This document shows positions 1 through 64,000 of a stretch of 64,000 nt of DNA, piece after piece (the first letter of the stretch is position 1; every line of letters begins with the position of its first letter). Both the position numbers and the translations under genes were made by a program. Source of the DNA: Tausonia pullulans (taxonomy: Eukaryota; Basidiomycota; Tremellomycetes; Cystofilobasidiales; Mrakiaceae); the NCBI GenBank assembly GCA_951802195.1, contig OX637633.1, positions 1 through 64,000 on the forward strand, read 5' to 3'. The notes under the pieces were generated by a model. It saw only the letters and a program-made list of their open reading frames with translations. It was not told where the DNA came from and made no database searches.

Positions 1-215
1 CCGACCCAACCTACCGACCCAACCTACCGACCCAACCTACCGACCCAACCTACCGACCCAACCTACCGACCCAACCTACCGACCCAACCTACCGACCCAA
101 CCTACCGACCCAACCTACCGACCCAACCTACCGACCCAACCTACCGACCCAACCTACCGACCCAACCTACCGACCCAACCTACCGACCCAACCTACCGAC
201 CCAACCTACCGACCT
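1..215. repeat. Perfect 13-bp tandem array at the window edge
   Basis: About 16.5 head-to-tail copies of CGACCCAACCTAC with no variant copy. The + strand is C-rich, so the complementary G-rich strand (unit GGTTGGGTCGGTA) runs 3' toward position 1, the strand polarity expected of a left chromosome end. The array ends abruptly around 211-216 inside the coding frame of the collagen-like gene. It could be a telomere-like or subtelomeric repeat, or an ordinary minisatellite that ended the assembly. The repeat is seen directly; the telomere reading is inference. Confidence 0.9.
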
Positions 216-1382
216 ATCGAGGAAAGATAAGGTAAGCTCGCCAAAGTTGGTGAAGGCCTGATTGTATGCCGCAAAGTCGGGCTCGAGGTCGTAACGGCGC
301 GAGTACCCGATGGCATTGACATTGCACTCGATGTTGCCGAGCCGCTTTTCGCTCTCCGTTTGAAGCGCCTTGACGGCCGAAAGCTGCTCAGTAGTCCAGT
401 CGGCCAGCTTGAGGATTTCAGTGGAGATGGCGAGCGCTGCGCGAAACTCTTCTTGAGCCAGCGAGAGGAGCGGGGTTGTGGTGGATAATGAGGGTGCGAA
501 GCGGCGGTGGTGCAGGACCCCTACAGCCATGCGGTGGCGAGCCCAATCGACCAAAGCGCTAGCGATGGGAATCGACTCGACGGCCTTGCTCCAGTAAGCA
601 TCCAAAGAAGGCAGCACATTGGTGGCATCGAACGGTGGCTGACCTTCCGGACCAGGATCTGCGACCAAAGGACGATGACCGATGCTCTCAGATGCGTCCT
701 TGCCCTGATCACCTGGAGGTCCACCGCTTATGTTGATGACAGGGGTCGAGGTGTACTTGAGAGTGTGGATGTGGACTTCACCACCCGGACCGCCGATGCC
801 TCCATCTCCTCCCCACGCGCCGACTCCGCCAAATGCTCCGGGGAACCAGGTCCAAGAGCCGTCCCTCACGATGGACTCAGGATCCATTGCCGGCTCGAGC
901 GGCCGGGGCGTGCGGGGGAAACCCGTCTCTTGCCAATGGCCAAAGACGCTCTGTCCCCCCTCTCCGCCCATGCCGCCGGTGCCTCCCTTGCCACCCTGGG
1001 CGCTAATGTCGAGACCTTGGATAGACTCAGCGACAATCTTGACAGAGCCCCCCGGCCGACCTTGTTGACCTCGCTCGCCTCGAGTACCGCTGGTGCCTTC
1101 GACGACGCCCGCCCGAGTTGATTGAGCGTTTTTGCCGTGGGAGCCCATATTGCCAACCACACCTTGTTCGCCATCGCTGACAATCTTGCCATTGTTGCCA
1201 GAGTAGGTGGAGGCGACGATGATGAGCTTGCGTCCTCCCAGATCGAATACAAATCCGGGAGCGTGCTGGACCGAACGCGCAAGCAGGACGAGCGGATCGC
1301 CCCCGGGCTCGACCTTCTTCAGCCAAAAGTTGGCGAACGATCCATCGATGGTGATAGCATCCCTTGTAACGACCTGTCCCAT
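180..1382 (-). CDS. Collagen-like glycine-rich protein, 3' end lost in the repeat array
   Basis: From the ATG at 1382 the frame starts MGQVVTRDAITIDG and stays open for about 400 codons. The N-terminal part (residues about 1-60) reads as a beta-rich domain. It is followed by Gly-X-Y-like stretches (GNNGKIV, TRGERGQQGRPGG, GGKGGTGGMGGEGG, GGDGGIGGPGGEVHIH) and an alpha-helical tail rich in Ala, Leu and Glu. Upstream in-frame codons back to 1661 lack a conserved look, so the 1382 start was preferred. The frame crosses into the 13-bp array at about 216 and ends on a chance stop at 180; the last dozen residues are therefore repeat-encoded and the native C-terminus is missing. Similar collagen-like fungal proteins exist, but no function is assigned here. 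Confidence 0.6.
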   Translation of the reverse strand: MGQVVTRDAITIDGSFANFWLKKVEPGGDPLVLLARSVQHAPGFVFDLGGRKLIIVASTYSGNNGKIVSDGEQGVVGNMGSHGKNAQSTRAGVVEGTSGTRGERGQQGRPGGSVKIVAESIQGLDISAQGGKGGTGGMGGEGGQSVFGHWQETGFPRTPRPLEPAMDPESIVRDGSWTWFPGAFGGVGAWGGDGGIGGPGGEVHIHTLKYTSTPVINISGGPPGDQGKDASESIGHRPLVADPGPEGQPPFDATNVLPSLDAYWSKAVESIPIASALVDWARHRMAVGVLHHRRFAPSLSTTTPLLSLAQEEFRAALAISTEILKLADWTTEQLSAVKALQTESEKRLGNIECNVNAIGYSRRYDLEPDFAAYNQAFTNFGELTLSFLDRSVGWVGRLGR

Positions 1383-2753
1383 GGTAGTCTTTGATTTGTC
1401 TGTGGAATAGATGCAACGGAAGGGGGCTGCCGTAAACACCAAGAACGTAAACCTCAAGAACCTGATTGGAGCACCGCTTTGTTTTCGTGGGGACGGTCCC
1501 AAACTGTGGGGGGTTTCAGGGGAATGACGCCATGCCCCAGCTTTTCTGCCCAATCGGGCCATGTCGACCCGCGTCGGACTTGGCATCCTTGGCATCTCTC
1601 CGCATTTCTCCCCAATACAATCCCGTGCGGTTTGCCCCAGATCGTAGGAAAGTTGATGCATCTCGTGATGTAATGAGCCACCTCCTTAAACCGTGGGAAA
1701 GCTGAGTGACCTGTACTTAAAACTTCACTATGCGGTGACTACCCAGTGATAATGGGGAGTGACTTGGCCTGCAGCAATTGCCTGCCCTATGTTATTCAGT
1801 GTACATTGTCGCCTTGTAGAGATGCGTAAGCTTATTGAGCGGACAAAAAGTCATACCCGCAATGAGAAAGGCTTGGCCCAAGGGTCGATGGCAGAGGAGA
1901 TTGGGCGAGGAGGGGAACGTTGGCGATGAAATGTGCTGAGAGTGGTGGCGGGTGATGAAAGGGAACTGAAGTGATGGAGGTGACACGGGCTCGCTTAAGG
2001 GTCTTGGGCAAGTTTGTCGGGTCCAAATGATAGTCAGAGTGCAGAACGAAATCTACGATGAAATGAGCGTTTTATGGACGAGTGGTGAGAACAAGGGAGT
2101 GATGAAAATAAGGAAGTGATGAGAAAGTTTAGAAAGCAAAGAGTGTGGGACAGATGAGGCAACAAAGGGATAAAGGAACGGGAATGCTGATCAAGCAAGG
2201 GAAAGGCTATTGGCGCCGCGTTGGCCAGGCGCAGGGTCGAGGTAGCCAGACCGCTAGATCCTGACAGAGGGGGGAGTCAGCGCACTGGTCTGGATGGCAG
2301 GCAACCCGCCGTCGGTTGATGAGCGGCGTGGGCTGAAAGACGTCCTCTCCTCAATCCACCACTGTCCCTCTCCCATTCACTTTCCACCTCCCAAAATCAA
2401 GCCATGACCTCTTAGGACATTTCGTACGGCTCAACCTGCCGACACAACCCACCGGAGGAGAAGGAGACGGAGAATGAGGAGATCAAGGATCTCGATCCGG
2501 AGTTGCAGGAAGTCGCGTGGGAGGAGGAGGAGGAACAGGAGTGATGGATCGGAAGTGGACGGGTCCAGTGAAGGGAATATTTTCAGAAAAGTTGACTTGA
2601 TGGACTGATATCTGAGCAAGGATTGAGGGACCGAGCGAATACATGAGATCTCGGCGAAACAGAACGGATGATGTACAAGCGATAGATACCCCGAAGGAAG
2701 GAAGGGCTACGTGATGACAGGGGAAAGAATAAGGTTTTTCTCGCAGCCCAAAT
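1383..2753. other. Intergenic stretch with one LTR fossil
   Basis: No convincing gene was found. The stretch holds the promoter side of the collagen-like gene, one copy of the dispersed LTR family (1874-2265, listed separately) and the 3' flank of the nitrate reductase gene. Short open frames here show no recognisable motif. Confidence 0.5.
1874..2265 (-). mobile_element. Solo-LTR-like fossil, copy 1
   Basis: This copy matches the dispersed family in reverse orientation. It has the block GGCTTGGCCCAAGGGTCGA near its left end, the internal block GGGTCCAAATGATAGTCAGA, and the edge GATCCTGACA at 2256-2265. The left edge is diverged and no target duplication is visible. No internal retroelement coding region adjoins it. 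Confidence 0.65.
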
Positions 2754-5700
2754 CTAGAAACCAAATATCGTCGTTCCCTCCTTGAATCCCATCTTGGTGA
2801 GGGCGGGCATGGCTCCATGGGTCTGAAGAGCGCGGCGTCAGAAACGTCTCCTGGCTACAGGGAGAGGGGAATCAAGGAAAACACCCACGATGAGTCCCGG
2901 GGGACCGCACAGGAAGGTACCTACTCCTCCGCCATCGGGAAGGGCGAAGTGTTCGCGCAACATCTCCTCGTCCATCCGACCGACTTTGTCTGGAGGGAGA
3001 AGACGTTTGATCAGGTGTCGTTCAGGTGTGATTGAAGTCGAGACGGAACGTAGTAGGAAACACACAAGGCCATTCCCTCCCCTCCGGCTTCTCGCTCACG
3101 GCCTGCATAAGGTGGAACCTTCCCTTCCCTTCCTTCTCCTGTTTTGCGTACTTCTCGAGTTCGTCGAAGAGAAGGATGTCGTCGAAGCTGTGGTTCGAGT
3201 CGACGAGCGCGATTTGAGTGGGGTCATCCGGGCTTGACAGGATCTTGTGGATGAGCTGCCAGTGGGGTGTGAGACCGGAGCCTCCAGCGACGAGGTTGAT
3301 CTGAGCGTGAGAGAAGTAAGATTGAGTCGTAGGAAGATGCGTAGCAAAGCTGACGAAATGATTCTCACCTTGTCAAAGTGGTACGCCTTTCCCTCGATCG
3401 TGAAGTCGCCGTTTCCTCGGTACTGCGCAAGGGAACAGATACAAAGAAAGAGTAAGCGAGCTTGCTTCTTTTGTCAGGCGCACAAGAGAAAGAGAAAGAG
3501 CCGCGACGAGCCTCGATCTCCCCAGTTGGCCCCTTCACATCGAGCGTCTCTCCGATGTTCATGACGTCCAAGTAGTTGCCCATCGTGCCTTTCCGAAGAT
3601 GAGCGTCAGCAGTCGGTTCGCTCGTAGTCAGAGACGGTGTGCGCCTACCTCCTGGGGCAAACTTCAGTCCGGGGAGGTAAGTCTTCACGATGAGGTCAAA
3701 CGTTCCATCGTCTTCCTCGTCCAAGACTGGTCTGGAAGGCGCGCAAGACGTCAAGGGATCAGCATTTTGTTAGTGTAGGATGAAGATGATAGGGGACAGA
3801 CCGCGTAGGCGTATAACTTCGTAAAACGGAGCCGTCTTTGAAGTGGAGAGCGCACTGAATGTGTTTCTGCGAAAGACAGATTCAGCAAAACGCCACCAGA
3901 TATGACATACACGTAGAACTCACTCCGACTGGCAAGCCGAGCTTCGGCTTCCCGTTCGCTCCCTCGGGAAGAGAGAACGTGTAGAGTCGAGTGTCTTTGT
4001 TGATGTCGGTTTTCTTCTGCAGTCTGAAAAGCGAAGGAAAGGAGCGTTTAGTGGATAGATCGAGCGAGATTTCGAATGATCCGACCTCGTTCGCCTGGCT
4101 CCTGTCGAAAGGAATCAGGAGATCGAGATGGCAAGTACGCAGACTCACTGAGCAGGGGTGAACTCGAACGGGTTAACGGCATACTTTGCGCGCGCTTCCT
4201 TCTCCTTCTTCTCATCCTCGGCGGCGCGCTTCGAGTCTTCTTCGAGAGCTTTGACACCTTTATCGCCCAGTCGACCGATGAGTACCTTATCTCTGCGGTG
4301 GAAAGGGTGAGGAGTCAGCTTAGTGGATAACGATGAGTTCGAGAGAGCAGGACACATGCCTCTGAGCATTTGCGTAGCCGTCGTGGATCGAGGAGTCTAA
4401 ACGAAGAGACCCAGTGAACTTTGAAGGAAGGAAACGAAGGTTCTCAAACAAAGCTCACAGATGGTCGATGCTCCTGCGGATGCTTTTCCAGCGTACGCTG
4501 AAGCGAGAATGTATCTCAGCATGAGAAAAACGGATCGACACTTGGAAGCGAAGGCGTACCCAAGATAGCATGAGCGCCTCCGGGATGCCCTAGCAAGAAA
4601 GTCATCGATCAGCATCCGCTTCGGGTGAGGCTCAGGTCAGAGCGGCACTTACATTCGAGGACGGAGGTGACATCGTAGACGTTATCTGGGAGGGTCAACG
4701 GGTAAGATCAGTCCCACATCTGACGAGGCGCCGATCTTTTGAACTCACTGTTCAGAACAAGCCAAGCGTCATCCTGACCGACGAGCAAGTAAGTAAGAAC
4801 TCTCTTTGTAGCCAATCGAGCGAAAATTGTGGGCTCACCGATTTGTTGTGCTTCGCGACCTCCCCTAGAGTGAACTCCTTTCCGGTGCCCGCAGCAACCG
4901 CCGCCTGCTTGACCGTCTCCTCCAAGTTGGGTTTCATCCATCCGCCCTCCTTCGCGCCGGGGGCGACGGGGTGAATGAAGTGTAGAGATGGCTCGTGTGT
5001 TTCGGGATTGGAAGCGAGATTCGCCTTGAGACGGTACTGAGAGTTGTCTATGAGAAGAACGTGATTGAGAGCAGTCAGTACATGGAACTAACAGACATGG
5101 AAAGTGGAGACGCACTCATCATGCCCATCTGGTATCAAAGAGAGGAGCTTTAGAAGGTCGACATGCTCAGCAGTAAGTGGAGACACTCACTAGATTCCAA
5201 GTGATCTGCTCTGGCTGAGTGTTCTTCTCTGGATCCCACGCCCGCACGCGGATCTCGCTCGCATTTGACAGCGCCGAAAGCTTGACGTCGCACGACCTGG
5301 AGCCAGATAGAGGTCAGATCACTCCGAACTGGTAAATGCGGGTCTATTCACCAATGACACCAAGACCAAACCCGGTTTCCATGTCGGATCGGGGAGTCTG
5401 AGAACTTGCGGAAACAATACTGCCAGTTCTGACCTCCGTCAAGCGTTATCTCGACCTTCTGGACCATCTTTCCACCCCCGGTGTAGGCAAATCCCTCAAT
5501 CTTGTAGGTCTCGTCGAGTCCTTTCTTGCCGACCAGTGAGATGTATTCATCGTGAGCCGGCATCGCGATGATGCTCTGCAGCTGTAAGACAGACGGCAAG
5601 GGGAGTTCAGCCGACGAGTAGAAAGGAAGAGAAAGAGACATCACCAAGAAAACAGGAGACGTACGACTTGTTCATTACAGGCTGTGTCCGGATGATGAAA

Positions 5701-8282
5701 GAACGCCTTGCCAATGGGGGTGTTCCTGAGACAGACCAAGATAGACCCACGTCAGTGATTTGTTGGGAGCCTGCGGTGTTTGATGATTGACTTGTCGGTG
5801 ACGACTGTTGGTCGAAGAGGTCGGATGCATCAATTAGATTCTCGAACTAAGCTAGAATGGGCAACGCACAGGAAGGAATGACGCGGTTATCCCAAATGTG
5901 GTAATGGCTTCGATTGGGTTCACGAGAAACCCATATCTAGATAATCTGTGGTCAGAAAGCAGGCCCCACGAACGTTTCAAACGGGGAACTGCTCACTCTC
6001 TTCAGCCATTTGACGTTTCGGCCTGCAAAGGAACAGGTCAGAAGGAGTGCTTTCTAAGCAAGCTTCAAAAACGCACCTCCAACGTAGCCCGGGATGATCG
6101 AGCGTAGAGGGTATCCATGGTCCGGATGAAGCTCATTTCCGTTGATGGCGTAGGCGAGAAGGACGTCGTTGGTCGTATCCATAGCGTAAGCCAGAGGAAT
6201 CGAAGTCGCGTAGGCTCCTTCGGAGGGAGAGTCGGCACCTGGCTCAGCGCAAAATATGAGTTTCGACACATAAGGCGATTCGGAGTTGTTCCGAGAAGCG
6301 GCGCACCCTCGTAATTCAGAAAGAATCGCTCTGTCATGGTCGCTCTCGGTTCCTCGACTCCGCAAGCGAGGAGTAAATCGCGAACAAGAACCCCCTGATC
6401 AAGACCCATCGAAGCATCAGACAGATGTAAAGCACGAATGAGACAGATGAAAAAAAAAAAGGATGGACCTTCCACCTGCACGTGGAAACTCCTGCCGCGC
6501 CCCAGCTGAAGCCGGCTGATTTCTGGTGAGGGACGAGAATGGCGATTTCATTAACAGTGAGGAGAGTTGGAGATACGCGATCATCGGATTTGCTCACCTT
6601 GACCATGTTGACCTCTCCTCGGCGGTTACCTGAGCGGTTGAAAACGCAATCATCAGCTGACGAGCGGATGGATAGAAAGAGAAGAACGAACCATCGCACG
6701 CGATAGTGACCAACAGTTCAGTTGGAGAGAACTTCTTGACTAGGTCATCCATCGAGAAGGACTGCTCGTTGCCATTCACGTCTCCCACTGTGAGTCGATG
6801 AGTTTCGAACTGAAGGACAGGAACGGCTGCGTGATTTCGAACGTAGTGGTCTTAAAGAGAGAGTTGAGATCAGAGATAAGGACGCGCGGCATACTACAAA
6901 GTCGAAGGAGGGGACATACATTTGATGGGGGTGACGAGGCCCGCTTCGAAGAGGTCGGTCATGATCGGCTCGGCGTTGAGCGGATGCTTTCCCGTGAGGC
7001 GAAGAAGTTTGTTGCTTCGAGGAACCCAGGAATCAGGAGTGAATCTAGGTAGGAAGTGAGAGTGTCAGAATGAGAATCATCTCAGGGAGGCTTTCGACTG
7101 TAAAAGACGAACTGATCATCAACTTGAATCGCGATCGAGACTTGATCATCGTCGGGAGGAGGAAGAGGAGTACCGTCATGGTTCTTGAGCTCTGTTCAAA
7201 AACACCTGTGGTCAGGAAAGGGGCCGTCTAAGAGCGTAAGAAAACTCGCCCTCCAGATGCTTGCTCTCGGCCACGATCCCCTCGAAGAAAAGCCTTTCCA
7301 CCTCCGTCATCTCTGGTTTCTTCGGCTCGTCGTCCTCTTCTTCGGTGCTTCCGCTCGAATCCTCCTCCCTCTCTCCCGTCTCGGCCTTCTCTCCGTCCCT
7401 GTGATCTTCCGTCTCTCCCTTTCCGTCTACCTTTCCTCGCTCTTCGCTCCCTCCTTCTCCACCCGGCTTTGAAGCCGCATCCTCTCGTTTCGTCTGTCCC
7501 AGCGCATTTGAGTCCGGCTGGATCTTCTCGCTCGGTTCGCGTTTCTCCTCGTCGTGCGACTTGGGTTTGGATTCGTCTTCCGCAGAGTCGCCCTTTCCTC
7601 CGTTGCCTTTCGTCTTCGAGTCGGAGGAGGAGCTGGCGTCCTTCCGCTTGGAGCTGGCTTCTTGCTGGCTCTTCTTCTTTTCCTCGTCCTTGCGTTGCTG
7701 CTCGGCCTTCCCGGGCCAGTTTTGCTCTTTGATCGCTGTTGGCCAAAAGGCACCATACCGTGCGATCATTACACTCGGTTCATTTCCCTCGAGTCGAAAA
7801 CCAGCTCACCGCTCTCTGTGACGGGCAAAACGAAACGGGCTTGGTCGTGAACCTTTCACATCGCACAGGGGGACGCATCAGCCTCTTTGACACATAGAAC
7901 ACTGAGGGTTTGGAAAGATGCTCACTCTCGGATGTTCCAATTCCAAGTCTGGGATCGCGTTCTTAACATCTCTGACCGACATCACGACTTTAAATAAGGA
8001 CCAATGGCGCGCGAGGTGATCACCCCGGGATCAGCCGTCGAACGGCCTACCGAGTCCGGCTGCGAGAGACTCAAAACGTTTGTGCTCACGTGTATCATCC
8101 TCGAAAAGTTTCTTCAGACCTTTCTCGACTCCGTCGCGATCACCCTCTTTGTACCGCTTCTCCAAGCTCTCCATTTCCTTCTTTTCGACCCTTCCGACTT
8201 CCTTCAACCTCCTCTGCCACTCGTCCTCATCCTCCTCATTTCGGGTCGTGTGCTGTGGCGTGGCGTCCGCGTAGCCAGCCAT
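2754..8282 (-). CDS. niaD: Assimilatory nitrate reductase (NAD(P)H)
   Basis: Reduces nitrate to nitrite in the cytosol, using molybdopterin, heme and FAD. The intron-rich gene reads through all family domains in order: an N-terminal segment (VHDQARFVLPVTES), a Lys/Glu-rich linker, the Moco domain (FTPDSWVPR, LTGKHPLNAEPIM, then IACDG-NRRGEVN with the Moco Cys), and the dimerisation domain (IEGFAYTGGG, EITLDGGQNWQ). The cytochrome b5 domain follows with the heme motif HPGG near 4600, then the FAD domain with RSYTPTR near 3800 and the NAD(P)H domain with CGPPG near 2900. It ends at MGFKEGTTIFGF. The ATG at 8282 was chosen because a TATA-like CTATAAAG lies about 90 bp upstream; an in-frame ATG at 8438 is possible. 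One intron near 7210-7260 seems to use a GC donor. No nitrite reductase or nitrate transporter lies beside it. Confidence 0.92.
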
Positions 8283-8469
8283 TCGACCGGAGCCGTCTTC
8301 TCGCGCGTGACCAGGAGCGTGTCTTCCGCCGGCGCATTCGGCATCCAGATCGACACGAGCTGAAGCTTTATAGTTTGACAGGTGGGAGAGTTGAGGCTTG
8401 TGTGGTTTGGACCACGGGGGGAGGAAGGAGGATGGCATGGTGGTTGGGGGAGAAAGAATAGAATCGCAA

Positions 8470-9610
8470 CCAGGACGTGCCGGACTGCCACGTCATGCCG
8501 AGGAGACCCCACCCGGCCGGGTCGGCATCGAGAACGTCCCGCTCGATCGTCTTTACCCGGTCATACTTCGGATTGACGAAGATCCATCCGCAATGGCTGT
8601 AGAAGAGTCCTCTCGAAGCCAAGTATGGGTCCTGAACCGGATCATCCGTGAATCTGTCGAATTCCCACAGGCGATGTTAGATCGGGGGGACCAAAAGAAG
8701 AGGAAGTGGACTTGCCTGTGATGAAGACGATGCCTCAAGACCCCCCGCCGGATGGAACCTTGGAAGCCGAGGCATCCTATGATGGCGAACACGGTACGAA
8801 GGGGTGTGGAGGCCGTGAAGGCTTTGTGAGACCACAGTCGATGATAGCCGAGGGTGATCTGGATGGCCGAGGGGACGCCCGCGCGCTTGTCAGTCAGATT
8901 TCGATCTTTCGCGAAGCAGAATAGCGCAGGAGGACTCACTCCGAGGCTCCATGAGGGGATAATATGAAGTATACAGCGAAGGTGTGTATAGAGAGGAAGT
9001 GGATGGAACTGACGGCGAGCTGCCATGTTGCGAACCAAAGGTCGACGGTCTTCCAACTCAGATCGCTCCATCGCGCCCAGTTCACGATCCCGTGTAAGGC
9101 GAAGACGTGAAAGGACGTGAAGAAAATACCGTTGCCTGGGTTTCCATCATCGAGGAAGTGTCAGCGCGACGAGAGCGAATAACATATCGATCCGACGCGT
9201 GCGAGGGGTCGGCCACGTCTTGGCAACTGGGAATAGGCACCTACTCCACCAGATCTGTGATTTGGCAGATATTGGAGGAGGAAAGGGCAAAGATGGCATC
9301 GAGGGAGAAGGATCCTCTGCGTCAGCTAAATCCCCTGCACGAAGAAGCCGCCCCTTCCTCCTCCCTTCTTCATCTTCCTCCTCCTCTCCCCCACCTTCCG
9401 CATCGACCAGCTCAACGACGACGACGACGTCAAGAAAGAAATCCTCTGCCGCCGCGAATCCGGGCAGCAGCAGCGGCGTGAAGCCTCTGCCGGCCGGACG
9501 CGTCCGACGACCAACGAAGAAGAAGCCTTCGTCCCACGCCGCATGGGAAATGGGTGACCCGGGGAAGTTCCTGAGAGTTGGGGGTTGTGGAATGATTTTC
9601 GATCCATGAG
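8470..9610 (-). pseudogene. OLE1: Remnant of a stearoyl-CoA delta-9 desaturase
   Basis: Recognisable desaturase segments occur in order: GNGIFFTSFHVFALHGIVNW (about 9130-9070), ITLGYHRLWSHKAF with the first histidine box (about 8860), LRHRLHHR-FTDDPVQDPY with the second box (8740-8650), and GLFYSHCGWIFV (about 8600). The match fades after DVLDADP at about 8520. The third histidine box and the C-terminal cytochrome b5 domain are absent, because the nitrate reductase promoter begins there. The family usually has Trp-Trp just before the second box; here two Arg codons stand in that place. The 5' exons do not resolve. I read it as a truncated, probably dead, copy of an ER membrane enzyme. Confidence 0.7.
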
Positions 9611-9689
9611 GTGGATGATCGTCCCTTGTCAGCAACATTCTCACAACACAACCACGTCCAAGATCTGGGGGGAAGGTGGGGAAGTCCAT

Positions 9690-9935
9690 TCCTCACACCT
9701 CCCTTGTTCTTACCCCTGGTCCATAAACGCTCAGTTCATTGTAGATGTTGTTCTGCACTCTGACTATCATTTGGACTCAACAAACCTGCCCAAGACCTTG
9801 AAACGAGCCTGTGTCTCCCCCATCCTCTGCAGTTTTTCACTGTATCAACCGCCTCCGCTCTCAGTCCACTCAGTCACCAACGCTTCCCTCCTCATTCATC
9901 CTCATTTGCCCTTGATCCTTGGGCCATTCCTAACA
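9690..9935 (+). mobile_element. Solo-LTR-like fossil, copy 2a (partial)
   Basis: Sense-orientation 3' portion of the LTR family, with CCATAAACGCTCAGTTCATT, GACTATCATTTGGACTCAAC and the right edge ATTCCTAACA at about 9935. The 5' part is missing. It abuts an oppositely oriented partial copy, so the locus is a composite. Confidence 0.7.
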
Positions 9936-9944
9936 TTAAGAGTA

Positions 9945-10111
9945 AGAAAACAAAGAGGGTGCGATAGTGTGGCTGAAGAGAGGCGGTAAATGTGGAAGCC
10001 GAGCAACAAAGGGCGATGCTACACAGACGCGGAGCCGAGGTGGCAGGTCCGCGAGAGTCTGACAGCCACATAGGCGCGAAGCCTATGTGGTGAACCCGTA
10101 AGATCCTGAGA
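9945..10111 (-). mobile_element. Solo-LTR-like fossil, copy 2b (partial)
   Basis: Reverse-orientation partial copy that includes the foldback ACATAGGCGCGAAGCCTATGT and the edge GTAAGATCCTGA. It ends only six bases before the complement of the ACR2 stop codon, so the insertion sits in that gene's 3' untranslated region. Confidence 0.7.
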
Positions 10112-10117
10112 GATTTA

Positions 10118-10867
10118 TTAAAGCCGCACCACCGCCTCCTCGCTCTCGCCGTATTTCGCGACCCACGCCTTGATCCCGCCCGTCAACACCAGCGCCTGGG
10201 TCGCTGTCTTCTTGCTTTTGTTCAAGGCGTCTTGGTACCATCCTTGAGTGCCGGGCGAACCAGCGCGCGCAATGGAAGGAAATTCGGGGCTAGTCAAGCT
10301 CTTCTGTCGGAAGGCCGTGAGGGGGTAAGTTGGAGGACGTACCTGCGCACCGAGGGCCGCGACCGTTCGACGAAGAACAGTGAAAGACGACTTTGGAGTA
10401 CCTGAGCACACAATGCCGATAGTGTCGGAGTGTTAAGTGAGCAGTTTCGACCCTGGCGGTTTGGTAGGAAATAAGGCAGGGTCAACACAAACCTTGAGAG
10501 CAAAGGCAGCAGCACCGGAATCGTTGCGTGGAACGTCTGCGCCGGGAGGTTGATGGCGCCCTTGATTAGGAAATTCACCGATGCCTGTCGAGCCAAGGAC
10601 AGAGAGCGTTAGCTGGGTCCCATGTCGATGGAAGGCGGGTGGCCATGGATGATTCCAGTACGAGAGTCTGGGACGGACCTCAATGTCCGCCCGCCTCACG
10701 TCTACAACAAGTACCAATTCCTGCCCTTTCTCCTGCAAAGCAGCGTGCAGCTCCTCGACCGAGATGCCCTGCGGAGTTGCTTTAGGGCTGGGCAAGTGCG
10801 CGAACCAGGAAGGCGGGTTGGGAGCGTCATCGAGCGTCGCTTGTGCTGCTGGGGCTGAGGAAGACAT
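10118..10867 (-). CDS. ACR2: Arsenate reductase, Acr2/Cdc25-type rhodanese fold
   Basis: Four exons give a protein of about 155 residues: MSSSAPAAQ..., VLVVDVRRADIE, IKGAINLPAQTF, YSKVVFHCSSSNGRGPRCAG, GWYQDALNK and a C-terminal LTGGIKAWVAKYG. The HCSSSNGR stretch is the HCX5R catalytic loop of the Acr2p/Cdc25 branch of the rhodanese superfamily, which reduces arsenate to arsenite with glutathione/glutaredoxin. Length suits the family (yeast Acr2p is about 130 residues). Splices were phase-checked, for example LSR/YSK and AG/GW. It faces the ACR3 pump across a shared promoter, as in Saccharomyces. A long open frame upstream (to 11203) has no start context or conservation and was not used. A generic single-domain rhodanese remains possible, but the gene context argues for arsenate reductase. 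Confidence 0.85.
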
Positions 10868-11412
10868 GGCCGATGATCGTCGGAGGGAGGAGGCTACCTG
10901 GGTGAGACGACCGAGGATGGGGACGGAGGTGAAAACGGGCAGCAGGATGACGGAGAGTTTCAGGCCGGGATCCGGTCGGTCTGTAGGTGGGCGTTGATAG
11001 TGGGGAGGACGGAAGACGGCTGGGGGGAGGGCCGCCTGGTCGGAGTCGGAAGCAGACAACGATAGCGGGCTTGCTTCGGCCGGCCAAGCAGCCAAACGGA
11101 ACCTCTCCTTGCCCGGTTCCGATTTCAAATCGAATATACCCGGGCCATCGTTGATTAATAAATTGATGATGTTCGGGATGCGGGTGGGCAAAACGCCTGT
11201 CATGGCCTGATGTTCGTTGTGTTGAACATCAAATTCGTCAAATTGCCCAGCTGCTTGCTCTCGGCCAATTTGACTTCGCCGATTCTGCCTTCGTTAGTAA
11301 GAAGGGCCAAGCTTCCTGCACTGTTAAATCCACGTGCTCGTTCTGACTTCCTCTCTGTCCTTCAACGACCATCTACACTCATTTTCGACCCTTGACGTCT
11401 CAGGGCTTTACC
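10868..11412. promoter_or_regulatory. Divergent ACR2/ACR3 promoter with a Yap8-like site
   Basis: This 545-bp gap lies between divergent start codons. At 11152-11164 is TGATTAATAAATT; its first ten bases equal those of the Saccharomyces Yap8/Arr1 operator TGATTAATAATCA, which drives ACR2/ACR3 induction by arsenic. The site lies nearly midway, about 285 bp from the ACR2 start and 250 bp from the ACR3 start. The sequence match is direct; the regulatory role is inferred. Confidence 0.5.
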
Positions 11413-13525
11413 ATGTCTCTCTCCCACTTGCGAACTCCCAGCGCAGCCGCCGAGAACCCTCAGCCCTCACTGGCTGCCGTCAACGACACGGCTGCCAGCG
11501 CCCGCCAGCACCCTGTCACTAGCGCTCTCACACAGGGTGAAACCGATGACCTGCCCCTGACGGATCCGCGACACCCGTTGAACAACTCGACCTCACGAGG
11601 TGGGCCCTTCGATCCTGTGCAGGAGCAGATGTGGGCTCAGCCTCAATTGAGCACATGATGCTGACCTCGAATTTCTCGAGCAGCTCTCCTCGCTGGTCTT
11701 GGCTTCCTTGACCGGTTCCTCGCCCTTTGGGTCCTGCTCGCCATGATCCTCGGTGTCATCATCGGTGGAGTCCCGTCTCTTCTGTTTCGTTTGAGCTCGT
11801 CGCAGAGGCGAGGCTCAAGTGTCGGTCCCTATTCTGACGACCGATCTCTCTGTTCCGATAGGTAAGTTTGCGTCAAACGTCGACGCTGTTCTCACGAGCT
11901 CGACGCTCAAGGGTGTTTCCGTCCGTGAGTCCCTCCAGTACAAGGCCAAAGTGGACGAAAGAGAGCGAAGCACGTAGACAGGCCCGTCGGGTTGCCGTCG
12001 ATACCGCCCTCGTCCGTTGTCCCGTAATCTCGACTTCCCTTTCTGACAGTGGCCGTTGTGCCTCTCCCAAAGCGATCGTCGTTGGCCTCCTTGTCATGAT
12101 GTGGCCCATTCTCACCAAGGGTGCGGGACGCGCTATACCATTTGTCGATCCATAAGGAGTCGTCATCTGACCCTCATAGCTGTGCGCGCGCTTTCTTCCA
12201 GTCCAATACGAGAAGCTTCCGGAGATATTCTCGCACAAGCGGATGTGGTACCAAACTAGTATTTCCCTTGTCCTAAACTGGATCGTGGGGCCTTTCGTTC
12301 GTCCCCGTTCCACACAGACTAGAGAGGGCGCGCCTCTTTTCCCTTGACTGACCACTTCCTTTACTCCCAACTCTCAGATTATGCTCGCAGTGGCCTGGGC
12401 AACACTCCCTGATCTACCGACATACCGCACCGGTGTCATCATGGTCGGACTCGCTCGGTGCATCGCCATGGTCATGGTACGCCAGGTCGCCTTGACCCAC
12501 ACGCCTGCCAGCTCGACTGTCTGACCGAACGTTTCTCACTCACCCATTCAGATTTGGAACCAGCTCGCTCAGGTATGCGCCTACTCCCTCGTCGTCTGTT
12601 GCCGAGCGTTGCTTCTGACTCTTCTCTTATCATGAACCAGGGCGATGGCGATTACTGCGCCATCCTCGTCATCATCAACTCAATCCTCCAGATTGTTCTC
12701 TACTCGCCCATGAGCCTTCTCTTCGTGAGCCTTAGTCGCAATGGGTTGGATCCTTGTTCCCAAACTGAAGCGATCCCGTACGCCAGGTCAACGTCATCGG
12801 CGGGGACGACACGCTCAAGCTTGACTACAGCAACACCGCCATCGCCGTCGTCATTGTCCGTCTAGCATCCTCTTCACAGCTCGAACTCAAGCGTAGACTT
12901 AACACTGACATCTGTTTTGCCCTTGCAGTACCTCGGCATCCCCCTCATCGCCGGCATCGTCACACGCTTCACCATGCTCTGGCTCCTCGGACCCGCCAAG
13001 TTCCAGACGCGCTTCCTTCCCTACTTCTCTCCATTCGCTCTCGTTGGACTGCTTTTTACGATCATCTTGATCTTCGCCGAACAAGCACAGCGGATTCTCG
13101 ACAACCTCGGTCCAACATTCCGGGTGTTCGTCCCGATGATCCTTTACTTCGCTATTATGTGGTCGCTCGCCTTCTACCTAGTTTGGTGGATGAGCCGCCG
13201 TCACGGACTTAGCAAGTACGGAGGCTATGACATGGCAGTTGTTCAGGTAAGCAAAGCAGGTTATAATGATACAGTCTTGCTCAGTGCTGATATGCTGCTG
13301 TCTCTTCAGTCCTTCACCGCCGCGTCCAACAACTTCGAGCTCGCCATCGCCGTCTGCATCGCCGTCTACGGCGTCAATTCGGATCAGGCTCTTGCGGCGA
13401 CGATCGGCCCGCTCGTCGAGGTGCCCGTGCTGCTCGCGCTCACGTGGCTCGCACTCTTCTTCAAACGCCGGCTGAACTGGGACGAGCGGGACGTCATGGA
13501 TGGGGACACGGAGAAGCAGGTGTAG
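11413..13525 (+). CDS. ACR3: Arsenite efflux transporter Acr3
   Basis: Plasma-membrane arsenite exporter of the bile/arsenite/riboflavin transporter superfamily. A hydrophilic N-terminus (MSLSHLRTPSAAAEN) is spliced to ALLAGLGFLDRFLALWVLLA, then AMILGVIIGG. It continues through VMMWPILTKVRYEKLPEIF, GLARCIAMVMIWNQLAQGD (the family block with the conserved transport Cys), IINSILQIVLYSP, YLGIPLIAGIVTRF and SFTAASNNFELAIAV, and ends PVLLALTWLALFFKRRLNW. About ten membrane segments are expected. There are about eight short introns; the first donor falls in a Gly/Ala codon at about 11599. It is divergent from ACR2 and tail to tail with arsH, giving a complete reduce-and-export unit for inorganic arsenic. 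Confidence 0.93.
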
Positions 13526-13768
13526 GAGGTCGCAAAAGTGTCTAATGGAGGATTGGGGCTTTCTGTCCGTTCTTCCTCCTCAGTTTTACCTCTCCCTGCA
13601 AGTATTTGACCGTTTTATGCTTCCTAAATCGCCGTCAACCCTCCACATAGATACCTTGTATTCGTCTTGTATGATATAAACACCGTGGCCTCCAATTTTT
13701 AAAAGGAAAAACACACTCAGGCCGGGAATGCCCAACCAACAGTGCCGTCCGGCCAGCAAGGGCCTTGT

Positions 13769-14118
13769 TGTTAGGATTGGCCCAAGGGTCCAGAGCTAAG
13801 GATGACGGAAGATAGGGGGCGTAGGTGGGGTAGACTGAAGTGATGGCAGTGACACAGGCTCGCTTCGAGGTCTTGGACAGGTTTGTCGAATCCAAATGGT
13901 AGTCAGAGTGCAGAACAAAAAGTACGATGAATTAAGTTATGGGCTAATGGTCAGAAAACAAAGAGTGTGGGACAGTGTGGCTGAAGAGTCCCTGAAAATA
14001 TGGAAGCTGAGCAAATAAGGGCGATGCTACACAGACGCAGAGCCGAGGTGGCGGGTCCGCGAGATTCTGCAGCCACATAGGCGCGGAGCCTATGTAGTGA
14101 ACCCGTAAGATCCTGACA
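13769..14118 (-). mobile_element. Complete solo LTR with 5-bp target duplication
   Basis: This 350-bp element has edges TGTTAGGATT and GATCCTGACA (TG...CA ends, near-perfect 9-bp terminal inverted repeat) and is flanked on both sides by CTTGT (13764-13768 and 14119-14123). That is the signature of an LTR retrotransposon insertion reduced to a solo LTR. It carries the foldback ACATAGGCGCGGAGCCTATGT. It lies between ACR3 and arsH. The intact duplication suggests it is among the younger copies. Confidence 0.88.
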
Positions 14119-14341
14119 CTTGTCCCCCTCTCCTGCCCGCGAATGGCGCGACTTTGCAACGTCAACCTCTGGAATCCAATTTATATATATATCAGCTCTA
14201 TACCTCATAGTTTGTATGTCGTAGTAATCCCAGTCATACACTTTATCATCGAGCTCTATTGGCTTCCTCGTCGTGCTCCTGTCGTCCTCTTCATTCGTCC
14301 TCCTCTTCTCCTTCTCCTCTCTTTGTCCTCTTCATCTTCCT

Positions 14342-15560
14342 CTAGGGCAAATTCACCGCCACGGTAGTCTCAGCAGCTGCAGCTGTGGCGTCCTTCGCGT
14401 GCTCAGTCTCCTTCTGGGTCCTCAGCCTGCCGTGGGCCATCTTTTCCTGTCGCTCCGAGTAGCGGTCCTCGAGCATCGCCTTGTGTGGTCGCAGAAGGAT
14501 GGTCGTCCGGACGAGCTCCTCGCAGACATCTGAGCCGGGGAAGGGTTCAGCTGAGCGAGATGTCGCCATTTAGTTCGGGAGACAGACGCACCGACAAGCC
14601 GGTCTCGATTTGAAGAGGGCATGAGCCGGTTATCATCGGAGAAAGCCTTCCATGCCATCGGGATGGAACTTTGATTGGCTAGCAGAACACCATATGAATA
14701 TTCAGCATCCGCTACTGTGAGCTCACTTGGAGAGAACGTACGGATCGTCCACATGCGCATCCAGCGGCCGAGGTTCCTCAATACGGAGACCGTGTTGAAG
14801 CTCTGGGATCCGCCGTTGACCTGGCAGATGGCAAGCGTCCTGCCTTGCGTCGGCCGGACAGAGCCCATGCTGAGCGGAATCCAGTCGACTGGCGAGGCGA
14901 AATTCGTTAGCGCCTAACAAGAAAGGGGGACAACACGAGGAGGCGAAGTACTCTGGTTCTTGAAGACGGCAGTGAGCGTGCCGTGCTGCTCAGGCGAACA
15001 CCAAAACATAGCCTGCGACCATTCCGAGAGGGCCCTTAGCTCAAGAACCTTGGTGTTGCCCTCCGACGGTTCGTCCTTGATGGGCAGCCCCTCCGGGTTG
15101 AAGATGCGGACGTCGGCGCCCAGTTTTGAGAGAATGCGAGCAGCCTCATAGGCGGTAAGCTTGGAAAAGGACCTGTTCTTCTGCCCGTTTCAGCAGCTAA
15201 TTGCCTCACCTATTGGGAGAGGACACGAACGCACCTCTCCCGAAGGCTTCCATACAGTACCAGCACACGGACAGGCCCATCAGCGGAACGCGTCGCCAAG
15301 TTCATCGCATCGTCGAGCTCGAGGTCGTCGACCCAGTCCTGTTGGGAGGCGTCGGCGTCGAATGGCAGTGGAGGGAGAAGGAATGGCCTGTAGAGCTGCT
15401 CGACATCCTCGAGCGGAAGGGAGGAGACGAGGGCGGTCGTCGTCGGTCGTGCGACCGGGTACGTGGAGAGAATCGACATCGAGCGGAAGACGGCGGCGCC
15501 GACTCTGTGGAGTGGGTAAGAGAGGATGGTGGTACGAGTGAGGGAGGTAGCAAGGGCCAT
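14342..15560 (-). CDS. arsH: ArsH NADPH-dependent FMN reductase / organoarsenical oxidase
   Basis: Flavodoxin-fold enzyme that oxidises trivalent organoarsenicals using NADPH and FMN. The start [16 protein letters not shown] is followed by a leader, then [12 protein letters not shown] (FMN phosphate loop), [67 protein letters not shown] and [13 protein letters not shown]. The tail is [14 protein letters not shown], then YSERQEK and an Ala-rich end. These blocks are characteristic of ArsH. The leader of about 80 residues before the flavin loop is longer than in many bacterial forms and could be a targeting sequence. It converges on ACR3, with a solo LTR between them. Confidence 0.93.
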
Positions 15561-15906
15561 GAGGCGGCAGGAGGAAGGAGAGTGGAGGTTTAGAAGGGGA
15601 AAAAACGAGCGACAGAGGCTCAAGAAAAGATAACGAACAATTACGGCCAACGAAATGAAGTTCGCCGAATTCACGAGGCGACACCGAGCTTGGTAATCCC
15701 CACAAACTCTGCTCCGCGTGTGGTTTGCAGACATCAAATTGACGATGCTTTGAAGGGCCGTGATTCGCCGCCATGTTGAAAGAGGGCTGATCTCCTTAGA
15801 AGCTAACGAGTCTACAGAATAGCGGGAATTCATAGAATGCTTCTTCGTACTTGCAAAGATCTGTCGTACACCACCAGCGACCCAGGAGGGAAGAGGTGGG
15901 GGGTGG

Positions 15907-16258
15907 TGTTAGGATTGGCCCAAGGATCAAGAGCAGAGGAGGATGGGTGAGTAGAGGGTCGTTGGCGACAGAGTGGACTGAGAGCAGCGGCGAGTGATGG
16001 AGTGAAACTGAAGTGGTGGAGGTGACACGGGCTCCCTTCACGGTCTTGGGCAGGTTTGTCGGGTCCAAATGATAGTCAGAGTGTATAACCAAATCTACGA
16101 TGAACTGAGCGTTTTATGGACGAGGGGTAAGAACAAGGGAGGGAGTGAGAAGGGTGAGAACACAAAGATCGAGGGAAGATGTCGAATAAAAAGGGAGGAA
16201 AGGGTATTGAGACAGGGATTGTGAGCCAATGTGGCGAAACAATGGTCGAAGATGAGGG
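15907..16258 (-). mobile_element. Solo-LTR-like fossil, copy 4a
   Basis: Begins TGTTAGGATTGGCCCAAGG at 15907 and carries GGGTCCAAATGATAGTCAGA and GCGTTTTATGGACGA. The far edge is replaced by an oppositely oriented copy at 16259, making a composite insertion between arsH and the next gene. Confidence 0.72.
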
Positions 16259-16555
16259 TGTCAGGATCTCGCGGACTTGCCATGTCAGGATCTTACGGGT
16301 TCACTACATAGGCTCCGCGCCTATGTGGCTGCAGAATCTCGCGGACCCGCCACCTCGGCTCTGCGTCTGTGTAGCATCGCCCTTATTTGCTCAGCTTCCA
16401 TATTTTCAGGGACTCTTCAGCCACACTGTCCCACACTCTTTGTCTTCTGACCATTAGCCCATAAGACACTCAGTTCATCGTATTTTTGTTCTGTACTCTG
16501 ACTACCATTTGGATTCGACAAACCAGCCAAGACATCGAAGCAAGCTTGCATCCAC
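16259..16555 (+). mobile_element. Solo-LTR-like fossil, copy 4b (nested starts)
   Basis: A sense-orientation edge TGTCAGGATCTCGCGGACTT at 16259 is followed 24 bp later by a second edge TGTCAGGATCTTACGGGTTC at 16283. This suggests one copy inserted just inside another. It runs through the foldback and GACTACCATTTGGATTCGAC and fades near 16555. Confidence 0.65.
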
Positions 16556-16780
16556 ATTGAACCCCAGGGCGAACCTTTGACCTTAACACTCCGGTGGCGA
16601 TGAGCCTGTCGGTCGCAAGCCGACGACGGACATGTATTGCGGCATCCGCAGGGAGGGCACGTACGTCGGGTGGGTCGCGCAAGAAGCATACATTAGGCAG
16701 GAGTCTGGGCAAAGCAAGGGAACACGGTGGTACAGAGGGGAGGTGGACAAAGCAGAGCGGAGGGCAAGGACAGGCGACCG

Positions 16781-17843
16781 TCAGACGAAGGCCTTGGCCA
16801 GGAACGGCGTGAGCTCCGTCTCCATCCAGTCGTACAGATTCTTGCCCTCCGTCGGATCGGCCGTCTTGAGCTTGGTGACCTTCTCCTGCCCGACAGGGAT
16901 GTAGTAGACACCGCTCTTGATGTCCTTGCGAGGCGCCGTCGCTGCCCAGAGCTCGCTGTACGCGCCCTGCTCCGGCGTGAGCGCCCAGAAATAAGTGGCG
17001 ATGTTGATGAAGGTCCGCTTGAGGAAGGAAAGCTCGCTGATGAGGTCCGTCTTGACAATACCTGAGAGAAGTGGCACAGACGGTGTCAGCTCGAGACGCC
17101 CACGCGCGAGGAGGGAGGTTGCAGGCGCACCAGGGTGAATGTTGGCTACAGTGATCGTGGGGAACCGGCGCGCGCATTCCTGGCCATAGACGAGGTTGCC
17201 GAATTTGGAGCGATCGTAGCCGGCGAGGCCGGCTCCAAGGGTGCCCTTTGCGTCGCTGCGCAGCTCGGAGAGCTCGAGGCCCGTCTTGCCTGTGGCGGTG
17301 TGAAGCTCGCTCGTGAGCGACACAAACCGCGGGTCGGCCGACTTGAGAAGCGTCGATAACAGCAACCGGAAGAAGAGCGCGTGGGCGACGACGTTGGTGC
17401 CAAATTGGATCTCGTAGCCGTCCTCGCTCTTCCCCGGAACGTCCATTATGCCAGCATTGGCGATGAGAACGTCCAGCCGGTCCGACCGGGCGAGGAACGT
17501 CTCGACCGCCCGCTTGACCTATGCGAGCGACCCCTGGTCGGCCGCGATAAACGACACCGTCTGCGAGGAAGGGCGTCGGGCAATGAGGGCCTTGGCGCGG
17601 GCCTCGGACCGGCCCGTGAAATATATCGCCGCAGGGGGTGATGGGTGGTGGGCAAGTGCGAGGACCGCCTCGGCGCCGATGCCGCCGGTGCCTGTGCAAG
17701 AAGAGGGGCGCGCAACCAGGGCGAGTTCAGCGGGCCGCCGCGCGCGCGAGCATGGGCCATCTAGCCGACTCACCGCCGGTGATGAGGAACACCTTGCCGG
17801 TCAGCGGGGCGGTCTCGTTGAACTTAAAGTGGGAAACGCGCAT
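16781..17843 (-). pseudogene. Short-chain dehydrogenase (retinol-dehydrogenase-like) with an in-frame stop
   Basis: From the ATG at 17843 (MRVSHFKFNETAPLTGKVF) an intron at about 17700-17775 joins LITG to GTGGIGAEAV, giving the TGxxxGIG cofactor loop. IANAGIMDVPG, the active site YDRSKFGNL and PFLAKAFV at the end complete a classical SDR of about 320 residues. Between ADQGSLA and VKRAVETF the frame has a TAG codon (complement of 17519-17521), where relatives carry a small residue. No intron of workable size can remove it. Either the gene is dead by one nonsense change or the base is a sequencing error. The rest of the frame is intact, so decay would be recent. Confidence 0.7.
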
Positions 17844-18148
17844 GGCTAGGCTAGTCGATATGGGCCGAGACTTGCGACTGAACGGGGAGCCAAGCCGGGC
17901 GTCGCTGGGGATCTCGCCGCCACCGAAAGCACTCAATTCGAAGGTAGTTTAGAAGACATGGCTGAGAGATGAATAAACATGCACTTGCTTCTAACACTCA
18001 GAGCCATTCGGCGTCTCCCCTCTTTGTCCGAAAAGAAACGCGTTGAACGCAGTGGACGGGACAGAAGTCGATGTTGGGATGGAGGGACGTTAGGATGATG
18101 CACAGATCTTGAACGACTGGATCTCATCCAGATCTAAGGACGCTAGCT

Positions 18149-19782
18149 CTAAGGAACTTCGATAAGAACTTTGCCTGTCGCTCTCTCGGAGGAAATCCGG
18201 TCATATGCGACTATGACTCCTTCCTTGTCAAACTTGTGTATGGAGTCGATTTGGAGTTTGATGGTGCCTGTATACGGCAGAAATCGATGGCGTCAAATGC
18301 GCCAGACGGGTGCAAGGAAGAGGGTCAGCTAATATTCAAAGCATGCTTAAAGACCAAGAAATAACTCTTACCGTTCGCAGCCCATTCTCCCAGCCTGACC
18401 AGGCCCTCCTTGGACGGAAGCATAAACCAAAACTTGAAAGTCCTAGGAACGCCTCCAAGAATGCGGGGGAGGAGAATGGACGCCGCCAGGGATCCGGCCC
18501 ACCGTACCATCCCGACAAGGCCCTTTGGCGGTGAACCGCCAATTGATATATACTTGGCATCGAGCGCGAGGTAGGTCTCAGCCTTACCGAAGAGATCGTG
18601 AGAGTTGCCAACGAGATCGAGAATCAAATCGAGCGGTGCAGCGGAGTGGTGCTCGGCCAAGTACGCAGGGAGCGAGACGTTTTTGTAGTTCACGATCTAA
18701 AATTAAAGATGCGAACGCCGATCAGCCTCAAAACTACTAGGCTAGACAGGGGTTGAGTCTGTAAACAAACTTCGTCCGCACCGAGGGCCCTACACGTATC
18801 TGCGCTGGAGTCTGAGCAGGAGACGATGACAGTGGCGCCGATCTCCTTTGCGATCCCAATGGCGAGTCGTCCCACACTCGTTCCTCCTCCTGTGTATTAA
18901 GAACAAGTGAAGCGTCAGGATAGTGGACTGCTAGTGCCCTCTTGGCCAGGAAATGAAGAAGATAACGCACCGTTGATGAAAACCTTTTGACCGGACTTGA
19001 GTCCCCCCTGTTCGAGCAGACCTCCGTACGCGGTCAATCCAACGAGCGGGAGGCCGGCTACGTCTTCAAAGCTCAAGCCCGCCGGCTTCTTCGTGATATT
19101 CTCTTCCTGCACGAAACGGAAGTCAGCGCTCCAATAAAGATTTGAATGAATAACAATCTGAAGCAAGGCCGACCGCGAAAGATCGGGATCGTGACGCACT
19201 TTCACGACAGCGTACTGGCACAGCGCCCCGTGGCCTGTCTTCATGTTGAGATTGGCAGGGATGGTGCCGAAGACTTCATCTCCTTCAGAGAAGGCTGTTC
19301 CATTGGCATTGACCGCGACACCAGAGAGATCGTACTCGACGACATCTAGCGTCCCATGTTGTATCGGAGATCAGCTCCTGTGGTGCCATGCTGGCAGGCA
19401 CAAACAGTAAGAGGAAACCCAACTCACTTGGGACCTTCCGCATGAAACCTATGGGACGTTTCATGGTCTGGTGAGCCAAAAGAGGGGACGAAGTCAATTT
19501 GGTGCAGGGGAAGGGTACGAAGAGCCTCTTATCGACAGCCCTTTCCCTCCTCTCCTCCTGCTTCTCTCTCCGGTCGTCATTTCTCCATCTCTTCCTCTAA
19601 ACGGAACCAGTCCATACCTTGTATCCCACGGGGCTCAAGGCGACATACCGAACATTGACGATGACTTCGCGTTCGGACGGCACGGGGGTAGGATACTGAT
19701 TGTCGAGCTTGAGGACATCCTTGTAAGAGCCTCGGCCGGTCATTAGCCAGGCCGACTGGGTGGCGGGAAGGCTGGTAGGCAT
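18149..19782 (-). CDS. Zinc-free medium-chain reductase / quinone oxidoreductase-like
   Basis: Medium-chain dehydrogenase/reductase fold. Start MPTSLPATQSAWLMTGRGS, then VIVNVRYVALSPVGYKVW, EYDLSGVAVNANG, FSEGDEVFGTIP, GALCQYAVVK, LPLVGLTAYGGLL, the NADPH-binding region GQKVFINGGGTSVGRLAIGI, GADEVINYK-like residues, LDLILDLVGNS and the end RATGKVLIEVP. No zinc-ligand Cys cluster is seen, which fits the quinone-oxidoreductase/ToxD-like branch. About six short introns. The substrate is not predictable. It lies between two SDR-type genes, a run of small-molecule reductases. Confidence 0.85.
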
Positions 19783-20312
19783 ATTGGGTGCAATAGGGCG
19801 AGAGATAGGTGTTCAGGGTCTTGAGATGGTGATGAGGAATCGTCTGAGTGTTGGGGAAAGGAAAGGACAAGATATTTTTCCTCCGCGACCTTGTTGACAG
19901 GGTGAGACAAAGCTCGGCCTTCCTAACCCAGGCTCTGACCTCCCTGCCCCTGCCAAAAACGCCGAAAGGCATCATCTGTCGAGCCTTACCAACCTTGGCT
20001 AGGGGACAACATAAGATGTACATGGGCCCTCTAGGTGTCAATCGAAGGCGACCGATCAAATGCCCGACTGACTCATCATTTTCTCGGCCTCGCGGCCTCG
20101 CGGCTTAGACAACGCCGAGCACCCGATGGCGAATCCGTCACACTCTCAGTCCGATTTGTCAAAGTATAAAGCGTTCGTCAAAGTATAAAGCGGACGAGAT
20201 GGGAATGCTCACTAGAAGCTTATCATCAACTTCCACAAAGCATACAGCTGTCACATCACCTCCACCCCAACGAGCCCAAGAACCAACCTCAATCGGCCGT
20301 TTTCCCTCCGTC

Positions 20313-21316
20313 ATGAGCAAGACCGTCTACTTCATCTCTGGCTCCTCTCGGTGAGGCTTGCTCTCTGGCACTCTGGATGCCGGCCCTTACATAGTACCTT
20401 CGCTGACACCTTACTGCTGATTCGTGCAGCGGCATTGGTCTCGAGATTGTTCGTCAGATCGCCCGGCAGCCTGATGCCTTCATTATCGCTGCCGCCCGAA
20501 ACCCCTCGGCGTCTAGTGAGCTGCAGAAGATCATTGAAACGAATCAAGGCAAGGTTGTCCCCGTTTCGTTAGACGTGACATCGGAGGACAGCATCTCAGT
20601 GCGTTCTTGATTTTCTCATGCGGAAGCCAGGTATTGAATGGCGTTGACGTTTCGCGGTTTGCGCGGGCAATAGGCGGCTGTCAAAACGACGTTGGAGGTG
20701 CCATTTGTCAAGGACAACCACAGCAGCATCGACGTTCTGTATAATGTCGCAGGCACCGAGTCCGGGGCGAAGACCGCGACCCAAGTCACTGCCGCAGGAC
20801 TGCGTGCGGACGTCGACACGAATTACATCGGCACCATCCTCACCACTCTGGCCTTGCTGCCGCTGTTTCAGTCCTCGCCCACTAAGGCCCCGGCCAAGGT
20901 CATCTACATGTCATCACTCTTGGGGTCCCACTCGCTCGTCTCATCGCTTGGCGGCTTTGCGACCGTCATGCCAGGCTACTCGGCGTCCAAGTCAGCTGGC
21001 AACATGTGGTTTCAGAAGCTCGCGCTCGAGATCGCCGGCGGCGCTCTTGTGCGGGAAGGCGGATGGATTATCACAATGCTTCACCCCGGTTTGGTTGACA
21101 CCGACATGGGTCGAGGCTTAGGTGGGGTAAGTAGCTCGCATGTCATCTCTTACATGACTACAGATCCATTCGACATGATTTAACGGTCTTAATCCCTTTA
21201 TATAACAGATTAAAGTGGACGTGAGCGTCAGAGGAATTCTCAAGGTCATGGAAGACCTGAAGGAGAGCGACTCGGGATCCTTTTGGGACTACGAGGGACA
21301 GCAACTAGCCTTTTGA
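20313..21316 (+). CDS. Short-chain dehydrogenase/reductase
   Basis: Rossmann-fold SDR. Exon 1 (MSKTVYFISGSSR) is spliced to GIGLEIVRQIARQ, forming the cofactor motif. DVTSEDSIS, then VLYNVAGTESG (NAG-like), VIYMSSLLGS and the active-site YSASKSAGNMW follow. MLHPGLVDTDMG and the last exon IKVDVSVRGILKVMEDL end with EGQQLAF. Length of about 255 residues is typical. Four exons with clear GT-AG edges. The substrate is unknown; the sequence resembles C-factor/sniffer-like fungal SDRs. It is divergent from the quinone-reductase-like gene across about 530 bp. Confidence 0.85.
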
Positions 21317-21699
21317 AAAGCATATCGTTGTTATTTCTCTAGCTGGTCGTGGTCGAAGGCTTTGCGACAAGTCATTGCCTTGTAGAGGCAAAATAATCGA
21401 TCCTATACTCTGTTTCAACTGTATTGGCATCCTGATACAGCGGGTCCCGGCTTGATGCATGTCTCAAGTTTCCCTTTCGAAGCAAAATAGTTGCAACAAT
21501 TCACTGTCTCAAGTCCAATTTTTGCGCCGATCATGCCCTCGATGATGTCTCTGGAGCTTTTCATGGCGACCAACCTACCTCGCTTTTATGTGAATCCCAA
21601 AACGAAGAGCACTCCGGTTGCAGCAGCCCTTATTACGACCGTCTAGTCCTCCTTGTACGCGCGATAAAGTCTCTTCCTCCAACCCGTTCCCCGGGCACT

Positions 21700-21925
21700 T
21701 GTTAGGATTGGCTCAAGGGTCAAGAGCTAAGGATGATGGGTGATAGGGGGCGTAGGTGGAGAAGTAGACTGAAGTGTTGGTAGTGACAAAGGCTCGCTTC
21801 GAGGTCTTAGGCAGGTTTGTCGAGTCCAAATGAAGTCAGAATGCAGAACAGAGGGTCAGATGAACTGCGAGTTTTATGGAGGGGGATGAGAACAAGGGGA
21901 AAGATGAGGAAGACCCGAGAGCAAG
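21700..21925 (-). mobile_element. Solo-LTR-like fossil, copy 5 (partial)
   Basis: Starts TGTTAGGATTGGCTCAAGG at 21700 and follows the family through GTCGAGTCCAAATGAAGTCA and GAGTTTTATGGA before similarity fades. The far edge is not found. Confidence 0.7.
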
Positions 21926-22312
21926 GAATGTAGAACAGAAGGGACCAAATAAGGAACGAAGAAATGGTATTTGAGTGACAGTGACATTGACTGCGGGAAC
22001 ATCCACCTGAGTGATAAACATGAAATTGACCAGCACGCCGATCTTGGCAGATGACAAGGTAGTAGAGGTGATGTGCCAGTCCAACTCAACTCACCATCAC
22101 AGATAACGAAAAACGCTCCTGTACCCAAATAGTTCTTCCTCTCCCTTCTTTCTTATCGTTTTTCTTCTATGGCACTCTCTTTCCGGCTAGTAAAGAGGTT
22201 CCAGCTAGTCAACAGTAAAGAGAGGGAGTGATCTATACAATGTCTGGGTGCATGGGCGCGAGCGGGGGTGGGAAAGGAAGGGCGGGAAACAAGATCGTCC
22301 GTTCGGTATGCT

Positions 22313-23033
22313 CTACTCGAGCAGCTTGGCTACGTCGTCCTCCTCGCTTGCCTCCTTCGCGCTCTCCTCCCGCGGGACGCCCCAGTCCTCCTCATACCCC
22401 CACAGATTTCCGGCTTCGCCACGGTGCCAGGCGAGTGCAAAGACGGCGGCGGAGATGAAAACGGGTGCAAGGGAAAAGACGACGGTCCGGCAAACGGCGA
22501 TGATCAGGGTTGCGGGGACCTTGGGCTGCAAGTGAAAGCGGGATCTCCCTTGTCAGTGCACTGGAATTGCATTAGGGAGAAGATGAGAGTGAGCTTACGT
22601 AGAAGTAGTAGACCGGGAGGATGGGAGCAGCGGCAAGGGTGGCAATGAGCACAAGAACGGCCAGGTTTGAATAGTTCAAGGCTAGCCTGGAGCCCCTAGA
22701 GATCATTTTTAGCTTCCACTTGATGATGAATCGCATCGGCGCCACAGCAATGCTGCGACCTTCGCCCTCCTCTGAGTAGCGAGCAGGAAGCAGAACAGCG
22801 GCTTTGGGTCCAGACGTGGCTTCCGCGATTTCGGTCGGCGTGGGAGTCCGGTCGAACCTGTATAGGCAGGTGATGAGGACAACGGGTGGGCAAACTGGTT
22901 GAGAAATAGGACCTCAGGCCAGTAGGTCGTCATGACGGGCGTTTGGAAGAGGGTGCTCCAGACAGACTCGGGCGTGTGCGTCCTTGAGCGAGTTGGGCCC
23001 TTCCACACTGCGCGTTTCTCTGGATGTTCCTGC
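22313..23033 (-). CDS. Unrecognised two-span membrane protein
   Basis: The 3' half is clear: ALNYSNLAVLVLIATLAAAP, then ILPVYYFY, is spliced to VQPKVPATLIIAVCRTVVFS, then LAPVFISAAVFALAW, two strongly hydrophobic segments. An acidic tail follows (EEDWGVPREESAKEASEEDD) ending VAKLLE at the stop 22313-22315. Upstream exons read RFDRTPTPTEIAEATSGPK and probably EHPEKRAVWKGPTRSRT, but the joint between them does not phase cleanly and the true start is unresolved. The family was not recognised. It sits just 3' of the copper amine oxidase on the same strand. Confidence 0.45.
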
Positions 23034-23280
23034 GCGCGTCACACCTTGCTTCAAGGAGTTGTCGTGACAGTCGGATCTGATCTGATCTAATCTAAATGAC
23101 CCGCAGTTCATTTCTCCAGCAAATCGATGGCTAGAAGAAACTATAACAGGAACATATACGACGAGCGAGCGAGACGCGACTTGTGCTCCAGGTCTGAGAG
23201 AGGAGGAGATGACAAGGGGATAATAACGATATCGAAATGGGACAAGTAGGGAAGTGGCATGGGTGAATTGACGGGGAAGC

Positions 23281-26200
23281 CTAAACAATGCTCTCTGTAT
23301 GGTTAAACGGGTCCAGAGGGTCGTAAGGGAACTTTCTGACCGCGACGTCTCCCGAGTAGGCGAAGAAGTCTGCGTTGAGCTCTCCCTAAAGGAACATACG
23401 CAATAATGTCAGTTAAGCGACGTGACCGAAGGAAAGCGAAGCGGATATGGAATGGGTATCAGAGGGAGAAACGCACGAGATCGACCGTCCCGTCCGCGTC
23501 CTTTCCTCCAAAGCGGACGACCTCCTGGACGCCGGTCACATTGTAGTTGATCCGGACGGCTTGGCGGGAAGCTCGAGAAGGATCGGAGAGGAGGTAATTG
23601 TGGGGACTGTCAGGTGAAAGGAAGGAGGAAGGATGAAGAGTCAGCGGCTGGAACGCGCGTGAGAGAGAGGGGGGGGGGGGGGAAGAGAAGTGCTAGCGTT
23701 GAAAGAAGGATTGGAAGGAAGTGGGGGGCGAACCTGATCATGAAACCAGACATAGCGGTCGTGAAGACAGTGTTGGGCAGATCGCCTGAAGGAGCATTGG
23801 TGGAGAAGGCGAGAAAGCGGAGCGAGTAAAAGGGTCAGCGTGAGTAGCGCCTCTTACTGAGAACCTGCTTCGATATGCGAGGTTTGAACTCGCCAGTGTG
23901 TGGCACATGATGCATGCCTAAGTTGGCCCACAACACAATATCTTCTTGTACCAGGGACTCTCCTGAGGCGGGGGAGGAAGGGGGAAGGGGAGGGCATGGG
24001 GGGTCAGTTTGGGTCGTACGCTCCTTAGCAGTCCAAAATTACGAGAGTACGTGTCATAGTGACAAAACACTCGTCAAGATCAATTTTTGGACGGACTAAG
24101 AAAGCTTGGGAAAGGAATCAAGAGGGAGGAAGGAGTGGACAAGCGAGCTGACCATCCTCTTCTCCCACCCACCTCCTCCCTCTCCCTTCTCTCATTCGCT
24201 CCGGTAGCCCTAACTCTGCCGTCGCCTCGTTCTCTTTGAAGCTGCCGTATCTCCAGCAGGTCGTAAAGAACTCACCATCAAAGAAGTCCGAGAACTTGAC
24301 GATCGGGTTCCCGGGGTCGTACGCATTGTTCGAGTGCGCACAGTTCGGCTCAGTGTCCTTTTGCCTGGTGACGTAGAGGGCGTGGGTAGCGAATGACTGA
24401 GACTCGAGGAGATTGTTTGACTCTTGGATGGTCAGGTGCATGCCGGCTCCTCCTCGAGAGGGATGGATCTTGAACCCTCGGGACTCGTTGTACTTGTTCT
24501 TAGCCTCTGAGTTCTCGACGATGTAGGACGCTTGGCCGTTGGGCGACCAGTTCTGTGGCACAAGGAAGGGGAGAAAGAGTAAAAGAAAGAAAAGAGGTCA
24601 GTTCCAGCAAAGGCCGATGAGACGCATCTCTGGAACTCACGAGCTTCCCGTCGTCTTCAGTCTGGAGTGTCGTCCTGTTGAGCTTCATGGTCGACCGGGT
24701 CGTGTTACTCCAGGAGTACTTAGCGTCGGTCTTGATGAGCTCGTGCATCGCGAACGAGTTATTGGTTCCAAGGATGTCCATGTCGACCTAAAGAAGTTGG
24801 AGTCGCGTTAGATCGTGACACTTGAGACGGGATTGACAAAAACGGTCTGTACTGACCTTGAACGTGAGAGCGTGATCGTGCATGGATCCAGACAAAGCGT
24901 CATGGATACGATAGCCATATTCCTGGTTCTTTGCCGCATTTGCGCTCTGGATATAGCCGGAGGCTCGGACGACGGTCTCGATGGAACCGTCCAGTGAGAA
25001 GATGTAGTCAAAGTTGTAGTCGTAGTCTGAACAAGCAGGGTTGATAAGTGGTAAGTTAAGACCAACTACACAAACCAGGGGAGCTGAGGGACTCACTTCC
25101 GACGGTGGAGACGGATCGAAGGGTAAGGACCGTATTCTTCGTAGCGGAGACGTAGTTCATGGACGAGTGTCGTTGCATGAGGTACCCAGGGTCCGACTCG
25201 AACAAGCAGAGTCCACGTCGGTGGGTAGTGGAGAGCTCGGACGCGTGGAAGGTCGTGTCGAGGAAGGTGGCGTAGGTGGGGCAGTCGAATCCGCTGAGAG
25301 AGGATATCACGAGCTAATCAACAAACAATGATCAGAGTAGAGGTAGAAAATAGATACGAACGAGATCAGTTCAAAGGCGTAAGGTCCGAAGCCTGGTTTG
25401 ACGTGGTGTGGAGTCAGGAACGTGCTGAACATGATAAAAACAGCTCCGGGCTCACCGTAGAACGTGTCGAGATACTGAGAAACGGAAAGAGAGTGAAGAT
25501 CAGATAGAGCAAGAACGAAGAAACCTACAGCTGGGGGAGATAAAGCTGCTTACTGAGGTTCCGGACTGAACGGGGTCGTTTCCGGCGTACTGAAGGGGGA
25601 AAGGGGACGGGGGGCGGGGTAATGAGAAGAGACGCTCAGCGAGAAGAACTCCAGACGGAAGTATTGTTTGAAGCAATCCCGATACATACGTGGGCGATAG
25701 CCTCTTGAAGGCCGAGCTCGTAGACAATTCGATCTCCCTTGTAGTGGATGTCAAAGAGCCTCATCCCCGTGTCCCTCGAGAATCCGATGTAGAAGCTGAA
25801 ATCTGTAGATAAAGCGAGTATCGAGACGATCCAAGATGGAAGCAGAGGTAATATAGTTAGCAGCTGCCAAGCGAAGGATCTGAATGAAGGAAGGGTTAGG
25901 GGAGACGGGCAGGAATACGTCGATCCGTCGACGCGTCAGATTGGAAGAAAAGAAGACGAACCCATCCATTCGACATACTTCCTCTCGGCGTCAACACCGA
26001 ACCTTTGGCCCTCAGGCTGAAAATCAAGATACAATCACAAGTCAGAGCGTGTAAAAGGCGGATGGATAAATGAGGGGCGCGTCCTGGACCGTTGAACGAA
26101 AAACGTACCTGGACGGTCGTAGGAGGCGCCTTGTTGTCCTCAGGGAAAAACTCTCCCGTCTGGTCGGTACCGATCCACTCTCCAGAGTAGTTGATGGGAA

Positions 26201-27519
26201 TCTTCTCAAAGTCCGGAGCCTCCCAGGCCGCTCGGAACTCAGCGGTTGTGCCGTAGAAGATGTCGTTGTAGAGCCTAGAGGACGAGAGGTGCTAACGTCA
26301 GGAACCCGACCTTGTCTCGCTCAGGAAGAAGATCAAGGATTGGTCGTACCAGCCCATCATCTTCCAGCCGTTAGGATCTCTGCCGGTCTTATCCATCTTG
26401 AAGTACAGGCCTTGGGGCAAAAGCGTCTCTCCTGTGGTACGAGAGGCACGCTCAGTACGTGCGACGCTCAAAAAGAACAGACAACAGGCGGGGAATGAAG
26501 CGAAATCAACACACCATCGAAGATCGTCTCGTTTCCAGTCGGGTATCTCCAGAACCCGACCCAGGAGATAATCCTGACCTCTCCATCATCTCCCACCTCT
26601 CGCCACAGCGGGTCAATTCCCCAGATGTCGAGGTCCGAATCATCGTCCTGTGTATAAGTGGCGTTTAGGAGATCGAGGATGATGTCCGCGACGGGCTCGA
26701 CAATGCTGAGCTTGAACGCCTCTCCAAGGGTGTAGTCGGCGTCGTAGTTTCGAATTTTGGACGAGCCCGAGGTGGTGACGTAGTCAAAGCTGGTGTAGGC
26801 TGTAGTTGAGCGCGCAAAGGAGGGAGGGCGAGGGGGGATAGGAAATCAGTTGCGTGCGGGCCGTCGGCCGTCGCGCTCGACGTTGGACTCACTGGTCTCG
26901 TTGGTGACAGGAAGAGGTCCGACGATGAAATCTTGCAAGTAGGGCTGAGCGATAGCAGGAAATTAACAATCTTCAGCTCCAAGAAAGGGTACGAGGGCGA
27001 GAGCAGAAAACTAACCTCGTCGGTCGCGCCGAACATGACTACAGCCTTTCCGTACCGAGCGGGCGCAGTTCCGTTACCATCAAGGTAGTCGAGTGCGGAC
27101 GTCTTGTTGGGCTGGACGAGATCAACGACAGTGATTGCGTTATCATACTCCCCGGCGTCCGCGTTGGCGGTCAGGTTAAGCTCCGTTTGATTGTGCAGGA
27201 ACGAGATCACGGCCGCCTGGAGAGGAGATCGGGTTTGAAGCGAAGGTCAGCATGAATCTACGTCAATTAAATGGGAGAGAGCAGAGGGAGGACTCACTGC
27301 TTCATCGTTGGTGAGCGAGATGAAGATGTTCTCCTTGGGTGCGACAAGCGTGGGCGCCTCATGTTCGCTGGTGATGTTGATAATCTCCGCTCGACGATAG
27401 CGTCCTCCTTTCGCGTACTTGGGCCATCGCACACCTGGGACTTTAGGAGCAGGAGCGGCGAGGGTGGTAGAGATGGAAGCGAGAGACGCGACCACGAGGA
27501 ACGTAGTCGAGAGACGCAT
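23281..27519 (-). CDS. Secreted copper amine oxidase
   Basis: Oxidises primary amines to aldehydes with release of ammonia and peroxide, using copper and the TPQ cofactor made from a Tyr. A signal peptide MRLSTTFLVVASLASISTTLAAP is followed by N2/N3-type domains (EPYLQDFIVGPLPV). The catalytic domain contains the base region DCPTYATFLDTTFH and the TPQ motif VGNYDYNFDY. SMHDHALTFKVDMDI, FATHALYVTRQ, HHVPHTGDLPNTVFTTAM and a C-terminus ending HTESIV follow. Many Asn-X-Ser/Thr sites and the leader agree with secretion. More than twelve introns; one splits the Asn codon of the TPQ motif near 25030-25090. It could release ammonia for nitrogen nutrition. Confidence in the family is high; the substrate is open. 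Confidence 0.92.
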
Positions 27520-29057
27520 CTTGAGGTCTTGAACGCGGACGAGGGAGCGGCGAACGGAGTTAGAGGGAACAAAACATCATCTCAGCTCAGGTCCTCTTCG
27601 GGTTCAAGCGAGGCGGCAAACCATGAGGATTTCCAAGGCGGGAGAATCCCTTATCGCGATGACACCCACGCGAGCGTCAGGAACGGAGTCGTCGTCGCCG
27701 AAGAACGGAGGGGAAGCGGGGGGTCGTCCGATCCGGACCTTTTTATCCGGACCATTTTATCCGGAGGAAGCTTCCACAGGTTGTCCATGCAGCTTCTTTT
27801 GGTTGGACTACCATCCTCCTCACCTTGGAAGGCAACGGTAATAACAAGAGCGAAGTGCTGGCAAGAGAGCGGGTGCTCAAGGGATGGAACAAGCCGGTTG
27901 GGTCGGATGAGAGCTTCCCACTTTCCCTTCTGATCCCGAGGCCGCGAGCGGCGAAACCGTCCCGCCAGTCCGGTTCTGCGGACGTTTAGAAGCGCTCTTG
28001 ATTCGGAGGGCAGATGGACTGCCTCATCCCGATAGCTGGCAAGGGTGATGTTACCTTACTGAGAAAGCGATAGCAAGGAGGAAGTCAAATCATCGCCAAT
28101 CGCGTCGCAGCCCATCGCGTCCAGACTCACCCGAAGGACGCTCGTCCTGATTCACTTGCTTCAGGTGAGAATCGGCCTTAAGCGGACCTGATGAAACCAA
28201 CACTTTACCCCTGAAGAATGAAGATTTATCGCAGATGCTGAGGTTGACTCAAATCGGAATCCGAGAATGAGCGCGTCATCGGACTTCTCCACCTCATCTC
28301 CTTTCGAGGCATCACCCTCGCCCCATCGCACCTGTTCGCCAGTATCTCAACCTGAAGTCTTCAGACCTCCTCCTTATCCTGATCGCGGTCCTCCTGCCGC
28401 CCGTCATACCTCCTTCATCTTAACCTTCTTCTCTCGTTACCCCTAACCGCTCGCTGCTCGAGTCTGCCACTCCCTTCCTGTTCGGATCTCATGCATTCAC
28501 CACATAGGCTCCGCGCCTATGTGGCTGTCAAAATCTCGCGTACCCGCCACCTCGGTTCCACGCCTGCGTACATCGACCTCGCTTACCCAGCTCCCACAGC
28601 TTCAACCGCTTTTCAGCCACTCTGTCACACATTCTTTGTTCTTTTTCCCCTTTAGTCTATAAAACGCTCAGTTCATCTTGCCTTTTGATCTGCACTCTGA
28701 CAATCATTTGGATTCGACAAACCTTGCCCAAGAGCTCGAAGCGAGCCTATGTCACCGCAACACTTCAGTCCACTCCTCCATCTACGCGCCTTCTAACCTA
28801 AAACAACCTCCTCAGCCATCGACCCTTAGGACAATCCTAATTTGGGTGGCTATCGAGACAACGAGGTGGTCATGAGCGAGAGAATTGTGATTCTGAGCAT
28901 GTCCTTGCGATCAATCGCTATATATTCTATAAAAGGTACAAACATACAAACGAAGAGTGTCGAAATATGTAATATCAAGATTTGGTGTATCATTTTGCAG
29001 CAATTTACATAGGGAATTGTAACACTTTTTCGGATAGGTATAACGTCCAACCTGCGT
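27520..29057. other. Intergenic stretch with one LTR fossil
   Basis: This holds the promoter of the amine oxidase gene, an LTR fossil at 28479-28842 and the 3' flank of the Frag1-like gene. At 27739-27765 the phrase TTTTATCCGGACCATTTTAT repeats an ATCCGGA half-site about 14 bp apart. No supported gene. Confidence 0.5.
28479..28842 (+). mobile_element. Solo-LTR-like fossil, copy 6
   Basis: Near full-length sense copy of about 364 bp. It has the left edge TGTTCGGATCTC, the foldback ACATAGGCTCCGCGCCTATGT, a TATA-like CTATAAAACGCTCAG, GACAATCATTTGGATTCGAC and the right edge CAATCCTAATT. The ends are diverged, so it is older than the 13.8-kb copy. Confidence 0.75.
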
Positions 29058-30679
29058 TCATACCTCCCTCACCAACCCACTCTCACTGTTCTGTGCGATC
29101 GACGGCCTCCCAGATTCGGACCCAACGATCGAGTGTCCACGATCGTCCACGACGGGGTTGTTCGCGACAGGAGCGTCGGGCGGCAGAGCATTGCCATCCG
29201 GCCCACGCCAGAGTTGGCCGCTGCCTTGCATGCTGAAGACCCGTCGACCGGTAAAATCGTGCTCGGCATGTGGAGGGGCATGCTTTTCTTGCCATTGGGC
29301 AAGGCGGCGCATGTAGCGTGGGGAGGTTTTGCCGGCGGGCCTGGAAAGGACGAAGCGAAGGTCAACTGACGGCGTTTTGTCAGTCACGCCACGCCCTTCA
29401 GCAGCACTCACCACAAGTCCGCCACCAGCGTGAAGAAGTACAGCACGAGAAGAAAGGCAACAGTCCTACAGTCGATAAGTGTCAGCATGCGATTGGCAAT
29501 TCTGTTGATTGAACATCGCTGCCTCACCACTCAAAGCCAGCTAAGTCAAGATAAGTAGGTCCCACAGGAGTCAGCGCTCTGATCCGGTATCATTGTCGGA
29601 ACCCAGATATTGCATGAACTCACCTGCGATGTTGGCAGTGTGATTACAGTACGAATTGAGCGGAACCAGATCGCATCCCTTGCTTGACCTGTTGCTGAGA
29701 GCAAAGGACACTCCGAAGCCTATCGCGCCGAGGACAGCGATGGACACTACGACCAACTTGTAGAAGCCTGTAACCGTTCATAGTGAGAGATAGCCCTTTC
29801 AAGACAAGCAAAACCTCGCTGAACTTACTGCAGCGCAACAAGTGTTTCCGATCTGGATGGGACTTGTGGATACTCCAAACTTCCATTGACTGGAAAATTG
29901 CTGACAGGGCTACTCCGACGACGAACAAGAGCGTGCCGATCTGTGAGGGGGTCACAGGCTGGTCAGCCAAGACCCAGAGTATGACAACAACAATGAACCC
30001 ACCCAATGAGAGGTCGAGTGATTAAAAGCGTCTTGCTGCAAAACAAGAAACACATTAGCGGAATGCGCATGTGAACACCACCGCCTTTCCACTCACAACC
30101 GACAACAACAGCAGTCCGGCGCAGCCGACTGCAGCAAAAACGATCGCGAGCCAGTCATAGACCCACTCTCTCTTCCGTACGTCCGTAGGAATACGGTCAA
30201 TGTGTCGCAACCAACGTTCGCAGAGCATGCTCATGAGGTAGCAGAAAACCATGATGGCGTTGAGGGTCAGGAAAACTGTCTTGTGTGCTGCCGCAACGTC
30301 ACTGTATATTTATAGGTCAGGGCACTTTTATGTTTCCAACGACCGCGCGAGCTCACCTAATGTAGACGATAACGCTGCCTTCGTCGTCCTTATATCGCGG
30401 TTTGCCGTCGTGAACCCAGAGCGCGATCATCTGCATGTAACTCTACGTGAGCAAAGCAACAATACATCTGCTCATCCCATCTATGCTCACAGTCAGCAAG
30501 TTGGCTAACCAAACAAGAGTTGCGGCCAGGGCGAAATAAACGTATGGCCCATACGCTATGTGAACGAAGACGTTGCGTTGGTCAAGCTTCGCTGGAATGG
30601 GCGGTAGGTGCTTTTCCAACACGGCGTCTTGGCCGTGACGTCTTTTCTTGCCAAACGCCTCGTACCATTTTGGTGCCAT
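29058..30679 (-). CDS. Frag1/DRAM/Sfk1-family membrane protein
   Basis: Multi-pass membrane protein. Start MAPKWYEAFGKKRRHGQDAV, then a cytosolic leader, YFALAATLVWLANLLTVSI, GKPRYKDDEGSVIVYISDVAA (family hallmark), VFLTLNAIMVFCYLMSMLCE, RWLRHIDRIP, LAIVFAAVGCAGLLLLSV, IGTLLFVVGVALSAIFQSME and VVVSIAVLGAIGFGVSFAL. The last span is FEWTVAFLLVLYFFTLVADL. A cytosolic tail ends SESGLVREV. The pattern agrees with the Frag1/DRAM/Sfk1 domain (about six spans), whose members act in plasma-membrane lipid organisation (Sfk1) or GPI-anchor remodelling (Cwh43 N-terminus). Nine or so short introns. Confidence 0.8.
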
Positions 30680-32860
30680 GGTGAATGGAATGAACCCGCT
30701 TTGACGTAGATCCGTGGTTTGGTTTGGTTTGTGGGATGTCTCGAAAAATGGTTGCTTGACTTGATCTGGTGTTTGCTGCCCCTCTTGTGTTCGTCTTTAT
30801 GTATGGACAGAGGGGGAAAGGGGGGTCGACGCGCACAAGTCGGGAGGATGGGGGGTATTACCATATTACGCCAAAGAGGGACCGACCGCGGGGGGGAGGG
30901 GGGCTGACGTCAATCCCCCTCGTACACGTTGATCACTCTGTTTTCGTCATCGCAATTACTAGCAAAACTAATGACGGCATGCGATCAGTGGAGGCTAAGA
31001 ATATAGATTTTTCAAGAGGGGCTTCACTTCATCTTGGCGACGGCATTGCTTACGAAGACCACGCCTGACCAAACACCTCCACCTCCTATCAGCTGGAATT
31101 ACTTGTTGGTTCTAGTCAAACCCTGTCCCCTGTACCCTTTCCCAACGTGCTCATTCCAGACCAAATTCTTAGACAATTTTAGCATCCGACGCCTCAAGTC
31201 AGGGGTCAGACTGTGCCTGGGTTGAACTCTCACAGCCGTTTAACCCATGAGTCGGTCGTGTAGGGAGAAGATGTTGCTAATGGGAAGGTGACGTCATTTA
31301 GAAGCCTTGTCCAGACAACTGTTGACCCCTGGGAGTGGGTCGGCCAGGTTCGAGCGTCATCGATGGCGTCGATATCCAGCGAAGTACGTACCATTCAGAA
31401 AATCGGGGGGAACGGACGCGTATCTTCATCGAAATGGTTAGGGGTGATCGTTGTAACCCATACAATCACCCGGTCGGCCAAACACTCGACAATACGACGA
31501 CGTACGATGTGGGGCTTGCGATCTAGGTTGATCACGACTCCAGACCCCACGAGTCCAGGAGCCGTGCCAAGGGTTTGGAAGGATCGTGGGATTCTATGCG
31601 ATGGATCAGAAACCTCCCAGAGGTGGCGCCATGACAAGTTTGGTGTATTTAGTCGTTGGTCGTTGGTCGTACGTGGCTTTTATTGGAGGGTCGCAACGAT
31701 GATCTTTGATTCAGGATCCAGAAGCCACGATGATTCATGAGCAAATCTATAACGAAGTAACGGATTCATTGGACGAGGAGTGATGTCAAGGGGGGGATGA
31801 AGGGCATGGGAAGGATGATAAAAGTTGGTTTGGAATGAGGGGACAAGAGAGGGAAAGATGAGAATGCAAAGAGTGTGACACAGGTGATGAATGCGAAGAG
31901 AGGGCTGGATAATGAAGTAAGAAGCGTGGGATGATGTGGCGAAAGAAGGATTGAAAAAGATGGAATGCTGAGCAAGCAATGAGGCTGGGCAGGCGAAAGG
32001 CCCAGATCATCCGAAGCGCGTTAAGTAAAATCAAGGTCGCAGGCCGTAAGAAGCGCAGGAGCGCAGGCGCAGAGCCGAGGTGGCGAGTTCGCGAGATCCT
32101 GACTACCATCTGGCGCTCTCTTAGGAGACCCATACGATTCCAGCCGCGCTGTCGAGGATGAGTCGAGGCAGATCAGAATCCCGGTGGCTAGGGTAGAGGA
32201 GTAAGGACAGCCGCTACTCTAGGGAGTGCTGGTGCCTGGGTAATCCTGGCCCCAGCCCGGGGTTCAACTTGGGTAGTCCGAGAAGGCTTCGATACGGCTA
32301 CGGATAGACAGTGTCCCCTCCTGTCTTTTCACTCATTTGCACGTATATGAATTCGATTCGCTTCTCCTTTCCCTCATCCGACCACTCTTGTCAAACGTAG
32401 CACCTTCCTTCCTTCCTGGCTGCCTTCCTTGGTCGTGCTACACAACCTCTTCACGCGCTGCCTTTTTGCCTTTTGCTCTCCTGTATATAGATCTCCCGTC
32501 TTTTTTCAGAGTTGGACGAGCCTCAAGAACGTTTACTATCCATTCCTCCTTCAGTCTTCCTTGAACTCTCCAGTCCCATTTCGTTTTCCCGTTCTTATGA
32601 CCTTACTGCCGATTAGGCTCCTGAGTGACACCGATGATTATTATCCATGACCTCGCGTTCACCATCCCGATTAGCCAAGAGGTTCTATGGAGACCGCTGG
32701 GGATAATGTGCACTGAGAGAAAGAGAGATTTCTACATACTCTTTGATTCATTTATTATAGCTTCCTCCACCTAGCTTCCTCCACCTTGCTTCCTCCAGAG
32801 TGTTCTGTTTACAGTCTACCTTCTCAATCCCAGGCCGTCTCGACGTCAGACGTAATAGAA
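30680..32860. other. Long intergenic stretch, one LTR fossil, no supported gene
   Basis: Positions 30680-30910 are the Frag1-gene promoter, with GGTTTGGTTTGGTTTG and several G-runs. An open frame at 31288-31740 and its opposite-strand shadow show no recognised motif. 31760-32102 is an LTR-family fossil. 32103-32860 holds only short frames and the 3' flank of the next gene. Confidence 0.45.
31760..32102 (-). mobile_element. Solo-LTR-like fossil, copy 7 (diverged)
   Basis: Reverse-orientation, strongly diverged copy with ATTGGACGAGGAGTGATG, GCAAAGAGTGTGACACAG, GGCGCAGAGCCGAGGTGGCG and the edge GCGAGATCCTGAC near 32102. It is the most diverged copy seen, and so perhaps the oldest. Confidence 0.6.
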
Positions 32861-34379
32861 TTAGAACTTGCTTCCGTTAGCCTCGTGGACGAGAACGTAG
32901 CGGTACCTTGAAAGGAGGAAAGGCGGATAGAATCAGGTCAGCGTGTGCCATGTCATCTGGCGCGGGCGCCGCTGAAATGGAGTACAACGATGCTCACTCC
33001 GCCTTACCGGCCTCCATGTCGGAAATGACCTCGTTGGTCTTTTCCATGTGTCGCTTCTGGATCCAAGGCTTGGCATTCGTCTTGACGGCGAGTTCGAACA
33101 TTTCCTTGATCTTGGTAGGTGAGCCGGTTGCGCTGCCTCTTACATGAACATTTCTCAAGATGAAAGAGAAAAAGGGTAGATCGAGGAAGCCATCGGGGAC
33201 ACCGACCACTGAGAATGGCAGGAGAGAGCAAAAAGTGTCAACAATATTTGGAGGCGATAACAGAAGAATAACGCACTAATGAGGGTTCCTCCAGGGCGGA
33301 GAAGGGAGAGGCAGCTGGCGAGGGACATCATTGTGTTTTGGGGCGTGCAGAGAATGAAGTTGAACGATTGCTTGTAGGGCGCGAAGTCGTTGTCCCTTCC
33401 AAGGGCGGCGATGAAGCGGGCGGTGCACGTCTGCTCAGCGTCGACCTTCTTGTTCTCCGAGTGCGAGATCGCAGTGACGTTCGCACCCGTGACTGCATGG
33501 ATCCGGAGGATGGGAATAAGATGTCAACGATGAAGTCAACGACAGCAAGGCGGAAATTAGACTGACATATAGCGAAGAGGATTGCGAAGTGGCCCAATGG
33601 TCCACTTCTAATGATGTCGACGTCCTTCGCGGTCGTTCCAGCACCGTTCTGATACAAGAGGGCATACACAGTGATTCCTCCGTGCTGTCAACGAGGATAA
33701 GTAGGCATCAGCGATCAGACACGATGGCGAAGAGGGGTTGAAACAGATGGTATGAGGACGCACTAGCATAGGAGCAGCGGCAGCAAGGTCAACTCCCTCG
33801 AGGATGGGGAAGGCGAAGTGGGTTGGCGAGCGCTTGTAGTCCGTAGTCTTCTCGCCCTGGGAAGCGCCTGCAAGGAAGCACCAGAGAGACCAATGTTGAG
33901 CAGGATATCGATAAAACAAGATGAGAAGACCTGGGACAGCTTACCGTAAACATACTGAAAATCAAAGCTAGAGGTGTGGCCATGCACGCAGTAGGGCTCG
34001 TTGCCGGCCTAAAACAGTTTGGAACACGAGGAACATCGTCAGCTGTTGCCGATTTGAGATGCTTGATGTTGCTACCGACACGAACGGCAGTTTCAATGAC
34101 TTCGTGTCCAAGGACGGCCGGGTAATCGGTAAGCTCCCAACCGGACGACATGAGGCTCATGTCGGAGGCAACCTACCGGAGTACAAGACTTCAATGTCAA
34201 CATCCTCCCATGTCTTGGGCTTGTACGTGAAGCGCTTGGGCTCTCCCTCGGAGGCGTTCCTGTAAAGCCGAAGGAAAGTACAAGGATAAGAGGATTCGGA
34301 ACCAAACGCGAGAGAGCAAGTAAATAGAAAGGACGCACTTGTCGAATACACCCCAACCTGCGAAAGTGATGTCGGACAT
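32861..34379 (-). pseudogene. Cinnamyl-alcohol-dehydrogenase-like gene, disrupted
   Basis: Medium-chain alcohol dehydrogenase of the ADH6/CAD type. Start MSDITFAGWGVFDK, then KPKTWEDVDIEVLYSG, SSGWELTDYPAVLGHEVIET, NEPYCVHGHTSSFDFQYVYG, GVDLAAAAPML, GITVYALLYQNGA, GPLGHFAILFAI, LRPGGTLI, VGVPDGFLDLPFF and the end YVLVHEANGSKF. Between VLYSG and VASDM (about 34172-34178) the reading frame breaks with no room for an intron; relatives have a zinc-ligand Cys here. The structural-zinc Cys cluster is missing and the Cys expected in the PMLC block reads as His. Splice sites further on look sound. Either a decaying gene or a frame error on an already zinc-degenerate paralog. Confidence 0.65.
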
Positions 34380-34936
34380 GGCTTTAATGGTGATAGTTGA
34401 TTGAGTGAAGGTGGCCTGAGGCTGTCGAGGAGTATTAAGATGTGGGTTAACGTATGTCCCTGTTGACGTATGCGCTCTTAAAGAAGGTTGGGAATCGGTG
34501 GAGATCTGAGGGGCTTGGTTGCACGGGAAGCCTAAGAGATCAAAACCTCCGAGATATCGTCATCCTCGTCCTGCATGCCGTCGGACAGCGCCTGTCAATA
34601 GGCAGAGTCTGCTGTCTGACATTATAATTAAACAGCAACCTATCTGCACAATCACGTAACTGATCAATGGGCGTGAGATAAGCGAGTGAACAAGAGCGGA
34701 CTCTAGGTGGGGAAGGGGGCGGGCTTACACCACGCCGTCTCTCAAGAGGCTAGAAACTTTGCGAAACCCATTCGATGTCTCCGATTCCTTCTCTATCACT
34801 TGAGGGTTAGGAGGGAGAAGGAAGCGGAGTCAGTCAGGTTTGAATAAATTAGTACTCGATGGTGTCTAGACGGACAGTTTGAACTTCAGACGTGAACGCG
34901 GCACCCCCGCAGGCCTGAGAAGACGTAGGCTCAGAC

Positions 34937-35294
34937 TGTCAGGATCTCCCGGATTTGCCACCTCGGTCCTGCATCTGGCCAATCCGGCCCCAGTGTAGCC
35001 TTGTCCTTGCTTGATCCGCATTTCCATGTCTTCGTTCCTTATTTTGACTTATCTCTTCCACACTCCTTGCTTTCCGAACTTTCTCATCCCTCCCTTGTTC
35101 TCCCCACTCATCCATAAACGCTCATTTCGTCGTAGACTTTCATTTCTGCACTCTGACTATCGTTTTGATCAGGACAAACCTGCCTAAAACCTCAAAGCGA
35201 ACTCGTGCCACTTCCACCACTTCAGTTCCACTCCTCCACCAACGCCCCCTCACCCATTCTCCTCAGCCCTCAATCTTTGGGGCCAATCCTAACA
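34937..35294 (+). mobile_element. Solo-LTR-like fossil, copy 8 (full length, short form)
   Basis: This 358-bp copy starts TGTCAGGATCTCCCGGATTT and ends CCAATCCTAACA, with CCATAAACGCTCATTTCGTC inside. It lacks the foldback module carried by the copies at 9.9, 13.8, 16.3 and 28.5 kb, so it belongs to a second subfamily. The flanks (CAGAC and TGGCT) are not a duplication. It lies about 200 bp from the tRNA gene. Confidence 0.78.
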
Positions 35295-35475
35295 TGGCTG
35301 AGATGGGATAAGCAGAGGGAGTACTTGCTTTAGAGGGAACGGATGACCCACCGAGGTGAACAGACAGAAGGGTCGACAATGATCCCTGCTTATGCCGGTC
35401 GTGGAACTGTCTCTGCTGGTTTCCGGTTAATAAGATTTAAACTAACGTAAGATTTCCGTCTCGTGTGCGCAAAGG

Positions 35476-35479
35476 AAAA
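35476..35479 (-). terminator. Pol III T-run after the permuted tRNA
   Basis: TTTT on the minus strand lies 12 bases past the end of the encoded 5' half, the expected place for RNA polymerase III termination. Its position supports one transcript covering the 3' half, spacer and 5' half. Confidence 0.55.
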
Positions 35480-35491
35480 GTAAAGTCTTGA

Positions 35492-35572
35492 TCAGAACCG
35501 AGTGTACTAACCATCTATACTATGCAACCAGTTTGAAAGGTCGCACCCGGACTCGAACCGAGGTCGCTCGGA
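35492..35572 (-). tRNA. Circularly permuted tRNA-Gln(CUG) gene
   Basis: Reading the minus strand, the 3' half comes first (35572-35538): T38, anticodon stem CCGAG, variable CGAC, T-arm CTCGG-TTCGAGT-CCGGG, acceptor TGCGACC and discriminator T. After 8 bases (TTCAAACT) comes the 5' half (35529-35492): acceptor GGTTGCA, D-arm with A-box TAGTATAGATGG, anticodon stem CTCGG and loop TTCTGA. Joined at 37/38, the halves give a 73-nt cloverleaf: the acceptor pairs 7/7 with one G-U, the anticodon stem pairs 5/5, the T-stem is complete and the anticodon is CUG. It closely resembles yeast tRNA-Gln. The leader base-pairs through TCAG with CTGA of the anticodon loop, as fungal tRNA introns do with the anticodon. 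No second 5' or 3' half lies in normal order on either side. Confidence 0.85.
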
Positions 35573-35599
35573 ATTCCTGACTAGTGAACGTGTCATGCC

Positions 35600-37344
35600 C
35601 TGATGGGAAGACAAAGCGTCTTATTCAGTCGGAGACCTTGCATGTTCTACGTTGGCATGCATACATTATCTGTCTGTCCAGAAAAGTATGTCTGCACTTT
35701 TGTAGCCGGTACATCAATCCACAAGGTCAGCCCAGATTTCCGACATGATGTTTCCCAGCTCCCCAGCTTCCTCTGCAACCTGGCTACCGAGCTATGACTA
35801 CCAAAGACAATCCCCCGCACTTAGCGCCTATCAAAGCCCCCCTCCGCTCCTGCTGAGATACCCGAAGTCGTCATGGAAGACTCAACCTCCGAGATAATGT
35901 CCACTCCAGTCCAAAGACAGGGCCCGAGTCGTGCGCACCCAGGTAAGGCGCCGAGGAAGGGGCTTGAGACCCTCTCTCGGCGCGGGGTATCGCTTCTCTT
36001 CACGACATTGGCCCTGCTCTAGAGACGGGTAAGGTGCTTCCCTCGCAGAAGGAGTCCTTCATGCGGCCCCAGAGGGCCTCAGGAGATGGTAAGGAGGCGA
36101 CGTCCACGGTCGCCGCACTCTCTCTCACCTTTCCACCCCCCCCCCTCTCCTCAGATCCACTACCCCACCATCCTAAGGTGTCTCGTTACCTCGATCTTGC
36201 GCCCCCCAACTGGGAGGCCTGGTGGTTGGTTGTACCTCAAGTGCTTTTACCCCTTGGAGCCTGGGGACGTCGACCTTGCCTATTACCTCTCCCTCTTCAC
36301 CCTTTATCCCTGGTGTCAGACCTATGCTCGCACGACTCACGTTCGTCACAATGCCTCTACCATTTGCGTCCTTTGCCTCGGCTGGGCCACGGAGGATTTT
36401 TACACCTCCTGGTCGAGTGTACAGTCGCATGAAAGATCTGGGCTGCCGTTACAGCACTCGTCTACTCACCCGCGTCTGGTGAGCGACCTTTGCTGCGCGG
36501 CATTGTCTGCTTGCTGGTCTCGGAACGTTCCCGCCACACTCTCCTTTTCCACATCATTGTCCCTACCCGGATCTACCTTCTCTCTTAGAGCAGAAGTTTC
36601 AGCCATATAGAGGTGCTCAGGGAGGTTAGAGCCGGCGATGATGTCGCCGAAGTTGCTCAGGAGAGTCGAAGGACGTCCCAGATGGCCACGGTGTGCGCTG
36701 AGGGTTCGCAGGCAGGCAGGGAAAAGAAGGGCCGTAGGGCGACTGAAGGGGGCCATGCCCTGAGTCCCTTAATGGTTCGGTAGTGGTATTGTTGCCAGTA
36801 CCGGGTGTTTTGGTCTTGATGGGGTTGGCGGTGGTCACGAGGGTGCGTTCCAGGTGTGTCTTGCCTGTCACCCTCTTCCCTCATCCTTCCAACCCTCCTC
36901 TCTCCCTCTTCCTCCTCGTCCCCCTCCCATAGACTACGACCGTTGTTGCAATCAAGGTACAGGTGATTCGATAATTGAAATACCAGAAGCATGAAAAGGG
37001 AATGTCGTTGGTAGTCTGCCTTTACTGGTTCAGAGCCGGCCAAGGAAAAAATGAGGCGATGAGGTACTGGGAGACATCAGAAACTGAGATGCTTTCGCCA
37101 TGGTTGGAGGAGAGGAAGGACGGAGGAGGCCCAGCTGCAGCCGCGCCTGCGCCCCCTTCCCCTCAGACGTGGCCCTGATGGACATGGGAAAACCTCTGCC
37201 TCACGTTTTCGCTACTCGACATCTTGTCCATTCTCATCCATCGATCGCAGGGCAGGGGTTCCCAAAGCGCATTCAATCTCTCCACTCTTTTTCTTCTCCG
37301 TCTTTAGCGATCTTCCTCCCGCGCTTCTCAAGGTCGGTTGGGTC
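35600..37344. other. Gene-poor stretch with unassigned open frames
   Basis: Overlapping open frames on both strands (for example 36034-36432 and 36086-36610 on +, 36657-37043 on -) carry no motif I recognise and mostly reflect C-rich composition. A + frame around 35860-36020 (EIPEVVMEDSTSEI, then MSTPVQRQGPSRAHPG) looks protein-like but is short and ends at 36022. The right part (after about 36900) is the 3' flank of CHO2. Confidence 0.4.
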
Positions 37345-40300
37345 TCACCACCCTACCGCCCTTACACCATTTAGCCTCGCAGGCGTCAGCCCCCCAGGCC
37401 CACCATCACTACTGGAGCCGAGCCCCAAGATTCGCCAGCTCTCGACGACCTTCCTCGCGAGATCAAGCACGTTCGGGTCTGCAATGACGACCTCGGGGGC
37501 GTAGTCGACGTCAAAGGCCTCCTTGATGCCCGCGACCATGCGTTTCGCCTGTGAGGTAGTCATGATGGTAAAGTCCTCAGGGTCTCGGCTGTCGTTGGGA
37601 GGAGGGAAGGGCGCCGAGAGCGAGGGGGATGTGAGAGGGTCCGCTTGCGCAGCGTCGACGGCAACAGCGTCGATATCGGCGGTGACAGCGGCGGAGGACG
37701 ACGAAGACGATGGCGCGGGGAGCACCGGCGGTGACATCGAGCCCGGCGAGGGATGGGGCATGGGCGCGAGGAGAGGACGAGCCGAAGCGGGGATGAGGGC
37801 CGGGTCTGAGTCGAGGGCGAGAGCAACAACACGGGAGAGGATCGAGTGGACCGAGGCGAGCGAGATGGGATCCGAGGGCCTGGGGACAAAGATCTCGATG
37901 GGAGCGAGGCGGGTCATGACGTTGTGCTTGCCTAAGAAGACAGAGGAAGTTAGGAAAGAACCAGATCGAGGGAGAAGGAGAGAGGCTGACCATCGTGGTG
38001 GTACCGGAGCTCGTACTGGCCCGTCTGCCAGGGAAGCGCGTCGCCCTTGAGGACAATTGTTCCCGAGCTAGGCAGCGCGGCGTCGTCCTCATCGCGTGCG
38101 ATGGGCTTGTCACCATCGTACTCGTCATCGTGCAGGGGCGCCCATTTGCCGACAGAGGAGATCCGGGTAACAAACTGCGACTTGCACGCGCCAAGGCGGT
38201 AGATGCCGATCCAATCCTTGCGCGAGTGCGTGGCGGGGGCCTCCCACTTGACCTTGATAGGCTCACCGATGTGGAAGCGAGCGACGGCGTTGGTGTTCTC
38301 AGTCGACGACGGGGATGAGGAAGAGGCGTTCGACGACGACGCAGCGGCGGCTGAGGGGACGAGAGAGATGTGGTACTGGGAGACGTCGATGTCCGAGACG
38401 TTGGCAACACGACTGAAGGAATACAGAAAGAAGGTCAGCTCAAGAGCGAGCCGTCGAGTTGCAAGAGCCACAACCCACGTGATGACAAGGCGCTCTCGAG
38501 ACTGCTGAAGAAGGAATTTGGTGTCTTGGACGACTTCGGAGAGACGGGGGCGGGCTGGAAAGAAAGGCATCAGCGAGCGAGCTCCGTTCAACGGCTGTGC
38601 AAAACGCCTAACCATTCTCGAAGAAGTCGTCGACTGTCTCCTGGATGCGTTGGTCAACCTTGCCAAACGTCCCGCGGACCTCGGAGACGACGCGCTTGAG
38701 GTCAGAACGTTGGAAGTGCTTGGCGTTATTGTCGACGACCGTCTTGATCGTCTGCGTTACCCCGGCGTCCTTGCGAATAGCATCGCCGTACACCTTGCGC
38801 ATGTGCGGGCTGGCGAGTAGAGAAGAGAACGTTAGTCGAGTCAAGGAGAGAAGATGGGCCCCTAGCGCACCTCTCAACGCAAGACAGGAACCACCAGTGA
38901 CAGGCGGACGAGATGACGGCGAGCGTGAAGACAAGCTTGGAACCAGAGATAAGGGCAAGGCCGAAGAAGGCGGCGCCACCCATCGAGCGCTCGGGGTTAT
39001 TGAGGAAGCGGTAGATGCCGGCTGTGAGAAGGGGATGGGTCGTGAGCAAGAGTGAGAGCACGAGGTGAGCTGAGGAACACGCACTGTACGCGAGCTGGGC
39101 CGGATAGTTGCCGAGGAGGAAAAAGTCCGAGTAGAGCCAGCCTGGCGGAAAGGAAGGAGCGGCGTCAAAAGGAGGCGAGGCGAGGACCAGGCCCGACGCG
39201 TGAAGCCACTCTCACCAAAGGTGCCGAGGACCTCGAACGTCGAAACGGCCGTCCAGATGTGAAGCACGATGAGCATCTGAAGACGGGGCGAGTCAGCGAG
39301 TCGAAAGCAGGAGCGACGCGATAAGAATACTCACGCAGCCGAGCGTGTGGCGAAGAAGCTGACCGCCAACGGTCCAGTCCGAGGGGATCCTGTACGTCTT
39401 CCAAGCGAGGCTGATGAAGGAGACTGGCGCAACGCTCGTCAGCCTCAGCCAAAAGCCACGCCAATCTACATCGACTTACCATAAGTCATGCAGAGCGAGA
39501 GGTTGTAGATGACTTTCCAGTTGGCGAACGCCTCCTCGACGGCACCCTCCTCGCCGGACGGGTAGTGGTAGTGCTTGACGAAATGACGGACAAACCACCG
39601 ATTCTCCGACTGCTTCTTGAGGATGATGCCAAGACCGAACGAGTGGAAGAGACGCCAAGCCAGAGCATGCGCGAAATAGGCGGCAAGGAACCAGTTGCTC
39701 GTAGGCGAGAGCACGGGGAGGAATGTCGGGAGAACGGCGTAAGCGAGGAGGAGGACGAGCGAGAAGTCGGTAGCACTGGGGAGGCGACATGAGGTCAACA
39801 ATCGAGGCGGCGTCCACCAACCCAAGCCTGCTCCCTTTGCTCACCGGAAGAGGTCCATGTTCTGGAGAACCACGACGTCCTTGCGGAAGTAGCGGTTCGT
39901 GAGGTCGTGAAGCGAGACCGACTTGGCCCGCCGATGGTACGGCTGCTGGCTCGATGAAGCGTAATCGCCACCACTGCTCGCAAGGCTGTCGGCGCCCGAG
40001 ACGGCACGGTTGCGACGGCGAGGAGGGAGGCGGCTCTGGAAGTCGTTGGCGTCGGACTCTAGCTCGGTCTCGGAGGCGGTCTCGCCTGGATCGATCGTAC
40101 CAAAGAGGTCAGCTGAGGATTTCTCTCGCGCCCACTCTTGCTCCTCACGTACCCTCGGTGATGGCTGGCGTCTCAGTCGGGTCTAGAGCCGAGTCGGTCC
40201 GGTCGTCTGCCGAGACGGACGAAGCAGCGGTGACGCTCGCAGCGAGCGGGACGCGCGAGGCGAGAGGTTTCTGACCGCCACCGTAAACGCGCTCGATGTC

Positions 40301-42143
40301 TGGCGGCAGTCGAGAGGGGTCAGCCTCTCAATGACGCGTAGAAGGAAGAAAGACTCAATCAGTGCTCACGAGGGTTCTCGAACCAAAGGAGGAAGCCAAA
40401 CTGGGCGAGGTGCGCAGCGATGCTGACGTAGAGGACAGTCCACGAGGCGACGACTATGGAGAGTCCATAGAAGCCGGCATATCCAACAGAGTACCTGGAG
40501 GAAACCATCAGGTCAGGATGCATCCTCTCTCACAATGAGACGTGACGGCGCACATGGGGTGAGGCGCTAGGTTATAGACGCCATCAAAGATGAGGTCCTT
40601 CTCGAGGAGGATCCCGAAAAAGGCGTCTCCCCAGTACCAAGCGTAGTCCTTCACGACGCGATGGGCATCGACCTGAAGAAGGGAGGACGAGGAAGAGGAG
40701 GAAGCAGGCGGAGTAAGCGCTGACCCCCGGGAAAGCTCCTTGCCGGAAAAGGGAACGCGTCTCGTGCACTCCTCATCGCTCTTCCCCGCCCGCAAGTTGA
40801 AAGGCGAGTATGACAGGATACGGGGACAAGGAGGCGACCGATGAGCCCACCTGCCCATCGTTTATGGCGGCTCCTTCTCCGCCGAACCACCCGAGCGCGT
40901 TGACCTCCCCTTCCCGCTTCCTCGCAAGAGCGAGCCTTCGGCTCGATATCAGAGCAAGCGACTCACCTTGACCCAGACGTTGAAGGCGATGAGCGTCCAG
41001 CCGCCGACCCAGCGGAGGGCGTGGAAGAGGATCGATTGGTTGGACGGGAAGGAGAGGAAGGACCAAGCGAACCATGAGTACGAGACGAAGTCGCTGGGGC
41101 AAGAAGAAGCGGTCTCAGTGAGAGTATGACGATGAGAGAAGCAAGACTGTTTTGGACTCACTTGAGGAGGATGACATCGACGACCTGAAGAAAATGGGAG
41201 GAGAGAGAAATGACAAAGAGAGAGAGAGAGAAGGGTTCAGCCCCGTCAGTTCGTGCTCCGTCCTCCTCCGCGCGCGTGTCCCGTTTTCCCCTCCAGACCC
41301 AGACTTACCTGTCTAAATAGGAGCCAGACCGTGAACTCCACGGGCGTCTTCTCAAACGAGTAGCTCTCCCCGACCTTGCCCTCCAGCTCGCGTTTGCACC
41401 AAGCTGCGACGGCCGGCCGGCGCGTCGCATCGAGCCATCCACGCCGTGTGATCTCGCGGACGATGAACCGCTTGGTCGATTGCTTGCGAAGGATCCAGCC
41501 GAGGCCGACGTTGTAAGCGAGGCGGAAGACGACGAAGAGGAAGAGGAAGAGAGGCCGGGAGTAGCGAAGTGGGAGAAGAAAGAAGAGGAGGCTGGGGGAG
41601 GAGGGGGGGGGGGGGGAAGGAGGAAGAGGGAAGAGGGGCGTGATTAGAGCTTGGTTCGCTGGCACGAGCGAGGGTAAAGTAGTGCCGTGTCGTGCGCGTC
41701 TGACAGTGAAAGCGACCTCTACTCACCACTGGGATCCGAGCATGAACAACGTCAGGTAATCGAGGTGCGACTTGCGGGTGAACGGCGAGAAGAGATGGTG
41801 GATGAACGAGTGCGTTTCGGGGACGACGAAGACTAGGGGAGGGGTTCGTTGTGTGAGCATACAGGGAAAGCTACGGCCCCTTCACTTGTCGTCCCTCCCC
41901 AGCTCCAGCTGTAGTGCAACGAGACCGCGACGTACGCTGTCCTCCGGGTGTCTTGCCGAGCTGGCGGCCCTCATGCGAGCGCTGGTGGTCCTCCTGCTCG
42001 ACGGCGGCGGGGGCGGCGACGGGGATCTCGGGCTGCTTGCTACTGGTGGTCTTGCTGCTGCTGTTTCCATCGCCTACGACGGCGGCCGGGGCAACGGCTC
42101 TGCGCTGGGTGAGCTGATGGGTCTCTTTGACGGCGCTATCCAT
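37345..42143 (-). CDS. CHO2: Phosphatidylethanolamine N-methyltransferase
   Basis: ER membrane enzyme catalysing the first methylation of phosphatidylethanolamine on the way to phosphatidylcholine, with S-adenosylmethionine. Start [15 protein letters not shown] and a disordered N-terminus, then two related multi-span modules. Module 1 has [44 protein letters not shown] and [20 protein letters not shown], then [17 protein letters not shown]. Module 2 has [40 protein letters not shown] and [19 protein letters not shown]. The C-terminal beta-rich domain carries [20 protein letters not shown] and [14 protein letters not shown], and ends LNGVRAVGW. Domain order and length (about 1,000 residues) fit Cho2. 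Introns are many and short. The linker between modules is acidic and Ser-rich. Its upstream region is unusually repetitive (G-tract and GA mirror repeat). Confidence 0.93.
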
Positions 42144-42381
42144 AGCTGGAGAGGAGGGTGACGGTTGAAGGCGAACACGGAAGAACGCGAGGCGAGTGAG
42201 TCGGGCTTGGACAACCGAATCTCTCAGCATAGAGCGACGGGGGCCCCGGCGGGCGAGCCGGCGGTGTGCTCTCTTTTTCGGCTGCGGGAGACGCGGAGCG
42301 TCGGCACACCGCGTCCATGTGAAAGGAGCGGGCGGTGAGCGAAATGTGCGCCATGCGAGCAAGCGAGATCTCTTCATCAAA

Positions 42382-42407
42382 GGGGGGTGGGGGGGGGGGG
42401 GGGGGGG
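42382..42407. repeat. G-tract upstream of CHO2
   Basis: About 26 consecutive bases that are G except for one T, on the + strand, some 240 bp upstream of the CHO2 start. It could form a quadruplex on the non-template side or be a slippage-prone run. Run length may be unreliable in the assembly. Confidence 0.85.
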
Positions 42408-42540
42408 CCGGAAAGTGCATTCTTATCACATTTTGAGGAGGGAGAGGCAAGAGTTGAGGGGTTGCCCGGCGGACAAGCGAAGAGTGAGAAATCCAAACGA
42501 CGTTTATGACAGAAACAAACAAGAGGGAGAGAGGGAGGGA

Positions 42541-42682
42541 GGGAGAGAGGGAGAGAGGGAGAGAGGGAGAGAGGGAGAGAGGGAGAGAGGGAGAGAGGGA
42601 GAGAGGGAGAGAGGGAGAGAGGGAGAGAGGGAGAGAGGGAGAGAGGGAGAGAGGGAGAGAGGGAGAGAGGGAGAGAGGGAGA
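42541..42682. repeat. (GGGAGAGA)n purine mirror repeat
   Basis: About 18 near-perfect copies of GGGAGAGA. One strand is all purine, with mirror symmetry of the kind that can form triplex (H-) DNA. It lies between the bZIP stop and the CHO2 promoter. Apparent open frames through it are repeat artefacts. Confidence 0.92.
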
Positions 42683-42751
42683 GGAGAATCGTGAAGTTGT
42701 ACAACCATGGGGAGACGTGAAAGAGAAAAACCGAGGGAAGAGGCAACGCGC

Positions 42752-45700
42752 TCACGTCGCTCCGACCCAACCTCCAGGCAGGCCGTTGGCACCCCAGCTA
42801 CCGCCAACACCGTTGCCATCCCCTCTGCTCGTGCTGGCTCCAGCAGAAGAAGCCGCCGCGGCCGCTGCCGCCTTGCCCGCTGCGATGAGCCGGCCGACCT
42901 CGTCCCGGCCAACGAGGGCGACGTCCTTGCGCCGGACGCCGACCTCGAGCTCGAGATCGAGACGGACAAAGGTGGCATTGTCCGCGCGAAGGAGAAGAGC
43001 CGCCTCCTCAGACATCGTCAAGGGCTGGGAGGAAGGCGAGAGAGATGCAGACGAGGAGGGCGAGGCGGAAGAAGGGAGGGTGAGGAGCGGGGCCGCCCGG
43101 AGAAGCTTCGGCGTCGTCGGCTCCGACTCGACGTTGGTCTCCTCGGCCTGCGAGGTTACCGGAGCGTTGGAGGACGAGACGCTGCCATCCTGCAAGCTGA
43201 GGGCGACGTCGTCGAGCTCCATCCGCTCGAGCGGTCGGCCGTCCCAGGCTTTGAGCTCCTTGCCCGTCGGCGTATCCTCCTCGGCAGAGGAGGTCGCGTA
43301 GTTGTCGTCGTAGTCGACTATATCGCCCTCCGAAGAATCCACGACGAACCAACCCGGCTCGCTGCCCGAAGGCACCGTGTTCGCCCCCGATGGGTCGAGG
43401 AGCGAGAGACCGAGCCATCGCTCGAGGACGTCATCGACGCCGTCCGTCGTCTGATGCGGAGACGGACGTCCGCCGTTGACGAGCGAGGCCGACGACGGGA
43501 CGGGCCGGAGGAGGGTGAGTGAGAAGGATCGGCGGGCAGCGGCGGCGTTGGAAAGCGATGCCGGAAGAGCAAGCGTCGAGCCGAGCGTCCAGCGGGCGCC
43601 GCCAACGACATCGCTCTCCTCATCGTCCTCGTCCTCGCCCGAGGAAGGCGAAGAGATCTTGCCGTGGCGACGGTGATCTCCGTCGTGGCACGTTCCGGTA
43701 GTGGAGGTCGTGGTGTTGGTGGCGTCGGTGATCTCGCAGACGCCCATCTCGACGTCCTCGTCGCCGTGCTCGGAGGAGTCGGCGGCGGCGGCCTTGCGGA
43801 GCTCCTTGAGGTTGGCCGGGACGCCACCCGCACCGCCAGACTGGAGGACCCGGCCGAGATAGGAGGGGAACGTCGCCGACGTGGGCGAGTGAGACGTCCG
43901 GAGCGGGAGGCTTGAGATCGTGCCCGGCGGGAGGGTGAAGAGAGCAAAGGAGAAGAGGATGACCTAGACAAAGCCCACAATCGAGAGGTCAGCCCGAACA
44001 GAACGACAGGTCGAGGGAAAGAGTCCAACTCACCATGAGGGCGACACCGCCGACGCGCTTACCCTCCTTGTCTCGTTGGTTCTTGCCGGCGAGGAGCCTC
44101 CGGCCGTGGCCAAGCTCGAGACCGAGGGGCGCCGACGAGTGGTGCCCGTGATGGCGACGGCCAGCGCCTACGAGGTGGTGGTGGTGGCCGTCGTCATCAT
44201 CATCATCGTCGTCGTCGTCATCGTCGTCGAGCATGCCCGTGTTGAGCATCGGGCTCAGCGAGGAGGCCGACGAGGCCGCGTTCTTCTGGTTGTTGGCGCC
44301 GCCGCTGCCATCAAGCTGGGCCCGGAGGCTGGCGATCTCGACGTTGAGGGCAGCCTCGCGCGACTGCGAGGCGTGGAGGAGGCCGCGAAGATTGACGAGG
44401 TCCTGCTGGAGGTTGGACAGCTGGAGCGGGTCGACCGCGGGGGGCGACGAGGGAGGGGGAGGAGCGGCGGCAGCAGGAGTGGGCAGCTTGGGCGAGGCCG
44501 TCGGCTTAGAGGCGAGGAGGCTCTTGAGGTGCTCGTTCTCCTCCTTGAGGGCCTTGCACTCGATCTCGAGCTCATCAAACTGCTCGCGCTTCCTGTGGAA
44601 GGAGTGGGGGCGCGGGTTGGTCAGTCGGCGGCTTCACACCCAGAGACAGGAGGAGACAAGAGTGACTGAGGACCACGCACCTCTGCCGAGAGAGGAAGGC
44701 CGCGGCGCGGTTCTTGACGAGCCTCGCCTCCTTCTTGCTGAGGCCCGATGTGTCCGGGTGCTGGAACTCGGCGGTCGTCGGCAGCTGCTTGCGCTTCTTG
44801 CCCTTCCCTGTGAGCTGCTTCGTCGCGGCAGCGGGAGCGAATGGGCCGGACAAGGCAGCAGCGGCGGTGTCGACCTCCTGAAGGGCCTCTGGCCCGGGCG
44901 AGCCACCGCAAGAGGAGGCGGCCTGGGAGAGAGCGTACGGGTTGATGGACGCTGAGTGCGGGGTCGAGGACCGGCGGATGCGCTTGTTGGAGATGCCGTC
45001 CGACGAGGGCGGCGTGTCCGGGAGGGACGAGTAGTGCGACGAGGGGGAGGGGGATGCGCCCGAGGCGGAGAAGGCGGGCGTCGTCTGGGCGGCGTAGACG
45101 GCGGTGGCGGATGTGGTGGGAGAGACCGTCGCCTGCGGGCCGGTGCTGCTGAAGCTGGATGCGGGGGTGGTGCTCAGAGCAGCATGCGCGGCCACGGTCG
45201 AGGAGTGCAGGTGTGAGTGAGGCGAGAAGGCGGCTGCGGCCGGGTCGAACGAGGCATGGAAGCCGGAGAGCGGGGCTGGCAGGCAGGGACAAGAATGTGA
45301 AGATGCGAGGTCAGCACCGAAGACCCAGCAAGAAAGGAGAGGCGTGCGGGCCGAGGCGCAGACGGAGGATCGATCCAGAGCCAGAGTGCGAGAGGCGTGC
45401 GGGCGGGCGGCCGGCTCTACTAGACTGGGTTCTCCGCCTGCCCTGCTCCCAGCCTGGATGTGTGTGCCGTGCCCGAGGACGGGACATGGGGCGACCACGC
45501 TCTGGGCTCGCCCCGCCGGAGCTAGTTCGGTGGCGACAAAAAACGGCCCAGGAGCGGAGTCTGGAAAGGGAGACTAGCTCGTGCTCTGCTCGTGCTTCGC
45601 CTCCCGCCGCCGGCCCGCGTGGGTGGGCGTCGTCCCGCCTGGGGAGCAGGTGGCGGGGGGCCTTCCCGTCCTGTCACCGCCCTTGGTCGCTCCCTCGTCG

Positions 45701-46035
45701 CCCCCCCCCCCCTCCCCCCGTCGCACGTCGTCGCACGACGGAGGGCACTGCCAGACGGAGAAGACGTCTCGCTCGCCGCACTCACCGACATCCATCAGCT
45801 CGATGCCCATCGTCGGGGGCACATACCCCGGCCCGGCGTGGCTGAGGGCAGCGGCGACGTCGAGGTCGTCGCCGCCAAAGGCGAAGTCGTGCCCGTGGTC
45901 GAGCGGCGGATAGCCCTCCCAGCCATGGCCGTCGCCGTCGCCCAGGTCGAAGGCGGCCTGCGGGTGGTCGTCTGCGCCGTCGTCGAGGTGGTAGTCCGGC
46001 GAGGCGAGCAGCTCGGAGAAGTCGAGGGAGGCCAT
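42752..46035 (-). CDS. Membrane-anchored bZIP transcription factor
   Basis: Exon 1 (MASLDFSELLASPDYHLDD) is acidic, an activation-domain-like start. The bZIP region reads LSKKEARLVKNRAAAFLSRQ with an intron in the next Arg codon, then KREQFDELEIECKALKEENE, HLKSLLASKP: basic region plus leucine heptads. After a run of about 13 Asp and a His-rich patch comes a single hydrophobic segment VALMVILFSFALFTLPPG, then a long acidic, Ser-rich C-terminal region (about 380 residues) ending GGWVGAT. One transmembrane span downstream of the zipper is the layout of ATF6/CREB3-type factors released from membranes by proteolysis; regulated cleavage here is inferred. Introns lie at 45276-45785 (510 bp, very long for this locus), about 44594-44695 and about 43965-44033. 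Confidence 0.8.
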
Positions 46036-46459
46036 CCGGGCGGGAGCGGGGCGGGGGGAGGCGGCGGGAGCACGGAGGAGCGGTGAGCAGGCAGCGGGCG
46101 GGCGGGAGTGGCACAAGAGCGGCGGTGGGGCGGCTGGGCGTCTTGTGGATGAGAGGAGCAGCGGGGCGACGGCGGGTGGGTGTGGGCTGGAGAGAGCGGC
46201 TGGGAAATGAGCGACGGCGAGCAGCCGGGGCGAGGCGAAAATGGGGTCGCCGCCGGGGGATGGACGCCCGCGCGCCTGGAAGGGCAGAGAACGCGGCGCC
46301 GTCGGCGAGCGAAGGAGGGAGAATGAGGGACATTCGATATTGATCCCGCCGCACGCCTGCCCTCCACCCGGAGTCGCGCCGCGCACAGAGCCAGGCCGCA
46401 CGCCCCCAACCTCCACGTCGACAGTCCGCATCCAGCCCCCGGCTGACACCGTGTCGTGG

Positions 46460-47739
46460 ATGTCATCGGCTCTCGCGTGAGCGCAATCCTTCTCCCCCCT
46501 GGTCTCGCTCGCGCGCGGGCTGGGTCCAGAGCAGGCAGGCGAGAAGGCCGTGGAACAAACCCGCCCTGACCCCGCTCCCCCTCGCCCTCCACCTCGTCCT
46601 GTCGTCGCGCCAGGCCCGATGTCCTCTACAGGAAGGTCAGCCCGGCACGGCCGCTACCGCGGTATGGCTCTTGCTGAACCCCTTTGACCGCCAGAATGAA
46701 TACATAGAGACCGTGCGTCTTTCTCGCCCTTCGGCGAAACCCTCCCCCCAAGTCGCGTCCGGGCTCGCTCGTTGACGGCCGCTGCTCCCCACCCCTCCCG
46801 CGTACGCTCACAGGACACCGGCAACAAGGTGCTAGGGCATCCTTGTTTTTTGAAGGGTTGGGTCGGTAGGGCTATGGGTGCTGACAAGCCGCGAACCGAA
46901 CACCTGGCAGGTCTCACGCAGAGGTCAGTCGCGTCAGGCTCAGGCAACGCGTCGTTCCCTCGTGTACCTAGCTCTCTCTCACACACGCGCACGCACACGC
47001 ACACACACACACTCTCTCAGCCACCATTCAGGGCCCGCAAAACATCATCCTCGGCGGGAAAACCATCATCCAGCCCCACTCAATCCTCCGAGGCGATCTT
47101 CGTCGGTCGGGAGCAGGCGGCAAGGCAAGTGTCGTCATCGCCCTCGGCCGGTACTGCAACATCGGCGAAGGCGTCGTCGTCCGACCGCCGGGGAAGTGCT
47201 ATAGAGGGTGAGTCTCGCATGCGAGCCGTGCAGCGAGACGAGCCGTGACTGACCATTGTTACTTCGCTTCCCCGTGGTAGCGTCTTGTGAGTGAAGGCGT
47301 CGGTCGCACTCGCCACGCTCGTGCCCCCGACCCCGCACTCGTTTGTGACCTGTTGGTTTTCTCCTGAGCACAGCAATTATTATCCGGTCAAGATTGGCGA
47401 CTTTGTCACCATCGGGGCCGGCTCCATCGTCGAGGCTGCGCAGATTGGGTCATGCGTGGAAATCGGCAAAAACTGCATCATTGTAGGTGGAGGCGCGAGC
47501 GTCGGGTGTTCGTTCGTTGAGGCGCTGATTCGATACTCCCTCTCCCTCTCTTATCCTAGGGCAAGTTTGCCATGATTAAGGACTGCACCAAGATCGCCGA
47601 CAACACGATCCTCGCCGATATGACGGTCGTCCCGCCCTTTGGGCACTTCGCTGGCTCACCAGGTGGGTCGTCTGCACTCTCTCTCTCTCTTTCTTTCCTC
47701 TCTTTGTTACTCGATCACCCACTTGCCCCCACGCTGACG

Positions 47740-47778
<39 letters not shown>

Positions 47779-47873
47779 CAGGGAGATGGATCGGTGATCT
47801 TTCCGAGTCGACAGAGGACAACGCCGTCGCACGCGCCAAGGTGTTCTACGCGAAGTTCAAGCCGGATGTGTGA
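46460..47873 (+). CDS. DCTN5: Dynactin subunit 5 (p25), micro-exon gene
   Basis: Left-handed beta-helix protein of the dynactin pointed-end complex, which helps dynein carry cargo. The body reads [27 protein letters not shown], then [74 protein letters not shown] and [13 protein letters not shown], and ends AKFKPDV. The N-terminus was rebuilt from conservation with animal DCTN5 (YNKSEYIETASGNKVSRQ): five tiny exons at 46460-46476, 46614-46635, 46695-46712, 46814-46828 and 46911-46923 give MSSALAPDVLYRK, NEYIET, DTGNK and VSRR. All phases agree and all edges are GT-AG. One intron contains a CA/CT dinucleotide run and another a (CT)n run. It is divergent from the bZIP gene. Confidence 0.88.
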
Positions 47874-48155
47874 ACATATGACTTGTCGCTTGTTCTCGCC
47901 TCTCCGCGTCCCGCGTCCCGTCGGAGCGCATGTGCATCGTTCGCGTTCCCAAAGAAAGACTGAGAGCGAGAGCCGAACGCGCCGAGAGATGAGGCGGTTG
48001 AGTTTGGGTTGTCACCTCGCAAGCGTGCCCGCCGTCGCTCCTTCCTTCCCTTCTGCCTTCTGTTTGCTTTGCGCTTCTCACCCGCAACCACTATCACCAG
48101 CCACCAATAATACACAGCAACAGACAGCACTCTACCACACTCCTTTCTTCCCGCC

Positions 48156-49808
48156 ATGCTCGCCCTCATCGCTGCCCTCACTTTCGTTTCCTCGGCCATC
48201 GCCTCCTCCGGCCACGCTTCTTCCCGGTCCCTCAACGCCGCTGCCCACCAGGCGAGCTCTGCCCTTCATAAGCGGGCTTTCAGCATTGAGGCTGGCTTCG
48301 TGGGTGCCTCTTTCTCCACAGCTGTCGGATTGAACAGCGAGCTGATGGCCTGGTCTTTCCCTTTCCTCCTCGTCTGCGCATGTCGGGCTCATCATCATTG
48401 CTGTGTCGTGTCCATTTCCCCCCCTATCTCCCTCTTGTTCTTGCTCCCTTCCTTCACCCTCCTTCCCTCCCTTCCCCCCAGACACCCTCGGACGAGTGCG
48501 CCGACTCCTGTGGTGTCTTTGGCGCCGTCGACTCTGCGCCCAACGCGACGTTCCTCTGCTCAACTGGCGGGTTCTCGACGTGAGTTGCTCGCCCCTCTCT
48601 CGCTCTTTCTCCGCGTCCGCCCACGCGTCGTCACGCGTCCGTCCCCGCGAGTCACGACAATTCGACGCGACAGGGGCCCTCGATCGGCGGCTCTGTCGAT
48701 CTGCACGTTGCTGATCTCCACCCCCTCTCTGCACCCTTCTTCCAGAATCGAGGCGTGGGTTCTCTCGCAGCAAGGTTGATTCGCTCGCAGCTGACTCCAT
48801 CTCCGACCCGACCCCCCCCCCCCCGCTCTCCAAAGCTGCGGCGAGTGCAATCCGGACCTCGCCTCCCAGCTCGGCGTCAGCAACGTTTCGAACGACACGA
48901 TGAGTGCGTGGAGTTTACCCCGGGATTCAGCCACCATTTTCCTTTCACTGACTTCTCCTCCCACGCGCGCTACTGCTTTAGACGTCGTCCATGGTGCGAA
49001 TCCAACACTTTCACTTACGACGTAGCCGCACACACCCTCCCTGACATCGGATTTGCCCCCAGCCTACGAGCAGTACTGCGTCATCCACGAAATGTATACG
49101 CCTCCGTCGAGCTGCACAGCCTCGTGCGAGCTCCTCCGGACCGACATCAAGTCGGACTGCGCGAACCCGAACGCTGACGGGTCCGTGATCATTATCCTCT
49201 CTCGCTGCCTTCTTTGGCTCTAGACTGAAGCTGTCTCTCCGGGTGGTTCAACAGCTTCTGCGGTCCTTGCACCGAAGCTAGCCTAATCAACTTCCGGAGT
49301 GAGCCCCAATTTCTGTCCACCAGAGACCGACATGCGACCTGACTCTTCTTTCGCCCAAGTCTGCTCTTCGTGCGACCCGACGTACATCGGAGCCTACTAC
49401 GGCACCAACGTCACCAGCGCCATTAGCAGTGCGTTTCATTGCCTCTTGTCCCGTTCTCTCCCTCTCCCTCATTGCTGACCACCCTCCGACAGACCTCGTC
49501 TCCTGGTGCCCCATTGACATCGCCAAGTCTTCCTCCTCATCCTCTACTGCTACTTCCTCCTCGGCTGCTTCCAAGTCGTCGTCCGCCAGCACGTCTGCTT
49601 GTCAGTCATATTCTCACGCGACACATCCATCCGCACCGTTACTGACCCTCTCTCTTTCGACTCCAAAGCCGCCAGCCGCTCCGCTTCCGCCTCTGTGGGC
49701 GACTCGACCGTTGGAGCAGCCTCCCACGGTGTGCAGACCGCCGGCGCTGCGTTCTCGAGCGTCGGCGTCCTTGCCCTCGTCGTCGCTGGTCTCGCTGTCG
49801 TCGTTTGA
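48156..49808 (+). CDS. Cys-rich, Ser-rich GPI-anchored surface protein (predicted)
   Basis: A signal peptide MLALIAALTFVSSAIAS is followed by a Cys-rich region: DECADSCGVFGAVDSAPN, FLCSTGGFST, CGECNPDLASQLGVSN, YEQYCVIHEMYTPPSSCTAS, FCGPCTEASLINF and CSSCDPTYIGAYYGTN. The Ser-rich stretch (SSSSSSTATSSSAASKSSS) ends in ASHGVQTAGAAFSSVG and a hydrophobic tail VLALVVAGLAVVV without a following basic tail, as in GPI-signal sequences. At least eight exons. The family was not recognised; CxxC pairs repeat about every 40 residues. It is probably a cell-wall or membrane glycoprotein. Confidence 0.75.
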
Positions 49809-50168
49809 GAGGGTTCCCTTGCTTGCTCCCTCGCTCTCCTCTTGGGGGTTTCCTTTCATTCTCCCTGGCTTCCCTCTCCTTGGTCTCACCAGCATGCCCG
49901 CTCCCTCACTCTCCCCGTCTTTATTCCGATCTCCTTGCTTCTGCATCTCTTCGACTTCGTTTCTCTTTCTCACCCTTATCTGCCCCTTCCTCCCTCCCCC
50001 CCCCCCCCTCCTCCCCCGCGCGCCCCCTCGGGCTGACCCGTTGGAAGGATGGCCAAGATGCAGCCCTTTCCAGAACCCATCCTATTCCCGCGCCTAGCGC
50101 AGGCGAGCGATGCCCTCCTTCCCTCTCCCCACGGCGCCCACCCCTCTCTCTCTTTCTCTCTCTCTCAC

Positions 50169-51424
50169 TTAAAACTTCTTATAGAACACCACAGCGTCCG
50201 TGTACTCCTCGCCCGATCCATCGGCCTTCTTGAGGAGGCCTGCCTCGGGGACTGTGATCGAAAGGAGAGCGTCAGTCGTCAGCCTTGGGATGGCCTGGTT
50301 CTCCCGCGTCGAAGGAGAAGAGAAGCAAGATAAGTTAAATGAGAGAGCGGGACGCAACTGAGGCCGACGCGCTGGAATCCGAGCGAGTCCCAGATGTGGA
50401 GCGACGCGCCGTTGGAAACGTACACAAGGTTGAAGACTGCCGCCCATGCATTAGCCGCGGTAGGTCAGATAAGCTGAAAGTAACGAGGGACCGGCAGGTG
50501 GGGAGGGAAGAGAGAGAGAGAGAGAGAGAGGAGGAGACACAGACGCACCGGACGAGCGGTACCCGAGCTTCGGGGCGTAGACCAGGAAGGACTTGCCGAG
50601 GGAGTAGCCAATTTTGAGGCCTCTGTAGAAGGAGTGTTAATAGGGTGGGTGGGAAGGGCTGAGAGGGGTCTGGACGGACCGGAGGTTGTGGTTTACCATG
50701 AAACCTGGGCGATATCCATCGGACAGGGAGTCAGTATTGCGCTTCTCCTCTCCCTCTCGGATGATATGGAAGCGTAGTCCTCACCGGCGTTGCAGTTCTG
50801 AGAGAGATGAACATATATCAGGTGAGCTAGATGGCTCTCTCGTTATAGTCCCGATACAGCTAGGGCTCACGTGCGACGACCGACCAGGGTAGTTGGGCTT
50901 GATCTGTGGGTAGAAACCGATCAGCTTCTGCTCCGTGTCTCACCATCTCTTGCGCTCACGTAGTAGAACCCTCCCAAGCACGTCTTCCAGTCCCTCCCAG
51001 CGCGAACCTCCTCGACCGTGACGTCTTGCATGTCCGCGACGGCTCCCTCCTCCTCCGTCTCGTCCGCTCCCGAGACGAGGCCAACTATGATGGTTCCACC
51101 AGAGTAGTAGTACGTCGTGAAGGATTCGAGCGTGATCGGGCCGAGCTGAGGGTATGTCATACCCCTTAGGAGGAGGCGAGTCAGCATCCCAACGCGACGT
51201 CCCAATTTGTGCGTTATCGTCACCGTCGGCCGGCCGACCAGGCGCTGAGCTCACTTGTCAATCTCATCCCGGAAGATCTCAAACATGAGCTGGCGGAGCT
51301 CCGGGGGCGTCGCCTCCAAGGTGAGCGGGAAGGTGAGGAGAGTCTTCTGGGCCGGGAGGTTGAACAAAAGGATGGGGAGCTTGCCCGTGGGCTTGGGGGT
51401 CTCGATGGAGCCGTATGCAGCCAT
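50169..51424 (-). CDS. MPR1: MPR1-like GNAT N-acetyltransferase
   Basis: GCN5-related acetyltransferase, the family in which yeast Mpr1 acetylates the proline-type toxic metabolite azetidine-2-carboxylate and protects against oxidative stress. Start MAAYGSIETPKPTGKLPILL, then LRQLMFEIFRDEIDKGMTYP, FTTYYYSGGTIIVGLVSG, CLGGFYYIKPNYPGRSSHNC and NAGFMVNHNLRGLKIGYSLG (acetyl-CoA-binding loop, RGLKIG). KSFLVYAPKLGYRSSVFNLV and SNGASLHIWDSLGFQRVGLV follow, ending TDAVVFYKKF. These last blocks are the MPR1/Ppr1 signature. About seven introns, one with a GA run. Confidence 0.85.
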
Positions 51425-51618
51425 TTTGGGGGAAGAGGTGAGGCGAAAGCGAAAGAAGACCGAGAGGGCGCCAAAGAGAAAAGCGAAGAGGTATGAGATG
51501 ATGGTACTCGAGCGCATGGAAGAGGGTGAAAGCAAGAGGGATCTCCACCTCGGCGAACGCCGGGACGCGACCTTCCCTCTTAACGACCATCATCCTTCCT
51601 TTACTTTCACATAGCATC

Positions 51619-53538
51619 ATGGCCAGCAGACGCATCACAAGGCTAGCCACCACTTCTTTACGTAGCCTGGCACCGCCAACGACGTCAGCTCCTGCTCTCC
51701 GGGCCTTCTCCCAAGGGCAGATACGAGGGTTAGAATACCGACGATTCCCACAACGGGGGACACAACCGCCCATCCTCACGCCCTTCCAGAAGGAGGTTCT
51801 CAGGCTGCCGCCTCAGCAGCAGCAGCACCAGCACCAGGGTGGGGGAGGAGGGGGAGGGTGGAAACAGCAGGGTGGGCCACAGACGTGGGATACTCGGACC
51901 AAGCTCGCCGCCGTCGGGGCCGTCGGAGCCGGAGGTTACTACGTCTACCAGTGAGCAAAGCGTTAAATACCTTGAGACCGTACTCTCAATTTGATCTTTA
52001 TCTGCTAGCCTGGAGCGTGTCCCAGAGACAGGTCGCCTTCGGTGAGCCCGCCACTGTCGTCGCTTCTCCTCATACGCTGCTCGTCTGACGCCACTTACCC
52101 TCGCTCGAGGACCCAGTTTCATGGACGTGTCGCCTGCGTCTGAGGTACAGATGGGCCTCCAGGCGTATGCGGAGACTCTCCGCGAGTATCAGTCCAAGCT
52201 CCTCCCTGCGAGCCATCCGACGGTTGCCTACGTCGAGCGCGTCGCCGCGCGTATAATAGAGGAGAACGGCCTTGGCCGGATGAAGGGCACCTCCTCCCAC
52301 AAGAAGGCGCCCTTCTGGGGAGGTGGCATATTTGGTGATACGGGAATCGAGCTTGGACCAGGTGGGCAACAGCTGCCGCTCAAGGGAAGCGGGAGTGATC
52401 CGATTGAATGGGAGGTGAGTCTAGTGAAACTGCTGCCTGTCTTCCTTTCTTGCGCCTGACAGCCCCGACATCAAAGGTTTTCGTCATCCACGATCCCAAG
52501 ACTAAGAACGCATTCGTCTTGCCAGGTGATCTTTAAACTCACTCGCTTGCCTCCTATCCAGCCGCTCGCTTACCCCTGATCCTCGGCGGCAGGTGGCAAG
52601 ATCTTCGTCTTTACAGGCATCCTCCCCGTCGCGGCCAACGAAGACGGTCTTGCCAGCGTTCTAGGCCATGGTTCTCTGTCTTCCATTCTTCATCGTTTGC
52701 GCTCCTAGCTGACCTTGCCGTCCATCCCCGCAGAGATGGCGCACCAAGGTCCGCACCCAGCCCGCCACTGCCCCGGGCTCGTAGGCTGAACGATCGCCCC
52801 CCTCCATACAGTCGCACGCCACTCGGCCGAGCGAATGAGCTCTCTTAAGGTCCTCATGGTCCTCGGCTTTGTTCTCGAGTCTCTAGGGCTCGACATTGGC
52901 ATCTCCCGATTGCTCTTAACATTCCTCCTCCAGTGCGTGCTGTTCTCCTTTCTCTCTCCTGCCTCAATCGACTCACTGAATCCTATCAGGCTGCCAAACT
53001 CGCGCAAGTCCGAGAGCGAAGCAGACTTTATTGGTCTCCGACTAACCTCCAAAGCCTGCTTCGACCCGCGAGAGTCCCCCAAGTACGCCACACCTTCTCT
53101 GTCTCTTTTTCTCCGCCTGCTGACGCTCCTGCCAATAGAATGTGGACCCGGATGTCCTCCTCAGACACCTCAAACGAATCGAGCTTTGGGGGTGTTGCGA
53201 ACCTTGACTTCATGTGAGGAAGCTCGCCCCCTCGATCTCATTTCGAAGCTGACGAGCCTCACCTCACCCAAATCAGGTCAACTCACCCGGCCAATTCCAA
53301 GCGCATCAAGGCGCTTGAGTCGTGGATGCCCGAGGCTTGTCCCCGCTCCTCGTTCCCTACTACGTCTCCTCATCTGACCGTCGAGTTTTCTTCCCAGGCC
53401 CTTGACGTCCGCGCTGCCGCCTCGTGTGGAGAGACCGCGCGACGGTTTGAGGACTTCCGGGAGGAGATTCCTGTCCAGCAGCTCCGACAGGGTCGCCGCC
53501 GCAGCTTTGGTGGCGAGCCGATGGGAGGACGATGGTAA
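51619..53538 (+). CDS. OMA1: Mitochondrial inner-membrane metalloprotease Oma1
   Basis: M48-family zinc protease that cleaves inner-membrane proteins under stress. An Arg/Ser/Thr-rich presequence (MASRRITRLATTSLRSLAPP) is followed by a Gln/Gly-rich linker and a hydrophobic anchor (LAAVGAVGAGGYYVY). FMDVSPASEVQMGLQAYAET, FVIHDPKTKNAFVLPGG and KIFVFTGILPVAANEDGLAS come next. The zinc motif HEMAHQVARH is split by an intron after VLGH, and SESEADFIGLRL supplies the third ligand. The end is HPANSKRIKALESWMPEAL, then RRRSFGGEPMGGRW. About eight introns. The start at 51619 was chosen for the presequence; an in-frame upstream codon at 51526 was not used. Confidence 0.92.
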
Positions 53539-54015
53539 GATGAGCAAACCCTTCTGAAATACACACGATGCTACGAGACAAGCAACTGCAGTGGACACAC
53601 AAGTTCTCCTCACGCATTATGGTTCGCGAACGAAATCTGCGAATGCCAGCTCTCCTAGCTCTTGTCGAACCAACCCCAACCCCCCCTCCCCACAACTACC
53701 CCATTCAGTCTCTTCTGGCGATGGTCCTTCTCGCTCCGTTGCATCTTCTCCTCTCCCGGGCTCGGTTTCTCCCCGTGGTTCTCCTCCTCTTCCTTCCGGT
53801 CCCCGTTCCGGTCTACGGCGACACCTTTCCGTCTCCCCTCCTCCGCCCGATGAGCCATCTGCAAGCGGTTCGGCTCGGGGTCGATCCGTTCTGTAGCGTC
53901 AGAGGTCTATGAGGGCGACTGGCGCTCGACTTTCGAGAGGGAGTCTGGGCGGGAGAAGGGGCAGGGCGATGAAGAGGAATCGTGGGATCGTCGGCGACGG
54001 CGAGGGCCGCTGGTG

Positions 54016-54649
54016 TCATTGTTGAAGGAAGGAGTTCTCCTTCTCCATTGCATCCTTTTCATACAAGGCGCGATAGCCAGAGACGCCGAGAGAAAGGACG
54101 GCCTATGTGGGATCGGGAGGTCAGCAGGATAATACAGACACTGGGTAGAGAACTCTCATGCTACTAACGATGTCGTAAATCGAAACCCTGAGTATGGGAG
54201 GAACTAGTCGGCCAAACGGATCCTTTGACGGCGGCGACGGCTTCAATTTGTCGGTGAAGAGTGCCGTTTCGTCCTCTCTCACTCTCCCTTCCCTTCGAGG
54301 ACGCACTGGCCAATGACCTGGATCGAGAAGATGCAGAGATATCTAAAGATGAGGACAATGCTGACCGTACCGATGGCGATGGGGTGAAGGACCGGTTGAT
54401 GGAGACTGCGAGGTAAGCACATGGCGCTGATGCTGCGGCTGCATAGCGAGATGGGACCTCCAATGCCGTCTGAAAGAGATTTGTCAACCATATTTCTAAC
54501 TCTCTGAGTCTGAGCAGCTTACCTAAGATGACACTGTCGCTCTGTTGGAGAACTTGGATGTCATACGAGATGATGTTGCCTAACCCTTTGTTGCCGCTCG
54601 CGCTGTCCCCGCCCATACTGGCGCAGTTGGTTTCCGTGGGACCGAACAT
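54016..54649 (-). CDS. Unrecognised small membrane protein
   Basis: The start MFGPTETNCASMGGDSASGN leads to YDIQVLQQSDSVIL, spliced to DGIGGPISLC. A hydrophobic stretch follows (HPIAIGTVSIVLIFRYLCIF). A later exon reads LFTDKLKPSPPSKDPFGRLV, PPILRVSIYDI, spliced to AVLSLGVSGYRALYEKDAME and a stop at 54016-54018. The join between the hydrophobic exon and the later one is not certain. The family was not recognised. It is divergent from KEI1, with only about 220 bp between starts. Confidence 0.45.
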
Positions 54650-54868
54650 GGATAATGCCTCAATATTTCTGGGGCTGGAGTGATGGCAAGACTGATCATC
54701 CGCCCTGTTGCCCGCTTCCTCTCTTTCGCCGTCGCTCGCACGGATCGAACTCCACACCCGCCCACGCCGCTTGCCTCGCTCGTCGCCTCTCCTCGGCTCT
54801 CCCTCCGACAACGAGTTACGACAACGACGACCTCCCCGTGTGACGACTTCTTGACGTGCCTGCCTGTC

Positions 54869-56010
54869 ATGCGCATTACGCTTCTCTCTCGGCCCATCTT
54901 CGACTCTTTCTTCGGCCTCGTCGATATCAAGCAGGGTCAGTCAGCTCGCTCCCACTCCTTTCATTCGACGCGTTCGTGGGCCTGACGTTGTCCTCTTCTC
55001 TCGTCTGCCCCAGGTGCTATCCTCGTCGTTCTCTTTGGCGTGAGTCCTTGGGATTACTCGTAGAGTTAAAGCCGTCATTCAATCCGCTCCTCTCTTTCCA
55101 GATTCTGAACAAGATCGCCGGCGTCTACGGCCTGCTCGGCTTCCTCTTCGCCGGCGGCACGCTCGGACAGCTCAGCTATTACGTCTACTCGGCAGGATCC
55201 CTCGGTGTTTTCGTCTGGGGTCTCAAGGCCGTCAGCGAGGTTCGTGTCTAGTTCGCCCTCATTCGTCTTTCGCGAACGTGTTGCTGATCTCTTTCGCGTA
55301 CGCGACCCGCTCCCCCCCCCCCAACAGGAGCAGACGGCCAAGCTCCTCACGTTTGCCCACTTCTTTGTACTCGACCACCTTCTCTCGACGCTCTACACTG
55401 TCCTTTTCGCCGTTGTCTGGTGGGTCTACACCCCGCACGACGGCGCGCGTGTCTCTAACTCGGCCGCCCAAGCCGCCATGGTCGCCCTCGCCAAGTCGCG
55501 GAACGAGATCGGGGGTGACGATTTGACCGTCGAGGAGAGGACGCGGATTGCACTGGGGATGTGGGAGGGCGAGAAGCTTTTTGCTGTGCTTGTGCTTCTG
55601 GCCTGCTGGGTCCTCAAGGTGAGTCGCTCATCGTCGTCACGTCTAGGAAAGGGGGGGGGAACGCGCGACCCGCGCTCGGCCCTCTCTCTCACACGCGTTC
55701 CGCCCACCCACCCTTGTGCTGACATTGTTCGTTCTTGCAACCACAGGTCTATTTCGCCCTCGTTCTCTATTCCTTCGCCTCCCATCTCCGGCACAACACG
55801 TACCGTGCCCTTCCTCTCACGGCCTCCACAGCCGGAGGCGGCGCCCGGCCGAACGTTAGCGGCTCCGCAGTCAAGATCATCGACAATACTGGTGGAGGAG
55901 GCCTTGTCCATGGCGAGGGCGAGTTTGAGTGGGACAGTGAGGAGGAGGACCGGCCGGCGAGCCGGGCGAGCGGGTCGGGTGGCAGGGGCAGGCGGTCGGG
56001 CGAGGTCTGA
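54869..56010 (+). CDS. KEI1: Kei1, regulatory subunit of inositol phosphorylceramide synthase
   Basis: Golgi membrane protein needed by Aur1 for complex sphingolipid synthesis. Start MRITLLSRPIFDSFFGLVDI, then KQGAILVVLFGILNKIAGVY, GLLGFLFAGGTLGQLSYYVY, SAGSLGVFVWGLKAVSEEQT, LLTFAHFFVLDHLLSTLYTV and LFAVVWWVYTPHDGARVSNS. The last span is KLFAVLVLLACWVLKVYFAL, followed by a hydrophilic tail ending SGGRGRRSGEV. The pattern SRPI-FGL-D-K-GA...LFG-LNK--GVYGLL is the Kei1 signature. Five exons. Convergent with APP1, the stops lying 100 bp apart. Confidence 0.9.
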
Positions 56011-56110
56011 GGAAGAACGAACGACGACCTTCCTCTGGGATACGACTCTTGGGAACGACGACGACGAGATAGATGCCCTTCTTTTAACACATAAGACATA
56101 GTCTAAGATA

Positions 56111-59100
56111 TCACTCCCCCTTCTTCCCAAACACCAACCCGTGCACAATTTCCTCAATCTCACTTGCCTCCCTAAACTTCTCCACCACCACACCCTTGAC
56201 GCCCAACTCGCTCCTCGCCTTCATGAACCTCCCCGCGAACTCCTCGGCCCGCTTAAGCTGCTTCGCCCGGGCAGACGAAACCGCCTCCTCCGCGACGACC
56301 TCGTCCGGGACTGTTACAGCGACCGCATCGAACTTGGGCGATGGCGGAGCGTTATCGATCGGGTCGAGATCAGACTCGGAGACGGTCGGCGGCGTTGACT
56401 CATTGTTGGCCTGCTGCTGTCTCTCCAGTGAAGTGTTTGCGATCGCCAAATCGAACGGCGGGTTGTTGGGCGACAAGGCGTCCCACGTTGGTTCGTTCGT
56501 TGGGTTAAGGGCCTGTGCGGGCGCAAGAAGTGAGTTGGACCGGGAACGAGAGGGCGTGGTTGCCGTCGTTGAGGACCGGGTAAAGCCTGGTCGTATGGCA
56601 GAGGCAATCCGATGGACTCTTCCGGGGCCGGAGGAGGACTCGACGACAGAGCCGGTCGTGATTGCGGCCAGGCTGGGGGAGGCGGGCGGCGTCGAACGGT
56701 CGGAGCGGATCGAGGAGGCCGAGGAGGTTGAGGAGGAGGAAGCGAACGTGTTGCCCGTGGAGGAGCGGGAAGGCCCAGAGGTAACGTCACGAATGAAGAT
56801 GCCGAGAATCTGTCGGGAACGGTCAGCATAAACTTGGAAGATTAGCAGTGGAACGAAGAGGATCGACCTGATGAGGCCGCTCATGAGCGATCGAGGCGTA
56901 GAGGTCGAGATCCTGCTCGGCAGAGTCGCCAAACAAAATAAACTTGGATTCGGGGAAGCTTGTGATGATCTGCCGAAAGCGGGATGGGGAACGTCAGCCG
57001 ATGGCACCGCACAATAAAGAAAACCTTGCACAAACCTCCAACACGCCTGCCATCTTCTTCTCGCCCGCGGGCTCCCAAATTCCCTTGAACATGGATTTCC
57101 CGCCTGGGTTTCATGGTGCGATGATCTTTCAGCATAAAATCTTCTGATCTGGACAAGGGGGACGCACCGTAGAACTTGAGCCGGAGCGAAAATCCCGGCG
57201 GGAACGAGTGCGTCGTGAGGAACGAGTGGATGGGGTCGTAGAGCTCATATGGTGAGTTTGAAACGTAGTGCCAGCCCTGACCGAAAAATAAGTGAGAAAG
57301 GACTCTTAGTCGACGTTTTGAGGGCGTCTTGCGCAAACAATACTGACTTTGACCCCGCCTTCACCGTTGCCCACGAGGGAGCGATAGAGAGCCCCCATGC
57401 CTGCAACTTCGAGGTCCCGGACATCGCGGGCAAAGACGTTACGGAAAACCTCTGATCAGGCGTTCAATCAGTTTGAGGCCTGCTTCTCCATCGGCTGACG
57501 GCGACACGCACCCCTCAGCCCTGCCATCAGGTCCGTCCGTTTCACGGTGTCGTCGAGATCCGAAATGACGCGAATCCCTCTCGGCTGAGAGAGCGGCGTC
57601 ACGGTAGTCGACGTCAAAGGCGGGAGCTTCTTGGAAGACTCGCCGCCCGCCATGGCGTCGAGCATGACCTGACCCGAAGGCGCTAGCAGCTTGGCCGTCA
57701 CCTCGAGAGCCCATTCTTCCTTAGGATTCTGGATAAATGAGCGAGATAGATTATTAGGCTCGCGTCGACGATCCCTACGCGTCGGCGCAAACGCACGCTG
57801 GAGATGTTGCTTTGCTTGTTGCGGCGCTTCTCTGGGAAGATCATCTCGAGACACTCGGGGCTCTCGACGATGATGTCCCAGGGAATTCGAATAGTCTCGG
57901 TGAAGGCACCGTTAAGGTTCGTCGTCAAGGTCAAGGAGAGAAGCGGTGGAAGGTCGAGCTCCGCCTCCGTCCTTAGCTTAGGCTCGAGTAAGCTGTCCGT
58001 GGAGATGATTCGGGGTCTGACCTCAATCAAGACCTGTCGGTTAGGGATGACCTATGGAAGATGGAGAGAGGTGAGCAAGTGGACAGCAACTTGAAGTTGG
58101 ACTCAGAGCTTCGGCTCACCGCTGCAAAAAAGGGTTGCAACCGTCGCTTTAGATTTTCGTGGAGAGCCAGAATGTCAGCGCCGACCTGGTCGAGCGCGGC
58201 CGTCGAGTTGAGCATTGCCGCCGCAGATGGTAACTCTGAGCATTCTCGGGTCTGGGACTCTTGCGGGATGTGGCCATTCGAGGATGTTCGATCGAGCGCA
58301 GGAGGGAGCGAGTCACTCCGGACCGCCGAGCGGTGGTTCGGAACGCCGCCCGGGCGAGGCGTGGAGGACGACGCAGTATCAAAGGGAGAGAAGCCTCCCT
58401 CAGCTCTCGAAGTTGGGGTGGCGACCGAGTCGTTCAAGAACAGCGGCGGGATGTCTGCGTTCGCAGCGATGCGAGGGGTCGAAGGGTCATTGATCGAAGA
58501 AGGTTCGTCGGTGAGAGTGGTGTCCTTGGCGAGAATCGGCTCAGGCGAGCTGGTGATGGAGGAGCCGCTTCGAAGGGACGGACTGGTACTCGTTTGAGAG
58601 GAAGTTGCCCGGCGCGCGGACGTCGACATGGAGCTCGCTGAACTCCGAGGTTGAGGCACGTCCGGGAGGCTCGCTACGGAAACAGCGAGGCGGGAGAACA
58701 TGCGCTGGAACGTGCTTGCCGCCTCGGGAGGACGGAGGGTCGTGCAGAAGCCGGAGATGTGTAGATGGATCTCGAACGGGTTGATCACGTCTGGGGACGA
58801 CGACGCACGTGATGCTGTCAGTCGACCGACCGGTCCTCCCTGCGAGTCAGTCCCGCAAACAACTCACGAGGGTCCGTTCCTGGCTTGACCTGGAGGGCCG
58901 AGGTCTCATATGCGTCATCAAAACCGCCGTCATCTGTCTGCTTGCGGACGGCCCAGCCGGGGAAGAGCAGCAGGCGGTCCTTAGTCACGATAGAGGCTGG
59001 CGTTCGGGATCGTTGGGCGTGGCGTCAGCAAGACGCGTGCGTGTGTCGCCGTCGTTTGCTCCAGCAGCATCCCTCCCAATCTTCATGCCTATGAGGACTC

Positions 59101-59487
59101 ACAACGCTTCTTGTTCCCCCGCCCAATCCATCCGCCAACGGTTGCACGGACGCCGAATTTACTGCCGTCGGAGGAGCTTGCGATTTTCGTCGAGTCGCTG
59201 CCGTCGACGGGGGTCCTCGCCTTGCGCTCGGCCTCGGTCTCGCGCGTGCCGAGGAGCGTGGAGACCTGGCCAGCAGCAGAAGAGGCCGTCCCAGCAAGCG
59301 TCGCGAGGCCCTTGGAGAGGCCGGACGAGAAAGCTGCACGCGTCGAGAGAGAGGGAGAGGGAAGCCAAGGGTTGCTGCCGGACGACGAATGCTGGGGCTG
59401 AAGCCGGCTTGGGACGGCGCTCCTCGCGCTTGGGGGGAGCCGCGCGGGAGTCGGCGGAAGGCCGGAAGGTTTATGATGAGATGCCAT
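56111..59487 (-). CDS. APP1: App1-like phosphatidate phosphatase
   Basis: Mg-dependent phosphatidate phosphatase of the App1 (DUF2183) type, linked in yeast to actin patches and endocytosis. Start MASHHKPSGLPPTPARLPPS, then a disordered Ser-rich N-terminus, LLIVTKDRLLLFPGWAVRKQ, PFEIHLHISGFCTTLRPPEA and VLIEVRPRIIST. The haloacid-dehalogenase-like catalytic motif is GIRVISDLDDTVKRTDL (DxDxT). WHYVSNSPYELYDPIHSFLT, SMFKGIWEPAGEKKMAGVLE, FILFGDSAEQDLDLYASIAH and ILGIFIRDVTSG complete the catalytic region. A long Ser-rich tail ends KFREASEIEEIVHGLV, FGKKGE. About nine introns. Confidence 0.9.
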
Positions 59488-59900
59488 GGATATGGAGAGA
59501 GATGAGCGAGAGGCACGACTGGGCATGCGCCGAGAGCGGTTGGTGGTTGATGGTCGAGTTGGTGAGGGAGGGTCGCGGGCGCGCTCCTCGTTGTTGGCGC
59601 TGGGCAAGAATCGAGCGGGGCGTGACATCATCCTCTCGCCCTCCGACCTGTGGCATTCTCCGCTCTTCTTTTTCTTGCAGCCTCACAACTCGAGGGCAGC
59701 CTGGCGCAAGTAGGCATCGGATAATATATAGACTTGCAAGCTTATGCCATAATGATGGCACCTTCGTGTGGCACGTAGATCTGGGGGCGCGCGCCGTCCT
59801 GCTTCCGTGCTACCGAATCTAATGGAACGAACCACCGACGCTGGGAGAAATTCAGGAAGATTTTTCAAATGATACCAGTTACCCGACATATGTTGTTCAT

Positions 59901-61506
59901 CTAAATCAACGCTCGGTCGATAACCTGCAAATGGCCGGGTTCGCATCAGCATTCCCCATCAACTCTTCAATCTGTGATGAGAAATGCTACGTACTTGAAT
60001 CACCCCTCCGTCCGTCAGGATGTCCCGTTTTAAGACGGTGGCATTGATCCCGCTCTTTTCAGAGGCAATCCATCGAGAGCCGACCTGAACTGCCGATCCT
60101 CCTTCCGAGATGAAGCGCTTGACCAGCGAGGGAGATAGCGTTACTCGCTCGGGCTTGACGAGATGCGCGTTGACAAAATCGAGAACTGAGGAATCGTTGC
60201 CTGCAAGCACCTCGGTCAGGGCGGCGGTTGGCGGAAGGAAGAGCGTGAAGTCTGCGACGACGTCAAGGACGGGAACGACCAGTCAGCAACTACTCCCTTG
60301 TCCCCTGAAGAAAGCACTAACTTTGCTGATTTTGAAGCTCCTTCAGTTGAGGCAGACGGCGGATGATATCCTCCCATCCAGAGATGGACAAGGCACCAAT
60401 CGTCTCATTGAGCGCCGTCGGCTGGACCTGTCCAGATGTACCAACTAGCTTGAGTGGTCGCGCTTACGGTTCGAGGGTCAAGGGGAGGTGTCAAGAGCTC
60501 ACCGGCCATCCGTTGACGAGGTTGGCAGTCAACCAGAGGTTGGCTGGGGCATCGGGAACGGAGATGTTGGCCTCGCCATCTGAGAGGGGCTAGAGTGAGT
60601 TTATTCTTCATGATAGGACTGGGAGAGCTTTGTCTCACAGGGTCCGAAGTAGAACGTTCCATTATCTGTATTGGAGGAGGGTACTTCTAGTCAGTCTCAA
60701 CACTGGGATGTGCGAACCGGCGCGCCACTCACAGACAGAGGCATTGCCGCCTGCAGCGAATTCAGCAGCATAGGCGCTATCCTTACGGAAGGCCACCCGC
60801 AGGGGCCAATCACCGGTAGAGGACCGGAGGTATGACTTAAGATCAAGCGAGGGTCAACAACAACTTCACAAATGAGTGCTCGAGATTCGGAGCTCACATC
60901 GAGCACGATCGTTTCATCCAACGTGGCGTTGATTGTGTTCAGAGGTGTCTCAAAGACTGCAAGGTCGATTACCAGATAATCAGTCTCGCGTGGTCGCTAA
61001 AGAGGGGAAGAGGGGAGAGAACACACAGAGGAAGGGGAACACCCCATTCCACCTCTCCTTCCAGGAAGGAGTGAGCATGCTTTCAGGGTCCATCGTATCA
61101 CCATCGAGTCCGGTGATGTAGGACATGAACGACCGGCTGTTGGGCACGATGACGGTGCCCTCGGCTCGGTTGTGGGTCTTGAACAGAGGGATCATGGTCT
61201 CTTTGGCGAGTTGAACCCTATGAAGGATGAGCTCGCGGATTCGTCTCAGTCGGGGCTCTCCCATCGTCAACAGATCAAAGAGCATACCAGAGTCCAAAAT
61301 GGGTGGTCTCCAGTCCATCTGCAGAGTAGGCGATCCCACTGATGACGCTGCTGGCATAACTGTTCAAGAGGATACATGGTCAGTCTCTGCATTTTTCCAA
61401 TGGAGTGCTCCTCGCGAGCGAACGAGCTCACGTTTGATACTGTAGCCTAGATGCTGCAGCCGCGGGGACAGGCAATAGAGCCAGGAGGAGAGGTGCGAGA
61501 GCGAGC
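59901..61506 (-). CDS. Secreted fasciclin (FAS1) domain protein
   Basis: The signal peptide MLALAPLLLALLPVPAAAA is followed by two FAS1-type regions. The first has VQLAKETMIPLFKTHNRAEG, TVIVPNSRSFMSYITGLDGD and LNETIVLDSYL-like residues. The second has FTLFLPPTAALTEVLAGNDS, FVNAHLVKPERVTLSPSLVK and TDGGVIQ, spliced to VIDRALI at the stop. FAS1 domains mediate adhesion at the cell surface. No clear GPI tail follows, so it is probably secreted or wall-associated. Several N-glycosylation sites. About eight introns. A poly-A tract and TTAAG lie just upstream of the start. Confidence 0.85.
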
Positions 61507-62381
61507 ATCAAGGAAGACGGCACGAGGTTGAAGAGAGGTGTGAGAGAGAGAGAAACCGATACTTAAGAAAAAAAAAAAATCCCCCGGCGGAGCCAACCGG
61601 CCACGCTAGAGATCAACGGATCAGATACACCTGATTCGGACTAAAAACAGAGCTCGGGGCGCCTCATGAAGGGCATGGCGCGATCAGAGTTTGAAGTAGA
61701 ACACTCCCGCTCCACGAGATCCTCGGTCTCCTCGCGCCTAGATCCGAACGCCTCCCCGAATTTGTATCAGATTGTCAAAAAGCCCGTCTCTCGGACAGAG
61801 GTCTCTGAGGTCTCATGTTGTTCTCTCCTCTGCACTCTTGCGTTACCAGCCTGGTTGGGATCTTTGGTCTGATGTCACAGAAATTGAAGGGATGTAAGCA
61901 TTTCCGCATTTGTTCTTCGCAGCTTCTCTTCACTTCTAGACCCTGTCAGGGGGCCATGAATTGGACGACATCGCGCAAGCGAGAGCTTGAAAATGGAGAT
62001 TTCAAAGCTAACTAGATCAGATTCACTTTCAGCTAAATATAATTGACAGGAAGAAGCATGGCGTGATTAGCATGTGAAGAAGAAAGCTCCCGTCTTTGCT
62101 GTCACTTCCTTCCTAGCGGATCGCGGCACACACAGTGGCCGGAGGGGGACTTCTCGTCTGCTTCGACCGGGTATTTGCTCTATCAGACAAACACAGTTCT
62201 CAACCCACGGTGAACCAGAACAAATCATCCCAATCTTGTCACGGTCCTATCTTCTGATTCCTTCCCCGAGTCCCCCGCACTTGTTTCAGATGTCTTCTCT
62301 CAAGACTCGAGAAACTTCACTTCAAAGAATTCTCGCAACTTGCAACAGCCACTCCCATCCTGCCCGTCACCCTCTCAGATT
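61507..62381. other. Divergent intergenic region
   Basis: This 875-bp region lies between the FAS1 and ferric reductase starts. It includes a poly-A run at 61568-61580. No tRNA, LTR copy or supported gene is seen. Short frames at 61666-61872 and 62074-62412 have no motif. Confidence 0.5.
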
Positions 62382-64000
62382 ATGTGGACCTACACACCAC
62401 AGGACATTCTAGGTCTCTCCCCGTTCTACGGGCTCCCACGGACGCAAGATAAGATCTCGACGACCATAGTCTGTCTCATCTTTTAGCGAGGGCTCCCGGC
62501 CTCCCTTATCTGGGGTCGATCCGCCCGCCTTTTTTTATATAGAGCAATCGTTGCTGACGTCCTCGCAGGCGTACTATCCTCCTGAGCTGGCCAACTTTGC
62601 CGCTACGACCATTGTGAACTTCTACTGGAACTCGGTAGGTGCAGAGTCATCTTCGCGGCAAGCGTCCTCGCAGCCAGAACTGAGCTATTCGCGTCTCCCC
62701 TCAGTATTATGTGGCCGTGGTTTTCAAGTTTGTCTCTTTTTGTTCTCAGCTCTTCTTTTCCGTCCTGAAGAAGGGACTCCTCCAGCTATACCCTATACTG
62801 CGTGCTCGGCGGTGTCATCGCCATCGCATCTCTCCGTCATCTTGCCGGAAACTGGATGAACAACCGGCTCCCCCAGTGGCTGCTTCCCGTACAAGTTAGT
62901 CCCATAGCTAGAGAACCAAGACCCAAGTTCTCTGCCATCTACTGAATAGGAGCCATCTGTAGACCTTTGTGCACAAGCACTTTTTCTACGCCGCTAGCTG
63001 GGGTTCCTCCTCCTCTCGACCCGTCTCCTTCATCGGAGCCACCGGATTCCTCGGCCGATGGACGACTTTCCAGATCCCGACTCGCGTGCACGGTATCCTC
63101 GTAGGCCTCTACGTACTGGCCAATCTCGTGATCTGTTTCACATATCGGATCTGCTCTCCCAATCTCTAGTCAGCAGGAAGACGGCCGGTCGTTTGCATGC
63201 CCGACACTCGACTGACACTGCTGTCCTGCCCCATTCCCCAGCTACCCGGAGCTCGGCTACCCGAGGCAGCAGTGAGTAGTTCGAGCCTCATTCTCGGCTT
63301 CGAATATCTGATTTGACCGAGCCCTATGCTTCTGACAGAATATTCCGGGCCTTCGCCGATCGAACGGCCATCCTCTCGTTCGGGAGTACGCCCCTGGTCA
63401 TCGCTCTCGCCGGGAGGAACAGCCTGATCAGCGCCTTGACTGGCGCCAGCTTTTCGACACTCCAGGTCAAATTCAACTCGCTGTACTCAATAATTCCAAC
63501 CCCACTGCTGACTCCGCTGTCTAACAGATATATCACCGTTGGGTCGCGCGTGTCACCTTCTTCACCGCCCTGGGTCACTCTTTGGGTCAGTCAGTTTATC
63601 CCAATAGCGATTGGCCATCTGTAGCTGACAAGCTCCATCAGCCTGGGCCGTCGGCGAGGTCGTCAATTACCTTCACAGCGGCCTTTCTGCAGACTTCTCG
63701 CAAGCTTACTGGAACTGGGGCGTCGCCGTGAGTTCTCAAGCTCGCTTGATCAGCGCGCTATCCCCCCAATCCGCTCATTCGTTCCGTTCACGTCCCTCAC
63801 ACCAGGCTATGGCTGGTGGATTCCTGCTGGTTATTGCCTCGACCAGGCGCCTCCGTGAAATCTCTTACGAGTTCTTCCTCGTCGGTCACATCGCCGGTGC
63901 TGTCGTCTGGGTGAGTTCAGTCTTATTTCCTATTTGACAAGACCATTTCCTGACGAGCTCACTTATCGTGTGTTTTTAGGTCGTCGGGGTCAGCTTTTCA
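62382..64000 (+). CDS. Ferric reductase transmembrane component, 5' part
   Basis: Heme-containing membrane reductase (FRE/NOX type), cut by the window end. Start MWTYTPQDILGLSPFYGLPR, spliced after STTI to AYYPPELANFAATTIVNFYW. YYVAVVF is spliced to NYTLYCVLGGVIAIASLRHL, then MNNRLPQWLLPY, TFQIPTRVHGILVGLYVLAN and LVICFTYYPELGYPRQQ. RAFADRTAILSFGSTPLVIA and LQIYHRWVARVTFFTALGHS follow, then the last visible exons REISYEFFLVGHIAGAVVWV and VGVSF. The His residues in HGILVGLY, YHRW, LGHS and VGHIAGAV fit the heme-ligand helices. The FAD and NADPH domains should lie beyond 64000. The first exon was chosen because only that donor keeps phase with AYYPPE. Confidence 0.85.

Follow-up and report, generated by a model that had tools for sequence, protein, structure and literature searches.

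On the minus strand of Tausonia pullulans contig OX637633.1, the two halves of a glutamine tRNA gene are encoded in reversed order, so that a leader is followed by the 3' half, a spacer, the 5' half and a trailer (Table 1). The locus lies in what is called the window below, that is, the whole 64,000-nucleotide stretch of DNA that was analysed (bases 1-64000 of contig 14, C14). Joining the halves at position 37/38 gives a 73-nt tRNA-Gln with the anticodon CTG, which is named tRNA-Gln(ctg) by ARAGORN. Read from the sequence, the joined molecule has an acceptor stem of 7 bp, a D stem of 4 bp, and anticodon and T stems of 5 bp each, and it carries GG at 18-19, T33 and A37. An earlier reading of the letters without database searches (the sequence-only reading) had proposed the permuted order, the coordinates of both halves and of the spacer, a complete tRNA-Gln(CUG) on joining, a B box lying 5' of the A box, and a TTTT beyond the locus. 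Every coordinate was confirmed on the minus strand, all stems of the joined tRNA are paired, and the boxes and the T run are where they had been placed.

Table 1. Features of the permuted tRNA-Gln(CUG) locus, in window positions and in the order in which they begin on the minus strand
Feature	Position	Strand	Basis or remark
Leader stretch GTCAGGA, able to pair with the anticodon loop (32:-3 register)	35575..35581	-	Fold with imposed stems; register test
tRNA-Gln(CUG) 3' half, encoded first	35538..35572	-	35 nt, tRNA nt 38-73; acceptor 3' strand TGCGACC plus discriminator T
B-box sequence GGTTCGAGTCC, 5' of the A box	35549..35559	-	Read from sequence
Spacer, tRNA 3' end to tRNA 5' end	35530..35537	-	8 nt
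tRNA-Gln(CUG) 5' half, encoded second	35492..35529	-	38 nt, tRNA nt 1-37; terminates in anticodon CTG plus A37
A-box sequence TAGTATAGATGG	35511..35522	-	Read from sequence
Anticodon-loop nt 32-37 plus trailer +1, pairing with the leader stretch	35491..35497	-	Fold with imposed stems; register test
TTTT, candidate Pol III terminator	35476..35479	-	12 nt past the 5' half; sequence

As encoded, the window yielded no tRNA call, either by ARAGORN or by Rfam at gathering cut-offs. As a chance control, 81-nt pieces were taken from the window every 4 nt on both strands and circularized. Among 31,960 such pieces ARAGORN made 18 calls: 12 fell at this locus, four of them as Gln(ctg) and the remainder off-register under other names, and six at two other places.

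Genome and window context

The genome that was searched comprises 23,855,473 bases in 21 contigs. This is the size expected for the 20 chromosomes together with the mitogenome; some 37 kb of the published assembly, not placed on chromosomes, apparently lie outside it. A fungal nuclear origin of the window had been claimed and is confirmed. T. pullulans is a basidiomycete yeast (Tremellomycetes, Cystofilobasidiales, Mrakiaceae), and the window's copper amine oxidase (exons stitched by eye) agrees, being 76% identical to that of Mrakia frigida, with Mycena next at 67%. In a search with the mitochondrial cox1, the named species among the best 120 of 8000 matches are, we presume, all basidiomycetes. 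The mitochondrial contig, C21, has 18,821 bp, the length also given for the T. pullulans mitogenome in the available part of its description (PMC12749792). The published gfTauPull1.1 assembly is described, in the part of the genome note that was accessible, as 20 chromosomes with a span of 23,873,987 bp, a longest scaffold of 2,178,134 bp and an N90 of 647,864 bp (PMC11803393).

The contig opens with 16.5 perfect copies of the 13-bp unit CCGACCCAACCTA at window positions 1-214, in telomere position. A 13-bp telomere unit would be unusual next to the short TTAGGG-type repeats known from fungi. A 20-copy array of AGAGGGAG is found at 42522-42683. The surrounding DNA, at about 42000-46000, is rich in G+C (rising to 65-69%), with overlapping open frames on the two strands. 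Two relatives of protein P0001 were found, covering 25% and 13% of it.

A family of 21 permuted genes

A 125-base query from the window gave 32 genome matches, which resolve into 21 loci including the window copy. Likewise, a D-arm pattern allowing up to two mismatches matched 21 genome sites, against three in a backward control, and all 21 show the permuted order at 37/38, their spacers being 4-46 nt long. A pattern for the 3' half allowing up to three mismatches also returned 21 sites, every one of them without a mismatch to CCGAGCRACCTCGGTTCGAGTCCGGG, and none in the backward control. Compared with the D-arm sites, each of these 3' halves belongs to one of the 21 permuted loci, and this whole-genome search left no orphan, unpaired or decayed half, and no 3' half with one to three mismatches. 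The loci are spread over seven contigs: one on C1, three on C11, three on C12, the window copy on C14, two on C16, two on C17 and nine on C18. ARAGORN recognizes tRNA-Gln(CTG) in all 21 sequences once they are circularized and in none as encoded (0/21), and it names all three mature types tRNA-Gln(ctg). The arrangement is beyond chance because the same one is carried by 21 loci. The original observation is thereby confirmed, and the genome-wide search that the sequence-only reading had suggested makes it larger in extent than first described. An exact 31-mer comparison with viral contigs gave no match.

In all 21 loci a run of at least four T begins 7-17 nt past the 5' half. In four of them (C17:580601, C18:75021, C18:167856 and C18:218087) TTTT also spans the border between leader and position 38, the 3' splice site, where it could cause an early Pol III stop. 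No common TATA box was found when the 21 upstream stretches were compared by eye, beside the upstream regions of ordinary tRNA genes. In several families (C11, C12:966175, C18:120357, C18:121584 and other copies) TGTCTGT-like stretches were noticed, again by eye, some 25-45 bases 5' of the 3' half; they are possibly a promoter element or a sign of shared ancestry.

The region C18:75000-218200 contains 9 of the 21 permuted genes, in duplicated-looking blocks. Ordinary intron-containing tRNA genes adjoin several of these. ARAGORN names some of them Tyr and others Ala and SeC, the latter two being presumably Pro and His.

Conservation and covariation

All 21 loci share the same 31 nt between T8 and A37, which make up the D/anticodon part of the tRNA. 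Three mature forms exist, represented by 5, 15 and 1 loci, the differences lying in the acceptor stem and at one variable-loop base. The acceptor-stem versions are GGTTGCA/TGCGACC (5 loci), GGCGGTG/CACTGCC (15 loci) and GGTGGCA/TGCTACC (1 locus), each pairing at 7 of 7 positions when G-U pairs are counted. When strands are swapped between versions, only 4-6 of the 7 pairs form. Both sides have changed at 3:70 (U-A/C-G), 6:67 (C-G/U-A) and 7:66 (A-U/G-C), and pair 4:69 switches between U-G and G-U.

Outside the tRNA, the copies diverge. When 11 flank classes are compared without gaps, in 55 pairs, identity reaches 0.94 for the body, compared with 0.29 for the leader (its last 20 bases) and 0.44 for the trailer (its first 10); conservation therefore falls off at 37/38. 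A generic covariance model of permuted tRNAs (R2) was built from ten rows, seven of them ordinary T. pullulans tRNAs permuted in silico and three from the Gln family. It scores all 21 loci at 63-75 bits, against 37 bits for the next match, half of which lies on an ordinary tRNA-Trp; the gap is partly by construction, since 3 of the 10 training rows are Gln. In the window, the permuted locus was the sole match to this model up to E 10 (57 of 112 sources, many of the rest overlapping).

Splice-like ends and predicted processing

The sequence-only reading had noted that TCAG in the leader can pair with CTGA of the anticodon loop. With the four tRNA stems of the window copy imposed, this helix is present and longer, at 7 bp, and leaves three nucleotides (-2, -1 and 38) at the 3' site. 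Among 18 registers compared over 14 distinct leaders of the family, the canonical intron register, which sets leader positions -3 to -8 against nt 32-37, is the best paired, with a mean of 3.64 of 6 and 3.14 for the next best. This register (32:-3) totals 51 pairs, against 34.6 in shuffled leaders, and none of 5000 shuffles reached 51, although the test overstates the strength of the signal because several leaders are related. At position -3, 12 loci have T, 7 have A and 2 have G, so that the 32:-3 combination, the site of the A-I pair, is U-U in 12 of 21, which counts against a strict A-I pair. Position -1 is a pyrimidine in all 21 loci (T in 14, C in 7). All 21 loci have A as trailer base +3 (window position 35489), though the trailers otherwise differ and A makes up 0.19 of later bases; it possibly has a role in splice-site recognition.

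Unconstrained RNA folding was discarded as proof of the cloverleaf, as alternative CTCGG pairing dominates. Of the 21 precursors, one showed all four stems and 16 had an acceptor stem of 6-7 pairs; the anticodon and T stems each have a CTCGG strand, and competition between the two accounts for the poor folding.

These features suggest a route by which the permuted Gln genes would become working tRNAs, probably after splicing into a circle. One transcript would run through leader, 3' half, spacer, 5' half and trailer and end at the T run. The anticodon stem (39-43/27-31) would close, and leader and trailer would protrude from its loop as intron ends do. Cuts at 37 and 38 by the tRNA-splicing endonuclease (Sen complex) would come next, and Trl1 ligase would close the two halves to a circle. 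The spacer, in the window copy as in the others, would be excised from the acceptor loop by RNase P and RNase Z; addition of CCA and charging would follow. An equivalent route has been described for algal permuted tRNAs, namely endonuclease cleavage at the anticodon-loop junction, a circle, spacer removal by RNase P and RNase Z, and CCA addition, in the accessible part of a review (PMC3978253).

Candidate enzymes are encoded in the genome. The splicing-endonuclease domain PF01974 scores above cut-off at C1:1290511 and C7:866660, in both cases partially (profile positions 3-43 and 7-35 of 85), and the first match has an internal stop. Among 14 control genomes, matches to this profile occurred in the four archaea. 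The Trl1-type ligase domain PF08302 is found at C6:344037 with an E value of 3.3e-16, covering profile positions 13-244 of 250, and had no match in the same 14 control genomes, all prokaryotes.

Ordinary glutamine tRNA genes and other isotypes

The joined 73-nt tRNA was used as a query for ordinary genes; it gave 31 genome matches, none spanning both halves (one extends two bases beyond the join). A D-arm pattern returned the 21 permuted sites and 13 copies of another D-arm-like sequence, and a pattern running from the D arm to the anticodon (YTG) matched only the 21 permuted sites, with none in the control. The count of ordinary tRNA-Gln(CUG) genes, another check that had been suggested, thus came to none with these searches; genes whose D arm diverges could escape the patterns, some 37 kb of the published assembly apparently lie beyond the genome searched, and the tRNA census is incomplete because the Rfam search (RF00005) scored 63 of 897 candidates.

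A pattern for an ordinary Gln(UUG) gene matched neither the genome nor the control, and the D-arm/anticodon YTG pattern revealed none either. A tRNA of this kind is expected to be needed for CAA codons. One presumed open frame and eight copper amine oxidase exons together contain 14 CAA and 16 CAG codons. The Gln(UUG) gene may be of unusual form.

Permuted genes of other isotypes were sought with a pattern of B box, 20-50 bases and A box. It had 32 matches, against 7 in a backward control, and 19 of them are the Gln(CUG) family, the two C16 copies being missed because their spacers are too long. Eleven of the 13 non-family matches were read, those on C20 and the mitochondrial C21 being left out. 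Four on C6 were rejected as ordinary intron-containing tRNA-Tyr followed by other sequence, and seven further ones as not tRNA-like by eye. Since the pattern covers B boxes of one form and spacers of about 1-31 nt, other permuted isotypes may yet exist in T. pullulans.

Interpretation of the locus

The window locus is best explained as one of 21 functional, circularly permuted nuclear tRNA-Gln(CUG) genes of type II, with the junction at 37/38, matured via a circular intermediate; a probability of about 0.92 is assigned to this reading. A tRNA might instead be assembled in trans, from the 5' half of one copy and the 3' half of another, either as a tRNA with a very long intron spanning neighbours in the C18, C16 and C11 clusters or as a split tRNA, and without a circle. 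At C18 loci, same-strand neighbours do let ARAGORN assemble tRNA-Gln, the introns being 769 and 1125 nt long. However, the window copy is the sole one found on C14, C1 has a single copy and the three on C12 are more than 60 kb apart. Joining in cis is also favoured because the acceptor strands match within each locus, at 7 of 7 positions, but at only 4-6 of 7 across types, and assembly in trans is accordingly considered very improbable.

The copies could also be dead tRNA-derived sequences or by-products, such as reintegrated circular tRNA precursors, from which no tRNA is made. Some loci are indeed recent duplicates with common flanks. Against this, decay, which the sequence-only reading had named as a warning sign if seen in relatives, was seen in none of the 21 T. 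pullulans loci: no 3' half carries one to three mismatches, the D/anticodon part does not vary, and the acceptor changes are compensatory. Nor did the incomplete census reveal an ordinary gene that could supply this tRNA instead. This explanation is given even less weight than assembly in trans. A reversal of the two halves during assembly, another concern raised at the outset, has a negligible probability. The BUSCO completeness of 29.9% in the assembly paper might be cited in its favour, with nothing specific to the locus, and has no bearing on base order within a locus. The flanks and spacers of the 21 loci fall into at least 11 classes, and the same paper, in its accessible part, reports 458-fold HiFi coverage, a QV of 71.1 and k-mer completeness of 100% (PMC11803393).

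Relation to known permuted tRNA genes

The permuted tRNA-Gln(CTG) of Cyanidioschyzon merolae was reportedly described by Soma in 2007, the permuted genes of prasinophytes and of the Bigelowiella natans nucleomorph are said to have been described by Maruyama in 2010, and those of Thermofilum pendens reportedly by Chan in 2011. In the portion of a review that was available, 34 permuted tRNA genes are tallied from six unicellular algae and one archaeon, including the type II Gln(CTG) of C. merolae, and their physiological significance and development are called unclear (PMC3978253). Genes of the trebouxiophyte green alga Auxenochlorella, found via an incomplete tRNAscan-SE set, were added after that review (PMC12633428, likewise available in part). 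Permuted tRNA genes are a known kind, the described cases found in these sources being algal (nucleus or nucleomorph) plus one archaeon. Of the defining features that sequence can show, the T. pullulans loci have the gene order and the complete tRNA in full, and a splice-like (BHB/hBH) junction and a gene free of internal terminators only in part.

The following comparisons rest on the same portion of the review (PMC3978253). The closest likeness is to Gln(CTG) of C. merolae, which is the same isoacceptor, of type II, with its junction at 37/38. Both have a spacer linking the acceptor ends (31 nt in C. merolae, 8 nt in the T. pullulans window copy), a downstream T run and terminal pairing of a splice-like kind, in T. 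pullulans with U-U at 32:-3 in 12 of 21 loci. C. merolae, however, is a red alga with one Gln(CTG) gene in the table, whereas T. pullulans is a fungus with 21 copies. Most permuted genes of C. merolae have a TATA-like upstream element, of which none was seen by eye in T. pullulans, and homologues of TFC1/TFC3 were not identified in the alga. The circular intermediate has been demonstrated for algal permuted tRNAs and is predicted for the T. pullulans family. In prasinophytes and the B. natans nucleomorph, all but one of the genes are of type II, with an hBH motif at 37/38 and spacers of 5-64 nt. Their isotypes are Ser, Cys, Leu, iMet, Arg and Asn, Gln being absent from the list, with one gene per anticodon and species except for Ser(CGA) in O. 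tauri. In T. pendens the 3' half precedes the 5' half, as in T. pullulans, but this organism is an archaeon, the junction is at 59/60, and the circular intermediate is called unclear (PMC3978253).

No permuted tRNA gene from a fungus was found in the open literature, which was covered mostly at the level of titles and abstracts, with subscription papers largely outside; this agrees with the sequence-only reading, which knew of none. The word 'tRNA' does not occur in the main text of the Tausonia genome note, which names a PolyA RNA-seq run, ERR11242559 (PMC11803393).

Significance

A family of 21 copies in an opisthokont means that the permuted arrangement can arise and spread where tRNA promoters are believed to require the A box ahead of the B box. 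Its three acceptor-stem versions and varied flanks make transcription, splice-site rules and the predicted circular intermediate directly testable in this yeast. As ARAGORN misses these genes as encoded, other fungi merit rescanning, above all those that seem to be without an isoacceptor.

Tentatively, and with somewhat less than an even chance of being right, it is proposed that permuted genes have wholly replaced ordinary Gln(CUG) genes, perhaps across the order, so that this isoacceptor would be produced entirely through circular RNA and transcribed by Pol III with the B box 5' of the A box; the Gln(UUG) gene may be disrupted as well. If this is true, the whole of glutamine decoding would depend on RNA circularization.
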